The position numbers and the translations under genes were made by a program. The notes under the pieces are model-generated. The model was not told where the DNA came from, did no database searches, and was given only the letters and a program-made list of their open reading frames with translations. DNA of 64,000 nucleotides from Cladocopium goreaui (Eukaryota > Sar > Dinophyceae > Suessiales > Symbiodiniaceae), in the NCBI GenBank assembly GCA_947184155.2, contig CAMXCT020001085.1, positions 62,001 to 126,000 of the forward strand. The letters are read 5' to 3'. Positions 1 through 64,000 of this stretch are shown one piece after another (position 1 is the first letter of the stretch; every line of letters begins with the position of its first letter).

Positions 1-99
1 GGACCATGAACCAAAAACCTGAAACCAGAAACCAACAACCAAGAAGGCATCAGTGCCCAGGCGCCTCCACATAGACATGCGGCCTGCCATTCTCCAACA

Positions 100-764
100 T
101 CATCTCTTGGTCAACGGTGAGCATCTCCAAGCGCACAGGTTCTGTGGCGCCATGAAACAAGATCCATGTCGTCCCCTCTGCGGGTTTTGGCCTTTGGTAC
201 TGGCTTTGCTCTTGCCTTCATTGCCAGTACGTTCCTTCCAAGCCTTTGCTGCCAACCTCATGCGTTCACCTCCTTGGATACCTTCCTTTGCCAACTCAGG
301 CATCTTCTGATGCATGAATCCCCAGTGCTCTCCTTGGGTTTCACTGGCGCCCTTTCCTTTCCTCTTCCGGTCACCAGGAATGGGCTTGGATTTGGTCTCA
401 TGGTACAACCCCTTCATTTTCAGGAAAACAGCGAGCTTCTGGGGGTTGTTTGGGGGACAGTGCCCTTGGTGTTTCGAGCTGCTCTTGCACCTTTGGCCTT
501 GGCCTTGGCCTTGGCTTTGCTGTTGGCCTTGACCTTGGCATTGGCCTTGGGCTGAGCTGCTGTCGTTTCCTCGGTGAGCTGCTGCAGCCACTGGAGGGTC
601 TTCAAAACCTGGGACTGAAGAACTTGGGACGAAGACCTAGAGACCTTTGACCCAGGGGCCGAAGACCCAGATGCAGGGACAGAATCACCTAGGCCACTTG
701 GCTCTGAATTCTTGGGGTCACTGCTGCGGCCAAGACCACGACCACGGCCTTTACCACGCCACAA
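100..764 (-). pseudogene. Lysine/alanine-rich ORF broken by a frameshift
   Basis: Two minus-strand reading frames overlap between about 420 and 591 and read as one protein only if the frame changes there. The upstream frame (from 764) has a Ser/Pro-rich start and then a run of KA repeats made from tandem ttggcc hexamers. The downstream frame carries a more protein-like stretch containing FLKMKGLYHE and ERMRLAAKAWKE, then stops at 100. The second motif faintly recalls the helix of HMG-like proteins, but I do not recognise the family. Either the hexamer run slipped and broke the gene, or an intron joins the frames. The methionine at 764 is only the first in frame. Confidence is low that this is expressed. 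Confidence 0.3.
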
Positions 765-1261
765 TTTTCATGGAGGGAGACACAGAAAGAATTCAAGACA
801 ATTCTCCGGAAACCAAAATGGGCCTGGATAAAGTCAGGCGCACACTTTTGATTAAGACCTTGGTCCTTTCCAGCTATCAGGCGGAACTGCACAAGTTAAT
901 GCATTGCGGAAAAACAGAGGCAAGGGCTGTACTGGGATGCGGGGCTGGAAATTCCAAGCTATTCACAGGTTCTGCTTTGGTTTTTTGATCTTACAATGAA
1001 TCTATTGTTTAAGGTTTTTTTTTCTGATTCCCAAATGAAAAGCATGCAATTTTCCCACAGTTTTGAGCCTGGTGGTTTGTGGTTCGCGCTTTCTTTCCGG
1101 AACGGTTTCCAGAACGCTTTTTGCATGTTGTAGTTTGCACAAATGAAAGCATCCATGCTCTGACCCAAGACCAAACACCGAGAACCAAGAAGTAGTTACA
1201 CATGTCCGGAACGAGCCTCTGTGTGCTGCTGCTGCGCGCTGGCAGGCGAGGCTAGCGCAGG

Positions 1262-1312
1262 CAATTGGACCGAAGACCAAAGACCAACAACCAAAGAACC
1301 GCAGACCTTGAA
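1262..1312. repeat. Degenerate accaaag/accaag heptamer tract
   Basis: A run of loosely repeated heptamers of the gaccaaa/aaccaag type. Related tracts occur at 1-48, 1160-1195 and 2026-2040. The reverse-complement form (ttggtcc) lies at about 2786-2830 and 3221-3236. The tracts are imperfect and occur in both orientations, so they look like old dispersed simple repeats rather than a single array. Confidence 0.6.
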
Positions 1313-1554
1313 CTGGGATACTTGAAATATACAGGATTACCCGTTGTTTTTCTTTAACGAATGGAAAACTACAATAGGTTTTTAGCGAACATATAGAACC
1401 AAGGGGTGATAAACAGGTATTTATTGGCACTATGCATCTCTATATACCAGGTCAAAGTTAGGATGAAGTTGTATTAAAGCGCATTACGTAGCTGCTGATA
1501 GCATGTGTTCCACCGTTCATTCCCTGGGGTGACTTCATGGTAGTCACTGCCATT

Positions 1555-1555
1555 G

Positions 1556-1595
<40 letters not shown>

Positions 1596-1680
1596 GACCA
1601 TTATCATCACCATCACCATCATCATCATCATCATCATCATCATCATTTTCATCACCACCACCATCATCATTGCATGTAAT
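1555..1680. repeat. (ATC)n trinucleotide microsatellite
   Basis: About 120 bases of nearly pure atc/tca repeat with a few ccatta and caccat interruptions. All six frames stay open across it, producing homopolymeric methionine, isoleucine or aspartate reading frames that are not genes. Confidence 0.95.
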
Positions 1681-1699
1681 TTTCCCTCTCGTGTTCGCT

Positions 1700-3985
1700 G
1701 TCACCGTCAGCATCACCATGGCCATAGTCGTCATCGTCATCATCATGATGGCACCCATCTACAGTCCCCTAGCTATCAAGATCATGGTCCGTGTTCCTTG
1801 TGGCACATTTCCCATCCACAATCACAAGTCCTATTATCAGTCTTTCCCTGGCATGCCCATGCCCCAGGAGAAGTGTGACAATGCGTTGGATTAGTTGTAG
1901 GTTGTAATTAATAAATTTTGTGTGCGATGCAGCAGAATTGTTGTTTCATGTTAGTTGCATTGGGGAACCAGTTCTTGTTTGGAAAAGCGACAATGACAGA
2001 CAATAACCCCCAAACTTATAATACCAAGGACCAAAACCGTCAAACCGTGCTTCTTACAATCCGCGTCTGTTGCCACTACCGCTGCCTACCGCTGCTAGCC
2101 AATATTGGCAGTGGAAAGAAAAATGCTTCAAAGGGGGGAATGCTTAAAAAAAATACCTGAAAGATGTTGTTAATATGGCATCCCAATGCATCCAGCATCC
2201 TATGGTCCAACTGGTTTCAGAAGGCGCCGTACATGCCATTGCTAGCTCTTAATTTATAGCAGCTTCTTTCTACAGGACAGAACCTTCAGGGAAGAGTATA
2301 TATCCAAACCTGTAAAAAGGCTGCGTGCAATGGCTGATGCAGCTCATGGCTTAGCAAAATTTGCGCAAGATAAATATTTCCCACCATAGCCTTTGCAGAT
2401 TGTTGTTGCTGGCGCTATCGCGGTATAACTTCTGTGGTACCTCCAGAAAATCTAGTGGTTCCATTCTGCTCTAATATTTTTTCCTCATTAGCTAGGTTCC
2501 TGGTCCATTGCGTGCCTGACAACCATGCAAGATTGCCTCTGGTTGGCCAAGGCCTACAGGTGCGAGTGGATGGATAACATTTGCACAGGGTCATGAGCAC
2601 TTGTTGCCGCAATCGATTTGATGAGGGAAGGAGGAGGATGAATGAAGGAATGAATGACTTTTGGTGCTGCGAGCTGTAGCTAATGTGGTGCACTCCTAAT
2701 GTGGCAGCGAGCGTCTGGCGCAGGGCATGTGAAGCGCACGCATTGGTGTGATGGCAGGTTTCAAGGTCCTTTGCTCGGCGCGCATGTTTGGTCGTTGGTC
2801 TCCTTGTCCTTGGTCTTTGGTCCTTGGTCTTAGGGTCTCAGGGTCTAAGACTGAAATTTTTCTATGATTTGATTAACCTACTGGTCTTTTCCTTTTATGG
2901 GAATTTAAGCTCCGAAGGACTTTGCTGTTGCATCTGTCATACACTGCTGCCACACTGCATCCATGGCGGCTCAAGCCTTCTGCGCATGATTGTTTTTCGC
3001 CAAAACTAACGACAAGCCGATTCCCAATCAGTATCGCTTTGACTTTGCGCTGGTTCCCGTGATCTGAGTTGGAAGGAGTGATGACGGCATGGGTGCATGG
3101 TAGCTGCTGTAGTTTTTGGCGCTCGCTATTCGGGGGGATGCAGGGCGGCTCTGTATACTCGTATGTTTTTTAGTGACAAAGCGTTTGTGGGCGCTTGTGG
3201 CTGCAAAGCGTATAGAATGTGGCGGTCCTTGGTCTGATTCTTTGTGGCTACTGCTTGTTACTACTAGTAGTAGACTAGTCTACTTTAGTGGATTTATTGC
3301 GTGAAATTATGGCGATCCTTCCCTTCGCAGCTCTCCCTTTATATGATCTGCATGATTGGGGTGGCGCAGCAGCCAATGGACACAATTGTCCACATTGTCC
3401 ACAATGTTTGCATGTGGTTGCTCTATCTTCAAGGATGAGGTGAGTCTCTGGTGACATCAAAGACATCAAGGGCCAACAGCCCGTGTGTTTGTCGAAGCTT
3501 GCGTCTCATGTTATGTTGCATGTAGTTGCTGTGATGTGAATGATAGGAAGGACAAGGGATTAATGTATTTGGTTGCTCGCATTTGGCGCATGCGCAGTGG
3601 CTAGAATTGGCGGCGGAAGCTTGGGCACTGGTGCGTGAGACTGGAAATCGGATGACCAGTAATAGTGAATCTCCTGTCAGCCATTTTCACTGGGTCCATC
3701 TATCCCCATTAATCCTTTTACCTTTAGCTTTCTTCCCTCCTCCGTGCAGTGGATATAACTTGTATTTTTCAATCCTGGCTTGGCTCATGCAAATCATATC
3801 TTGCAAAACCAAGGCCCCAGTTGCAAAAACCAAAGCCCCAGTTACCATGAACAGAGTTTTATATTATTCCTTGCAAATTTTTGGACAATCCTTGAAATTC
3901 AATAAATGTAAAATTAAATGTTGGAGGTCTTCAAATTTGCCTCCTGCCTATCAGAAACTAATTGAGCACAGGTGTAAAAATCATG
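1700..3985. other. Stretch with no supportable gene
   Basis: Only short open frames without protein-like composition are present. Apart from the accaag-type heptamers listed separately, nothing is recognised on either strand. Confidence 0.5.
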
Positions 3986-3989
3986 TAAC

Positions 3990-4490
3990 CATCCTATGCC
4001 TAAGGTCCATATTTCCTTGCAGAAACAGCTAAAAATAGATGATAAAATCAAGATAAATGCATGTAACCATCCTACATCTAAGGTCCATATTTACTTGCAG
4101 AAACAGCCCAAAGTAGATGATAAAATCAAGATAAATGCATGTAGCCATCCTACACCGAAGGTCCATATTTACTTGCAGAAACAGCTCAAAAAAGTAAAAC
4201 AAAAAATGATTAAATCAAGATAAATGCAGGTAACCATCCTAGACATAAGGTCCATATTTACTTGCAGAAACAGCTTAAAATAGATGATAAAATCAAGATA
4301 AACCCATGTAGCCATCCTACACCTAAGGTCCATATTTGCTTGCAGAAACAGCCCAAAGTAGATGATAAAATCAAGATAAATGCATGTAGCCATCCTACAC
4401 CTAAGGTCCATATTTACTTGCAGAAACAGCTAAAAATCGATATTTTATCATCTACTTTGAGCTGTTTCTGCAAGCAAATATGGACCTTCG
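3990..4490. repeat. 78-bp tandem repeat with terminal inverted copy
   Basis: The marker aaggtccatat starts at 4002, 4080, 4158, 4247, 4325 and 4403. This gives spacings of 78, 78, 89, 78 and 78 bp for six direct units. A seventh, partial unit is inverted (about 4440-4490; ggacctt at 4482-4488). The last direct unit and the inverted unit can pair into a hairpin with arms near 4402-4432 and 4460-4488. Because 78 is a multiple of three, long periodic ORFs run across the array, but their composition is not protein-like. The array lies just outside the retrotransposon. Confidence 0.9.
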
Positions 4491-4568
4491 GTGTATTTTG
4501 ATTACAAACATCTGCAAACTTCTTGGATACTGTTTTCGGACAATTTGTCGGACATTTTACAATTGTTA

Positions 4569-4631
4569 CCTCCCCCCCCACCCCCCTATCCGTAAAGTCC
4601 GTAGGGGGGGGTTCGGGGGGAGTTCGGGGGG
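4569..4631. other. C-tract / G-tract at the retrotransposon junction
   Basis: Runs of C (8 and 6) are followed within 20 bases by runs of G (8, 6 and 6), ending directly at the LTR. The C and G arms are complementary, and the G-rich arm has enough runs to form a G-quadruplex. The opposite flank of the element (18234-18239) is also GGGGGG, so a 5-bp GGGGG target-site duplication is consistent. The homopolymer makes its exact limits undecidable. Confidence 0.75.
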
Positions 4632-4831
4632 TGAGGTAGCTTATCCCCGTTTTGGGGGAGCCCTGGACTACGAAAAGAACACCTGAGTCAAGCAGCGCGA
4701 CTACACTTTTCTATGCGAAGGTTTGCTGTCAATCTTGAGCCATGCGGAGTGCGCATGAAAGATATGAATTAAGTGTACATGTCAACATGCATGAAAGCAT
4801 TGTGTAGACACGTAAAACAAAATAAATCACA
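4632..4831 (-). repeat. 3' LTR of the copia element
   Basis: A 200-bp repeat beginning TGAGGTAGC and ending AATCACA on the plus strand, identical to 18034-18233. In element orientation it is the downstream LTR. It contains no recognisable coding sequence. Confidence 0.95.
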
Positions 4832-4833
4832 AA

Positions 4834-4850
4834 CAGACACAAATTTTCTT
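4834..4850. repeat. 17-bp direct repeat, copy next to the 3' LTR
   Basis: The 17 bases from 4834 to 4850 are repeated exactly at 9645-9661. In element sense the sequence begins AAGAAAA, which is purine-rich, and it sits 2 bp from the LTR where a polypurine tract belongs. The two copies bracket the whole accessory 3' module. Confidence 0.85.
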
Positions 4851-5025
4851 CGTGTCGGAACATGCAACTCTGTTTCACAGGAAGCGCTCAGCCTGTGATC
4901 TGCTGTGAGACGGTCCGAAGACAAAAACAAAACTGTACAAGAAGCTACTCTCCGCTGTTGGCAAGCGGTGGTTCTCGGCTGTTGGCAAGCGACCGCAAAT
5001 GCGGAACATTGCAAGATTTTTGGGG

Positions 5026-8000
5026 CTACAAGCCCATAGTGAAATAGTAACCGTAGAAACTCAATTCGTTCCTCCTTCTGAGCTCACCGGTCTGATGAAA
5101 GAATATTGACTGATCCGGTGTTTGCGGAATAAGGTCAAGCCACGATCCGTCGTATTTTTGAATCCAACGCTGTCTGGGTACTTGATACCCTGGGACGTAT
5201 TCTACATTAGAGGTACGAGGATTCACTCTATAGTAGGACGGCTGATCATAAGTGTAACCGTAATCACGGTATCCGGAAGAGCTGGAAGCTGTTCCATGGT
5301 CAAGCCATTGCGATCCCGTCATGCGGGTTGGAGGCGCAGGAGGCTCAGGTACGTTAATCGGTCTTTTTCTGGTTGTGTGCCTCTGGTCGGCCTGCTGCGA
5401 TCTCTCTCTCCACGGCGGTGGAGTCTTCGGTGGACCTGGCGGATCGGGTGGCGTTCTTGGCTGCTGTGAACCTAATGCTCGTCCGGGTGGCGGAACTGGA
5501 GGAGCCTTTACTGGCGGCCTGGCACTTGAGGAAGATCCCGACGACTTTGGTGCTGGTGATTGTTTAAGAGACATCGGCGCGGCTTTATATTGCACAGGTT
5601 TGGGATTCACTGTTGGACCTCGAGCAGGTGCCGGTGGAGGCGCTGGCGTTTCAGACTTGGGTCGATAGCTTCTGGTCCTGCTGGCTGATCGACTTCGAGT
5701 CCGTCCAACATTCCGGTGTGAATCAGTCCGCAAAGGCGGAACACTGTCTCTCCTTTCTTCTCGTTTGTCGAGATATCCTTGTGTTTTGTGCATCCATTTT
5801 TCACGTCTTTTATCTTCAGATTCCTTGGATCGGATGCGCATATTTTTCAATGATTTTAATTGGGCATATGCAAGAAGTGGAGAGTGCCATGCACAGTCCT
5901 TCTCTGCCAAGCCAAGATCATATGGCAACAAATGTTTTAACTGTTCAACATCGTTCAACATAACTTCGTCGGAAAAAGCTGATCCTGCAAATCCATCCGC
6001 AGAGGCGGAACTTTCTTTGGCACGTGCTTCTGTGACAGCGACCTGCTTGCCGTAACACAGAGAAATTAAAAGCATTGAATCACAATCAGCATCTTCTCCT
6101 TGCATGCTTCGCATGTAATCAGCGGCAGTGGTCGAAGAAACTACGTTATACGTAATACGATTCATCGGACTGCGGTGAAGGTTGATCTGCTGAAGGAAAC
6201 GTTCCAAGATATCGATCATAATGCATGTCCGGTAATCGGAATGATCATCGGACTTAAAACTTCGCTGTGCGAATTGGTTGCCGTCGCCGGACAAAAAGTG
6301 GCATTGGTGCTCGACGCAGCTGGCAATAAAGCTAAGCCACTTCTGGCATGTCTCTTGATAGGCACCACTCCAAGCATAGGAGGAGATGTGAAAAACCGCA
6401 ACACGGCATTCACCCATCATAAGACGTCGTACGTCATGAGTATCAGCACCAAGGTTCACTTCGTTGGCTTCCACGCCGGAAACGGCAAGATCATCGTCTC
6501 CGTCAATCTCGCAGATCGAGTGATCAAGAAAATCAAGCGTCGAAGCAAGTGGGCGATCATGCTGATAAACCGTAGATTCGGCATTTTTCTCGATGTCCGG
6601 TTTCGGAACACGAGCGCCAGAAGAAGGGTCAACGAATTCTCCTGACGTATTCATGCCATGGCAAAGGCGAAAAATAGCGCCATGCAAAATCCAGAAAGGC
6701 GAATCTTTGTTGGCTGTTTCAATCTGATGATGACACAAAAGTTCAATGAACGAGCCGGCGTCATGTGAGCCACGGAGAAAAATAGCAACGGACTGTGATT
6801 GAATTGCCGGGTGGACTACCATGCCGATCATTCCATACTCTTCGGCAAGTTCTCGATGGACGGCAATTCCTCCGTATTCATCGGAAGCTTCACACAAGCA
6901 CACAATATGGGCCGCATTGCGGAACACTAAATGTGGCAAGGCACGATGGTTAATATCAGTTCGGACCCATTTTGGAAATTTTGAACAACCTCCGATATAC
7001 GGAATACGGTTGATGTGACCAAGGTTCAACGTCAAAATGCCAAGCTGATACGTGTCCTTCTGAAATTCATGGATGTTTTCCTTAGTGCGCTTGGCAACAC
7101 CGAGGACTGCTCTTTTTCCAAGAAGGCACGATCTGAAGAGCTCCAATAAACGGAGAATCTCTCCTTCCTTAAGGTCACCGCCGTCCGGGTACTTGAAGAA
7201 AGCCTCAGGTCGCCAGATCGGAAGTGGCGTCTGGGCCTGGGCATCAACAAAGTGCTGCTGGAGAGTTGGCATTCGACTTCCAAATGGCATTTCATAAATA
7301 TATTCTGTACAGTCGAAATCCTCAATACCATGCCGTGCAAAAGACTGCAGGTAGGTATTTCCCATGGACCGGCCTTCACGCAAATGCGTGATAAGTTCCG
7401 AAAATTTGTCCTGGCGATTTTGAGCATGCTCGCTTCTGGTGGCTCCGAAATACGAAGATTCAGCAAGAACAGCATCGACCAATTCTCCGATATCGAAAGG
7501 CGACTTGGATGAACCGATGCTGTCTGGCATAAACTCAGCGGACAACTCAGAGGAATAATTAACAATGCTATGATTGCAGGCTAAGCCGCAGGTGCGGCAT
7601 TCCAAGCAATAGGCAAAGCCACAAGGGTGGCACCAGAAAATTGCCTCTGCACAGTTGCAGTCTTCAAAATTTTTACAGCATTGAGGACCCGCAGGGCGAG
7701 GAAACCATTGAATTTCATCTGTATCCTTTTTAAATTTTTGGAAAAACTTCTGTGCTGCGTCCGCATCGCGGAACAGTTCTTTTGCCTGGGTATTCATTTC
7801 ACGGCGTGCCATTGTCTTGACAACCTGTCTACGGCCACCATAAGGAGATCCTACTTGCGTATTGATTCCAGTGGCGGTGTCATATAAGCCTCGGTCAGGG
7901 CTAGCCGCAGAGGCGGCATCCTTCTGTTTCTTTGGCATAGGCTTAGGCTTAATTACTCTCTGGGGAGCTTCGCTCTCCGAGGCGGAAGACTGCTCCTTGT

Positions 8001-9093
8001 TCTTTGCCTTGTTGAGATGTTTCTTAAACCGTTGAGAAATTTCTGCCTTGAGAGTTTTTACTCTTTTGTCTGCCTCTGTCTCAGGCGGGCCAAGCTCTTG
8101 GTCGTTCGGAGTGACGTTGGTGCGCATCGGCCTGGCCGGACCGGGATCGGTACTACGAAAACTTTCTAAAAACTTGGTTACGACAGGAAGCTTTTCAATC
8201 TGCTCTGCCACATACTCCACATATTCGGAACGTGTCCAGGAGAAACCATCTTGTTCATTCTCATTCCTTTTCTCCAAGTAAATTTGGTGGTGGCAAACAT
8301 GCATTGCAAGGTCAATATCTGATGTGTAATCATTCATTCGTCTGAGCTCAGCCGGTTCTGGTGTAACAAGCCAGGTGCAATCAACGAAGGACCAAACACC
8401 GCAAAAGCGGGAAAACGGTACGGTCTGATCGGTAAGGACATATCGGTTGTGTGTGATCACTGGACCAAGGCCGGTCACGGCACCAGGTTTTGCAATTAAA
8501 ATGCAATCTGATTCGGGACGTAATACGTCTCTGATCGTACTGAGTGATGAATCAAGAGTGAAATGCACGTGGTTCCTTCCACCACGGGTGCCGCCTGGGA
8601 GCAAACCAAGTCTTCGGATGGAGTCAAGGTTCTTCTCGTTCGCTCCATGGATGAGGTACCTCAAGGAAAACATATCAGGCATAAATGGGCAGTGCTGAAT
8701 TTCAACACTGGTGGAATGGCCACTCTCAAAACGAATAAAAATGCTCGCAATGTCGAGACCATCCAGCAGATCGGCCTGACCTTCTCTTGATGCTTCATCG
8801 TCGAAGTCTGCCGGTTTAAACCAGCAGTCCGATGTCGGAACAGTGCCTGGTTGGAAATCTTCGGAAGTAACATAGCCGATCATGGCCCGTGCCTTACTTG
8901 AGTCGCAAATTACATGGGCCAAGGGCATCAGGAAACGTACGGTATTTTCTCTACTTTTGACATGCATTGAGAGCTCATTAGGATCAAAATCTTGCAAAAA
9001 TGTTTTTCCTTCTCTGAACAAGGTACGGATCTTTCTGGCAGTGCCAGGATGGCTAATGAGCTCATGCAGGGACAAGGATCCGTCACGATGCAT
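5026..9093 (-). CDS. Accessory 3' protein: Tpt1/KptA-like plus EEP-like domains
   Basis: A 1,355-residue ORF in the position where env lies in other retroelements, but with no signal peptide or membrane segment. Residues 1-232 resemble the Tpt1/KptA NAD-dependent RNA 2'-phosphotransferase family: a DGSLSLHELI winged-helix strand, IRFESGHS (120-127; family IRAxQGHS), LIHG (147-150), NHVHF (174-178), LRPESDCILI (191-200) and NRYVLTD (216-222). Three of the four expected catalytic residues map to R121, R192 and the upstream Arg-His pair. That pair (IFRHTK) is encoded in this frame just 5' of the annotated ATG, so the start at 9093 is probably not the true beginning. A Cys-rich region (472-507) suggests zinc binding. 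Residues about 685-1012 look like an endonuclease/exonuclease/phosphatase fold: LTLNLGH, VCLCEA (E735), SGDGNQ (935-940). The C-terminal 250 residues are Pro/Ser/Arg-rich. Function in the element is unknown. Confidence 0.7.
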   Translation of the reverse strand: MHRDGSLSLHELISHPGTARKIRTLFREGKTFLQDFDPNELSMHVKSRENTVRFLMPLAHVICDSSKARAMIGYVTSEDFQPGTVPTSDCWFKPADFDDEASREGQADLLDGLDIASIFIRFESGHSTSVEIQHCPFMPDMFSLRYLIHGANEKNLDSIRRLGLLPGGTRGGRNHVHFTLDSSLSTIRDVLRPESDCILIAKPGAVTGLGPVITHNRYVLTDQTVPFSRFCGVWSFVDCTWLVTPEPAELRRMNDYTSDIDLAMHVCHHQIYLEKRNENEQDGFSWTRSEYVEYVAEQIEKLPVVTKFLESFRSTDPGPARPMRTNVTPNDQELGPPETEADKRVKTLKAEISQRFKKHLNKAKNKEQSSASESEAPQRVIKPKPMPKKQKDAASAASPDRGLYDTATGINTQVGSPYGGRRQVVKTMARREMNTQAKELFRDADAAQKFFQKFKKDTDEIQWFPRPAGPQCCKNFEDCNCAEAIFWCHPCGFAYCLECRTCGLACNHSIVNYSSELSAEFMPDSIGSSKSPFDIGELVDAVLAESSYFGATRSEHAQNRQDKFSELITHLREGRSMGNTYLQSFARHGIEDFDCTEYIYEMPFGSRMPTLQQHFVDAQAQTPLPIWRPEAFFKYPDGGDLKEGEILRLLELFRSCLLGKRAVLGVAKRTKENIHEFQKDTYQLGILTLNLGHINRIPYIGGCSKFPKWVRTDINHRALPHLVFRNAAHIVCLCEASDEYGGIAVHRELAEEYGMIGMVVHPAIQSQSVAIFLRGSHDAGSFIELLCHHQIETANKDSPFWILHGAIFRLCHGMNTSGEFVDPSSGARVPKPDIEKNAESTVYQHDRPLASTLDFLDHSICEIDGDDDLAVSGVEANEVNLGADTHDVRRLMMGECRVAVFHISSYAWSGAYQETCQKWLSFIASCVEHQCHFLSGDGNQFAQRSFKSDDHSDYRTCIMIDILERFLQQINLHRSPMNRITYNVVSSTTAADYMRSMQGEDADCDSMLLISLCYGKQVAVTEARAKESSASADGFAGSAFSDEVMLNDVEQLKHLLPYDLGLAEKDCAWHSPLLAYAQLKSLKNMRIRSKESEDKRREKWMHKTQGYLDKREERRDSVPPLRTDSHRNVGRTRSRSASRTRSYRPKSETPAPPPAPARGPTVNPKPVQYKAAPMSLKQSPAPKSSGSSSSARPPVKAPPVPPPGRALGSQQPRTPPDPPGPPKTPPPWRERSQQADQRHTTRKRPINVPEPPAPPTRMTGSQWLDHGTASSSSGYRDYGYTYDQPSYYRVNPRTSNVEYVPGYQVPRQRWIQKYDGSWLDLIPQTPDQSIFFHQTGELRRRNELSFYGYYFTMGL

Positions 9094-9470
9094 TAACTTC
9101 GTATGCCGAAAGATGTATGACAGGTGACGAGATGTTGTCTCAAAATGGCTATATCCGCTAATGCGGAATCATGGTCCTCTTTGTTCTTGATACCGGATTG
9201 CTTTCGAAGGACCTGTGAAACGCACTGAGCAAAAACTCTGCTGTTAGACAGTACAGAATCAAGAGGCGCGCCGAATGCATCATCGAGGGCCCTGTTACGA
9301 GATTCGTAAGTTCGGGTATCACGCGACTGTCTTCTGTCAGGACGATCTTGGCGACCGCCACGCGGTGTGTGCTGAGGTCTTTGACCACGAGGGCTGCGAA
9401 AGCCACGCGGTGTGATATCCGCAGAAGCGGAATGATCGGTTCTGCCAGGCTTCGAGTGTTTCGGAGGCAT
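9093..9470 (-). CDS. Arginine/glycine-rich small ORF upstream of the Tpt1-like ORF
   Basis: 125 residues. The N-terminal half is rich in Arg, Gly, Pro and Gln (SPRGQRPQHTPRGGRQDR), as in RNA-binding tails. The C-terminal half is helical with no known domain. Its TAA stop overlaps the ATG of the next ORF as TAATG. The next frame is -1 relative to this one and stays open for about 25 codons upstream of that ATG, back to a TGA near 9170. The Tpt1-like motif begins within this overlap. It is therefore likely the N-terminal part of a frameshift product, or a separate RNA-binding protein translated first with stop-start coupling. Confidence 0.55.
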   Translation of the reverse strand: MPPKHSKPGRTDHSASADITPRGFRSPRGQRPQHTPRGGRQDRPDRRQSRDTRTYESRNRALDDAFGAPLDSVLSNSRVFAQCVSQVLRKQSGIKNKEDHDSALADIAILRQHLVTCHTSFGIRS

Positions 9471-9644
9471 AAAAAGTTTCAGTCACTTCTTTTCGGCTGT
9501 GACTTTTGAGAAAATGATCTTCAACAAGATCTTCGAGGTGTCTCCAAAAATTGGCTTAAGGGTTTTGAGAACAGTGCCAAGGGACGTTCTTGTCCGGGCG
9601 TCGCGAAAGAAAAAGCAATATAAACCCTGTGAGCCGAGAGATTG

Positions 9645-9661
9645 CAGACACAAATTTTCTT
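9645..9661. repeat. 17-bp direct repeat, copy 3' of RNase H
   Basis: This is an exact copy of 4834-4850. It lies about 70 bp past the RNase H stop in element sense, where the 3' end of an ordinary copia element would be expected. This suggests an ancestral polypurine region, with the accessory ORFs inserted beyond it. Confidence 0.85.
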
Positions 9662-9731
9662 GAGACGAAAATTTACTCCTCGAAGTACATCATTGCAAAT
9701 ACATAATCCGAAATATCTTCACAGAAAAATG

Positions 9732-10616
9732 TCAACACATTGTGGGCTCTGACAACGTTTCAATGACCCATGTAGTCAAAAATGCCTTGTGTTTGAGTAA
9801 CGAACGGAACGGCGGGTGCGTATCAACATTCTCAAGTTTGCCAGTGGTTATAGACGACACTAGTTGGTCTGGTTTCGCGGTTGACTTGGTAAGTGGATCA
9901 GCCAGACAATATTCACTTGCAATGTGACTCAGGTCGTCTAAGTGTCCGGAGTTACTTTCATGTCTTAACATTTGTATTAAATGATGGGTCTCCTTCTGTT
10001 CAGGTAAGTGTGTTGTCTGAGCGGTGGTGACTAAATTGTTTGCGTCAGTTCGGATGTGAATGGGGACGATCTCACCACTGATGTCGGCCCAAAGTGCACG
10101 CAAAAACAAACAGGTTCCAAAACATTTCATTAAGGCATTTAGTTCGGCAACTGTAGTGGATTGTGTTGTAGTGGTTATCTTATGACTCTCATAGTCAATA
10201 ATCGATCCACGGGTTGCTGAGTTGGAACCGTCTATACGGTGTGCTTGCTTGTCGTAGCCGGAATTGCGGTATGTTCCCTTGGATGGCAATTTGCGGTCTT
10301 CGGCTAAGAAAATGACATGTGCACGCTGACTAGACTTATCACTGTTGTTACGGTAGGATGCATCAGGCATGCCAAGGATACGCTGAGAACCCTTCAGAGG
10401 CCAGAATCTGCCATCAACATACTGACTCTTGAGGGTTCGGACAACCTTGTTGATTTCCCTGACATCACCTATGGTCGGACTAGCCGCGGCTGAGGCACAA
10501 CGCGAAAACTTGTAACAAATGTGAACCTGAGTTCTGCTCTGTAACCAATTGAGCTGTCCGAGAACTGATCGATAAGCGGTATGAAGTTGTGGATTGCATT
10601 GCATGTTATCCTTCAA
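9732..10616 (-). CDS. Copia RNase H domain
   Basis: This is the C-terminal end of pol. It degrades the RNA strand of the RNA:DNA hybrid during reverse transcription. The region YRSVLGQLNWL links reverse transcriptase to RNase H as in copia proteins. Catalytic acidic residues are visible at D85 (PDASYRN), E158 (TVAELNA), D191 (RTDANNL) and D239 (LADPLTK). The methionine at 10616 is not a true start: the frame is the same as the reverse transcriptase ORF and is open back to a single TGA at 10704-10706. The protein is either made by readthrough or the copy is mutated. It ends with TGA. Confidence 0.88.
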   Translation of the reverse strand: MKDNMQCNPQLHTAYRSVLGQLNWLQSRTQVHICYKFSRCASAAASPTIGDVREINKVVRTLKSQYVDGRFWPLKGSQRILGMPDASYRNNSDKSSQRAHVIFLAEDRKLPSKGTYRNSGYDKQAHRIDGSNSATRGSIIDYESHKITTTTQSTTVAELNALMKCFGTCLFLRALWADISGEIVPIHIRTDANNLVTTAQTTHLPEQKETHHLIQMLRHESNSGHLDDLSHIASEYCLADPLTKSTAKPDQLVSSITTGKLENVDTHPPFRSLLKHKAFLTTWVIETLSEPTMC

Positions 10617-10703
10617 CGACTTATCAATCTTTACTTCTTCAACTGCATCGACAGCAAGTTTCTGGTCAACAGAAATATATGGTCCATACTTGTCATGAGT
10701 CTT

Positions 10704-12803
10704 TCATTTGATGCGTTGTCCTACAAACATAATGTCATTTTTGTCTTCTGAACCGACAGCAAAATTCTTACGCAGACTGGACAAGACCTTGGATTCAAAC
10801 ACCTTGTCGCCTGCCATGAACAGGTCATCAACATGAAGGCAAATAAAACCATGTGGTCGGCGTCCTTGGGCATTGTTTCGGGCTACCGGATCCATAAGAT
10901 GGTCAATTGCTTCAGAGATGGTTACCTGTTCAGTACTGACACTGCGAGGTGGTTGGTAGGTCCTTGTCTTGGAAGTACTGTCATAAAGAACATAGGTACA
11001 TCTGTCTGTGCGTGTGGGAATAAGTCCACAATCAAGTAAGGCTTTATCAATGATCTGCCACCAGCGGCGTGGCGCATCATTAAGACCGTAAACAGGTTTC
11101 TTAAGTCTAGCACCAATGTAAGGTGGATAACCATACTCTGGTGGAATCTGACAAATGATGTCTCTGGTTTCATCATAGGCTTCACCTTGAAGGAAAGCGG
11201 TCTTAAGGTCCATATGGTACAAGTCCCAGTGATAGTTCGCAGCTAACTGTGTTGCACATCTAAAACCTGCTCGTGAAGCTGCTGGACTATCTGTTTGCTG
11301 GGTGTTCTTCTGTTTGTCTTGAAAACCCTTAAGGACCCATCTAGCCTTACATTTTTGGAAATTACCGTCCTTGTCCTTCTTTACGGTAAGAACCCATCTT
11401 CCGGCTACGAAATTCCGAACTCTGGTTTTTCTCATATCAACAAGATCAAAAACTTCATTGTCAATCCATGATTGGCATTCAGCCTTCTTTGCATCTAAAA
11501 ACTGTTTGGCAAGTTGTCTCTTCTCTTGCTGAGTGGCTTCTTTCCTCTTCTTGCCAACAAGATAGGAAAATTTGTCTGTCATAGAATACAATGTCATAAA
11601 AGCTTTGTCCTCTGCATTAATGCCGTGATATTCTTCAATGATATCAGATCTAGTCTTACGGCATCTGGTGCGTTGCTTCTCCGAGACAACGGAATAGGAC
11701 ATACCAATGGAATTAGTTGATTCAACACTATTCAGAGCAACTGGTGAACCATCAATCAATCTTGGAACGGAGAATGAAGCAGTGTTACTGCACAACTTCT
11801 GTTCTTGTGACAGGAAACACCATTTTGAATCATCAATAACAAGATCATTGTAGTCAAGAGTCTCATCTGTATCTGTAGAACCATAAGGAATTGTTTCATC
11901 TGTGTCCTCTTCTGGTTCTTCTTCGTCTTCTTCTTGTGGCTCTTGCTGATCTTGGTTGTCCGGTTGCGGATCATTCTCCGGCATAGGCGTAGGATTAAAT
12001 GGTTCATCTCCGTCCAGCGGAAGTATCGGCGGTCCATTGTGTCCGGATGGTGCGGCATCTGGATCAAGCTCGTCATCATCAAAGTCATCAGGCACAGGAT
12101 CATTCTTAGGTTTCTTCGGTTTCGAAGCGTTTGGAGCGACTACAGCGGGTTGTGTGGTTGCGTTTGGTGTGACTGATGGCTGTGTATCACCCCCCAAATG
12201 GTTACTAGGCTGTAATTGGGTTGAAGCCGAAGGAGGCATTTGTCTAGATGGTCGAGCCTTAGTTGCTGGTGGTATCGGCGGATCACCTGGTGGACGCTTT
12301 GTGCTCTGTGTCATTGGTGTGTCGTCAATGTTTGGTGGTATAATCGTATTGGGCACAATAAGTGTATCTGGAGCAACAGGGATGCCAGTGGCTCCAGGAA
12401 ATGGTGGTTGAGGATGATCAGGTGGTGATGATGGATGAGGTGGCAAATCTGGTGGATCATCTGGTGGCGAGTGCATCTCATCGTCAGGTACATCATCACT
12501 TAGTCTTGGTGGTGAATGAAATGGTGTGTGAAACTGATCATCATCAGGAGGAAAGCCGGGATGCGGCGTGTGCGGTTCATCTGGCATGGGAACATCTGGA
12601 AGGTGTGGTGATGAAGGTGGTGTGTTAAGCTGTTCAGGCGGATGATCATCATTTTGGTCGTCGTTCTGCTGAGGTGGAAGACCCGGTGGAGGGTCGATGT
12701 TGGTGTTCTGTTCAGGAATGTCATCTGTATTATCTGTAGGGATACTTCCATCATTGTTCCAAAACAATATTGCTGACCAATGGCTAGCAATCAACTGCGA
12801 CAT
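10704..12803 (-). CDS. Copia reverse transcriptase
   Basis: 699 residues. The first 330 or so are low-complexity Pro/Asp/Asn-rich sequence, probably a flexible linker. The rest is a copia-type RT (RVT_2): GRWVLTVKKDKDG, KARWVLKGFQ, MDLKTAFLQG (first catalytic Asp), KPVYGLNDAPRRWW and LHVDDLFMAGD (catalytic D659-D660). It copies element RNA into cDNA in the cytoplasmic particle. The ORF overlaps the integrase ORF by 13 nt and is in the -1 frame relative to it. It stays open upstream of the ATG, and a T5 run lies about 25 nt upstream (12825-12829), so -1 frameshifting or stop-restart are both possible. It ends VGQRIK followed by an in-frame TGA where the family normally continues into RNase H. 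Confidence 0.9.
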   Translation of the reverse strand: MSQLIASHWSAILFWNNDGSIPTDNTDDIPEQNTNIDPPPGLPPQQNDDQNDDHPPEQLNTPPSSPHLPDVPMPDEPHTPHPGFPPDDDQFHTPFHSPPRLSDDVPDDEMHSPPDDPPDLPPHPSSPPDHPQPPFPGATGIPVAPDTLIVPNTIIPPNIDDTPMTQSTKRPPGDPPIPPATKARPSRQMPPSASTQLQPSNHLGGDTQPSVTPNATTQPAVVAPNASKPKKPKNDPVPDDFDDDELDPDAAPSGHNGPPILPLDGDEPFNPTPMPENDPQPDNQDQQEPQEEDEEEPEEDTDETIPYGSTDTDETLDYNDLVIDDSKWCFLSQEQKLCSNTASFSVPRLIDGSPVALNSVESTNSIGMSYSVVSEKQRTRCRKTRSDIIEEYHGINAEDKAFMTLYSMTDKFSYLVGKKRKEATQQEKRQLAKQFLDAKKAECQSWIDNEVFDLVDMRKTRVRNFVAGRWVLTVKKDKDGNFQKCKARWVLKGFQDKQKNTQQTDSPAASRAGFRCATQLAANYHWDLYHMDLKTAFLQGEAYDETRDIICQIPPEYGYPPYIGARLKKPVYGLNDAPRRWWQIIDKALLDCGLIPTRTDRCTYVLYDSTSKTRTYQPPRSVSTEQVTISEAIDHLMDPVARNNAQGRRPHGFICLHVDDLFMAGDKVFESKVLSSLRKNFAVGSEDKNDIMFVGQRIK

Positions 12804-15800
12804 ATCTCTAGGATGTACGCGCAGAAAAACATGAGATGCATCTTTCTTCTTCCAAAGTAAGAGTACGCCGCGTGTGTGTGGCGGTATTCAACTCGTAAGG
12901 ACTGAAAACTACCACGAAAAATGACTGCATTGTCAAACATGGACGTACTTAGATACATCTGTCTGACATGTGAAACATCTTGTTGTGCTTCGATCTGAAC
13001 AGGATGATAAACATTACCAGTGGGTAGAGCATTAATGCGGTTGAGCAGGCGTTTCGTGTAATAGTCACGTACTGGAAGACCCTGTTCGTACAAGTCAGTT
13101 GCCAACACCGGATGCTCGGATGCCGTAAGAGCGGCAAGCTGATTTTGCACTCCTCGCAATTCATCGAGATCCAAGTCTTCCAGCAGATCTACTGCAAGCG
13201 ACAGCTGCGATGGATAGAGAGCCCTTGAATTTCCTAATGGAAGGATGCATCTGATCAAAGTGCTGCAAAATCGGTATGGATAAACTTGTGCCAACTTCGT
13301 TCTTGATCCATATCCTGGAGCACTACCTTCCAATGGTTGATGATAATGTTTTGGATCATTTTTGGATTTACTATTACATCTCTTGAAAACTGGATTCAAG
13401 ACTCCCTCAGGAAAATTGTGAAGTAAGGATGTTGGTTTGTAGTAATAGTATCCATTTGGGTCTCTCATACCAAAGGCGCACATATCTAATGTCCCATAGG
13501 TTACGGTATGCTTCATGAGAAGGCGTTGAAAGTGTTTGGTAAACCAAATCTTGGAAGTCGCAGGATTTTCAATGATGAAAAATCTACCATGTTCAATCTG
13601 ATAAAGAGCGACTCTTGCACAAAATTCTACCATGGGGAGATACTTTTTCCTTTTCTGATAAGTATCGGCAGGATCATTAATATTCTGCATTTGACTCCAT
13701 GGTCCACAAACAGGTGCCATGTGGATGATTTTTGGCTGTTGTCGCTCAATGACTTCCATTGCCTTTCGCCGGCCTTCGGCAGTGAGCAAGTCGTAACCTG
13801 TGCGGAGGTCTATTGGAGCGCCGACTCGAAGCCCTTGCATTGCCGCCGCTTGACTAAGCTTGGCAGAGCCGCTAAACAGCTCAAGGAAATCTAGTTTTCC
13901 AGTCATAGCTGGCTCCCATGTATAACAACCATATTGAATACCTTCAGGACCTGACTGAATGGCATCGTGTTCTATGATGTTATTTGCATGGTCATCTGAG
14001 CGGCATGTGGACTTCACTGCTGTACAGGCGCCCTTGGCCGAAGATTCGGCACCGGCGCCAGCTTTGGCCGAAAAGTCGGCACTGGCAAGTGCAATTGGTT
14101 CTAAAGGAATATCTATATCCTCAATAGGATTATGGTCTTTTCTTATTTTACTGATGTTGACCTTCACAATTCTGGTTCCTAAGTCAACTCCAACCATGCT
14201 GCCATCTACGGAAACCAACTTTCCTTTTATCCATTTTCCTCCATGTGAACCGTCTGATTTGATTTTTGATTTGTCTTCGGTCCAATAGTAAACTTTATCT
14301 CCAGGAAAGAATGGTCCATCACTAAGTTGAAGTTTACTTGCAATGTCTCTTCGAAGGTCATCGGACTGTTTTGCCTCTAGAAACTTTTGCATCGCCAGTG
14401 ACCTTAGTGCTTCAATCTGTCTCTCAGGAGCAGGGGCCTCAGTTGTGAGCTGTGCTGGATTCATGAGCTCAATCGTCGTAAGATCGGCAGGTCTTCTGCC
14501 AAATGCTAATTCAATAGGTGTGACACCACCGAGTGTTACCATGGTGTTCCTTGAAATGCAGGCTTGTCTCAACAACTGTTTGTAAGTAATGTTGGCAAGC
14601 AATGGATCGTTTTTCAAGGAAATTAGCATTAATGAGACCTGTTTCTTAAACATGCGAATGGCTGCTTCAGCTCGATTTGGCCATGGTGTTCCTGGTCCTA
14701 GAGAAATTGGCCGGATGCTGTGCCGGTTGTAGTAACTCTCCATTTCAGTGCCCATGAAAGCTTGATCGGCAACAATGTATTTTGGATTCAGCTGATAAGT
14801 TTCAAAGTATTCTTGAAGATGAGATATTGTCACCGTGTCAGACCTATTCTGAACTACAAAGGCAGTAGTCAAAGAAGTTGCACCATCATACATAAGTAGG
14901 AACTGAAGTTTTGACTGAGGATTGATAGGAACTTCTCCATGATCAATGAAAGTAAGTTCACCAAAGACTTCACTTCGAATCCCTGAAACCTTAGCTCTCG
15001 ATGGTGCAATCCTGGCAGTGGAACATGTGTCACATGATTTGGTAATCTGATCAAACTTGTCATAAATTTCTTTCGGCAACTTCAGAGCAGCTGATGTTCT
15101 TCTTTTAAATTGTTCAGTGGTCATATGATAATGCTTCAAATGTAACTTGAGAAGTTCAGTGGGTGATTGAAGCTTATCATGAATTCTCTGAAGAGCTAGT
15201 GACAAAGTTCCCTTAGGTGACGGATCCTTTTTCTCTTCAAGTTTTACTTCAACCTTTGGTTCCGGTTTGACTTCAGATTCTTCTTCAATCTGAGGTTCCC
15301 GACGTCTTGGGATACCGTCCTTTGAACCGGAACTTGGCCCAGAGGCCACCATTGGCTCTTCATCATGATCAAAAGGTTGAGCTGGTACTTCTAACTTACT
15401 ATCAGGCTGAATTATCTTCTTGACAATCTTCTTAGAATCAGGCTTGGCCGGTTTCGGCACCTCTGCTGGCTTAGGCTCTGATCCCTTGAATCTCTTGCAA
15501 CCTTCTTTGTTTGTGTGGGGTCGATGTTTACCATTGCATGCTGGGCATGTGATGTCTTCGGACTGAAAGCTGTACATCGGTTTCCAACTGGAAGTAGCAA
15601 GAGCCATAATGTCAAGGACTGGATGATTGGATGTACTGACCGCCAATGCGGTGCGTTGCATTCCAAACAGTGGACAAGTCATGAACTCACCTACAGGAGT
15701 GTGTTCAATGTTCATGCGAAGATTCCTCATTTGTTCAACAGAAAAGAGGATAGGAACCTTACCTTTGTCCAGGATGTCAACGCATGTTGTTATCCAACCA

Positions 15801-16420
15801 GTCTGTGCACGATCATTGCGAAAGTGAATCACTAATCTTTCCTTGACAGTAGATTGTTCTCCATTTGCAAATGAAAACTTACTCGAACATGGCTGCTTGG
15901 AAAACCAGATATGATCACGCTTGGGATGTTGTTGGCAAGCCTGTACAAGGCGATCAATGGCAAAGCGGGATCCCATGGCTCGAGTGCAACCTGAGTCAAG
16001 AATGACATAAGTCGGATGAGAACCTAAATCTACATACTCACAAAGCAGTGCTTGTTGGGCACCATGATCATAATTGAGAAATACACACTCTTCCGTAGAA
16101 ACGGAATCGAGCGGGCTTGTGCGCGGCTGAAACGAATTTTGATCACCATCTTCGGTAGAAACAATCTTCTCAACTTGGCGGATGCTCTTGAATAGGGACC
16201 TGTTCAAATCAGAAAAGCACTGGTACATCACAGACACGAACAGAAGCACGAATGTGAGGGCCTCTACAAGTTCGTGTCCGAACAATCGGAACAAGCAAAT
16301 GCCTGAAAAACAGAACCGGTTGATCTTGTCGGTCTGTCCGTCCTCAGAAATGATATCTTGATGCTTGTCCTCGGATGCGGTCAGTTCCTCAGCGGAAGCA
16401 AAATATGCCAATTGTACCAA
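12791..16420 (-). CDS. Copia protease-integrase with C-terminal DNA methyltransferase-like domain
   Basis: 1,209 residues. The aspartic protease active site is LDSGCT (141-146), a DSG variant. A small Cys/His cluster CPACNGKH (292-299) may bind zinc or nucleic acid. The integrase N-terminal HHCC is around H427-C466, and the core shows FIDHGE (D493), VADQAF (D552) and NRAEAAIR (E585), the DDE triad for inserting cDNA. After a linker, residues 840-1060 resemble a C5-cytosine methyltransferase: FLELFSGSAKLSQA (motif I, 845-858), MAPVCGPWSQ (motif IV, C905), and FIIENPATS (motif VI-like, E951). DNA methyltransferases inside Symbiodinium retrotransposons have been reported, which supports both function and host. 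Gag overlaps its start by 40 nt in the other frame (-1 relation). The methionine at 16420 is the first in frame. Confidence 0.88.
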   Translation of the reverse strand: MVQLAYFASAEELTASEDKHQDIISEDGQTDKINRFCFSGICLFRLFGHELVEALTFVLLFVSVMYQCFSDLNRSLFKSIRQVEKIVSTEDGDQNSFQPRTSPLDSVSTEECVFLNYDHGAQQALLCEYVDLGSHPTYVILDSGCTRAMGSRFAIDRLVQACQQHPKRDHIWFSKQPCSSKFSFANGEQSTVKERLVIHFRNDRAQTGWITTCVDILDKGKVPILFSVEQMRNLRMNIEHTPVGEFMTCPLFGMQRTALAVSTSNHPVLDIMALATSSWKPMYSFQSEDITCPACNGKHRPHTNKEGCKRFKGSEPKPAEVPKPAKPDSKKIVKKIIQPDSKLEVPAQPFDHDEEPMVASGPSSGSKDGIPRRREPQIEEESEVKPEPKVEVKLEEKKDPSPKGTLSLALQRIHDKLQSPTELLKLHLKHYHMTTEQFKRRTSAALKLPKEIYDKFDQITKSCDTCSTARIAPSRAKVSGIRSEVFGELTFIDHGEVPINPQSKLQFLLMYDGATSLTTAFVVQNRSDTVTISHLQEYFETYQLNPKYIVADQAFMGTEMESYYNRHSIRPISLGPGTPWPNRAEAAIRMFKKQVSLMLISLKNDPLLANITYKQLLRQACISRNTMVTLGGVTPIELAFGRRPADLTTIELMNPAQLTTEAPAPERQIEALRSLAMQKFLEAKQSDDLRRDIASKLQLSDGPFFPGDKVYYWTEDKSKIKSDGSHGGKWIKGKLVSVDGSMVGVDLGTRIVKVNISKIRKDHNPIEDIDIPLEPIALASADFSAKAGAGAESSAKGACTAVKSTCRSDDHANNIIEHDAIQSGPEGIQYGCYTWEPAMTGKLDFLELFSGSAKLSQAAAMQGLRVGAPIDLRTGYDLLTAEGRRKAMEVIERQQPKIIHMAPVCGPWSQMQNINDPADTYQKRKKYLPMVEFCARVALYQIEHGRFFIIENPATSKIWFTKHFQRLLMKHTVTYGTLDMCAFGMRDPNGYYYYKPTSLLHNFPEGVLNPVFKRCNSKSKNDPKHYHQPLEGSAPGYGSRTKLAQVYPYRFCSTLIRCILPLGNSRALYPSQLSLAVDLLEDLDLDELRGVQNQLAALTASEHPVLATDLYEQGLPVRDYYTKRLLNRINALPTGNVYHPVQIEAQQDVSHVRQMYLSTSMFDNAVIFRGSFQSLRVEYRHTHAAYSYFGRRKMHLMFFCAYILEICRS

Positions 16421-17991
16421 TCACCTTGGGAGTAATCTCCATCATATCCATAATAGGATTCATAACCTGACCAGTCATCTGTCCAATAGGTGTCATAGTC
16501 ATAACTCCAGCTTTCTTCGGCATGGGCTGTTTCCTGTTTTTCCGGGGCTTGTGATGCACTAGATGTTGCAGCCTGTGCTACATTAGCTTGTGGAGGTTGA
16601 GACAAAAATGGATTGTTTCCTCCTTTGTTCTTCGCATCACCTTTTCCTTTTCCTTTCCATGTAGGCATTCCTTTGAAAGAATCCTTTCCTTTCATCATTC
16701 CTTTCTTGCCCTTTTTACTTTTTCCTTTGCCCTTGCCTTTTCCCCAGAAAGCTGTGTCTTGCTGGTCATCTTCCCATGCTGCAAAACCTTTGCCTTTTGA
16801 CCTCGAGCGGAAGCCGGGTCTTGATCTTTTTCCTCCTTTCTTGCCATAACCTTTTGGTCTACCTTTCTTGAAGGACCTTCCGTAGATACGGCGCTTAGAG
16901 TATGAACCCTTGGCGCTGAGAACCCAGAACTCGTTCTCGGTGTACAGACCTGTGAAACCTTCTTCACCCGTCTCTTCATCAAAGACCCAAAATCCGTACT
17001 CACCTTCTTCGGTCTCGCCCTCGTCGATGACGTAGAAGATGGACCGCTTGCGGTGCGTGATGTTTGGGTCGGCAACACCTGTGCGAGAAACGGCAAAAAG
17101 TTCCAAGAACAGCTGTTTCACTTGGAGATAGGTATATTGAGGCATTGCGATCTGACGGATGTTCATGGACGAGACAAAACGCTCTCGTTGTTGCTCGTTG
17201 AGGTCTGCTTGCACTAGAAAAATCAGTGACATCAAATTGTCTGACAATGGAAACTGCTGTGCATGTCTGGTCCTTCTATTGGTTATGGTCTGTTCTCTCA
17301 GTTCTTGTTGATAAGCTAGCTTATCTTCATCTGTTACTATTGCATTATGTTGCAGTCTTTGCTCATCTGTGAGTGCTGCCGTAAATGCCGGAGTGCCTGC
17401 GTCGGGAAGATCGGATATGTCCAGCAGATCGGACCAAGAAGCCAACAAACGCTTCTGTGCGATCTCAAATCGCCCTATCCAGTGCACGAATTCACTCTGG
17501 CCTCGATATGTGCGAAACATCTGGAGGAATCGCCAAAGGAACACATGATTTACTCCCTTCACGAAGTATGGTCTCAATGTGTCCTTGAAATGGGCGAGGC
17601 CACGATCCGGATCTCGGAGTAGGGCATTATCGAGCATCGACTTATAAAAGGAAGCGGAACCAATGAGGGCATTCTTTAATGATGGTCCGTGCTTATCTGC
17701 ATCCAATGTTGTGATCCCTAACCAGTCATCAATTAAATCTTCATATTCAAACCAGCTTGATTGGCCATCAAATTGGGGTGGAACCTTTGGTGTCATTTTG
17801 ATGCCCATCCGGTTTTCGGAATGACTGGTGGCGGCATATACTTCCGGCTCTTCATAAGAGACAATCTGGAGTTGTTCTTCATCTGAATCCATGTTGTGGA
17901 TTAAGACCATGGCAGCTACTCTAACTTGACCTACAGGTTGCCTCCGCAAGTCCGATACACGGAATGTATGCAGAGAACGGCAGTTCGGCAC
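16381..17991 (-). CDS. Copia Gag (capsid/nucleocapsid)
   Basis: 536 residues, the first ORF after the 5' LTR and primer site. It forms the particle that packages element RNA. Residues about 50-300 are helical with Trp/Phe-rich segments such as FVHWIGRFEIAQKRLLA, typical of the UBN2-like copia capsid. The C-terminal third is very rich in Lys and Gly (KGKGKGKSKKGKKG) and likely binds RNA in place of a CCHC zinc knuckle, which I do not find. It ends in an Asp/Tyr-rich tail and TGA. The next ORF lies in the -1 frame with a 40-nt overlap. Confidence 0.85.
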   Translation of the reverse strand: MPNCRSLHTFRVSDLRRQPVGQVRVAAMVLIHNMDSDEEQLQIVSYEEPEVYAATSHSENRMGIKMTPKVPPQFDGQSSWFEYEDLIDDWLGITTLDADKHGPSLKNALIGSASFYKSMLDNALLRDPDRGLAHFKDTLRPYFVKGVNHVFLWRFLQMFRTYRGQSEFVHWIGRFEIAQKRLLASWSDLLDISDLPDAGTPAFTAALTDEQRLQHNAIVTDEDKLAYQQELREQTITNRRTRHAQQFPLSDNLMSLIFLVQADLNEQQRERFVSSMNIRQIAMPQYTYLQVKQLFLELFAVSRTGVADPNITHRKRSIFYVIDEGETEEGEYGFWVFDEETGEEGFTGLYTENEFWVLSAKGSYSKRRIYGRSFKKGRPKGYGKKGGKRSRPGFRSRSKGKGFAAWEDDQQDTAFWGKGKGKGKSKKGKKGMMKGKDSFKGMPTWKGKGKGDAKNKGGNNPFLSQPPQANVAQAATSSASQAPEKQETAHAEESWSYDYDTYWTDDWSGYESYYGYDGDYSQGDWYNWHILLPLRN

Positions 17992-18018
17992 ACGGATCTA
18001 GACTTGGCGAAGGCACAG

Positions 18019-18030
18019 GCTCCGCTACCA
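18019..18030 (-). promoter_or_regulatory. Candidate primer binding site (initiator tRNA-Met-like)
   Basis: Three bases inside the 5' LTR, the element-sense sequence is TGGTAGCGGAGC. This matches the complement of the 3' end of eukaryotic initiator tRNA-Met (TGGTAGCAGAGG or TGGTATCAGAGC) at about 10 of 12 bases. tRNA-iMet priming is usual for copia elements. Confidence 0.65.
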
Positions 18031-18033
18031 CTT

Positions 18034-18233
18034 TGAGGTAGCTTATCCCCGTTTTGGGGGAGCCCTGGACTACGAAAAGAACACCTGAGTCAAGCAGCGC
18101 GACTACACTTTTCTATGCGAAGGTTTGCTGTCAATCTTGAGCCATGCGGAGTGCGCATGAAAGATATGAATTAAGTGTACATGTCAACATGCATGAAAGC
18201 ATTGTGTAGACACGTAAAACAAAATAAATCACA
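18034..18233 (-). repeat. 5' LTR of the copia element
   Basis: Identical to 4632-4831. In element sense it is the upstream LTR and should carry the promoter. No TATA motif is obvious, which is normal for dinoflagellates. It is followed on the plus strand by GGGGGG, the other side of the likely target-site duplication. Confidence 0.95.
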
Positions 18234-18553
18234 GGGGGGTACAGGGTGACCGGTCTCTTACGTACTTACAGTTTTCAATATTTTTCACCCCCCCCTTTCT
18301 CGCTTTGACAGGCATGACGGACTCCACGTGCGAATCTGTGATGTCATGGCACAACTGATCACCCAAGATAATACAAATGGATACAAATGGAAGACCAGAC
18401 TTACCAGTAATTGCCAAAGAATTCTAGAAGTAGGGAGTTGCAACTAACATGATTACAGTCGCAATGTGGAATATGCATCCTTTGCCAACTATATTTTATG
18501 CGGTAACTTTATTAGATTTATCGGCACTGTTGTGCATCTCAACATCTGTAGCC

Positions 18554-18856
18554 ATGGCCACATTGCCTAAACGAGTGGTCAAACTCGAAGAGGTTGTCCT
18601 GGGCTCGGCCGCCACTGGGGGACTGGTGACTCGAGTGCAAGACCTGGAAGTTTGCTGCTTGGGATCCGCGGCTGCCGGGCCGTTGCCGCAGCGCCTCGAC
18701 AAGTTGGAAGAGGTCACCGGCTGCACCGCAGGGGACGGGGCTGCCGTTGCGGTGGTGGCAGCACCTGCACCGGAGGCTGATGAGGTGGCTGATGCGGGTG
18801 CTTGTAATTGTTCAGATTTGTTTAGCATGTTCTTGCAGCCTTCGAAAATTGGCTAA
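18554..18856 (+). CDS. LE-repeat N-terminal exon
   Basis: The ATG at 18554 has a GCCATGGCC context. The product has repeated units of the form RV..LE...LGSAA.GG: PKRVVKLEEVVLGS, TRVQDLEVCCLGS and PQRLDKLEEVTG, then an Ala/Pro-rich acidic tail. I have seen this short repeat as an N-terminal exon in dinoflagellate protein models, but no function is known. It could be the first exon of the ankyrin gene that follows. The stop at 18854-18856 applies only if the exon is not spliced earlier. Confidence 0.45.
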   Translation: MATLPKRVVKLEEVVLGSAATGGLVTRVQDLEVCCLGSAAAGPLPQRLDKLEEVTGCTAGDGAAVAVVAAPAPEADEVADAGACNCSDLFSMFLQPSKIG

Positions 18857-19401
18857 TTATATTTTTCATGTTTGCATATGACTTCCATTCCATTTTGAAT
18901 GTTTCCATGCGCTGGCTGTGCATGAACCTTTTTCGAATGCACCTTCTTGTCGACCAGGCCGCCACAGCATCCTCTGAGAGCTTGGCGCTCAGCATTTGTT
19001 TTACGCCAGATACGCATGGAATCCTGTCAGGAATCCTTTGGGAGCCGCTCTGCCTTGGTCATGCCAAGGCCAAGACACCACAGCGGATGGCAAATCTGTC
19101 GAGAAGAAGAACAGGTTGGGCAGCGGGCTCAAAGCCGGATGTGTTGCCAGCAGAGGAGGTTGACGTTTGTCCGGGTCACAGTGTAGTAAGGATTACCACT
19201 TCTCCCGTCTCCACCTGTCCAGCTCAGCGGTTGCTGTTTCTTCCTGGTACAGCTCATGTCACTTTGAATCTGAAATTCCATAGAAAAATATGCAGTTCTC
19301 TGAAGATATCACGACACCTGTTTTTTGTACCCTGACAACATGGCATAGTTCAATGTGATTTGAAGCAATGTGTAAGAACATTTGTCACCTTTGTCACCCA
19401 G

Positions 19402-19745
19402 GCCGGACGGAGCTGCACAATGCCGTGTGCAGCGGTGACAAAGACCACGTCCAGCAGCTCCTGAAAAATCGTGCGTCTGTTGATGCCACGGACGGAAGTG
19501 GTCCGAAACTTAGAGCAAACAGAATTGCCAGGTGTTGTTCTTGAGAAATTCAAAGCTTCCATGATCCAATCCAGTGACAGTTGAGAAGGGCACAGCAGCA
19601 CCTTTTCGTGTTATTTTCTTAGGCTTTCCGGCGGCGCTGAGGCCGGACACCACTACACTTGGCCGCCAGTGAGCTCTCGGAACCGGCCAAAATCGTCGAG
19701 CTACTGCTGGAGGCCAGGGCCAGGACTGAGGCTGAAGACCTCAGC
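19402..19745 (+). CDS. Two ankyrin-repeat exons
   Basis: Exon 1 (19402-19500) is exactly 99 bp, one 33-residue ankyrin repeat: RTELHNAVCSGDKDHVQQLL, then KNRASVDATDGSG. It is flanked by AG upstream and a GT donor at 19501. Exon 2 starts at 19642 after AG and continues in phase as RTPLHLAASELSEPAKIVEL, then LLEARARTEAEDLSG, with a probable GC donor near 19746. The split glycine codon (G|GC) joins the two exons perfectly to give GRTPLHLAA. Ankyrin repeats bind other proteins; the partner is unknown. Later exons may be at 26.5-27.5 kb, or this may be a separate gene. Confidence 0.6.
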
Positions 19746-20222
19746 GGCCCGGAGCCGAGCTCTTCACATAGAATATGTGAATGCGTATGATCTGAGCCCT
19801 CGGATCCAACTGAATTTTCGAGAGTAGATTCAGTCTGAGAGCTTTCAATTTCAGTACGTATATTGACACAGCCTTGTCATATTGATTTGGAAAGGTTTGA
19901 GGTCTTCTGTCAACTTGCGCATTTCTGGCGTTTGATGTCAAACTTGCCGCTAAGGTTTCACTCCCTTGAATTTGGCTTGCGATTCGAAATGCAAGGAAGC
20001 GGTGGCTGTTCTGCAGAGCGCCGCTCCTTGACTGGAAAAGAATCACCTGTTATATTTTTTGCAATTGCCATTGAATTTGGTCGAGTCTAGCCATGAGATG
20101 TGCAATGTAGATGTGCGCCCAATCTTTATTGTGCCATTCTTTTTTATTTTGAATGATGTTTATTATTCTTTACATGTTTTTCGAATTTTGCGTGCGGGAC
20201 GGTTTCGTGGAGTACGGAGGAT

Positions 20223-20597
20223 ATGTTAGGTATGCCAGGGTGGAGCCAAGATAGCATAGCATGCCACAGGATGGAAATTCAAAAGGCACCACACTGCAAC
20301 TTCACAGGGCAAATCAGAGGAAAGCAGGAAAACTGTAGTAAGTTTGCTCCCAAGATACTTTGGTGTTCCATTTTGTGCTCAAGATTCAGAGCGCTTCTCA
20401 CTTGTATTCCGAGTGGCTGCTGCACCAAGGAGGGCTTATCGAAAGTTGCAGAAGGGATGACAGAAGGTCAGATCGTGACAGAGGCGGTGAAGAGTTTGTT
20501 TGTTGAAAAAACTGTCAGCTTTTGGATCGACCCGATCAAATTTGATAATTTCATTTCTCTGCTTGAGCATGTGACTGCATCAAGATCTGAAGTATAA
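20223..20597 (+). CDS. Possible terminal exon, unknown
   Basis: The protein-like part is the last 55 residues, including EGMTEGQIVTEAVKSL and WIDPIKFDNFISLLEH, ending at TAA (20595-20597). The beginning of the open frame is probably intron. No family is recognised. It lies between the ankyrin exons and the next gene on the same strand. Confidence 0.35.
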   Translation: MLGMPGWSQDSIACHRMEIQKAPHCNFTGQIRGKQENCSKFAPKILWCSILCSRFRALLTCIPSGCCTKEGLSKVAEGMTEGQIVTEAVKSLFVEKTVSFWIDPIKFDNFISLLEHVTASRSEV

Positions 20598-20774
20598 TTA
20601 TTTGTGAATACTTTTGATCTCTTTGCATCTTCCACTTGAGCCAAGTTTGTTTTGGTGCTGCTTCGCACATGCACTATTCCATCAGGGTTGGCAAATCCAA
20701 ATGTACATGGAGTCAGTAGCAATAGACCGTGTCCGAAGGCGCCGCTGGATGTCCTGCACTTCTTGCCGAAGCAC

Positions 20775-21455
20775 ATGCCAGCCGTGGCCTCCGATGCGAA
20801 TGAAATCACCTTCGAGGGAAACATCATGCCTGGCGCACTGCAATGCTGGACGTCGTTCCCTGGCAAATTCAAGGCTGGATGGGATGCGCTGGTGAACGTG
20901 CCAGCTTTTGGCGACAGTGTTGCATGCGTTTTCTTGTGCGATTCCCAGTCTGGCCTTGGGGAGCACAAGAAAGATCCAAAAGGTGATGGCAAAAAATGCT
21001 ATTGCTACCGGATTTATGGAGAGCGAGCAGATGCAGAGTACAAGAAGTTTGGATATATCATCTATGTACAGAAGAAGTATTCAGAATGCAGTGATCTGGA
21101 GAGAAGCAAGCTGGAGCAGACGGCCAACGCCATGGATGCAGAGCTTGTTTTTGAAGATGATGACAGCAGCACGAGGGACACAAAGGAGAAGCGGGCCAAG
21201 GAAAAGTTTGCCCAAAAGAAGACCGCAGCATTTGGCTGCAGTTGGTACGATTTGTGGTTCCAACGTGTGAGAGAAGCAGTACAACGAGGCCAACGGCTAA
21301 AAGTCGTGTTTTTTCCTGGTGAAGTGATGAAAGGCAGAGTTGACATGGATGCACTGGCCACAGATGACCTCTGGGATGGTGTTGGGCTTGGAACGTCCCA
21401 GAAATGCGAGGTTGCCACACTTGAGGCACAGGTTGAAAAAGTCTTAAAGCGTTAG
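20775..21455 (+). CDS. Unknown 226-residue protein
   Basis: The most plausible start is ATG 20775 (MPAVASDANEITFEG). The open frame extends further upstream to 20652 with a less protein-like composition. It has regular soluble-protein composition, with an aromatic/Cys core (CWTSFPGKFKAGWDAL; CYCYRIYGER), a charged helical middle (SSTRDTKEKRAKEKFAQKK), and a C-terminal segment with WYDLWFQRVREAVQRGQ and FFPGEVMKGR. It ends VEKVLKR and TAG. I do not recognise the family. It may be a separate gene, or a 5' part of the helicase gene 0.9 kb downstream. Confidence 0.55.
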   Translation: MPAVASDANEITFEGNIMPGALQCWTSFPGKFKAGWDALVNVPAFGDSVACVFLCDSQSGLGEHKKDPKGDGKKCYCYRIYGERADAEYKKFGYIIYVQKKYSECSDLERSKLEQTANAMDAELVFEDDDSSTRDTKEKRAKEKFAQKKTAAFGCSWYDLWFQRVREAVQRGQRLKVVFFPGEVMKGRVDMDALATDDLWDGVGLGTSQKCEVATLEAQVEKVLKR

Positions 21456-22378
21456 CCTTTCTTGATGGATTCTATTGCCCTGGACATCCCTGGCCTCAGC
21501 AGTTTGATGTTTCAAGAGTTTCAAGGCACCAATTCTTGACAGGGGATATTGTGGTGCTGTTCTGTACCCGACAAGATTTGACATGATTTCACCAGTAGAA
21601 CTCTTCAGAATCAGTTCTCCAGGGTCTCCGACACAGAAGGTATATAGTTAGTTAAGTTAGTTATAGAATAGCCACCCGCAGTTTGCAACACTTTCTTTTT
21701 GGGGATGGAAACCTCATGAAAAAAACAACGCCGTGTGCCAACATTTGAACTTGCTCGTAGTCAGAGTCTTTTTGGAGGTTGCTGAAACCAAACTTGGACA
21801 TATTGCTGCCTTTTTTCTTGGAATATCTTGGAATCGATACACCTGAAAAACGTAGCGGTGAATTGTGGACAATTCAGCCGACTTTACTATTTGCTTTGAG
21901 GTAGCCGTGCTTTTTGTAAAATAACTCGAGGCTCTGGGTCAAGGCTTGACATTGCTGGTATGTATCAATTTGGTAGCAAAACAATGCAAGATATATTTCA
22001 TCATATTTCTCTTGATAGCGTGGAATGTTGGACATGACACATGGTGTATCAGTTTAGCCGATTAACCCATCTTCCCCGAGCGCCCACAAGGTAGGGAACA
22101 CCATTTTAGCGCATCTGGGCTCCACTCTCTCATTTTTTCATGTTGATTTCGACCGGGAAGAGGGATGAACCACGTGGTCTTCAGTTTCTAAACGTGATGT
22201 TTGTGAATAATGCCGCTAAAAGGGTTCCTCACGGCAAAAGTTTGTAGCCTTTCTGAACTTCTGAACTCATTAATTACGATTTGTGTCAGAGGTGTGTTGG
22301 GTGATTTGCCCTGAAGAGGCTGTGATTCTGTAGGCAGCCCAACCGGTACCTTCCTTTCAAACTTTGTTATTTACTACA
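21456..22378. other. Intergenic or intronic stretch, no gene seen
   Basis: AT-rich sequence without long protein-like frames. It contains a short tagttaagttagttata-type repeat near 21643-21665. It separates the unknown ORF from the helicase exons. Confidence 0.5.
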
Positions 22379-24430
22379 GGGACCCCAAGGTATTTCGCAT
22401 CTTCCACAGCCTGCAGGCAATGAGGAAGGAAACTGGCGATCCCAAATGGGACTACGATCCAGTGGATGTGACCGATTTCCTCATTTCACAGTTCAAGGAA
22501 GGTGATTTGGTGGAAGCGTTGGACGCGGACAGCCGGCGTTGGCGCAAAGGCTGCATCCTGAAGGTTTCGCGAAGCAGGATGACGAAGGATAACAGGCCGG
22601 TGTTGAACTCGTAGGTTTTTGGACCCCAAAGTCTTGCAGTGTAGAAACCAATGTCACGGAACGGAGTTTTTCGAAGTTGGGATTCGACTTGTTGGTTACC
22701 AAGTTGATCTTTGAAATGTTTTTCAATCTTGTGGTAAATTGTCGTCCAATTTTGGCAGGCACACCGTGCGACACACCTGGAACATGATCTGCAACTGGTC
22801 CGGGACAGAGTTCCAGTCAGAGCATCTGAGGCCTTTGGTGCAACATACCAACGGCTTTGAGGCCATACTGCAAGGGTTCCAGGATAAGAAGATGCTGCGG
22901 TCTCTGGAGGAATTCTTCAGTGTTCAGGTGAAGCAGGTGCAGCGATCTTGGTCCAATGGGAGGCATTCCATAGCAGTGGATGTGAACATCACCAACCTTA
23001 GGCAAGCCCACAGCTTAAGGGACAAGGTCCTGAGCGGAGATTTGGATCTAAAGATCAATGATATTTTGTCCATACAGTGGCAAGTAGGAATTGATAAGAG
23101 CGCTTTCTTGACCTTCTATGAGAGATCCCTTCTGTCATTGACGGATCTGACAAAGCATCAGAACGAAGTTCTCGAAGAGCTCAGAGATGCAGGTACTCAT
23201 GAGCAAGGTGTCATTCACCTGTCTGCAGCGGCTGGTGCCGGGAAGACCTTCATAGCGGTGAAGTGGGTCTTAGAGCATCTCAGAATGTCCTCGGGAAAGG
23301 TGATGTACATTGCACCCAACAAGGCCCTCGTGTTGCATTTCATTCGGTGGCTATTGGCCTTTGCACATGCAGACAGGGACTCATCATCAAGATACTTCTC
23401 AAGACTCCTGGTATGGTATGAGCCCTACGATCGAGTACGAGTGCCTGTCATCAATGGCAACCAGATCCTTTTCGAGTCAGCCACAGTTGAGCTGGAACTA
23501 TGTCAAGTCAAAGTACTTGACGAAGCGCATTGCATTTTTTGCGCGGACACGGACTCACTGATCCAAGACCGCTTGAAAAGCTACAGTGCGAGAAGCACAG
23601 TGCTGCTGTCTGACCTGTCCCAAGGTTCGACCGCATTTTCAGTTGATCGACACTATCCCAACAGGCGTTCAGTCAAACTCATAGAAGTCGTTCGAAGCAC
23701 GCAGCGCATTGTTGCAGGAGCATTGAATTTTCGACTTGGCGAATCACGTAATGAGAATGTTGACAGCTTGGGGACACATGGGCCACCGATCAAAACCTTT
23801 TTATTTGAAGTCCAGGCAGAACAAGACAAGATGGAAGAGTATGCCAAGCATACTATTGCAGCCATCAACTATGTTCTTTGCCACTTTCCAAGCATAAACC
23901 TGAACAATAGAATTGCTCTGCTAGTGAAGGACAATGATGTCCTCGGATCCTTGAGTGGAAAACTCCGACGCCACCTTCAGCACAAGTTTGCCAAGCGATA
24001 TTGCTTGGTGTCGTATGAGACATCCCTGAATTTATTACCTAGCCACTTGAGCATTGGAGCATCTGCACAAGGTGTGCAACAAGAGCAACAGATCATTTTG
24101 GACACTGTCAAGAATGCCAAAGGTTTGGAAAACCTCATCGTGATCTCAATTGGGCTTGATGCCCCCATTCAGGGTGGTTACGAAGATGGCGCTACAAGAT
24201 CCTTACTATACCAAGGCATCACAAGAGCACAGCTGGCTTCAATGATCGTAAATGAGTTTATGCCAGATGGCTGGCTGGCTTTCCTGGGTTGTTTGAGGCT
24301 CAGCAAGGACACTTTCGATAAAAAGGCGGCCTTTGCTGAGACTGACAAAGGAGCAGCTGCTGCCATGCTCAAGGTGAAAGACAGTCGACGGGAGGTGCTT
24401 TGGACTGAATTAATCATCGGGAACTGCTGA
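22379..24430 (+). CDS. SF1-type helicase/ATPase-like gene (at least two exons)
   Basis: Exon A (about 22380-22610) follows a TACAG acceptor and encodes GDLVEALDADSRRWRKGCIL, a Tudor/Agenet-like strand pattern. A donor lies at about 22611, and an acceptor at 22757-22758 restores the frame (S codon split TC|G). Exon B runs from 22759 to 24430. Counted from the open frame at 22739, the Walker A AAGAGKTF is near residues 163-170, a Walker B DEAH-like VLDEAHC near 258-264, a motif V-like TVKNAKGLENLIV near 455 and a motif VI-like YQGITRAQ near 490. The order and motifs fit superfamily 1 helicases or UvrD-like ATPases of the kind with a KGLE motif. The substrate, DNA or RNA, is unknown. It ends ELIIGNC and TGA. 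The 5' end of the gene is not identified. Confidence 0.72.
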
Positions 24431-26519
24431 GACTCAGCGGGACTCCCCAACACGATCCAACAAGATTAGTTGAAAAGCATCACAACCATAACTTCAATCT
24501 ACTGAACGACTGTCGCAGCAGAGACAAGAGCATCCCCGGGCAGTTTGTGATCCTTGATGTGACCATACGGTCTTTCACATGGGTTGAAGTTTCAAAACCG
24601 CTTGGCGTCAAACAAGAACAGATATAGATTATTTGACCATATTTGACCATGCCAATTGCAAAAGATTCGTTAAGACAGGGCACGGTGGTTTCTGGCATGA
24701 TGGTTCACTGGCAAATGTCATCCACTCCAGTCGCAAAGCTTGCAAGGTTGCCGAGGCCGCCAAGACCTTAGAAGAGGCCTGTTGTCCGCTCTTCTAGGAT
24801 GTTCCATTTCAACTGTTAGTCTTGTGGTCGCAAAAAATCTGGTGTCCTTAAGGATGCCTTCGATTATTTGGCAAGATCCATAAAATGAAATGAAATTATC
24901 TACTTAAAAACCTAGAGCGGTGGGTGAGCTCCACAGAGCAATCAAACCAGATAAAGTAACTTGCCAATGGCATTGCACAATGCACAACAGTGCTGCCACA
25001 ATCACTGCATTTGAGAAGGCGTTGGCAACACCTTTTTCCTAGTTTGAGCGCATCTAGTTCTGCTCAGAGTCGCTGGATTTTGAATATCGAATTTGCCAAA
25101 AAGCTGTGAAGGCCCCCGTTTTGCTAGACCTTGCAGCAAACTCCAACTGTTTCATCTCTTTCACTACAACGGGTATCGCAAAGTAATACATCACATGATT
25201 CATGATTCATCATGCGTAGGCTCTGGGGGCAAATCCTTAACAGATTCAGCTTCTCAGTCGCTTATATGATATAAATTAACCGACAAGATGAAGTGTTGAT
25301 TTTGCTTTGCAATAGCAGTTCCTTGATTGAAGATCCTGGCTAAAGTGGCACAATGCTTATTATCTGTTTGAACCTTGTGATTCAACAGTTTGCATTCCCG
25401 TGGGTGAAATTCGTTCTCCAGTGGTCGGAGTAGCTGGGCGAAAATCAACAAGTAGCACGTTGGCTCCTGCCTCCCCATCCACCTTTCCACAGGAACCTGC
25501 AGCAAACATCTCTGTGGCCCTGACCTTGGAAGATTAGAGTGGGTTGATCCGAAAATTGGGGATGTAGGATGCCAAATTTTCTTTTGTAATGAGAAAATGC
25601 TGATCCATCATGGGATTTGGGGTGCCTTTTTTTCTCGGACCTGCCTAACAGTTGTGAGTTCCACAGCTGCGTGTCGCGATCTTGTCATTGCGGCTCAGGA
25701 ACCAGAAATAGCCACGCAGGCGAGGGGAACACGCTTTATTGAGAGTAAAAACGTCAAGTGAATTTCTGGTTTTGTCCTCATCAGGTCACATGTTGTACCG
25801 TGCAGCGCCGTATTATGCCATGAGAGTCATGTCCAGAGTCAGCTTGAATCGTTTTGATCTATGTTTTGGTATGATTTGGTTCTTGAACAATGCTGCTCAT
25901 GGGGGGATTGATGCAGGAGCCCGCAGTGGTTAAAGTGCTCCCAACTTCTGTGTGGGACACGGACGACAACACGATCAAAGCCAAGATCACGACACTGAAA
26001 TTTGATCCACGGTTCACTCAGGACGCGTCGCAGTGTCATCAGCATCATGCATTGCAATAGCAGACGAAATCTTTATAAATCTTCAAAGTGTGCGTTACTT
26101 TGCCTTAAGTCTATGATAGGTCATTGCTTTAAAGTTCCCTGAAGTTTTTCATGGCAACATCCATAAGTGCGTAAACCATGTCGAGAGCTGTGACACCAGG
26201 AAGATTCGGAAGATCCAGAACAAGTCGAAGCCGACGAAGCGGCAGCGGCGAAATGTCTGGGCCTTAGTCCTTACTGACTAAAGATAGAACTTGATGCTAC
26301 CTCAGGCAGAAGATCTAGAAGTAAATTTGAAGTTGCACTTCAAGTACCATGACATTGAACATCAGGAACTTCAAAGTTCAATAAGTTCAGGTTTCTAACT
26401 GATTCAATCGAATTTCAATAGTAGCAGACTTACCAGACTTGGACTACAGTAAACAGATGTAATCAGAAAGATCAAAGGAAAAAAAGGAAAAAAAAGGAAA
26501 AAAAAACATCGTCATTTCG
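24431..26519. other. Long stretch without recognised gene
   Basis: No frame here has convincing composition. It may be intergenic, or intron between the 19.4-kb and 26.5-kb ankyrin exons. Confidence 0.45.
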
Positions 26520-26529
26520 GTTTCATTCC

Positions 26530-27485
26530 TCCGCGCGCCGAGACGACGACATCGCCGACGCGGCGCTCAACGGCGACCTCCCGGCCGTCCGGGGCCACCT
26601 GCGCCGCGACGGCGGCAGCCTGGACCGACTCTTCGGTGAGGACGGCGTGGCAGCGCTGCACCGCGCAGCCATCCGCGGCCACCGGGCGGTCGTGGAGTTC
26701 CTCGTGGCGAAGGGCGCCGCCGTGGACGTCCTGACCGGCGACGGCCTCGGCCGCGGGGAGCTCAGCGATCGCCGGTCACGGCGCCGCCGGGCGCCACTCC
26801 GCCGGTGCTGAGGTGCCACTCCGCTGCATCTTGCAGCAGTGAACGGCCACGTGGAGTGCGCCCAGCAGCTGCTGGCAGCGAAGGCCTCAGTGGAAATCAA
26901 AGACATCACCGGCTGGGGGCCTCAGCCGATGTCCCGTTTTTGAAGACCCTTTTTTTTCACCGGCAATTACAATAATTAACAGATTAATTAACAATCAATA
27001 ACAAACATAACAGATATATATTATATAACAGATATAACAGGTGCAGTTCAACGAATGTGGCATGTCTCAATGACTTATGACACATCTTTGAAGTTTTTAA
27101 TTTTGTTTTCAACTCCAGCATGCGATTTCACTGGATTTATCATCTCAGGTTCCCATCTTCAAAGTTGCCTTGAAATTCAAGAGCCGTGATTTTGGGGCGT
27201 GCGTCTGTTGAAAAAAATCAGGGTTTAGAGATGTTTAGAGTTCATCCATGTCTTTGACATCCGTGTGAGCCAAATGAGAAGAATGAAACAGCGCTTTCCA
27301 CACATGGTTTCCACACGTCAAATTCGGCAGTCCGCGCGGCGATCAAGTGAAATGATATTGGAAAGGGTCACTTCGAATGTCAGCTGTGGATCCCAGGCAG
27401 AACACCCTTGGATCTCGCAAGAAATTGGGGACGCACAGAAGTGGTCAACCTGCTGATGGGCACAGCCTCTTGGCTGCACGGGTGA
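26530..27485 (+). CDS. Ankyrin-repeat exons, GC-rich, with an in-frame TGA
   Basis: The segment 26530-26914 is strikingly GC-rich compared with its flanks. It encodes DDIADAALNGDLPAVRGHL, then VAALHRAAIRGHRAVVEFLV, then after an 18-residue non-ankyrin insert and a TGA at 26809-26811, GATPLHLAAVNGHVECAQQL. The insert sits between DGLG and ATPLHLA, so a small intron, or a mutation, explains it. The segment ends in DITG at a GC donor (26914|). The last exon starts at 27397 after AG and reads RTPLDLARNWGRTEVVNLLM, then GTASWLHG and TGA (27483-27485). The split codon G|GC is the same phase as the 19.4-kb exons. It is a protein-interaction module with unknown partner. Confidence 0.6.
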
Positions 27486-29508
27486 GGCTCAATGCAGTGA
27501 CCCAATGGCATAGCAGGTGGGAATATCCATGGGTGAAACATGGTGAAACTGCTGGCATTGGTGGGAATGAAAACACGAAAGGCGTAGGGATAGTGTGAGT
27601 CGGTACCAGGGATGTTTACGCATCCGAGTGTGGACACATGACCCATAAGATCCATGAAGCCTAAACACATTGCCAAATCATCACATGCCACCGGCCAACA
27701 GGCCAACAATTGAGCACAAGTGAACCACGAATTTGATTGAATCTGCAGAATTGATTCGGCGAGAACACATCAGATTATCAGATTATGCATGGACAGAACA
27801 GAACAGGTATGTTTATTTTTTGCGTTTGACTTTCTTCAGCACTACATGGCCTAAAGGCCACCGATTGGCACGCACAGGAGTAGGCATTTGTTTGATGTTT
27901 CTTCTGTCCATATCGATTTTTGGGGTTGAATAATTTTGAGCCCCAGATGTTGTTTGCACATTTGCTGCGCCCAAGGCATGAAATATAAGGCCTGGCACCG
28001 AGAATAGCTCTTCTGGTGTCTCATGTGCCAGTCAGTCTTTGCTGGTAATGTTAGTTAATAAAGAATTATAAAGAACTGGAGCGATCATCAAAACATTCAC
28101 GGGAATGATAAACATGGCTAGGGCTAGCAAGCAGCTCCTACTTGCTTGTGAGGAGCTTTGTTTCATTGTTAATTAGCAAACGTGCGAAACTTGATGAACA
28201 TTGCAAGCACCAAAACTTTGACTGCTGGGCTTATAACAACATGCTGGGTATCTTTAAACATTAATCAGTTGTCCTTGGCAGCAAGATCTCTCCAATGCAG
28301 ATTCCTATCCATATACAGTTATACATCTTTGTAAATTGTTTTGGTGCAAGAAATGTTAGACATGTCGGCGAGTGTCTGACAACATGAAGTTTGTGGGAAA
28401 ACATCTCCAGTCACCTGCTTCGCCTCCCGTTTTCGCAGGTTTGGTATAGTGATTCCGGCATGCTTCAATTTCGGGCCAAAGTTGCCCTTTGAGCGCATCT
28501 TGTGAAACGATCAAAGATGTGCCGTTTAACGCCGTTGGGTTCACAGGATGTGGATTAAAATTTTGTCCCCGCAAAGTTGGGGCTTTCGATGGTTTAATTT
28601 TTTTTTTATGAATTCAACGCGGAAACCAGAACCTAAAATGATGAACATGTGTGATTGCATGGGGTTTCTCTCTATCTCAGTTTGGGATCAGGATTGAGCT
28701 TAGCAAGTGGCTGGAATCTCTGCTGTGCAGCCATTAGTTGTATGACATCACACCGCTCCTTCCTGTTTGTGGTGGATTGTTATGTTCAATTGTTTAATTC
28801 TCTTGTCTTTCAATGTGATGACATGGTGAGCAAATGTCGTGAAATGACTTCTAGGTCCAAACCATGATTTGAGGTGGCAACTCAAGTAATTAGTTTTGTT
28901 TCCAGCGGAAGAACAATCCACTACCCCCAAAGGTGGTAGATATTTTTCAGGTAGTCTTGGAATACAGCTTCCCCGACTGTTCGGCGATGGCCCCATGATC
29001 GCAGGCAAGACGTATCGGGTCTTGTATCGATTCCTTTGCGTTGACTGTATTATGCTGCAGTCAAGTTTCACCTGGGATGAAATTGCCTTTGAACATGTGC
29101 AATGCGTAATCGATGACACTGGTTTCAGGTTCAAAGCAACATCAGGGAGTGAAACGCACCATGTTAAAGATGAACACTCGTGCCACCCATCAACGTTTCT
29201 TGATGAGGAAGATACAGATATTCCTCAGTGCGTCGGGAGTTCATTTTAGTTGCTTACTACTTTCAACTGTCAAGCAGCAATTTCAAGAGCACAGGGTTTG
29301 ATTCGGTCGTTGGAAGAAGGGGACATTTTACAGCTACAGTTTCACCATTCTGTGGGGATTCCCGTTGCGCAATACATGCATACAATCTGGTGTCACAGGT
29401 GTGCAAGGCCATCGTGAAGTAATCTACCAATCTGGCAGGTAGCGACTTCCAAAAAATTACTTTACTTCGTGTGATCCCCACCATGACATTTATACATTTT
29501 CTTACTGG
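27486..29508. other. No gene recognised
   Basis: AT-rich sequence with scattered short open frames. The frame at 28896-29249 is the longest but has no recognisable motif and no clear exon borders. Confidence 0.45.
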
Positions 29509-30005
29509 CAAATCTTCTGGCATTCTATCTGACATATCTTCTGACATTCTATTTGACATTCTATCTGGCATATCTTCTGGCATATGATCTGGCATATCTT
29601 CTGGCATATCTTCTGGCATTCTATCTGGCAAATCTTCTGGCATTCTATCTGGCATATCTTCTGGCACTCTATCTGACATATCTTCTGGCATTCAATCTGG
29701 CATTCTATCTGGCATATCTTCTGGCATATATTCTGACATATCTTCTGGCATTCTATCTGACATATCTTCTGGCATATATTCTGACATATCTTCTGGCATA
29801 TCTTCTGGCATATCTTCTGGCATATCTATATCTGGCATATCTTCTGGCATATTTTCTGGCATTCTATCTGGCAAATCTTCTGGCATTCTATCTGGCATTC
29901 TATCTGGCATATCTTCTGGCATATTATCTGGCATTCTATCTGGCATATCTTCTGGCATATCTTCTGGCATATCTTCTGACATTCTTTCTGACATTCTTTC
30001 TAACT
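29509..30005. repeat. Array of ctggcatatct / ctggcattct units
   Basis: About 500 bases of imperfect 10-15-bp units (cttctggcat, atctggcata). Both strands stay open, giving periodic Met-Pro-Glu-Asp-Met on minus and Leu-Ala-Tyr on plus. The periodicity explains the open frames; they are not supported as genes. Confidence 0.9.
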
Positions 30006-30019
30006 TTCTTCTGCACATT

Positions 30020-30280
30020 CTTTGTCCGAGCAGGGAACACTGGGCGTATGGTCGTGGTTGAGGTCCGGCAGGGAACACTGGGCGTGGATGGTCGTGGTTG
30101 AGGTCCGGCAGGGAACACTGGGCGTGGATGGTCGTGGTTGAGGTCCGGCAGGGAACACTGGGCGCGGATGGTCGTGGTTGAGGTCCGGCAGGGAACACTG
30201 GGCGTGGATGGTCGTGGTTGAGGTCCGGCAGGGAACACTGGGCGTGGATGGTCGTGGTTGAGGTCCGGCAGAGAACACTG
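30020..30280. repeat. 40-bp minisatellite, about six copies
   Basis: A 40-bp unit containing gggaacactgggcgtggatg followed by gtcgtggttgaggtccggca repeats head to tail. The first copy lacks two bases, one copy has a t-to-c change, and the last is diverged. Copies are nearly identical, which indicates recent expansion. It adjoins the decamer array on one side and a purine tract on the other. Confidence 0.95.
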
Positions 30281-30297
30281 TGGATCGCGGGTCGCAG

Positions 30298-30434
30298 TTG
30301 AGCAAGGACGACGAGGACGACGAGGAGGAGGAGGAGAGGAGGACGAGGCAGGACGAGGCGGAGGAGGAGGAGAAGGAGGAGGAGAAGGAGGAGGAGGAGG
30401 ACGAGGAGGAGGACGAGGAGGAGGACGAGGAGGC
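30298..30434. repeat. Homopurine (gag/gac)n tract
   Basis: Roughly 135 bases almost entirely purine on the plus strand, built from gag, gac and aag triplets. It can adopt triplex (H-DNA) structure. The Glu/Asp-rich plus-strand frame and the minus Pro/Ser/Leu frames are composition artefacts. Confidence 0.9.
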
Positions 30435-30639
30435 AACTGACATAAAATCTAACAACCCTCACCTGGAAAAACATGTCAACCTGCATGGGTCCTGTGAGAC
30501 ATTACTTACAAGAATACCATTTTATTTCACGAAGAAGGGCCGTTTCTGCCCTGGCGCTCCAAACTACTCTCGGAAGATGTTGGGGACCCAAAAACCAACT
30601 ACTAGCGTCTCAGAAGGTGCTTGGAACTGCAGGGTCGGG

Positions 30640-33600
30640 TGAAACAAATTGATCTACAACTAGTTGTACTAGTACTACTCTCTTTGGCAGATGTTTCTTC
30701 ATTTCACACCATTTGCAAGTCAAGACAGTTTTCCGGATAGCTACCCATGAACACCTAGGCACCTAGGCTTCACACATTGAGATACCTCCATTGCCGAGGT
30801 TTGAGCAAGCTGCAAGCCGTCAAAAGGGTGCCAAGATGCTGCTTGGTGGTTCACACCACCCCAACTGGTCAGTAATGGAAGTAGGAAAACCGATTATCAA
30901 ACAATAGGGGTCTAAACACCTGATATCACCTGATTATAGTTATCAGAGATATACACCTATTGTTATAAGCATCACCTAACTTATCGTCGTGTATCTGCAT
31001 ATCAGTTTATTAAACCGCTATTACAAATATATCACTTGATATAATCAGATGAATGACAGTTTATTGACATAATAATGATTGGAATGTGCTTCGTGTTTGT
31101 GGGGTCAATTCTCCCAGTTCTATAGATGTATGAATCGGGGACTTCAGCAGGGCAACTAAAAAATTAAGATCCGCGGGATGATTTCCAAGGGATTGTCTCA
31201 ATGGTTTGGGGATTGCTCCTGCCACTTCCCCTTCAATTGTATGTTTGAAAAACAACTTCATATGTAGCCTCTGGTAGTATAGACTGCTATGGACAATCAC
31301 CATTTATTGTAGGTAAATCGACAAACTAAATGGATCCTTTTCAATAGCCAGGTTACATTACCAGAGGGTAAATGACAGGGTTTTTTTCCAACTTTTATCA
31401 ACAATCGTTATATCATGTTTTATCTACCAGAACCTTCGAAGGATTGAGTTCAAAGAAGAAGACAAATGGGTTCAACGGGACACTGTGAAATCCGGTTTCA
31501 ACGTCCTGAAAAAGCACATATAATATGCATTGATACACCATTTTGTGTTGAAACTGCATGCCATATGGTTGTGGATGATCTTGCTTCAGGGTTTGCGGTT
31601 TGGATTTTAGGTTCCCTGACAGATTTCCTCCATTCGATCCAGTTTCCAGATCTCTTGGGGCGTGCTGACAACTTTCAGATTCTTTCATTGCTCCGGCTGG
31701 ATGATATCTTGGCCCTTGTTTTCATTAAAAAAAACATAGTTTTTTAATTAGGGTGGTACTCCCCCAATCGTCATAATCTGATACTTAACTGGTACCCCCT
31801 CCAATTAAACAGCCTAAGGGTTTACTAATCCAGGGTTGACATTAATCCTGAATTGATATCTGTTAGCTTAAGACGTAATATTTTTCATATTCTACGCTGT
31901 CATATTTTCCATTGAAAATAAGACACATTCTCTGCATGGACAGATTTTGACGAAAGAGGCATCCTTCGTGGCACAAAATCATGATGCAGAAACGCGCCGA
32001 GGAAATCCGCGTGGAGGATTTATCGAGGTCCTGAGGCGGAAATTGTTTGGAAACTCTGAATCCTGGATAAAGTTTGAAGCCTGGAGCACACCCGGGTCTG
32101 AAAATGCCAGCAAAATTGCCAATGGAGAATAGATTTGGGATATTCATGGATAGTCCATTTTCAGATAAACCCACCTATTTTCAAACTTCGTCAAAGCTCA
32201 TCGAATCTGATCATCTGCCGCAGTAGCTTTCGAAGCTCCTTTGGAGAGGACCGGGTGACCGGGTTGGGTTGGGCCTTCATCTGAGCATCCAAAGATTGTG
32301 GAGATTTCACCAGTTTGGGATTGCCAAGTTCAGATTTTCTTGATATCTTACTCGGGGTGCAGTTGGGATTATATTTTGTGGCTACAACTATGACAACAAT
32401 TCCTATACGTTGGAAAACATGCAGGATGTTAGTTCGATGATGTTTCCCCGATAATTGCCTGGTCACCATCTTTTCTATCTATTTGGGGTTTGCTGTACCA
32501 CATCGTGGACAAAGCCACATATCATCCCATATCCTTTTCCGTTCATGGATCGTGGTTAAAATTACAATGGCCTCATCATGACGTCATGACGTTGGTTGCG
32601 AAGGGGAATAATCCGAACATGTCCTTTATTTCAGTTTGGTGAATTACAATATACCAGCCAAATGGAGATGATTCTTCGCATTTTTCATCAATAGGACTAC
32701 AGATTTTTTTTTTAGAACAACCGCGTTTTTGGTGTGAATGACCATATTTGGTTGATGGTTCACACTCCATGAGTCATTTGAGAATGGCTCAAAATGAACA
32801 ATCCCAGCAAAAAACTGGACAGTTTCAGATCCAAAAGAGACCAGGCGTGTCCAAAACAGTGCCCCAAATCAAAGGTCGCCAAAACCATATGTGCCATGCT
32901 GCCATGCTTGAAACTTGGGTGATTTGCCCCATGTCGGGCATAACACGACCTGGTAAATCCCAGGCATTCAAAGTGTTTTTTTGTCAGCCATACACCATAT
33001 TTTTTCTTGTAGGGTGTATACTGGGTTAAATTTCCTGGCTTGAAGGTTTACTGTATACATATTCAATACATACATGAATATATAATAGATAAAGCCATGT
33101 CCCCAGCACTTCGAGCCATGCCTTGACCACATGGTGTTTCGACAGGAGTGAGACCAGGCCTTGGATCATTGGCCATCGATTAGCAGCCCTGGCGTTGTTG
33201 GGTTTTTGAGGGACATTTGGCTGCCGGGATTGATAGATGTTATGATGTTTCTTCGTGTTTCATGTTAAATAGTTGGGTGATGCCAATTCTGAAAAAGTAA
33301 TTATTAGACACGATATCACCCAACTCTCCAACTATCCCAGGATATCCCAGGTGTCTGGGCATGACGGGTCAGATCATGAGTCGCCAGGATCGCCAGTTGG
33401 CGTCAGTGGATCATCGTTCGGGTTTGGCGTCAGAGGCGCACGGCACTCGTCCTCAGGACTGGGGACTGGAAGTTTAAGCAAAAGTTCTCATCTATCAGAT
33501 CATCCCAAATCATCTATCAAATTGCTTAAAAGTAATTGTCATAGTTCAACATAGTTCCTGATCCTTATTGGTTCTGGAAGTTTATTTGTGCCACTGACTT

Positions 33601-34106
33601 TGGAGAGTGATGGTCAAAGCACTTTTGATTCCCCGCGGGCATTGCAAAAAGTAAAGGAAAAGGGCCTGAGCGCACAGTTGATGGACAGCTTTGATGAAGA
33701 ATGGCAGATGGCAGATGCAACCCGAAAAGGGTCCGTTTGTGATACGGCCATAATCTCCCAATCTGTTTTAGATGGTACCAATCCGTGTATCAAAAACCAC
33801 TAGGCATATCTAGGCATCTTTAAATTCCTTGGTGTGAGAAGGACTTGGACTTGGAGCCTGGGCAGGTGGCTCAGTTTGGAAAGAGTCAAACGGAGAGATG
33901 GGTAGAGGCAGTTCATGGCGTGCCATTTGCAGCCATACCGATACCTGAAGATTCGCATGCAAGATGTCATTGATGATGATTGGTAGCTGCATCATTCTGA
34001 ATTGTTGCAACTCCAAAATTGCCAAGTGCTTTGCAGCCTTAATGCGTGTTTTTTTTCTGCACTCGCAGATTGTCCGCTCAACCGTTCAACAATTACATTT
34101 TTCCAG
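30640..34106. other. Mostly non-coding; one doubtful exon
   Basis: A short protein-like plus-strand stretch near 31434-31520 reads NLRRIEFKEEDKWVQRDTVK after an AG acceptor, but stops soon after and cannot be assigned. Nothing else is recognised. Confidence 0.35.
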
Positions 34107-34590
34107 ATTTTCTGCACTCGCATGACCAGCAGCACCCTGACAGACTGCAGGTCTTCCAAGAAGAAGTTCCACGAGCGAAGCCGCGTCAGCAGTTGCGAGA
34201 AGGCCAAAATAACGATGCCAGTCGGGGCCTTAGTGAGGAGACAGGGTGGCTATGGGGGGGGCAAGATTCAAAATCCACCGAACCCACTAATTCAAGTACT
34301 TCATCCATCCGTGGCGAAATAATCCCCATGCACTACAATTTATTCAGCTTGAACCCCCAAAAAACCATCCAACAATGGGGATTCAATAGGGATTGCCCCC
34401 TTAGAAATGAGTAAACCATCCCATCTCCTACAACTAACCCCCCAAATTCTGATTTCCCAAGGCTCTTGCGTTGGAACCTCCCAACAATCCTCTTGAATCG
34501 GGTGCACGCCGTGACGCCGCGGCGGCCAAGAGCCAGCTCCCCGAGGAGATGCAGCCCGACAGCGATGCGGTGGATTTTGATCCAGCCTAG
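34107..34590 (+). CDS. Last two exons of a TPR-repeat protein
   Basis: Exon 1 (34107-34202, 96 bp) follows TTCCAG and ends at a GC donor (AAG|GC). Exon 2 starts at 34462 after CCCAAG and runs to TAG at 34588-34590. Joined in phase they read CEKALALEPPNNPLESGARR, the C-terminal helix of a tetratricopeptide repeat (consensus C.KAL.LEP.N), followed by an acidic tail ending VDFDPA. TPRs bind partner proteins, for example in co-chaperones and FKBP-type isomerases. Exon 2 is much more GC-rich than its surroundings. Upstream exons are not identified. Confidence 0.55.
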
Positions 34591-36027
34591 CATGGCCAGG
34601 GCCATCCCTTATGGAAGATCTTCATTGACCACAGAGATTTTTTTTCAAACCATAGGTGTGGGTGAGACCCGTTGGCACCACTATATACATCTACAATCAT
34701 CTATACACTAGTACCATCTATAGTACCTGATTTACTGGGGATTATGAGAAGCCATGGCGAATAGGGAAACTGCTTTCAAGCAGAAAAGGAGATGGCGAAT
34801 AGGGGTAATTTTGTTGAAGTGGATCCATTCAAATGGCCATCACATAGGGAACATGAACAAATAAGCCATTGGAATTGTTTTTCCTGGATTGTTTCAGACT
34901 TTCCAAAGTCTTTAACCCTGGCTGAAGCAAGAAAAATTGGGATGTAAACCTTCAAACTTGGGGTTTTGCCGCCAAACTTAGGAGGATTTCACATGATTTC
35001 GGCGTGGGAATATGGTGATTTAACATGATTGAAGCAAGAAGCATGAGGATTGAGCCGTGAAAACCGGAGGTTGTGCATGATTTAAGCATCAAATATCACG
35101 GTTGAACTCACGATCGAACCATGATATAACGATGGTTTCAGAATGACACATTGAGATTATTCTATGGACATAATTGTACATGGAAATTTGAGTGGCAAAA
35201 CAATATAATTCAATGTATGGTAATGTATGGTCATTTTCGTTGCGACAATGAGCATGAACCAGTGGATGGAATGGATATCTGATTCTTGGAACATTGCGAT
35301 GTTCGACAAAACAACTCAGGGGTGAGGATGCGCTATGATGTAGCTCCGAAATCTTGACTTGCGAATGGAGCATACCAGGCTACCTTGATACCTGCAGTAT
35401 TAAATAGTTGTTGATAATAATTTGGCCATCTATTGAATGGCGATGCCATCGGTCCAGATTTACTGAAGGTGATATTGTGATATTGATATTATATGTTGTT
35501 GTAGTATGTTTAATGTGTGTTCCATGTGCTAATTCTCTGAAAATTCTCGGAAATGTCTATGTGCGTGGCAGCGCCAGTTGAGGAGTCATTGAAGAAAACC
35601 TATCTGGTGCAAGTTCCGCCCGTGTGCGTTTTTCGGTGGGGATCGCTGCTGCTCACTCTCGTTTTTTCGAGGCATCGTATGTCAGACGGTCACACGTTTT
35701 TTCGTGCAAAACGCTGAGCCTTGGAAAACCATCTGGCCAGGTTCATTGGTATCATTGGTGACCGTTCGCAATGCCGTGGCCAGGTCATTGTTGCCACTGG
35801 TTTGATCGCACTGGGTGCCTTCACTCCAGACTTCCGCGAGAGCGCTGTGAAGCCTGCCTCTCAGCCTCTCAGACCATGACAAACTTATGGCATGGCCATA
35901 GAATCCCAAAGGAAGGAAAAGACATGAAAATATCATTTTGACTTGATGTCCTTTGCCATTTCCAGCGACATCAGCGTTGTTTTTACTAAGAATTACTGTA
36001 TCATTGATTTTTTGAGAGAACAGCACC
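34591..36027. other. No gene recognised
   Basis: AT-rich sequence with no protein-like frame and no clear exon borders. It separates the TPR exons from the histidine-coding microsatellite. Confidence 0.45.
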
Positions 36028-36095
36028 GCCGCCACTACCACCACCACCACCACCACCATCATCACCATCACCATCACCATCATCACCATAATCAT

Positions 36096-36148
<53 letters not shown>
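36028..36148. repeat. (CAT/CAC)n microsatellite
   Basis: About 120 bases of cac then cat repeats, giving polyhistidine on plus and polymethionine on minus. The minus-strand 155-residue open frame that runs into it is not supported as a gene. Confidence 0.95.
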
Positions 36149-36684
36149 CATTTTTTGAATCACCACCATTTGTTTTAGTTTTATCACCTCCTCGAGGATC
36201 ATCCCACTAGTATAAAAGGCAAGCAAAGCATATTCATATCTGAACTTCACAAAACAGTTTTTTCTATGGAGGTTTCCCAAAATTGGTATCCCCAAGTCAC
36301 CATAGGTCCCTCTAACAAAGCGGAAACCTCGAGTTTGAACATGTAAAGATCATCCCACTTAGTATCACTGCTCAACACGTATATTCAATGCAGAATCATA
36401 ACTTAACTTTATAACACAGTTATATATGGAGGTTTCCTAAAATTGGGGGGCGGTACCCCCAGTCATCATCCATTTGATTTTCGGATTTTTCATGAAATCA
36501 ACCATCCATCCAGCTATTGGGGTACCTCCATGACTTAGGACCCCCCAAATCATCCATGTTGGTCCTGTTTAACCCAGGGTTCCCCCAGTCATCATCCATT
36601 CTATGTTCGGATTTTCGGATTTTCCATTGTAAACCATCCAGCTATTGGAGTAACCAGCATAGAAAAATAAGTCCCACCTTTCTC

Positions 36685-36805
36685 GGCCTCGGCCTGGCGC
36701 CTGGGCGGAGTCGCAGCGTCAGATCCTCCGAGAAGTTCTCTTTGGAGTGCCTGGAACCCGTGAAGGCGCCAGTGCTGGTTTTGGGAGGATCCGTGGTCTC
36801 CCAAA
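36685..36805. other. GC-rich island, probable exon of uncertain strand
   Basis: The composition jumps to GC-rich here and frames are open on both strands. Plus reads SEKFSLECLEPVKAPVLVLG; minus reads GFQALQRELLGGSDAATPP. I cannot choose between them or assign a family. Confidence 0.3.
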
Positions 36806-37398
36806 ATGGAGGGTTAATAGAATGGCATTATAATGCTTAATCAGTTAATCATGGATTAACAATGGTTGATATATGGTTGATATACAGTGGTGAATATATT
36901 AATTCATGGGTGAATACTCCATTCCATGTCCATATCATAAATTGGTGGGTACCCCAATAGCTGGCAATAGCTGGATGATTTCATGGAGGAACCCATCAAT
37001 GGACGATGACTCGGGGTACTGACTTGGGGAACCACCATATGGGGGCCAGAAAGGTGCTAGATAGACTGGATAGATGACTTTAGGAGCAGTGGAGATGAAT
37101 GGGAAGAAATGGGATGTATTTATGATGTGCTGTGATAAACATTGATAAACCATATAAAACCTACACCACAAGTAGACCACTGAATGTGAACATCATTTTT
37201 TGACGGCTTCTGTGGTTGGTTTGGAATGCTGGCTCCATCGCAGCATTTATGGTTCCATCGCAACCCCCAAAAAAGAGTCCAACAAATGGAATTCTGGTAG
37301 AAACTTAAAGAAAAAGGCAAAATTACGTTGATTAATTATATGCTTACATCTTTTTTTATAGAAAATATTGTCACTTCTTTAAAATTCAGATATGGCAG

Positions 37399-39243
37399 GT
37401 GAGGGCTTGGGTGGTGGCCGGACTGCTGAACGACTTCTTCAGCATTGAGAATGGCGTCGTCATGGACAAGGTGGTTATCCGGGCACTGAAAATGCTGGAT
37501 TTATCCTCTGGTAAACTAACAGTTTGCTATTGAAAATTGCCATTTAGTTAATTTAGTTCGTTGATTTACCAATTTAAAATTGTGATTTTCCATAGTTATG
37601 CTAGTTTACCAGAGGGTAATCTCAATTTATGGATATTTATGGTCATGTCAGTAGGGAAAAGGATTAACCAACAATTTTTGGGGTATCACATGTTTGGAGA
37701 AGGCTTCATCTACGTCTTTTTTCCCGTGGTTCTTGGATTGTTATGGATTGTTGCGATTTGCGATTGACATCTGGGCAATTAGCAAGACGTATTCAGACTT
37801 GTCCATTCAATGGACTGTGACACAAGTGCACCCTGTTCTGTGGGGATACGGCAGGCACGACGGTTCCATGCTCAGTATGGCTCAGTGATGAACGTCTGGA
37901 TTGAGGATTTTGACCACATTTTTGGACGGATGATTGGCGCCTGGGTTTGACCCAGTTGTACATACTCTGTACTAATTTCACCTTATATTTCGTTTATAGA
38001 ATAAGACGTGTTTCACAAAAAATACGCTCTTATCAACATTAGAACATTATTTAACATCATTTTCCACAATTTCCATCAGTTTCCCAATATTTTCCAACAT
38101 TTCCAACCTTTTCCAGATACCATGGTTTTTTCTATCCTGTTTCAGCGTTTCCCCACCTCCAAGGTGGCGGCCCTCATGCATCGACCCACAAGGACAATCG
38201 GTGGATCAAAAAGCACGCCATGTCTTGGGGCCCAGGACATGGGACCGTTTTTTTTTGCTCAGAATGAGATTTCATTCATTATATTTTCATATTTTATGTT
38301 ATTCTCAAAAAGGTTCTAAAATAGATCCAACCTTCAAGTCACGAATGTACAGGATGTTTCTAAGCTTCCAGAATTTGGATGGGAACATTTACAGTTGAAA
38401 CCTTTATATGTGGAGGTTTCTTAACATGTGGAACCCCCAAGCCGCGCATGGTGCCAGAATGGGGCAACCGCTGCTGGTTGTGGCGAAGTTTACGGACGGC
38501 GACTATCAGCGCTTGGAAGGTGAAGGGCGCAGGTTTTCGTTGAGAGATGACTCAATGGATTCATCGAAAAATGGTGGATTAAGTATGAAAAGTTGTGGTT
38601 TAATGGGTTTGATCATCACAAATGGTGGTTTCAGTAATTTTAAGTACTATAAATTGGGAATCCTGGGGATTCAGGTAATGATTATGGATTTCATGGATTT
38701 CATACTTGATCAATTGGTTCAATGCCAATCTACAGGAAACCATGTTTTTTCTCCCCCTCACGGGAGAGATTTTTGGACTAAAAATGCTTAAAAATACTTG
38801 TATTTACAGTGTTTTGTGACAAGAGTAGGCTTAAAACAATTATTTTAGAGCACAAAGTAGAGTTCGCCTCTAAAGGCTATCATATGCTGTCATAAATCAC
38901 TGGCATCTACAGATTTTTGTGACAGGATTCAACTTTTCCTGTGAGGCTTGTAAAGAACTACAAACAATCAACACATAACAAAAATCATTTGCTGCACAAC
39001 ATGCCATAAAGAATGGGTAGCTGTGCATCTTGGAACAGAATGTACAGTAGCAATGGGTATGATTCCGGGATATTTTCGGATTAAGTTTTCCATAGTTTTC
39101 CATTCTCAGAAAGTAGTTGGATCAGACAAGACAACCACGTCCCTTTGGAGCTGACGGCAGGTTGCATCCAGTTTGGCAACCCCATCGAAAATGTCGAGGA
39201 TCGATCGGAGGGCGACCCTTCCGGGGCTGAATTGAGCCAATGA
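37399..39243 (+). pseudogene. Decayed dynein heavy-chain fragment
   Basis: Four exon-like pieces match consecutive parts of the dynein heavy-chain motor region around AAA4-AAA5. Exon 37399-37470 reads VRAWVVAGLLNDFFSIENGV, then VMDK (family GLP.D.FSIENG). Exon 38164 to about 38230 reads VAALM, then after a 1-bp insertion IDPQGQ, then after a deletion of about 4 bp NRWIKKH (family RWPLMIDPQGQANRWIK). Exon 38458-38519 reads PLLVVAKFTDGDYQRLE, and exon 39161 onward reads GCIQFGNPIENVEDRSEGD before a TGA at 39241. Splice phases still fit (E|G codon split G|GT). Two frame-breaking indels and loss of WP show decay. Flanking motor exons are not found, so this is a partial copy. Confidence 0.72.
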
Positions 39244-39775
39244 GTCATCGATTTCTATAGCGTGAAGTTCCGGACATGGTTGGAATATGTTGAAATCTGG
39301 GTCGGATTATGTACATTCACCTAAGTCATCATAATTTCTATATCCGGTGGCTTCAAACATTCTTAATATGTTTCAACCCGACTGGGATGATAATTCCAAG
39401 TGAGGAGCATATTCTTTAGTGTTGAAATTACCAACCAGATGCCATATATTGCTGTTTAAAACCCACTGACTCCATACCATGGAATATCAGACGGACCACA
39501 ACTGACCAAAATGGTACAACTAGTTTCCATTCCATAATATCTATCCCTAAGTCTCCAAACCGCTGCCCACAACAGGTTCTGAATAGGAAGCCTGTAAATA
39601 CAAACATCCACCTGCCAAGTACGTGAATACGAACAGTGAATTCTGACACCAAGTTAAGCCTGTGAATTTCAATCTGATAGTGTCGGAAAGATGCCTGAGG
39701 GACCCCACTTCGAAGCACACTGGCAGGAAGTGTCGGTTACTTTTTTTCATTCACGCCCCACTCGCTCACGCAAAC
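39244..39775. other. Convergent strand-switch region
   Basis: Recognised exons from 18.5 to 39.2 kb lie on plus and those from 39.8 to 63.7 kb on minus, so transcription converges here. No repeat or gene is recognised within it. Confidence 0.5.
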
Positions 39776-42371
39776 TCATTCATCATCTTCAGACGATGAT
39801 GAGCTTGACTCACCCCAATCTTTGTAACGCAGGCGAACATACACCTTTTGCAAAATAGCTAGCTCAAGGGTCACAGCATGAGATCTCCTAGCAATCCGTT
39901 TTAGGAATTGGTTCCAATCTTCTTGCCGAAAGCAACTCCAGAATCTGCTATTGATTCCTTGGGCTGCCAGAAAATGAAATTGCATACCCCAAGGGTTCAA
40001 GAAATTGAACATAGCAGGTGAATCAATACCAAGACACCATGGATTTCCACTTGGAAGGCAATCTCTTGCCAAGCCTCGTGACAATTTTGCATGGTGACTT
40101 AACAAAGAAGCAAAGCTAAATTTAATACACCACTGAACGCAGAGCATGCAACCTCTTGCCAATGCCTTTTCTTTTGACAAGGGGCATGGCACTTGGGCTT
40201 GACCGGAAAGAGGAACCTATTGTCCCCAGCAGCTTTCAATGCAAGCTTGAAATACGCATCCAAACTTCGATCCTCAGCTCAGCATCGTGATAGAAAGTTG
40301 TAGAAAGGCAGCAGCTTGGAGACAATGGGTATTGCAGCAGAGTTTCACAGCAGTCATGAAGCTGGGAAATTGTGGGGTCATCTGGGTACCGCCCGCTCGC
40401 TTCCGAGACATTGTACCATTTGGCATGGTAGAACCTCACCAATCAGAATTTATTAATAATAACGCAGGTGAATCATATAAACTTGCAAGTGGCCTTCATG
40501 TTGCACAGCTCAGTGAGCAGAACAGAGCTAAGGGGGAGGCACACACTCAGTGAGGAGGTGTAAGTATGATCCAGTAGGCTCATCAGCATCTCGCATGAGC
40601 TCGCATAGAAGATCACTAAGCCATCCAATCACCACACGGCACTTAGATAAAACATGCCAATAAAAACAACTTGATGCTCATCATCTGACACACAACCTAT
40701 CAGTCGCAGCAATGAAGCTTGCATCTACGAATGCACCATCTAGTGTGATCCCCAGACCAGGATGGTATGCTCAGGGCACTGGTAGACTTGTTTCAAACAT
40801 TTCCAAACATTTAAGTTAAGGGACATTCCACGCTTTGGCGTGAAGTTCTGCAAACTCACTTTGGCCCACAAAACTGCTCGGTTTGAATTTGGGCTGGCTG
40901 TGCCTGGGCTCATGGTTGGCATCCAACCGCGTTTGTAATGGACAGTTGGGTATGATGCTTGTTTCAAATTCATTGAATACAACAAGCTATGTGCAATCAA
41001 TTTGCTGGATTTTTTTTCGCTTCGTCCAATTCTTGAAATCCACCCATGCATCATAGAAGCATTCCGCCGGATCCCGGTCATTCCCACCCCAGAGCTGCAG
41101 GTCCTCCTTCAAGACAATGAGTGCACCAGCTGCCACCCAAGTCGAGACACCAAGGTTGAGGGAATGCATTGAACAACACTTTATTTGCATCGGGTCAAAG
41201 AAGTTCAACTTGGTAAGTACACCTCAGGTGAAGAAGCCTGTCAAGGGTTCAAATGATACTAGCCAGCGATGGTTTCCAAGTAGAAAATTCCAGGGACACC
41301 CCAATTTCAGCCCAGCTACTCTTTTCACCTGGTTGGGTAGCATGTCGCATAAAGTTGTCATAGTCTCTCCGGGGAACGTTTTTCAATGGATTCGGTACCC
41401 TGATAAAATTCCACTTGGTCAACGTGCAAGCATGGCAAATTTGCGAACATTTCCACCATGCTGTGAGGTCGAACCATTCCTCAGTTGAAGGATGATCAAA
41501 TTCAGGGAACCACATGTTGAAGGTTCCCCATAAACATGAATATTATTAAGATCAGCTCTGGTTCCAATGGTGCAATTTCAGGGGGGTTGACAGAAAGCAA
41601 TCCATTTCCCATTACACTAAATACGACAAATTTTTACTGTGTGACCCAATGAAGTATTTAGTATAAGGGGGAAGGGATAAATAGAATGCGAAAATCTTGC
41701 AAAACTCTTCAAACCCAAACACCCTATGCCATTTCCAATCACCCAAGAAATCAGTGGTCAGGCACCGAATGGTTCGGTTTTCAGCATCTGGAGTTTTGCC
41801 AGGGACAGCCACCCCAGTAGAAAGTCGGTTCAGGGATTCCACCACCTCAGGGTCAGTTTGCAAAGCCCTGCCCCATCAGAAAAAGGTTTCAAACCCTGTT
41901 GCCTGATCTCTCTGCCCAAGGCCACCAAGAAACCGGAGCCATGAAAGCTTGGAGCGTTTCGAAACCCAGAGACAACTCCTGGGCTGGAAGGTGGCTGGAC
42001 ACCAACCAAAATTTATGTTTCATTTTTTCAAAACATGGACTGCATTGGACTCCTGAAGTTGTATGCATCCTAGGCTCCAACCTGTAAGTGAACAACGGGT
42101 AGACTGTATCCTTTGAATTTTTCCTCTCATCCAACCAGCTCCCACAAACCACTGAGACAATCTTCTCATTCCGTTCATTGAAGATCGCATCATCACCCCA
42201 CAGGTAGATAGGAATGTAGATACCCCCCGTCTCTATGACACGCTTCACCCAGGGGATATTCTTCATGGCCATGTGGTTCCAGTATTGAGACACCGCGTCA
42301 TCACTTGGAATGGCCTCTTCCTGGTGTTTCAAAAGCCATGGGAACAAATGCTCGGGTAGTACAACTGGCAT
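39776..42371 (-). CDS. Multi-exon gene, possibly transposase-derived
   Basis: About seven minus-strand exon pieces share protein-like composition. From 42371: MPVVLPEHLFPWLLK and GGIYIPIYLWGDDAIF; about 41910-41690: NRTIRCLTTDFLGDWKWHRV; about 41515-41240: EWFDLTAWWKCSQICHACTL; about 41215-41000: CCSMHSLNLGVSTWVAAGAL; about 40930-40780; 40440-40290; and 40190-39776, ending in an Asp/Ser/Glu tail and stop. The pair GDDA followed by MHxLNLGV recalls DDE transposases of the CACTA/Plavaka type, in which a conserved His precedes a helix with LG or KG. This is a weak motif match. I have no function beyond that. The first methionine at 42371 may not be the start. Confidence 0.4.
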
Positions 42372-42820
42372 TTTCCTGAGTAGACAGGAGTGAAAAAAGT
42401 ATAAACTTCATAATCATGTGCATGTGCACTATTGAATGCAGTGAAGACTCTTCATTATTCTCTTGTCATTTTTTCCTCGAAGTGGGACCTCCACCATGGT
42501 GACTGGAACCTTATAGACCATGCAGTAGTGATTCCAAGAAGGAAATACAATGCTTCCAATTCCAATTGTTTACTTTCTACACGGGATCAAAATCAACGTA
42601 CCAATGATAATAATGGGTGGCGCGAACATAAACCACACAGATTCAAGATAGGCTGTAAACAATCACCGAGAAACTACTTTGGTCACTTGTCGCAGCATGT
42701 CCCGGGCTATGTTCTGTTTCCAAGTTCCAGCTGCCCCAGCTGATTGGAGTCGACGGGCTGGGCCACTCAACTCCACACCATGAAAGCGAAGCTCCTGAGC
42801 ACAAGTCTGGTAGAGGGGCC

Positions 42821-43645
42821 CAACCCTAGCAAGTGAACAATAAACCATCCCCATCCTTCTAAATCACCCACCAACTGATAATATTTTGTTTTTCAAATCA
42901 AGGGGTTTCAAGAAGATGATATTATTGATGAATAGATTCTGGAGATATTAAAATCATCTTGGGATTACCCAGCTGGTAATATCATCCAACCCTAGCGAGT
43001 GAACAATAAATCATCCCCATCCTTCTATATCACACACCAACTGAGAATAACGTGTTTTTTTCAAATCAAGGGGCTTCAAGAAGATTATGTTATTGATGAA
43101 CAGGCTCTGGGGATATTAATATCATCTTGAGATTACCTGGTAACATCATCCAACCTATAGTGAGTGAACAATAGACCATCCCCATCCTTCTAAATTTCCC
43201 ACCAACTGATAATAATTGTTTTTTTTCAAATCAAGGGGTTTCAAGAAGATGATATTATTGATGAATAGAATCTGGAGATATTAATATCATCTTGAGATTA
43301 CCTGGCAACATCATCCAACCTATAGCGACTGAACAATAAACCATCCCCATCCTTCTATATCACCCACCAACTGAGAATAATTTGTTTTTTCAAATCAAGG
43401 GGTTTCAAGAAGATGATATTATTGATGAATAGACACTGGGGATATTAATATCATCATGGGATTACCTTGTAACATCATCCAACCTATAGTGAGTGAACAC
43501 TAAACCATCCCCATCCCTTTGCCACCGAGCAAACGGAATATGATTTGATTTTTCAATCCAGGAGGTTCCAAGAAGATGACACATATATTTCAAGACCCTG
43601 GGGTAATGGTTATATAATTTTGGGACTAAGTCTTGAAACCATCAC
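42821..43645. repeat. Five tandem units of about 165 bp
   Basis: The marker caacc(ct/tat)agtgagtgaacaata starts at 42821, 42987, 43151, 43316 and 43480, spacings 166, 164, 165 and 164. The first four units are clearly alike. The fifth keeps its first 60 bases and a diverged remainder to about 43645. Each unit includes an accatccccatcc core, a T run, and an agattatgttattgatgaa segment. The length is close to that of satellite monomers. Confidence 0.92.
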
Positions 43646-44972
43646 ACCCTCTGGTCCTGCTGGACTGCTTGGATTGTCTCATGCGAAGCCGCGAATGATG
43701 ATTCCTAAGCCATCTGGCTGAGGCTGCCCCAAAAGTCATTTCAAAGGACCACGGCAAGCAGATCAAAGGGAGAGGACAGGTTTGGTGGTATCCAAATGCT
43801 GCCTAGGAACACCCCCGCCTGCTCTGGCTAGGACATAATCAAAGATAGGTGAAGTAACTGGTGCTCCCACACCTGCGACGGGATAACATGGCAAGGGGAT
43901 AGTAATCCAAGAAAAAGGGTCACAGTGGTTCTACCGAACATACAGCCCAAGGTATCTACCATGTTTTTCTGTTGGGAATTTTGATCATATATTTTTTGAA
44001 AGATTTAGAGGTTTGAGCACTCATAGTGAAAAACTGCAAAACAAGTCAGCAATCATATATAAAGATTAGGGGTGTACAAGTGTTGCCACGCATGATCCAT
44101 CAGAAATTAAGGGTGATGCAACTGGATACACATGGAACACAACCGGAGGAATCTCCAAATCTTCTCCAGCAATAGCCTAGTTTGGAACTTGCTGGACAAC
44201 CTACTAATATGGAGCTACTTGGCCAGGGTGAGCATGCTAAGCCCACTCACGGGACTAGCTGATGAAGAGAGGCTGCTCATGTCTTTGAAGGCTTTTTTTT
44301 TGAAAAGGACACTATGCCATTCTGAAGGAGGAGGCAACCATGGAGAAGCTGATCATAGTGGCTAGGTAACAAAAAATGCATAATTTGGCAAGTACCATAC
44401 TGTTAGTTCACAACCCCCAAGAACAATCCAAGAACCCGCTGTCACATTTTCACTTCCAGTTTCTCAGCAGCGCTGGTCACTCCATAGCCACGCACACCTT
44501 TGGGGCCCTTGCCACTCACTGACTTGAAGAAAGGTTTCGTGTTTACTTACCCCATATTAGATGAATATTGTCACATAATTTCTGGTTCAGGGATATCCTT
44601 AAACTCATTCAGGGCCCCTTTTACTGTGTCCTGCTGGCACGCACCGCACCCTACACCCCTGGTCTAAAGATCCATATCACATATTACCAGCTGCTTGGCC
44701 TTTTGCATTCCCAGGGGGTATCAAGCAAATGTAACCAGATCTTTTGCACAACATATATCTCAGGACCCAGGTAGCAACACATGATAACAGAACTGGACCA
44801 TACATTTTAATCAAAAACATGTTTTGGATCCCAGGCTCTAGCAGACCTATGCCCAGCAGCGGTAACACCCAAAATTCTTGAGTTTGAGAATTGAGCATCT
44901 CACCACTTGGAGATGCCAACGTACATTTCATTCAACAATTTGAAGAATGAACAAACCTTTCATGGTGCATCC
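43646..44972. other. No gene recognised
   Basis: Short open frames only. One possible exon-like GC-rich patch near 43700-43760 cannot be assigned. Confidence 0.45.
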
Positions 44973-47900
44973 CTATGAAGCCTCCTGCTTCACAGCAGCA
45001 ACTCCCACCGTTTCCGCTTCAGGAGCTGCCGGAGCAACTGCAGCGGGCACAGAAGGCTTTGGACTGGTAGGAGCGGCCTTTGCTTTGGCTCTTTGTTTCG
45101 GTGGGGCCTTGGAAGTAGCACATGAGACTGCCAAAGGATACGCATCTGAAATTGTGGCCAAAAGTATTGGGAAGCTATTCAGCAACATAATGATAGAATG
45201 AAAAGAAATACTTCAGGGCTGTTAATCACTTTGAAGGATTTTTTTCTTTATCACTAATTGTGGGCGCTTTGCATCTCTCAGCTAATTCAAGCTACAACAG
45301 CTGCCTTCACAATCTTAGTACCGGAGGCGAAACTCAGGATGATTGTGTCTGCGGATCCAATCAACTTATCCATCTTGTCCTTCAGTTCACCTACAATGTT
45401 TTTGTCTTCATGACGTTCGGAATAGAATTCCTCAAGCTTCATTTTGGAGTCATGGAGTTTGTCCTGGATCGCGGTCAGCTCCCCCAGGTAGCCATCCTTC
45501 ATGGCTTGGGTCCTCAAAGAACACAGAACCATAGAAAGGGGTTGAGCAAGTTCCTCATTGGAAACCATGTATAAAGTAAACACCCCAAAAGCTCCCATGG
45601 CAGAAAAAAATGGGGGTGGTTCCACAATTCACAATTAACATCAATTAACAATAACATACCTAATTTTACCTCAATGGTTGTCTATATGTTCTTTTTAATT
45701 CCTGTGAAGTACCACCCCAAACCATAGATTTTAAGTGGTCTACTCCAATAGAATTTGACCATGTGATGGGTGAGGTGCAAATCCAAATATCTCCCAAAAA
45801 CAAACGAATTTCCTTGGGGCCCAAATAGAAAATGACTGATCAACCACTGGCACATGTTTGCATTTTGGACCTGGGTCATGATGCAACGAACTTCAGTGAG
45901 CTTAGTAGACAAAGAAGTGATTTTGTTGGAAACTTTCTTGTTGTGCTTCACCACAGGGTTTTCCTCCTGGTCCCCTGCACCTTCTTCTCCACCCTTACCC
46001 TTCTTTGACTTTCTCTTGGCCTTCGCCTTCGGGACATTCTGATTGGGGGATGCCCCCTCACCAGGAGGAGGAAGCGCATCACGCTGCTTCGCATCACCGG
46101 GCTGCGGGAAGGACCCTGCAAATCCTTTGTCGGAAAGCAGCCGTTGCCTGGGCAGAGATATGGAAAGGTGGAGGAATCACAAATGAGGGCATACGAAATA
46201 CAATGTGGTAGGTGATCAAAGGGGGGTGGGTTACCTACTGACACAGAGGAGGATTGCAATACCATAATAGAAAAAGTGCACCATATCACAAGCTTTCGCT
46301 ATCTTTTTAGCGCATAATCATGGGAATTATTGAAAGATTCATGTTGGTCACACCAAGGTACTAATTATATATATGTGTGTTCATTGTTCAAAACAAAACC
46401 CAGGATCAGATCAGAATGTGGGACGTTGAAACATTTTTTAAGTTCAGTCACGGATTGAAAAATCTGCGTTGACACGAAACTGAAACTATACTGCTGTATA
46501 AATATCTTTATGTCACTACATTGCTTGTTTCTATTCACGGTATAAGTTGGTATCTCACCAAGTCTCAAGTGTCATATTAATAGAAGATGTAGCAGGGTAT
46601 TTGTGTAAATTACATGTGGGCTTTTTGTGCTATAATAAATAAATAAATATATATATATATACAATATTAATTATATTCATATACACATAAAAGATATATA
46701 TATATATATGATACCATAGCTACATACATTTGAGTTACGTATATATGCAAATGAATATTATATATATAAATGTTATATAAGTTGTAATTTGACAGCAAAA
46801 CGGATCGAGGGAACGCAGCATCATCAGAAAGGGATGTCGAGAGAAAGAAATGTCAAGGAGAAAGAGTTCCAAGAGATCACACAGTCAACAGCTGTGACAA
46901 CCAGGCGGTCTCGCTTCATTCCTATAGGCTTTCCCTTGTCTTTATAGGCCCCCCTCCTTCAAAACTTCCGTCACCTGGCTTGCCCAGGCTGTCCCAGGCT
47001 CTACTGGCATGTCATAAATTAACAGCATGTCAATCAGCCTGGCACAGTGCCACTGCTGCCGTGATATTTTCAGCAGTCTAAACCTTCTCACTGATGAAGA
47101 GCGCTGTAAACCAATGGGCACTGTGGGACCAGAACCTTCCTTTCTAAGGCCCTACCTTGTTTTCTGTAGGCGTCTTATCTTTGAAACTTCCAGCCCAAAT
47201 CTTGGGTTCCAATCTGCCTAGGCACAAGAGACCACGAGAGGCTTCACCTTCCATATGGCCATCATGCCTGACACCCCACTCTCGTTTCTTCATTTCCTCA
47301 TCCTCCAAAACCAAGCTATCCCACACTCGGAAGAGTTCATACTCCTGCATCGCTGTCAAATGAAATTGGGATCCAGTGGGTGTTGCAAATTCACTGCCCC
47401 AAAATGTGTTGGTCTCATTGTGCAACAGCAAGTTGGACCTAGAAAGAAAAAAATGTTCTAGTGCAAGCCGCCTCATTATCTGGCACCTCTGGGTGCTTCA
47501 ACCAGAAAGCCTCTTCATGAGCAGCACGGCTCTTCTCTGCCTCCTTCTTCTTCAGGCGGATGTCTTTGGCAATCGGCAGTCCATAGAGGTCGGTCAAGTC
47601 TTTGAAACTCTTGTAGACATAACGGCCACGCTTGGTCGAGTTGAACTGCTCACAAGCATTGGAGTATGTAGCACTTTTGCTCCAATCGCCCTTTGCACAC
47701 AGCCAATCCTCGTACAACTGCTGCAAGAGGTGCCGGTCTCAGTTGCCATGCTACCACAAAATCAACATTTGCTTTTAAATTATGAGCTATATCCCACTGT
47801 CAAAATCGAAAGGTGGGGTTCTATTTGTGGGTGCCTAAAAAAGGACTGCTCAAAGTAAAGGCACTGTGACGTCTACCAGCAGCTTTTTCAAGCACTTCTG

Positions 47901-49411
47901 GCGGACAGCCAGGTCCTTGGCAGAGTGCCAAATGCAAACAAACTTGGCAGAACCAGGGCCCCAAGATCAAGATCCCCAGGATCAAGATCTCCAGAAAATC
48001 AAATATTCCACACATGTCCATGCTTAAAAATGGTACAAACGAAGCCAATGCAAGATGCCTTCAAAGGACCTAGAGAAAGCAACGTACGAGTTGTGGGCCA
48101 GTCGCTTTTCTCTCTCCTCCAGGCTCTCCAGCTTTCCTCTCTTGTTCATGTACTTGTAGGTTCCATCGTCCATCAGCACTGCGCATTTCTGAAGCTCGTC
48201 AGCTTCCAGCTCACGAGTGTTTGCCCTGAAGAACTGGTTCTGGGTCGTGTCTTTGCGTTGCAGCTCCTTGGACACTGCCTCGACACCGGACGGAGCAGAG
48301 CCATCAGCCTTCTTCACCTCAGGCTCATCTTTGGCAAGGTCAACAGTAGGCACTTCTCCAGCAGCAGGAGCAGGTGGAGAACCATGATCCATAGGCTGTC
48401 CATCAGGGAGAGGCTGGGTAGGAGTCGAGGCATTTGGAACAGGAACAGGAGCATGGCCACCCTCCAAAGCATTCTTCACGAGGTTCTGGACAGATCCAAC
48501 AAGGGCATTCCGCACTTCATCAGGAATGTGGCTTTGTGCCACCACGTTGTCAATGGCTAGCTTCATAGCTTCGTAAGTGTTGGTAATCATCATGGGTGGC
48601 GTTTCTGTTGCTTCTTCAGCTGGCACAGTCTTCCCACCAGGCAAGGCCAAGTCAGGGCATGGTGTTGGTTCACCACCTTCATGCTGACTGGTTGGCACAT
48701 CATCCCGTTGAGGCCCCGCAGAGTTTGGAGTATCGATGCACATGAGCAACTCAGCCTCCAATTCCGCAATCAAATCGTCATCGCGTGCAGAAGCTGCCTG
48801 CAACTTCTTCTCCTTGAACTCCTTGTGGGAAGACAGCACCAGCCCAACCACCAAGTTCTCAAAGGCGGATCTGACCTCCGCATGGACTGCCTCACGTTTC
48901 TCCACACTCATCTCCCCCTTCTCACGGCATTGGTTCACCCAAGATTCAAGGAGTTTCTTCCTTGATTGCAACTCTTCCTTGACTGCATCCTGATCTTTGG
49001 CACTTTGAAGCATCTCTGCAAGGTAGGTCTGGAACTTCACCTCAGCAGTCTTTGCAGCAGCACTGTTGACTTTGACAGCGTTTGCCTTGGCTTTCTCCAG
49101 CTCCTCAGACGAAGTTCTCAGTTCTTGGAATGCGACAAGAGCATCAGCCACCACCTCAGGCATGGTCTGCCTTTCTTTCAACGGAATGGTGTTTAATCCC
49201 TTGAGCCATGAGACCGTTGCTTCCTCAAGCTTGTAGCGGCCAAACTTCTCAGGGTCCCACCCACGCTCGAAGTAGGGCAGCAATGCCATGTTCAAGGACA
49301 AACTAGAATCTCGAACAAGATCCTCCACGTGGGGGCTGCACACAATGTCCTCCAAGCTTTCGGATCTGCCAAGACGCAGCCGCGCACCCTCATCAAAGAA
49401 GGATTGTGAAC
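44973..49411 (-). CDS. Multi-exon coiled-coil gene of unknown function
   Basis: The large exon 49411 to about 48090 begins after CAATCAG and reads GSQSFFDEGARLRLGR; it is a long helical region rich in Lys/Glu (ELEKAKANAVKV), then Pro-rich, then KYMNKRGKLESLEEREKRLA with AHNSYVAFSRSFEG. The next pieces are CPPEVLEKAAG (47930-47865), LYEDWLCAKGDWSKSATYSN (47726-47450), YELFRVWDSLVLEDEEMKKR (about 47440-47220), a Lys-rich piece at 46042-45850 (KAKAKRKSKKGKGGEEG), a helical piece at 45560-45287 and a final Ala/Pro-rich tail with stop at 44973. The order and motifs resemble an expanded, uncharacterised dinoflagellate family. A further upstream exon may be at 50950-50561 (Pro/Thr-rich). No enzymatic motif is visible. 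Exon borders are approximate. Confidence 0.5.
46630..46785. repeat. AT-dinucleotide-rich tract
   Basis: Interrupted (ta)n and (tata) runs between about 46630 and 46785, lying in an intron of the coiled-coil gene. Confidence 0.85.
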
Positions 49412-49589
49412 CTGATTGGACAGAAGAAACATCAAGGGAGACAATACATGAATAGAATTCATGAATATAGCAAAAGCATATTCCTTTTAATACCGATGGA
49501 AACATTGATAGATAAGTAAATGGGTGGATAAATAGCAGATAGGCAGAGAATTGGAAATAGTATTAAAGCTAGCTGGACAGATAGTTTCA

Positions 49590-49910
49590 TACAAAAATAG
49601 ATAGATCGATATAGATATAGATATAGATATAGATACAGATATAGATCGATATGTATATATATATACCTTTATTTTTGATATTTGAATATAGATATAGATA
49701 CAGAAATATGTATATATTAAAATATTTACATATTAAATTTTAAATATAAATAGATGGATCTGGATAGATATAGATAAAAATAGATTTTGATATAGACACA
49801 GATATGGAACATATCGGTATAGATTTAGATACAGATACGATATAGATATTAATTCAGAAAGGGATGGGTAGATAGATAGATATAGATATAGATAGATAGA
49901 TGGATGGATG

Positions 49911-49942
<32 letters not shown>

Positions 49943-49990
49943 CATAGATAGGATCAAAAGGATCGATAGGTACATAGGTAGGTATAGGTA
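49590..49990. repeat. (GATA)n / (ATAGAT)n microsatellite region
   Basis: About 400 bases of tagatagatata and gata repeats, purest at 49873-49950. It lies between the large exon and its possible upstream exon at 50.6-50.95 kb. Confidence 0.93.
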
Positions 49991-50560
49991 GAAAGGTGGA
50001 TGTACATCAATAAATCACATGATACAAAAACTACAGTTGCGAATAGATGATGACAAGCAGGGAAGGATTAATGTTTCCAAGGGTTGGAGGGCCTAAAACC
50101 AGCAAATTGGTTTCCCCAGTAAAGTTAATATTACAAAGTTTTCGATGTCATTTTATTCCATACGGCAGGCCCCCCAAGTAAAAGATAATAAAAGTCAGAA
50201 GATGCACAGAACAGGAAGCACCAAAATTTTGGGTTCTACATGGGTGTCTCCAAACTTGGGGGCAAAGTTCCACTTGCCAAGGGATATAGCCACAACCATA
50301 GGGGTTGTGTTGAAACTTATGGAGAAACAAAACCACGCATAGTGGTTCAGAACTGCATCGCTGAAGATATTTTCAGCCTACAGGTGTTCAATTAGTTTTT
50401 TGTACAACCCAACCAAGCCCCAAATAAGGCCAAGGAGCCAGTCTCATAGGGCGGCAGCTCCGCAGGTGAATCCTCATGGGTTTAAGGGCTGGCAGTAACA
50501 TTATCTTCTTTGAGCGTACATTGAAGAATTGGGGGTGAAAATAAAAATGATCAAACAGCT

Positions 50561-50950
50561 TCAGGATACCATCACTTCTTGCACACGTTGTGCTGAAACA
50601 GGCGTTTTCTCCACGGCATTAAGCATGGCATCGAACTCTGGGGTGAGGTCCCTAGGGGTGACTGGTGTTCCCTTCTCACCAGGAGGTGTTGATGCCATAG
50701 GTGTAGGGCTATCACACAAAGTTTCTGGTGTAGGGTCTTCCTCCTCATCTGGTTCATCAGTAGCCAAGCGAACCTTTTTGGTGTCAGGGCTTTTGATAGG
50801 AGGTGACACCACTGGGGGCAGAGTCTTTGAAGCCGCTGGGCTCGCCACTGGCCGCTTCACAGGAGCAGCAGGAGCAGCTGCCTTTGCCACAACTTCCTTC
50901 TGGCCTGAAATCCCAGCTGTTGGTTGGATGGAATGGGCAATTGTGATCAT
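50561..50950 (-). CDS. Pro/Thr/Ala-rich exon, probably 5' part of the coiled-coil gene
   Basis: The minus-strand frame reads APAAPVKRPVASPAASKTLP, then PDEEEDPTPETLC and PEFDAMLNAVEKTP. The composition is of a disordered linker with an acidic patch. It has no domain and is transcribed in the same direction as the large exon downstream. Splice borders are uncertain. Confidence 0.4.
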   Translation of the reverse strand: MITIAHSIQPTAGISGQKEVVAKAAAPAAPVKRPVASPAASKTLPPVVSPPIKSPDTKKVRLATDEPDEEEDPTPETLCDSPTPMASTPPGEKGTPVTPRDLTPEFDAMLNAVEKTPVSAQRVQEVMVS

Positions 50951-51548
50951 GGTAGAGCATTCAAGCCGTTACATGATTTGATTTGTGTTTCACAAACAAA
51001 ACGTTTGTTGGGGTCATCATTCCAAAAACAGATGTCCCGGAATTAATCATACATTCACCCTTTTAGACGCCAAACCTATAGGCCTATAGGCTATAATTAC
51101 ATGTATGACCCATCCCAATTCACTCCTAGAACCAAAGTTTTCCCACTCAATCCTGAGCAATAATCGAGAGTTTGAATCCATTTCGGGACCAATCCTTATC
51201 TAACCCATCAATTTAAGAAACCAATTGTTTTCAACCAACAAGGCACATGGGCGCTTGGTCTTGATACGTGCCAACGCATCAGCCATCTCCTTTTCCAAGT
51301 CAAAGGAGGGCATTGTAGCCAGTCACCTTAGAAGAGCCAACATGTGGTCATTGAGGCCTTCTGCAGATGATGTTTGATAGGCAAGTACCTTTGATTTACT
51401 GATTTGGTTCAATTTCCAATGGGGAAAAAAGCAATGTTTCAAATTTGAGGCCAGGAACGCTCACCAGTAAGCACTGATGGCGCCACAACCCTACGGGGCA
51501 ACCACGATCTTGATCCAAAATCCTGAAAAAAAAATCTGCCGGGTAAAT

Positions 51549-51712
51549 TTAACGGAATTTCACGGAATTTCACACCCAGAACTTCGTATTTACAGTTTTT
51601 AACGGAATTTCACGAAATTTCACATTCGTCATCTGTCATAAATTTCACGGAATTTCACACCCAGAACTTCGTATTTACAGTTTTTAACGGAATTTCACGA
51701 AATTTCACATTG
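51549..51712. repeat. Duplicated roughly 90-bp segment
   Basis: A segment containing cacacccagaacttcgtatt, then tacagtttttaacggaatttc, occurs twice about 85-90 bp apart, flanked by many acggaatttc decamers. It is likely a local duplication. Confidence 0.85.
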
Positions 51713-51759
51713 AAAAAAAGTTGGCAAAATAATTCACACAGTCATAGGATAACCTTTTT

Positions 51760-54700
51760 TTGAGGACAAACCTGGAGTAATGTTGTTTTGTGGGTACATT
51801 GAATTCAGGAGAAGCCCCCCTTGAGTGTTGGGTGGGTAAAAAGGATGGTAGTTATTGGTAAATGCAGTTGACGCCGGCAAACTTTGTGGCAAAAGAGGTG
51901 GTGCAACTGAAAGGTCTTGGCACCACAGGGCCAACTTTGCCCTTCGAAGGCAATCGCTTGACGGTGATGGCTCTGCCTGTGAAGTGTTTCCAGGATGCCT
52001 GACCGGGTAGGTCTCTGAGGAACCCTTACAAAAACAATGTGCTTCTGATGAATGAGGGCCACCACTTGACAAGGCCTATGAAGGCTGTATCAGCCTCACA
52101 GCTGGACAAGCTTCGCAAGCCCGTGGAGACAACTTTCCACAACAACTTTGAGGTTGCCCTGGACTTCTTGCAGACACAGTCTATATACTGGTTGAAAGAA
52201 ATCATTTGGGATATATCGTTTTCAACCAATTATATATACGTTGATTCAGATGAAATTGAAAAGGCACCTTCACTCACCTTTAGAAACCAATCATTATTTC
52301 AGGATTTCAGGAAACTCAATCTTGCCCTGGCGGAGTTGGCAATCATACCAGTGGTGCAAAATAGTGGAGTGCATTTTTATATACTACGGTCAGAAGAAAG
52401 ATGGTCAACACGAGTTATAGGTCTGAAAGTATGGTCATGGGGAATGGTGCAACCTCAGTTCTGCACAACAGTCCTGGCAAAAAAAGCAAATAAATTCGTC
52501 CATCCAATCTGGTTGTTTTCCCAACATCTTTCTGAAAGGTATTTGCATTGAACTAGCCTCAGTCACAGGGCAACAAAGGGCTTGGTCAACCTAGCCAGTG
52601 AGGCTTTTTAGCACTCGTTCAAAATCTTGTTTTGACGGTTCATGCGACCACCCAATAAAACTGTCCGGTTGGAAGACCCCATTCTTGGCCGCATCTCTCA
52701 GCATCTTCTCCAATGACTTGAAGTCTGCATGCAGGAAGGCCTCTGGCGGTGGCTCCTGGAGCTGCTATGCGTGAGAAGAGGCCATCACATGGAATGAGGG
52801 TTGCAATCCTTATATTCCTATACAGGAAATCTGTAGTATATATAGATATATATGCTTATGTTTATGGTATAGACTGCAGGCCCCAGAATAATATAGTTAC
52901 ACCCAATTCATGAGATCTAAATTTATTGAAAATTTAAAAATAACATTCCATTTAAACAGGGTCATCCCATGTCATCCCTATGACTGGGGTTTCTTTTCAA
53001 ATACACAGATTCGGTCAACATACAGGGGACCCATTAAACACTTAGGGAGATTAGCCTTTATTTTAGCATGATCCTGCTAGTAACTATGCCCCCTATCTAA
53101 GTGGCAAGGTTTCTCAAACACCATGTGATGGAAAGAACTTTCACAATGAGGGCTTACACAGGATAATCATCAGCGGTGAGATACCACACACCCCATCTAA
53201 TTTGCAGGATTAAAATCCACTTGCAGACAACCCTCCAAGTCTCACAGGGTTATGGGTGGCAGCCAGCCACTAAAGCCAGGGACCCATAGCCCATGTCCTG
53301 CCACCCGTGATCCAATAACTTCGAAGCATCAAGCCAGTGTTCTGGCTGACCATGAAGTCCAGAATTGAATGCGGTGGCCTAGAAACAATTTGTTTTCAGA
53401 AAGGAGGGCAGTTGATTTTTAGATTTGTTGCGTTTTGGGCAACATATACTCGGCTTACAGCAAAGCAGGGAATACTATTTTATGAGACCCCCACTACCCA
53501 TTGACGATGTAGGTGTGCCACTCGCCGTCCAAAACCCGCAGGGTAGCTGGCAGAAGATGATAAATGCTTCCCGCCTGACCTGGGAACAAAGCAACATCGA
53601 TAATGTAATTCTAGTTCTCCTGTTTTTTGAAGTTTGGAAGCTTCCAGGTCCCCAGAAACAATTCAGAAGGAAATTGCCTCTACATGGTCTAGTTTCAATG
53701 GCTTTGTTGGGGGTGTATCCCAAAAGTTTTTTGGGTGATGAATCAGAATCCATGGCCCAAAAAAGGGGATCCCGAAACTTTATTTCTTACTTGAAACATA
53801 AAAAGCTTTTGGATCCCCTATTTGGAGACATTCCTAATCAGTAGTTGTAAAGATTCAATCTTTATGATCAATAATAGGTTTCTTTTGGACTCGGATTTGG
53901 AGAAACTTCTGAACTGGGATGCATCTCCAGTTAAAGGAACCCTGGAAACAGTAAGGTCCCCACACTGAGTTTTTGAGACATTTTTTTTTGACCTTGACAA
54001 TCTCAATGTCATTCTCCTGCTGCTCCCGCTTGATTTGCTCCCGTCGAGGCTTGCTCAAGCTGTTGGCAAGAAGCATCATCCACGGCCTGGGCACTGGTCT
54101 TGGGGCATGGGTGCCAGGTTTGGTTCGTAGACATTTTAGGTTTCTGGTTAATTCGTTCAACAGGGCGCACCATCTTTAAATGGAACCTGCTTCATCTTTA
54201 AACATAATGTTTGGACAGGCATGTCTGGATGCTATGCATGCAAGTAGCTACAAACTAATCTACCAACCCCTTTCCACCCCAGAAGCTTTGGTTTAGCCAG
54301 AGATCAATGTGGTGTCCCAGAAAAAGTGCATTTCTTTACAGGGGTAAAAGCCTAGAAGGACACTTTCCTCACACAGTTGAAACTGATAGGTAAGAATCTC
54401 ATTTGCTAAAAATACCTACTCAGCAGGTTCCTTTGTAGAAATATTTGTTGGGGTTCGCGCACGATTCTTGTGTATAGAATGCAACCAAAAACATGTTAAG
54501 ACAATTTGGTGAGTTAGGATAGATATGTGTATAATTCATAACATATCTTTTACATCAGCCATTGGACACATTTATCTGCAGAAAGGCCCCATGTGCTCTA
54601 ATCTTTCCCCAAGCCCCATGGTCATTTAGGGACCCATATTTTATAGACAAAAATTGATATTATGAGCACCCAAATGATTTTAGCAATTTCCAGACATAGG

Positions 54701-55846
54701 TTGGGGTCCAAGAGCTTTTAGCCCCATGCAGATAACACACCGCAAGTCACCACAATCAGCCAATGCACGCGTTGCCTATGCCCACTTGTGGCTTTTCCGA
54801 TATCCCCCCATACTCCCCCATTGACCTGGGCCAGGGGGTGTTGAGGATGCAGTTAAACTATTTGATTGGTCCTGGACACTTTCACACACAACAACTAGCA
54901 ATCTAACTAAGGATATGGCCATTTGACAATCAAAGGCTTAAGGAGGGGGTTGATCAGCAGCTGTATTGGCGGCATATGGGTTAAAGCAGTCCGGGCAGGG
55001 TTTTCTGCAAACCACACTGCCCCACGGATCACGCTGACCAGGGCAAAGATCATGAAGCGGGTGCAAAAGGTGGACCCTTCCATCACGAAGGCACACGTCT
55101 GGTTGCCATAAGGACATACGGAAGACCTTTGGTGGGTTCCCGACGACATCCACCCAAAAGATTCACAGGGGACCGCCCCATAGCACAGCCCAAAGGCCAG
55201 GAGTCTAAGACTGAGCAACAGCCCTTTGCAGAAACCTGTGTCACTTCTAAGATCAAAGGTCACATCCTCCTTGAAGTCATAGCCTTGCCTTAGATTCACA
55301 AACATCTTTGCAGGGAAATGGGCAACGTCCAAAACCATCAGTGTAAGTTTCGACATTGGATGGTGATGATGATAATTTATCATTTTCCGGTTGGATTGTC
55401 ATTTCCCCCATTTCCCAAAAAGCACCAAAAATACCCAAAAAAGAACCCTCCCGCGGGGGTCCTTTTTGCAACTTTTCCTTTGCTGGGGCCCTCTTTGGGG
55501 GGTTTGAAACCAACAGGAAAATTGCTCATGATGATGCTAATGATGATGATGGTGATGATGATGATGATGATGATGATAGCGATGATGGTGATGATGATGT
55601 CCAGACAGGTAACACTCCATTGCCGATATCAGCCCACAGGTGTCTTGATTCATTTTTTCTGAGCACCAATTTTACGCCAGGGCACGCCTGCAACTTCAGT
55701 TCACCTGATATTCCAAGATCATTGGAACAAATTGCAGGTGGGGATGGGTGAGCCAACAAGACTTTCATATCAGCGGAAGGCAATTCAAGCATTCCTGGGT
55801 AACATACCCCCAAGTCCCCCCAATACTTGAAAACAGGAATCTCCAA
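51760..55846 (-). CDS. Multi-exon gene with a C5-methyltransferase-like exon
   Basis: Candidate minus-strand exons, 5' to 3': 55800-55590 (GVKLVLRKNESRHLWADIGN), about 55370-54907, 54135-53985 (LANSLSKPRREQIKREQQEN), 53590-53495 (LPATLRVLDGEWHTYIVNG), 52795-52591 (FLHADFKSLEKMLRDAAKNG) and 52045-51780. The second is the key one: GAVPCESFGWMSSGTH resembles methyltransferase motif IV (PC plus S), and GAVWFAENPARTAL resembles the ENV/ENP motif VI. The spacing and the intervening RFMIFALVSVIRG helix match a methyltransferase-like module I know from dinoflagellate proteins. Motif I is not identified, so activity is doubtful. Whether all pieces belong to one gene is inferred only from strand and order. 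Confidence 0.45.
55520..55600. repeat. (GATGAT)n microsatellite
   Basis: About 80 bases of gat repeats on the plus strand, located in a likely intron between candidate exons of the methyltransferase-like gene. Confidence 0.9.
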
Positions 55847-56979
55847 ATTGGAATGATGGGGTATTCTCCAAAAGGTCTACTTGGACTTGCTTTGGAATAA
55901 GCCGAGAGACGAAAGCCATTCACCACACTCTGCACCCCAGAAAAATATTCGCAGCAGTGTACATCCTGCACAATGCATTTGGGTGACAAGTACCAGGGCC
56001 CACGATTTTTTCTATCCACCCTATATAGATGCATGTATGCATGCTTACTTTTGGATATTGTCCCAATGACCATGTAAATACTTCCATATAAATGAGGCAA
56101 CATTTTTCCTATGTGGGTTTTAGGAATCTTTTCATCATCTTATAATTTCAAAATCAGGTTGCCAGCCAAAATGCCACCAAATACGATGAAAAAACAGCAA
56201 GATGAATAGCACCCAGTCCCGGGAGGTCTCACTGGTCGCCACTGCTGCCACAAAATCCAGCGCATGGATCCTCAGAACACCCCTGTCTCTGAGGCAGCTG
56301 GGAGCTGCAGTTTTGGTGAAGAAAGGGTTTCTTTTATCATGAGGTAAAGGGGGGTAGGGATCATAAAAACCCTTTGAGATTGAATAGCCTCAAACCTATT
56401 GTTTGTAAACAATCATTTATGATCATAGAAAAGCACTGCAGTGTAAATTGGTGCCAGGGAACACTATGGGCGGCAGGCCAAACATGAGTAGCAAAGCCAC
56501 TTGCATGCGGCTCAACCGGATACTAAGTTGCGGTGAACGGACATTGCGAGCTGCTGGCATGGCTCCAATATGTAGCACAATCAGATCCGAGATGGGGAAA
56601 TTGAATGCTGGCTGCTGGACATACAGCAAGGGCAAGCAGAAATGAAATCCTGTAAATGGGAATGGTCCAAGAATAAATGATTTTTCCAAAACCTGGGTTT
56701 TGTTTGTTGGGTCTTGCTTGACAACATCCCTACCAAAAAGCCTTGAACTTGTTGCAGCACAAGGGTTACAACGGGGGTTGGCGCACCTCTGCGGAATGCA
56801 GGGGCCACAGCATGACCACCATCTTGTTGTTGACGCCGGTGCCGCAATTGACCTGCCCACAAATTTTGTCAAGTGTAGTGATATAAAATATATATGTGTG
56901 TTTTTTGGAGGCATATGCATTCATCATTCAAAGGTTCAACATAATTGCCCCCAGAGTTTTGAAGCAAGTGCGACTTTGT

Positions 56980-57680
56980 TCTCAACTCCCCAGGCGGTCG
57001 CTCATCACATCGCATCCGTTCCCACAGAACAGGTGGCAAAGGCAGCAACACAAACAATTTGGTAGTATCCCCAAGGTCTTGGGATGTCTCCAGGCTTTTG
57101 TAGCCAAATCCCAAACTACCATGTGCGGAGGCCACCCCTTGTCACACATAAACAGTTTCACAGCGATCCAAAAGCATACACACTTGAACTTGTAGGCCAA
57201 AATGATCATATGATCATAGCTCATGTCCACGCGCGATCTTCACATATCACGCATGGTGCGATTCCGAAGGAACCCACCCAGCCAACACTTTGGCATGCTT
57301 CCACCTCAGATACTTGAAACCAATAATTCACATCAAACACTGAACAAAGGGTTTGCAAAGCTGTAGTGAATGCACCCATGGTACTGCATGGTCATACATA
57401 CAAATAAATCTTTTTGTAACCAGATCCACCAAGCCACGCCTTTCCCATGTCCTCGTATTTATTCCATGACACAGTGCAGCGTCCAGAAGCGTCAGCTCGA
57501 ATGCGATCATCACCTGTCGCGTGGCTGATGCAAAATTGCTCAGCAGACAAGACCACTAGGATCGGTCGAACATCATCGCGGGGAGGGCCAACCATGTAGC
57601 TCCTTAGCAATCTAGCACTCAAACAAAAATGTGCTGCAAGGCCAAACCAAGCGCAATTGACATGCACACTCTAAAGCGTA
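56980..57680 (-). CDS. Candidate exons, unknown
   Basis: Two minus-strand pieces have protein-like composition: about 57600-57420 (RPILVVLSAEQFCISHATGD, then CTVSWNKYEDMGKAWLG) and about 57180-57060 (VKLFMCDKGWPPHMVVWDLA). The second recalls a beta-propeller strand. They could belong to the gene downstream or be separate. No family is recognised. Confidence 0.3.
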
Positions 57681-57715
57681 GCACATCTCAAACCAGGCTT
57701 TGGAGTAGTTACACT

Positions 57716-59115
57716 TCACTTTTTGTTTTTGGCACATGTTTGCACACACTTGTTAATTAATGTTAAAATGAGATTCATTTTGCTTTCATCCTTTGGTTCT
57801 TCCAAATCTGCAAGCATGTCAGGCAAGAGCTCCCTGCTGCGACGAAGCTTTGCCAAACCATTCTTCGCCTTCATCTCCCTCTTTCGTCTTTCCAGAACCT
57901 TTTTCGGGGTCTGATTGCCATGGGGGTTCCAAACCTTGCACGGTGTTTCCATGATTCCAGTCTTTCGGGCCTTGCGAGTCTTTGCAGGTGCTTTCTCAGT
58001 ATCAGTCCCTTTCCTAGAGGGTTTTTTCATTTCCACAGCTTCCTCGGTTGCACTTGCCCCAGCTGCAGCACTTGGCTTCAGCACTGATTCCTTTTTGCTT
58101 TTTTTAGCCTCCTCCTTCTCCTGGCGCTTTGCCTCCTTTTCAGCTTTCTTCCTTTCTCGTTCTGCGCGTTTGGCTTGCATCTGTTCTTTTTCTGCTTTTG
58201 CCTTCTGTTTTTCATTTTTCTCAGCTTCCTTTGCTGCAACTGCTGCTTTCTGCTCTTCCTTCTTTCTCTTCCGCATTGCTGCCTGTTCAGCAGCAATGTT
58301 CATTTCCTGTGCTTCGACTGGTTTTGCAAATTTCGCCAGAGCTGGGGGGAGAGGTACTGGGCGAGAAATCAAAGGACCCTTGCTCGAGTCAGGCCGAGAA
58401 GGTATCTTCAAGGTCTCCTGGAAAGAGCACAAACCGTTTAACCTAGCACCATGCCAACCTCTTTCTTGACATGACTTTTGCTCAACTATAGCATATAGTG
58501 CATTATAGGTCAATTCGGTTGCAGTCTATGATCTACACAAAAATATGGGTTGTCATGTCATGAGCATGTAGCTCACGGGTTGTTGTAACTTTCACACGCA
58601 TGAGGAACATTGACAAGGCAACCGCACAAATCTCCTTGTCAGGCTGTTGAGTCACAGGTGTTGGTGCTGATGGTTGGGAAGGTTCCCTTGAGGTCTGAGC
58701 CTTGACGACAGCAACTTCCTGCCAAGATGAAACACACCCCAGCCAAATTCCAAGTGAAACAAATCAAACATTTAAGTATATGTCAAATTTCTTGGAAGGT
58801 ACTAGCAACAGGAAGTCCTTCATGCGAGGTGGCATCCAAGGATTGGGAAGCTGTGGACGGTAGGTTTCATAGTAGGCCACAAAGTCCAAAAAGTGTTTTG
58901 GCCCAAGAGACTTGACGACATCATCGTGCTCGGCCCAGTCATGGAACATTTTCTCAACCTCCATCGTCCAATCGACCTGGAGTCACAACTGGAAATTTTG
59001 AAACCTTCAGATAAATTGTAGGCAAAAACACACCTTTGGCCCTTGCAGTCCCGACCAACCACTTGCCTTCTGCCTTTTGGTTGCTTTGGGTTCTGTGTCT
59101 GCCACCTGCTGCCAT
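57716..59115 (-). CDS. Lysine/glutamate-rich coiled-coil gene, last four exons
   Basis: Pieces in order are 59115-59040 (VADTEPKATKRQKASGWSGL), 58970-58795 (MEVEKMFHDWAEHDDVVKSL, then FVAYYETYRPQLPNPWMPPR), 58720-58590 (VVKAQTSREPSQPSAPTPV) and 58425-57716. The last exon has a Pro-rich start and about 100 residues of Lys/Glu/Ala coiled coil (RAERERKKAEKEAKRQEKEE). A basic tail follows, with KVWNPHGNQTPKKVLERRKR, ending KNKK and stop at 57716. It is possibly nuclear or nucleic-acid-binding from composition alone. The reverse transcriptase exon upstream could splice into it (donor near 59258). Confidence 0.5.
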
Positions 59116-59245
59116 GTAAAACTCAACAAGGAGAAGCTGAGCTCTTAGATTTCATTTTTTTTTCATTCAGCGCTCTTAAGGAATCTGGTCCTTGCCGCGA
59201 CATGCAGCTAATTTACAAAAACCTGCATTTAATTGACCTGCCTGA

Positions 59246-62200
59246 TCATTGACCTTGGTAATCCGGCATCCATGTGGCTGCAGCTCGGATACGGCCACAA
59301 AGCACTTCGGCTTCGCTGACCCACTGTACAAGGTCTGACTCAGGCGGTTCAAAAGAAGTACACATGCCCCTACGACTACGGCTACGCAGTTCGTCAATCA
59401 CAGCACCTGCAAGAGCTGCGCAAAACTGCTCTGGGTATTCTTTAAGAGCACTGGTGCGGAATTTCCCATCAGGCCCCTTTCCAATCGCCGTCTGAGTAGG
59501 CAACTTCGCATCTTGGCATTGCCGGCCATACATGGACTGTGCAAATCGCGGCATCCGAAGTGCAAGTAACCCGGTGGGCTTAGTCATCTCGCAACCCCAG
59601 CGCCATTGGGACATGATATGGAGAGCAACTTCTGGGTGTTGCCTCAACAGTTCTGTCCACGGCGCCTTCCACACACTCGCAATGTGTGGGTCTGCAGGGG
59701 GAGCTGGGTGCTCGCTGATGTACAATCCACCAGTGCAGATTGCCCATGCGATTGTAATCGTAGTTTGTAGGTAAAATTGTGTACCCTGACTGAGTTGGCG
59801 CAATTCGCGCATTGTAAGTCCTTGTAAACAAAATATCCTTTCAGCGCTTCTGAGAGGTCGTGGGCCCGATGATTTGCAAGGCTCAGGATCATCACTTGTC
59901 ACCAGTGAATGGTGCCTGGCTGCAGACCACGTCTCACAAGGCGCGCCGGCAATTGTGGCTGCTGTCCGGCCGTCGCGGTAAAGACGTGTCAATTGACTCC
60001 ACGTAGCCGATGCGACGTGGAGATTGCCCATTACTTCAGAATTGGCCGTGTCCAGGGAGAGGACCAGGACCTGCAAATTAACTTCAGCTGCCCAACGGGC
60101 AAGATAATCGTGCACGTCTCCTTGGCGTCTTCTACCACTGAATAGGTGCGCAATCAGGAAAATCGGCTTGTCCTTCGGCTGCCTCCAAATCGGCACTTTG
60201 CGCTCCGTAGGGAGGTCAAGCCATTTGATGGTGCAGACAAAATCAAAGAGAAAATGCTGCTCCTCAAAGGACATGGGTATAGCGGCAGCCGTCACTGCCC
60301 TCTCTTGTGCATTTGCCGTGCCCTTAGGGACCTCACGGTGCGGGAAGACCTCCTCAATTTCCTCTCTAAGGCGGCCAAGCTTCGCACGCAGGAAGGTCTG
60401 TCGTTGAAGGTGCTCAAACCTAGGGAAAACAGCAATAAGCTCACTGAATGCTTCTTCCACCAGGGTCTCAGCTCGCCCATCCAAAAAGGTGGCAATGACA
60501 TCTGGCAAATTATCTTGTCCCCAGCGCATGAACTCAGCCTCAAACCATGTGCCATGCATCCCTTCCTCATCGCCTAAGAGAATGATCCATCTGTCAGGAA
60601 GATCGTCCACAAGGCGCTCATCGTAGCCTTCCTCCTGAAATTGCATGAACCACTCTTCAGTAGTCTGCGAGAGGGCCTGGCGAAGATGGCTGGAGGTTCT
60701 CTCAGCATCATGAGGGGCATCTTCGGTCAGTTCAGCATTGATTCTTTCCAATTCAGAAAGAGTCTCCTCAATATGTTGTAAGCGAAAATCAACCTGCATG
60801 GGGAGTGGCCCCAAGGTTTGCACTGCTTCAACCCTAGCAAGACCTCGCACCTCAAGCGGTTTTTCCTGAAATGGCTGTTCACTAGGTAACCCGCAGAAAT
60901 TCATCTTTTTGAGCTGCTGAAAACACTTATTAACACCCGTTCGCCTAGACACATAGGCGAGGTGCAAATAGAGCCTTTGTTTGGTCCAAAAGTATTTTAA
61001 GCAGGCCGGACAAGTTTCACCTACCAGCATGGAATGTTCAGGAGCAAACTCATGGTGCATCTGGCGTCGGTGACATGCTAGTCCTTGCTGGGTTGAAAAT
61101 GTCCTTCCGCACTGACAATGGAATTCTTTTCTGGTTTCGGCCTGGCCCTGAAACGGTTCCGGCTGGAACGAGCCACCATGTTGGAGGAGGATTTTGAAGA
61201 AACTTTTATGCATGCCAAAGAGAGTATTACACATTCCCTCCTGCATTTGATAGCGAGTCCAAGCTCGCTTAACTCTAAGTTTCCACTGCCGTCCTCCAGC
61301 TTGCCAAAAATCAAATACATCAGAGAGATCTGCTCTTGATCGCAGGCATGGCGGCGCATCCGGCTCAAGGTCGTGTAGCCAAGCCAAATCATACTTCAGC
61401 CCATGCATCCATGAATCTGGCCTCAATGCTTCCTCACGGTGAAGCAAATGCTGCAACATAGGTGGGCCATGTTGCCAGAGTTTTTGCGCATAGAGAAGTC
61501 TATCAAGCGCAATCCTGGCACGCGGTGGGCTATGGCCTGCCCGCTGGAAAACATCTGCAACAGTCAGCGAGGTGTGCTCCTCCTTGGACAGCCTGAGAAC
61601 TCTCTTCAGCATGTTCCACACTGCGGTCTGCAGGCGAGCCGTCTGTCGCATTGTGAGTGGAGCCCACGCACCAAGACCAAAATAAAGGCGTGATTCAACC
61701 AATGTGCGATACATCTGCAACCGTGTATGCACAGGGAGATGCCTATTACATAGCACCGGTGCTGCCAGTTGAGCAAAAGCACTCCTCGCTAGGCCCAATC
61801 TGGTGGAGATCTCCATATCCAGCGTATGGGAAGCACTAAAAATAGTCCCCAGGTGTTTGTAATGAGCCACAAAATGAATAAAAGCTTCTTGTGTCCCCAA
61901 CTGCACCCAGAGACCTGGATGGTCATTCAATTGGTATTGTTTCCTCATCTCTGCTGCCCCACTCCCTTTGAACGTGGCAACCACACTGGTCTTACCTTTG
62001 TTGAGGTTAAGGAGAAATCCTCTTTTGAGGAAGACCTTGTGCACGTGTTGCAATGAGGTTGCAATCAAATCTGGTAGTGCATGTGCCTGCCGTGTTGCCA
62101 ATGGCAGTGCCAAATCGTCTGCCCAGACGACACACTCTGCTCCTATGTCAGCGTCCGCGAGAATTCCTTGAAACTCAGCTTGGTCTGCCAACCAGGCGTT

Positions 62201-62580
62201 GATCTCCTTCGAGACATCAGCCATGAGAATATGAAAAATACAATCGGCTAACGGTGAGCCTGGTCTTGTGCCTCGTCTGGTAATGATAAAACGCTCATCT
62301 CCCGGGGCTTTAAGCCATGTGTCGGTATGGAGGTCTTGCAACAATTGGACCAGGAAGGCCGGTGCACCGAGCTGCTGCAAAAGGCAAGGCAATTGCAGCA
62401 AATCCATTGCCTCTTGCACAGGTAGGCCCTCCGTGACAAGAGCTTGCAGAACTTCCTCAATAGCCTCAGGTACATGGACTCCAGAGACCAGCTCTCGGAT
62501 GAGCCGATGGAAAGCATTGGTCAGATCGAAAAACACAATAGCCGAAGAGTGACCTTGCACATCCATGATTCTTCCAAATA
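59246..62580 (-). mobile_element. LINE-like reverse transcriptase with zinc fingers and methyltransferase-like domain
   Basis: One uninterrupted 1,106-residue frame. Residues 11-200 are a non-LTR-type RT palm: VFFDLTNAFH (block A), RGTRPGSPLADCIFHILM (block B), VVWADDLAL (block C, D150-D151) and LNLNKGKTSV. The finger region is missing. Upstream, the frame is closed by a TAG directly before a CAGG acceptor at about 62580, so the missing part must be in another exon or is lost. Residues 482-503 are a C2H2-like finger (CQCGRTFSTQQGLACHRRQM), with a second partial finger at 518-533. Residues 803-1060 resemble a C5-methyltransferase: IAHLFSGRRRQGD, SLDTANSEV, AGAPCETWSAAR (C876) and YISEHPA. No endonuclease domain is seen. 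It ends DYQGQ and TGA, or splices at AAG|GTCAAT near 59258. Confidence 0.75.
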
Positions 62581-63379
62581 CCTGCTAAGCACAAAAAGGT
62601 CTAGTCTAGCACCTTGCTCACAGGCTTTTCCTTTGCAGCTTCTTTCCCATCCTCCAGCACTGAAGGTTCCCACAAATCAAAAGTGTCACAGATGAAATAA
62701 GTTTGGACCCTGCAAGTATCTTACTACACCGGACCATCCTGGAAGTCATCTTTTCGCTTGCTGTCAGAAGTCTTGGGTCGAGTCAGAGCCTGCGGCTTGC
62801 TTAGAAAGCATGGGCTAGTTTTACAACAGTATGTTTCTGAATGCAACTTGCTGACTGGCTAGGCATTAAATCTGTTCACACCCCCCGGCTTCAGTAAGAC
62901 CAATCATGCTTAAAAAATGTCATCACACTTGTAATCAACAATCAAGTGCAAACACCCGCACAGACACAGAGCCAGTGCAAACATACGACACAAATTTGAA
63001 GGACACATGTTCGGAGCCTCCCCCTTTGCAGGATCATCACCATGCAACCGGCTTTCCTTCAAAGCCTTGCTGTCAAGCAACTTGCCCACCCCAAACTTTT
63101 CACAGACAAGGAGCCAAGCCAGCAGAAACCACCCGGCCCTGCCTCAGCAAGCTCAGCAGAGTTGTCATGACCATCACCGCTGTCGATTTCAAGAGGAAAC
63201 CCATCCACCTCACAGGTTGCGTGGCAAAACCAAAAAGCCCCATATTGTTAGGACAGCAGCATCCAGAACCCACACACATGATTTCAAAAGAAAACACAGG
63301 TCGAATCTTCTATATATATATATTTATTTATCTATATTATATATTGTGTTATATATAGCCTATTTCAGGCCCTGCCATG

Positions 63380-63716
63380 TTTCCCACCTGATCCATGGAC
63401 ATTGACAACGTGTCACAAACATCCATGTAGCTCTTTTGGTAAATGGAGTCATCAAAATTCGAAGGCCCATACACCTTGGGTACCTCAGAGACCTCCTGGG
63501 CATGGTTTGAACAGGGTAGGAGGCATAAGTGGGAACAAAACACACCATTGTCATACCAGTGCTTGCACCTACCACAAATAGCATGCATGCATGTAGGCAC
63601 TCCTGTTCGTCCATTTCGTCTTGATCAAAAGGATCTTCTCTACGAAACCCAGGTGGGTCCGGTGATTTTTCAAGAGGATCTTCCTGCACAACACACATGT
63701 ATGGTAAACATCGCAC
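63380..63716 (-). CDS. Candidate exons of a minus-strand gene
   Basis: Two pieces: about 63690-63605 (EDPLEKSPDPPGFRREDPFD, acidic) and about 63570-63385 (CGRCKHWYDNGVFCSHLCLL, then YQKSYMDVCDTLSMSMDQVG). Part of the Cys-rich stretch may be intron. They lie upstream of the reverse transcriptase exon on the same strand. No family is recognised. Confidence 0.35.
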
Positions 63717-63739
63717 AAAATATTATATACTATCAAATC

Positions 63740-63779
63740 ATATGATCATATCATATCATATCATATCATATCATATCAT
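63740..63779. repeat. (CATAT)n pentanucleotide tract
   Basis: About eight copies of the pentamer atcat/catat. Confidence 0.9.
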
Positions 63780-63854
63780 TCCAACTAGTTTTGGTGGGAG
63801 AGGGCGACAGAGGAGAGAAAAGAGAGAGGGAAAAGAAAGGGAGAGAGAGAGAGA

Positions 63855-64000
63855 GAGCTGTGGCTTTGGCCACAAATCAGAATGGGCTCAAGATGATTCA
63901 AGCAGCAACCTTTGTAGCTGTAGCTTTGGCCACGGATGGGCTCAATGATGCAATCATCGTAGCTGTAGTTCTGATCACAGAATGGGCTCAAGATGGCTCA
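63855..64000. repeat. Tandem repeat of about 40-60 bp at the window end
   Basis: Three imperfect units, each beginning agctgtggctttggccac or a variant and including gaatgggctcaagatg, start near 63857, 63916 and 63960. The array runs off the window. Confidence 0.75.

What the first reader, a model, noticed from the sequence alone, without database searches (positions are those of the whole stretch)
5026..9180. Tpt1/KptA-like RNA 2'-phosphotransferase domain inside a retrotransposon
The 3' ORF of the copia element begins with a stretch matching the Tpt1/KptA family in order and spacing: an Arg-His pair (IFRHTK), DGSLSLHELI, a KgRF-like TVRF, IRFESGHS, LIHG, NHVHF, LRPESDCILI, and NRYVLTD. All four positions expected for the catalytic Arg-His-Arg-Arg set are filled. 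Tpt1 removes a 2'-phosphate from spliced tRNA using NAD+, and relatives ADP-ribosylate nucleic acid ends. A retroelement carrying one could modify its RNA or primer tRNA, cap nucleic acid ends, or counter host defence. I know of no described retrotransposon with this domain.
Basis: partly seen in the sequence, partly recalled or inferred. Interest (0 to 1): 0.92.

Follow-up and report, generated by a model that had tools for sequence, protein, structure and literature searches.

The report
Tpt1-like RNA enzyme in dinoflagellate retrotransposons
A jumping element in a dinoflagellate genome carries a domain of the Tpt1/KptA enzyme family, which normally repairs transfer RNA using NAD; many copies and several other element families in the same genome carry one too, and its sequence is kept by selection, so it probably helps these elements copy themselves.

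The parts
18034..18233 (-). 5' LTR (200 nt, begins TG and ends CA)
   Evidence: Exact repeat of 4632-4831; 40 LTR-like rows scored in the genome
18018..18030 (-). putative primer-binding site TGGTAGCGGAGCC, initiator-Met-like by recall
   Evidence: Sequence next to the 5' LTR. The one answered search for a matching tRNA gene used a badly written pattern and found 0, so the primer is unproven
16384..17997 (-). gag-like open frame (538 codons; gag by position only)
   Evidence: Open frame; no family search run on it
12794..16420 (-). pol part 1 (protease/integrase region; weak integrase match)
   Evidence: PF00665 rve 14.7 bits, below cut-off
10707..12887 (-). pol part 2: copia reverse transcriptase
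   Evidence: PF07727 RVT_2 E 2.6e-21
9735..10703 (-). pol part 3, RNase H-like end (by position and recall), cut from the RT frame by an in-frame stop
   Evidence: Open frame; no Pfam match
9096..9482 (-). 5' part of ORF3, out of frame with the rest in this copy
   Evidence: the joined frame is open in relatives
5029..9168 (-). main open frame of ORF3 (1380 codons)
8389..9138 (-). Tpt1/KptA-like domain (approximate limits from the relatives)
9103..9108 (-). catalytic Arg-His pair (P0001 R121 H122), 14 of 14 relatives
8887..8895 (-). KAR: third catalytic Arg (P0001 R194, 13 of 14) with the conserved Lys (P0001 K192, 14 of 14)
8575..8577 (-). fourth catalytic Arg of GGRNHVHF (P0001 R298), 14 of 14 relatives
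8647..8649 (-). His of the HGT-like motif in the NAD lobe (HGA here), 14 of 14 relatives
4632..4831 (-). 3' LTR

Best explanation
ORF3 of this copia element carries a true Tpt1/KptA-family domain that belongs to the element, not to the host. Shown: family membership by sequence and predicted fold, retained tetrad, regular position after pol between LTRs, purifying selection, many copies, and Tpt1 domains in further retroelement families of the same genome. Inferred: the domain is an active NAD+-dependent enzyme working on RNA phosphates in the element's replication complex. Most likely it clears 2'-phosphates (left when host RNA-repair or tRNA-splicing ligase joins broken RNA) from the element's RNA template or tRNA primer, so that reverse transcriptase is not stopped. 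The nearest alternative with the same chemistry is ADP-ribosyl capping of 5'-phosphorylated RNA or cDNA ends. Identity is about 0.95 likely; 'catalytically active and used in retrotransposition' about 0.6; the 2'-phosphate version alone about 0.35.
Against: No activity, expression or substrate was tested. The window copy alone is under Pfam's cut-off, and its ORF3 and pol are broken. Only the first Foldseek row has E <= 0.001, with TM-scores 0.30 and 0.46; the model is moderate, with four of five AF2 models worse. Purifying selection shows that the protein matters, not that it is catalytic: family C, where the catalytic His (and by one alignment the Arg) is missing in one branch, has the lowest dN/dS seen (0-0.09). 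One type A copy has Lys at the fourth Arg (L007) and P0007 has His at the third. The dN/dS pairs are not independent and come from the 20 best-scoring copies. The primer tRNA, and host ligation chemistry that leaves 2'-phosphates, were not shown.
Confidence: 0.6

Rival explanations
1. The domain is a degenerate Tpt1 fold kept for RNA or NAD binding or as a structural part of the particle, without catalysis.
For: Large insert between the KxR strand and the GHS strand in type A. Family C has, by eye, RGQ or RGH where LRH is expected, yet very low dN/dS.
Against: The full tetrad is kept in type A and, in the rows that I read, in types B and D. B also has an Arg pair near the place of the NAD-phosphate-binding Arg139-Arg140 of CthTpt1 (by eye).
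Confidence: 0.2
2. The domain counters a host defence, for example by modifying or helping to reseal RNA that the host cleaves, or by consuming a 2'-phosphate or ADP-ribose signal.
For: Spread over several element families with high copy number; an RNA demethylase captured by orchid Gypsy elements is read this way by its authors (abstract of PMC9289625).
Against: No such dinoflagellate defence is known to me; nothing here tests it.
Confidence: 0.15
3. On origin (compatible with the other readings): a single capture of a cellular TPT1 by one element, followed by exchange of the module between copia and DIRS-like elements, rather than repeated capture.
For: A and B domains are one clade, support 97/96; one clade for all A-D domains is not rejected, p-AU 0.18; exchange of ORF3 modules between retroelement classes is described in rotifers (PMC5408684, section 3.4).
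Against: A+B, C and D fall apart in the best tree, with weak deep branches. Only 3 cellular-type sequences were in the tree.
Confidence: 0.45
4. The similarity is chance or an assembly join of a host TPT1 exon beside a retrotransposon.
For: The window copy alone scores below Pfam's cut-off.
Against: 140 matches in the genome and 82 of 91 RT rows linked; relatives also in JGI metagenome records (P0006, P0014, P0015); a separate TPT1-like gene elsewhere in the genome (L021).
Confidence: 0.01

Closest known systems
Tpt1/TRPT1/KptA RNA 2'-phosphotransferases (PF01885; CthTpt1, yeast Tpt1, human TRPT1)
   Same: Two-lobed fold, Arg-His-Arg-Arg tetrad, KxR, GHS and HGT-like motifs in order (tetrad as defined in PMC6333775, parts 1-2 of 5 read)
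   Different: Part of a ~1490-aa retroelement ORF3; insert of about 40 residues before the GHS strand; NKAR instead of KxRF; one Arg where cellular enzymes have a pair; activity unknown
DNA methyltransferase-carrying Symbiodinium LINE and DIRS elements and charophyte Gypsy (de Mendoza 2018, PMC5890265; search listing and passages)
   Same: Dinoflagellate retroelements with a captured nucleic-acid-modifying domain kept by selection
   Different: DNA methylation, not NAD+-dependent RNA chemistry; that paper says copia lacks a DNMT domain, and its main text has no 'phosphotransferase' or 'tpt1'
Orchid Ty3/Gypsy elements with an m6A RNA demethylase ORF (PMC9289625, abstract and outline)
   Same: LTR element with an extra ORF for an RNA-modifying enzyme, there shown active in vitro
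   Different: AlkB-type demethylase; different superfamily and host
Bdelloid rotifer LTR elements with ORF3 enzymes shared across retroelement classes (PMC5408684, abstract and section 3.4)
   Same: An additional ORF3 codes for an enzyme; the same module occurs in unrelated retroelement classes
   Different: DEDDy exonuclease and GDSL esterase, not Tpt1

Membership tests
Tpt1/KptA (PF01885) | Profile match above the curated cut-off | tested here: met
   Relative P0001 26.4 bits against 26; 14 of 14 members match at E<=1, best 1.4e-10. The window copy itself is below, 22.6 bits
Tpt1/KptA (PF01885) | Arg-His-Arg-Arg tetrad | tested here: met
   14, 14, 13, 14 of 14 relatives; present in the window copy
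Tpt1/KptA (PF01885) | Two-lobed Tpt1 fold | tested here: met
Tpt1/KptA (PF01885) | NAD+-dependent 2'-phosphotransferase or RNA ADP-ribosylation activity | not testable with these tools
   Needs protein
Ty1/copia LTR retrotransposon (window element) | LTRs with TG..CA ends | tested here: met
   200-nt identical pair
Ty1/copia LTR retrotransposon (window element) | Copia-type reverse transcriptase | tested here: met
   RVT_2 E 2.6e-21
Ty1/copia LTR retrotransposon (window element) | Integrase upstream of RT | tested here: inconclusive
   rve 14.7 bits, below cut-off, in the frame upstream of RT
Ty1/copia LTR retrotransposon (window element) | Target-site duplication and tRNA primer-binding site | tested here: inconclusive
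   GGGGGG on both sides but inside a G run; TGG-starting PBS-like stretch; tRNA search badly written or unanswered
DIRS-like tyrosine-recombinase retroelement (type D) | Tyrosine recombinase | tested here: inconclusive
   PF00589 11.7 bits, E 0.22, below cut-off; HSLRFGGA..GRWASDAF motifs by recall
DIRS-like tyrosine-recombinase retroelement (type D) | DIRS-type reverse transcriptase | tested here: inconclusive
   KKDVAEAFKW and LMDD motifs by recall; no Pfam RT match
Endonuclease/exonuclease/phosphatase domain in ORF3 | Profile or fold match | tested here: inconclusive
   No match in PDB sequences, no EEP match in Pfam; the AF2 model failed, pLDDT 37. Only recalled motifs (NLGHIN, CEA, GDGN, DCDS)

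The most novel reading that the evidence does not exclude
In this dinoflagellate an NAD+-dependent Tpt1 step is a standard part of retrotransposition. Hundreds or more copies of at least two retroelement superfamilies (copia and DIRS-like) share a pool of Tpt1 modules that remove 2'-phosphates from, or ADP-ribosylate, the element's RNA or cDNA. One copia family appears to make the enzyme as a Pol readthrough fusion.
Probability: 0.4. Interest if true: 0.88.

Novelty: new variant of a known kind. Interest (0 to 1): 0.74.

Why it matters
Retroelements that carry captured modifying enzymes are known, but I know of none with a Tpt1/ADP-ribosyltransferase-fold enzyme, and my library searches listed none (of the larger result sets only the top rows were shown). 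Tpt1 homologues are widespread in organisms where their natural substrate is unclear (PMC6333775 introduction; PMC6582358 discussion passage). A mobile element that keeps the domain under selection offers a natural substrate to look for: its own RNA, primer tRNA or cDNA. It also suggests that reverse transcription in dinoflagellates meets 2'-phosphate or 5'-phosphate obstacles worth an enzyme.

Tried and rejected
TVRF as third catalytic Arg: rejected. My note that the third Arg is not conserved in type A was wrong and was corrected in the notebook.

First dN/dS run is void: loci of minus-strand matches were read on the wrong strand; redone.

EEP-like second half of ORF3: no PDB sequence match and no EEP family in Pfam (one unrelated weak family, best E 0.035) and an unusable AF2 model, so it is left as an impression. 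No fold search was made with that model.

Cytosine-methyltransferase-like stretch in pol: no such Pfam hit (E up to 1) and none in PDB sequences (one unrelated row, E 0.21).

Viral contigs: 19 pattern matches, none encoding a relative. A GTDB scan for a rooted Tpt1 tree was not possible: A4 too diverse. Independent capture by each family: not shown (p-AU 0.18).

Primer tRNA: the answered pattern was badly written and found 0; the corrected one did not complete. The genome-wide count of the B stop-codon context did not complete.

Full report
WHAT IS THERE. The finding lies in an LTR retrotransposon on the minus strand, 4632-18233, bounded by two identical 200-nt LTRs with TG..CA ends; blastn finds no other copy in the window. 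In reading order come a gag-like frame, pol frames with a weak integrase match and a clear copia reverse transcriptase (RVT_2, E 2.6e-21), an RNase H-like end, and the long ORF3. The copy looks young but broken. In 11 of 91 scored copies the RT frame is 2771-2774 codons long (one with a TGA inside), enough to run from gag to RNase H. In the window the same stretch is in four open frames, with two frame changes and one in-frame stop, and ORF3 changes frame between its first ~125 codons and the rest. ORF3 frames of about 1490 aa occur elsewhere. Sequencing or assembly error in this copy is not excluded.

CATALYTIC RESIDUES. In CthTpt1 the tetrad is Arg18-His19-Arg68-Arg121, with Lys66 near Arg68 (PMC6333775, parts 1 and 2 of 5 read). 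In the relatives R121-H122, R194 (in NKAR) and R298 fill it in 14, 14, 13 and 14 of 14. Alignment with a host-like TPT1 and other element families and hhalign against family B (prob 92.2, E 5.7e-7) both put NKAR on KxRF. Between this strand and the GHS strand type A has an insert of about 40 residues. The window copy keeps all four residues.

IT BELONGS TO THE ELEMENT. The window's own genome (G000, 1.166 Gb) holds 172 exact copies of the dinoflagellate spliced leader (sequence recalled) against 0 of the reversed control, so the host is a dinoflagellate. The Tpt1 region gives 140 match rows there (138 of 516 candidates scored). With the window's RT, 91 of 6160 candidates were scored; 82 of these 91 have a type A Tpt1 row downstream on the same strand at 1518-1954 nt (median 1606; window 1614), 9 do not. 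Seen the other way, 86 of 140 Tpt1 rows have a scored RT row upstream and 54 do not, most RT candidates being unscored. With the LTR, 40 rows were scored of 297 candidates; 27 lie at the expected distance from a Tpt1 row and 13 do not. Of 8 same-strand LTR pairs under 25 kb, one of them the window's, 8 enclose the domain and 7 are 13.2-14.3 kb apart.

SELECTION. Among the 20 best-scoring copies (L001-L020 of 140 rows; all stop-free in this stretch), 187 of 190 pairs had dS over 0.02: median dS 0.201, dN 0.029, dN/dS 0.136 (range 0.084-0.329); variable sites by codon position 56/32/133. Pairs share history, and choosing the best copies favours intact ones.

MORE FAMILIES. PF01885 against G000 gave 1496 candidates; 150 were scored and all 150 pass the cut-off, so counts are lower bounds. 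The window's own row is not among them; type A scores too low. I read only a part: L021-L036 and 20 short stretches (L042-L061). (B) A second copia family: RVT_2 E 1.4e-11, PF01885 E 2.4e-15, 150 of 150 scored rows of 800 candidates match, ORF3 of 1894 codons in L041, full tetrad plus an Arg pair in the NAD lobe. In 4 of 4 copies looked at, Pol and ORF3 are in one frame with one TGA between them, followed by CTA (3) or CTG (1); this resembles a readthrough context by recall. (C) A 4026-aa single polyprotein with CCCH zinc fingers, weak protease (17.0 bits) and weak RVT_2 (16.2 bits) matches; 14 of the 150 rows have frames of 4020-4039 aa (counted by hand). It keeps KxR and the fourth Arg, but by eye has RGQ or RGH where LRH is expected. 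(D) ORFs of about 2400-2760 aa with a strong PF01885 match (E 1.1e-26), RT-like and tyrosine-recombinase-like motifs (Phage_integrase only 11.7 bits), and a public relative with the same RT-like motifs (P0021). (E) A further sequence type (L042-L044) of unknown context. dN/dS: B 0.124-0.172 (4 rows, 6 pairs, 3 of them with dS over 1), C1 0-0.091 (7 rows, 21 pairs), C2 0.056-0.106 (4 rows, 4 of 6 pairs usable, one with dS over 2), D 0.147 (4 rows, 1 of 6 pairs usable). Fetched rows left out of that count: L045, L055 and L057 (stops in the translation), L025, L035, L036, L037, L038 and L058, L059, L061.

ORIGIN. In a tree of 19 domains (A 4, B 4, C 2, D 5, E 1, host-like 1, two bacterial-looking) A+B are one clade (97/96), and A, B, C and D are each one clade; deep branches are weak. 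Holding all A-D domains together is not rejected (p-AU 0.18), nor A+B+C (0.49). So one capture with module exchange, or several captures, are both open.

HOW IT MAY WORK. Tpt1 transfers an RNA 2'-phosphate to NAD+ in two steps (PMC6333775); [quoted passage not shown] A domain next to reverse transcriptase, kept by selection in several retroelements, fits a step on the nucleic acids of replication. I put first the removal of 2'-phosphates from template or primer RNA, second the capping of phosphorylated ends, then counter-defence and non-catalytic binding. Nothing here decides between them.

COMPARISON. Captured modifying enzymes in retroelements are a known kind: DNMTs in Symbiodinium LINE and DIRS elements (PMC5890265, passages), an m6A demethylase in orchid Gypsy (PMC9289625, abstract), ORF3 enzymes shared across rotifer retroelement classes (PMC5408684, abstract and section 3.4). 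I saw no report of a Tpt1 domain in one. The searches were 5 of 6 papers listed; 3 of 3; 20 of 732; 4 of 4; 3 of 3; 12 of 8,376; 8 of 26; 0 papers; I saw titles and starts of abstracts there, and opened one of the four PF01885 papers for passages. The library lacks most subscription journals. I therefore call it a new variant of a known kind.

Noticed in passing
window 13550-13885 (minus), pol part 1: Stretch resembling a C5 cytosine methyltransferase (LELFSGSAKLSQ, APVCGPWSQ, IENP; motifs recalled, places) between integrase region and RT. No such Pfam or PDB match. A published survey says Symbiodinium copia lacks a DNMT domain.
   Followed up: partly
L041, L039, L040, L036 (type B copia copies): Pol and Tpt1-ORF3 in one frame with a single TGA followed by CTA (3 of 4) or CTG (1 of 4): possible stop-codon readthrough.
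   Followed up: partly
L029/L030 (contig C5803 of G000): 4026-aa single-ORF copia-like polyprotein with CCCH zinc fingers and a Tpt1 fold in which LRH is not recognisable; its branch has the lowest dN/dS seen.
   Followed up: partly
L026, L032, L058-L061 (G000): DIRS-like elements with a Tpt1 domain between RNase H-like and tyrosine-recombinase-like regions (L026; motifs recalled); the short stretches L058-L061 show divergent subtypes of the domain.
   Followed up: partly
L042-L044 (G000 contigs C691, C4182, C5903): A further, near-identical Tpt1-like type (LRH, KKRR, HGT kept) of unknown genomic context.
   Followed up: no
L021 (G000 contig C1209:39309-39857): Probable cellular TPT1 of the host with all motifs (180 bits); host status inferred.
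   Followed up: partly
L022, L023 (G000 contigs C5523 and C1): Bacterial-looking KptA genes; C1 is 7.38 Mb, so the assembly may include bacterial contigs. In L023 the KptA frame overlaps a frame resembling an ADP-ribosylglycohydrolase (recalled).
   Followed up: no
window 3899-4514: Tandem array of ~78-nt units plus inverted arms just beyond the 3' LTR.
   Followed up: no
window 1526-1781: Long TCATCA-type simple repeat tract.
   Followed up: no
window 6064-7680 (minus), second half of ORF3: Cys-rich stretch (7555-7680) and EEP-nuclease-like motifs (6064-7044; recalled), conserved in full-length relatives; similar motifs in type B ORF3 (P0026). No profile or fold support.
   Followed up: partly
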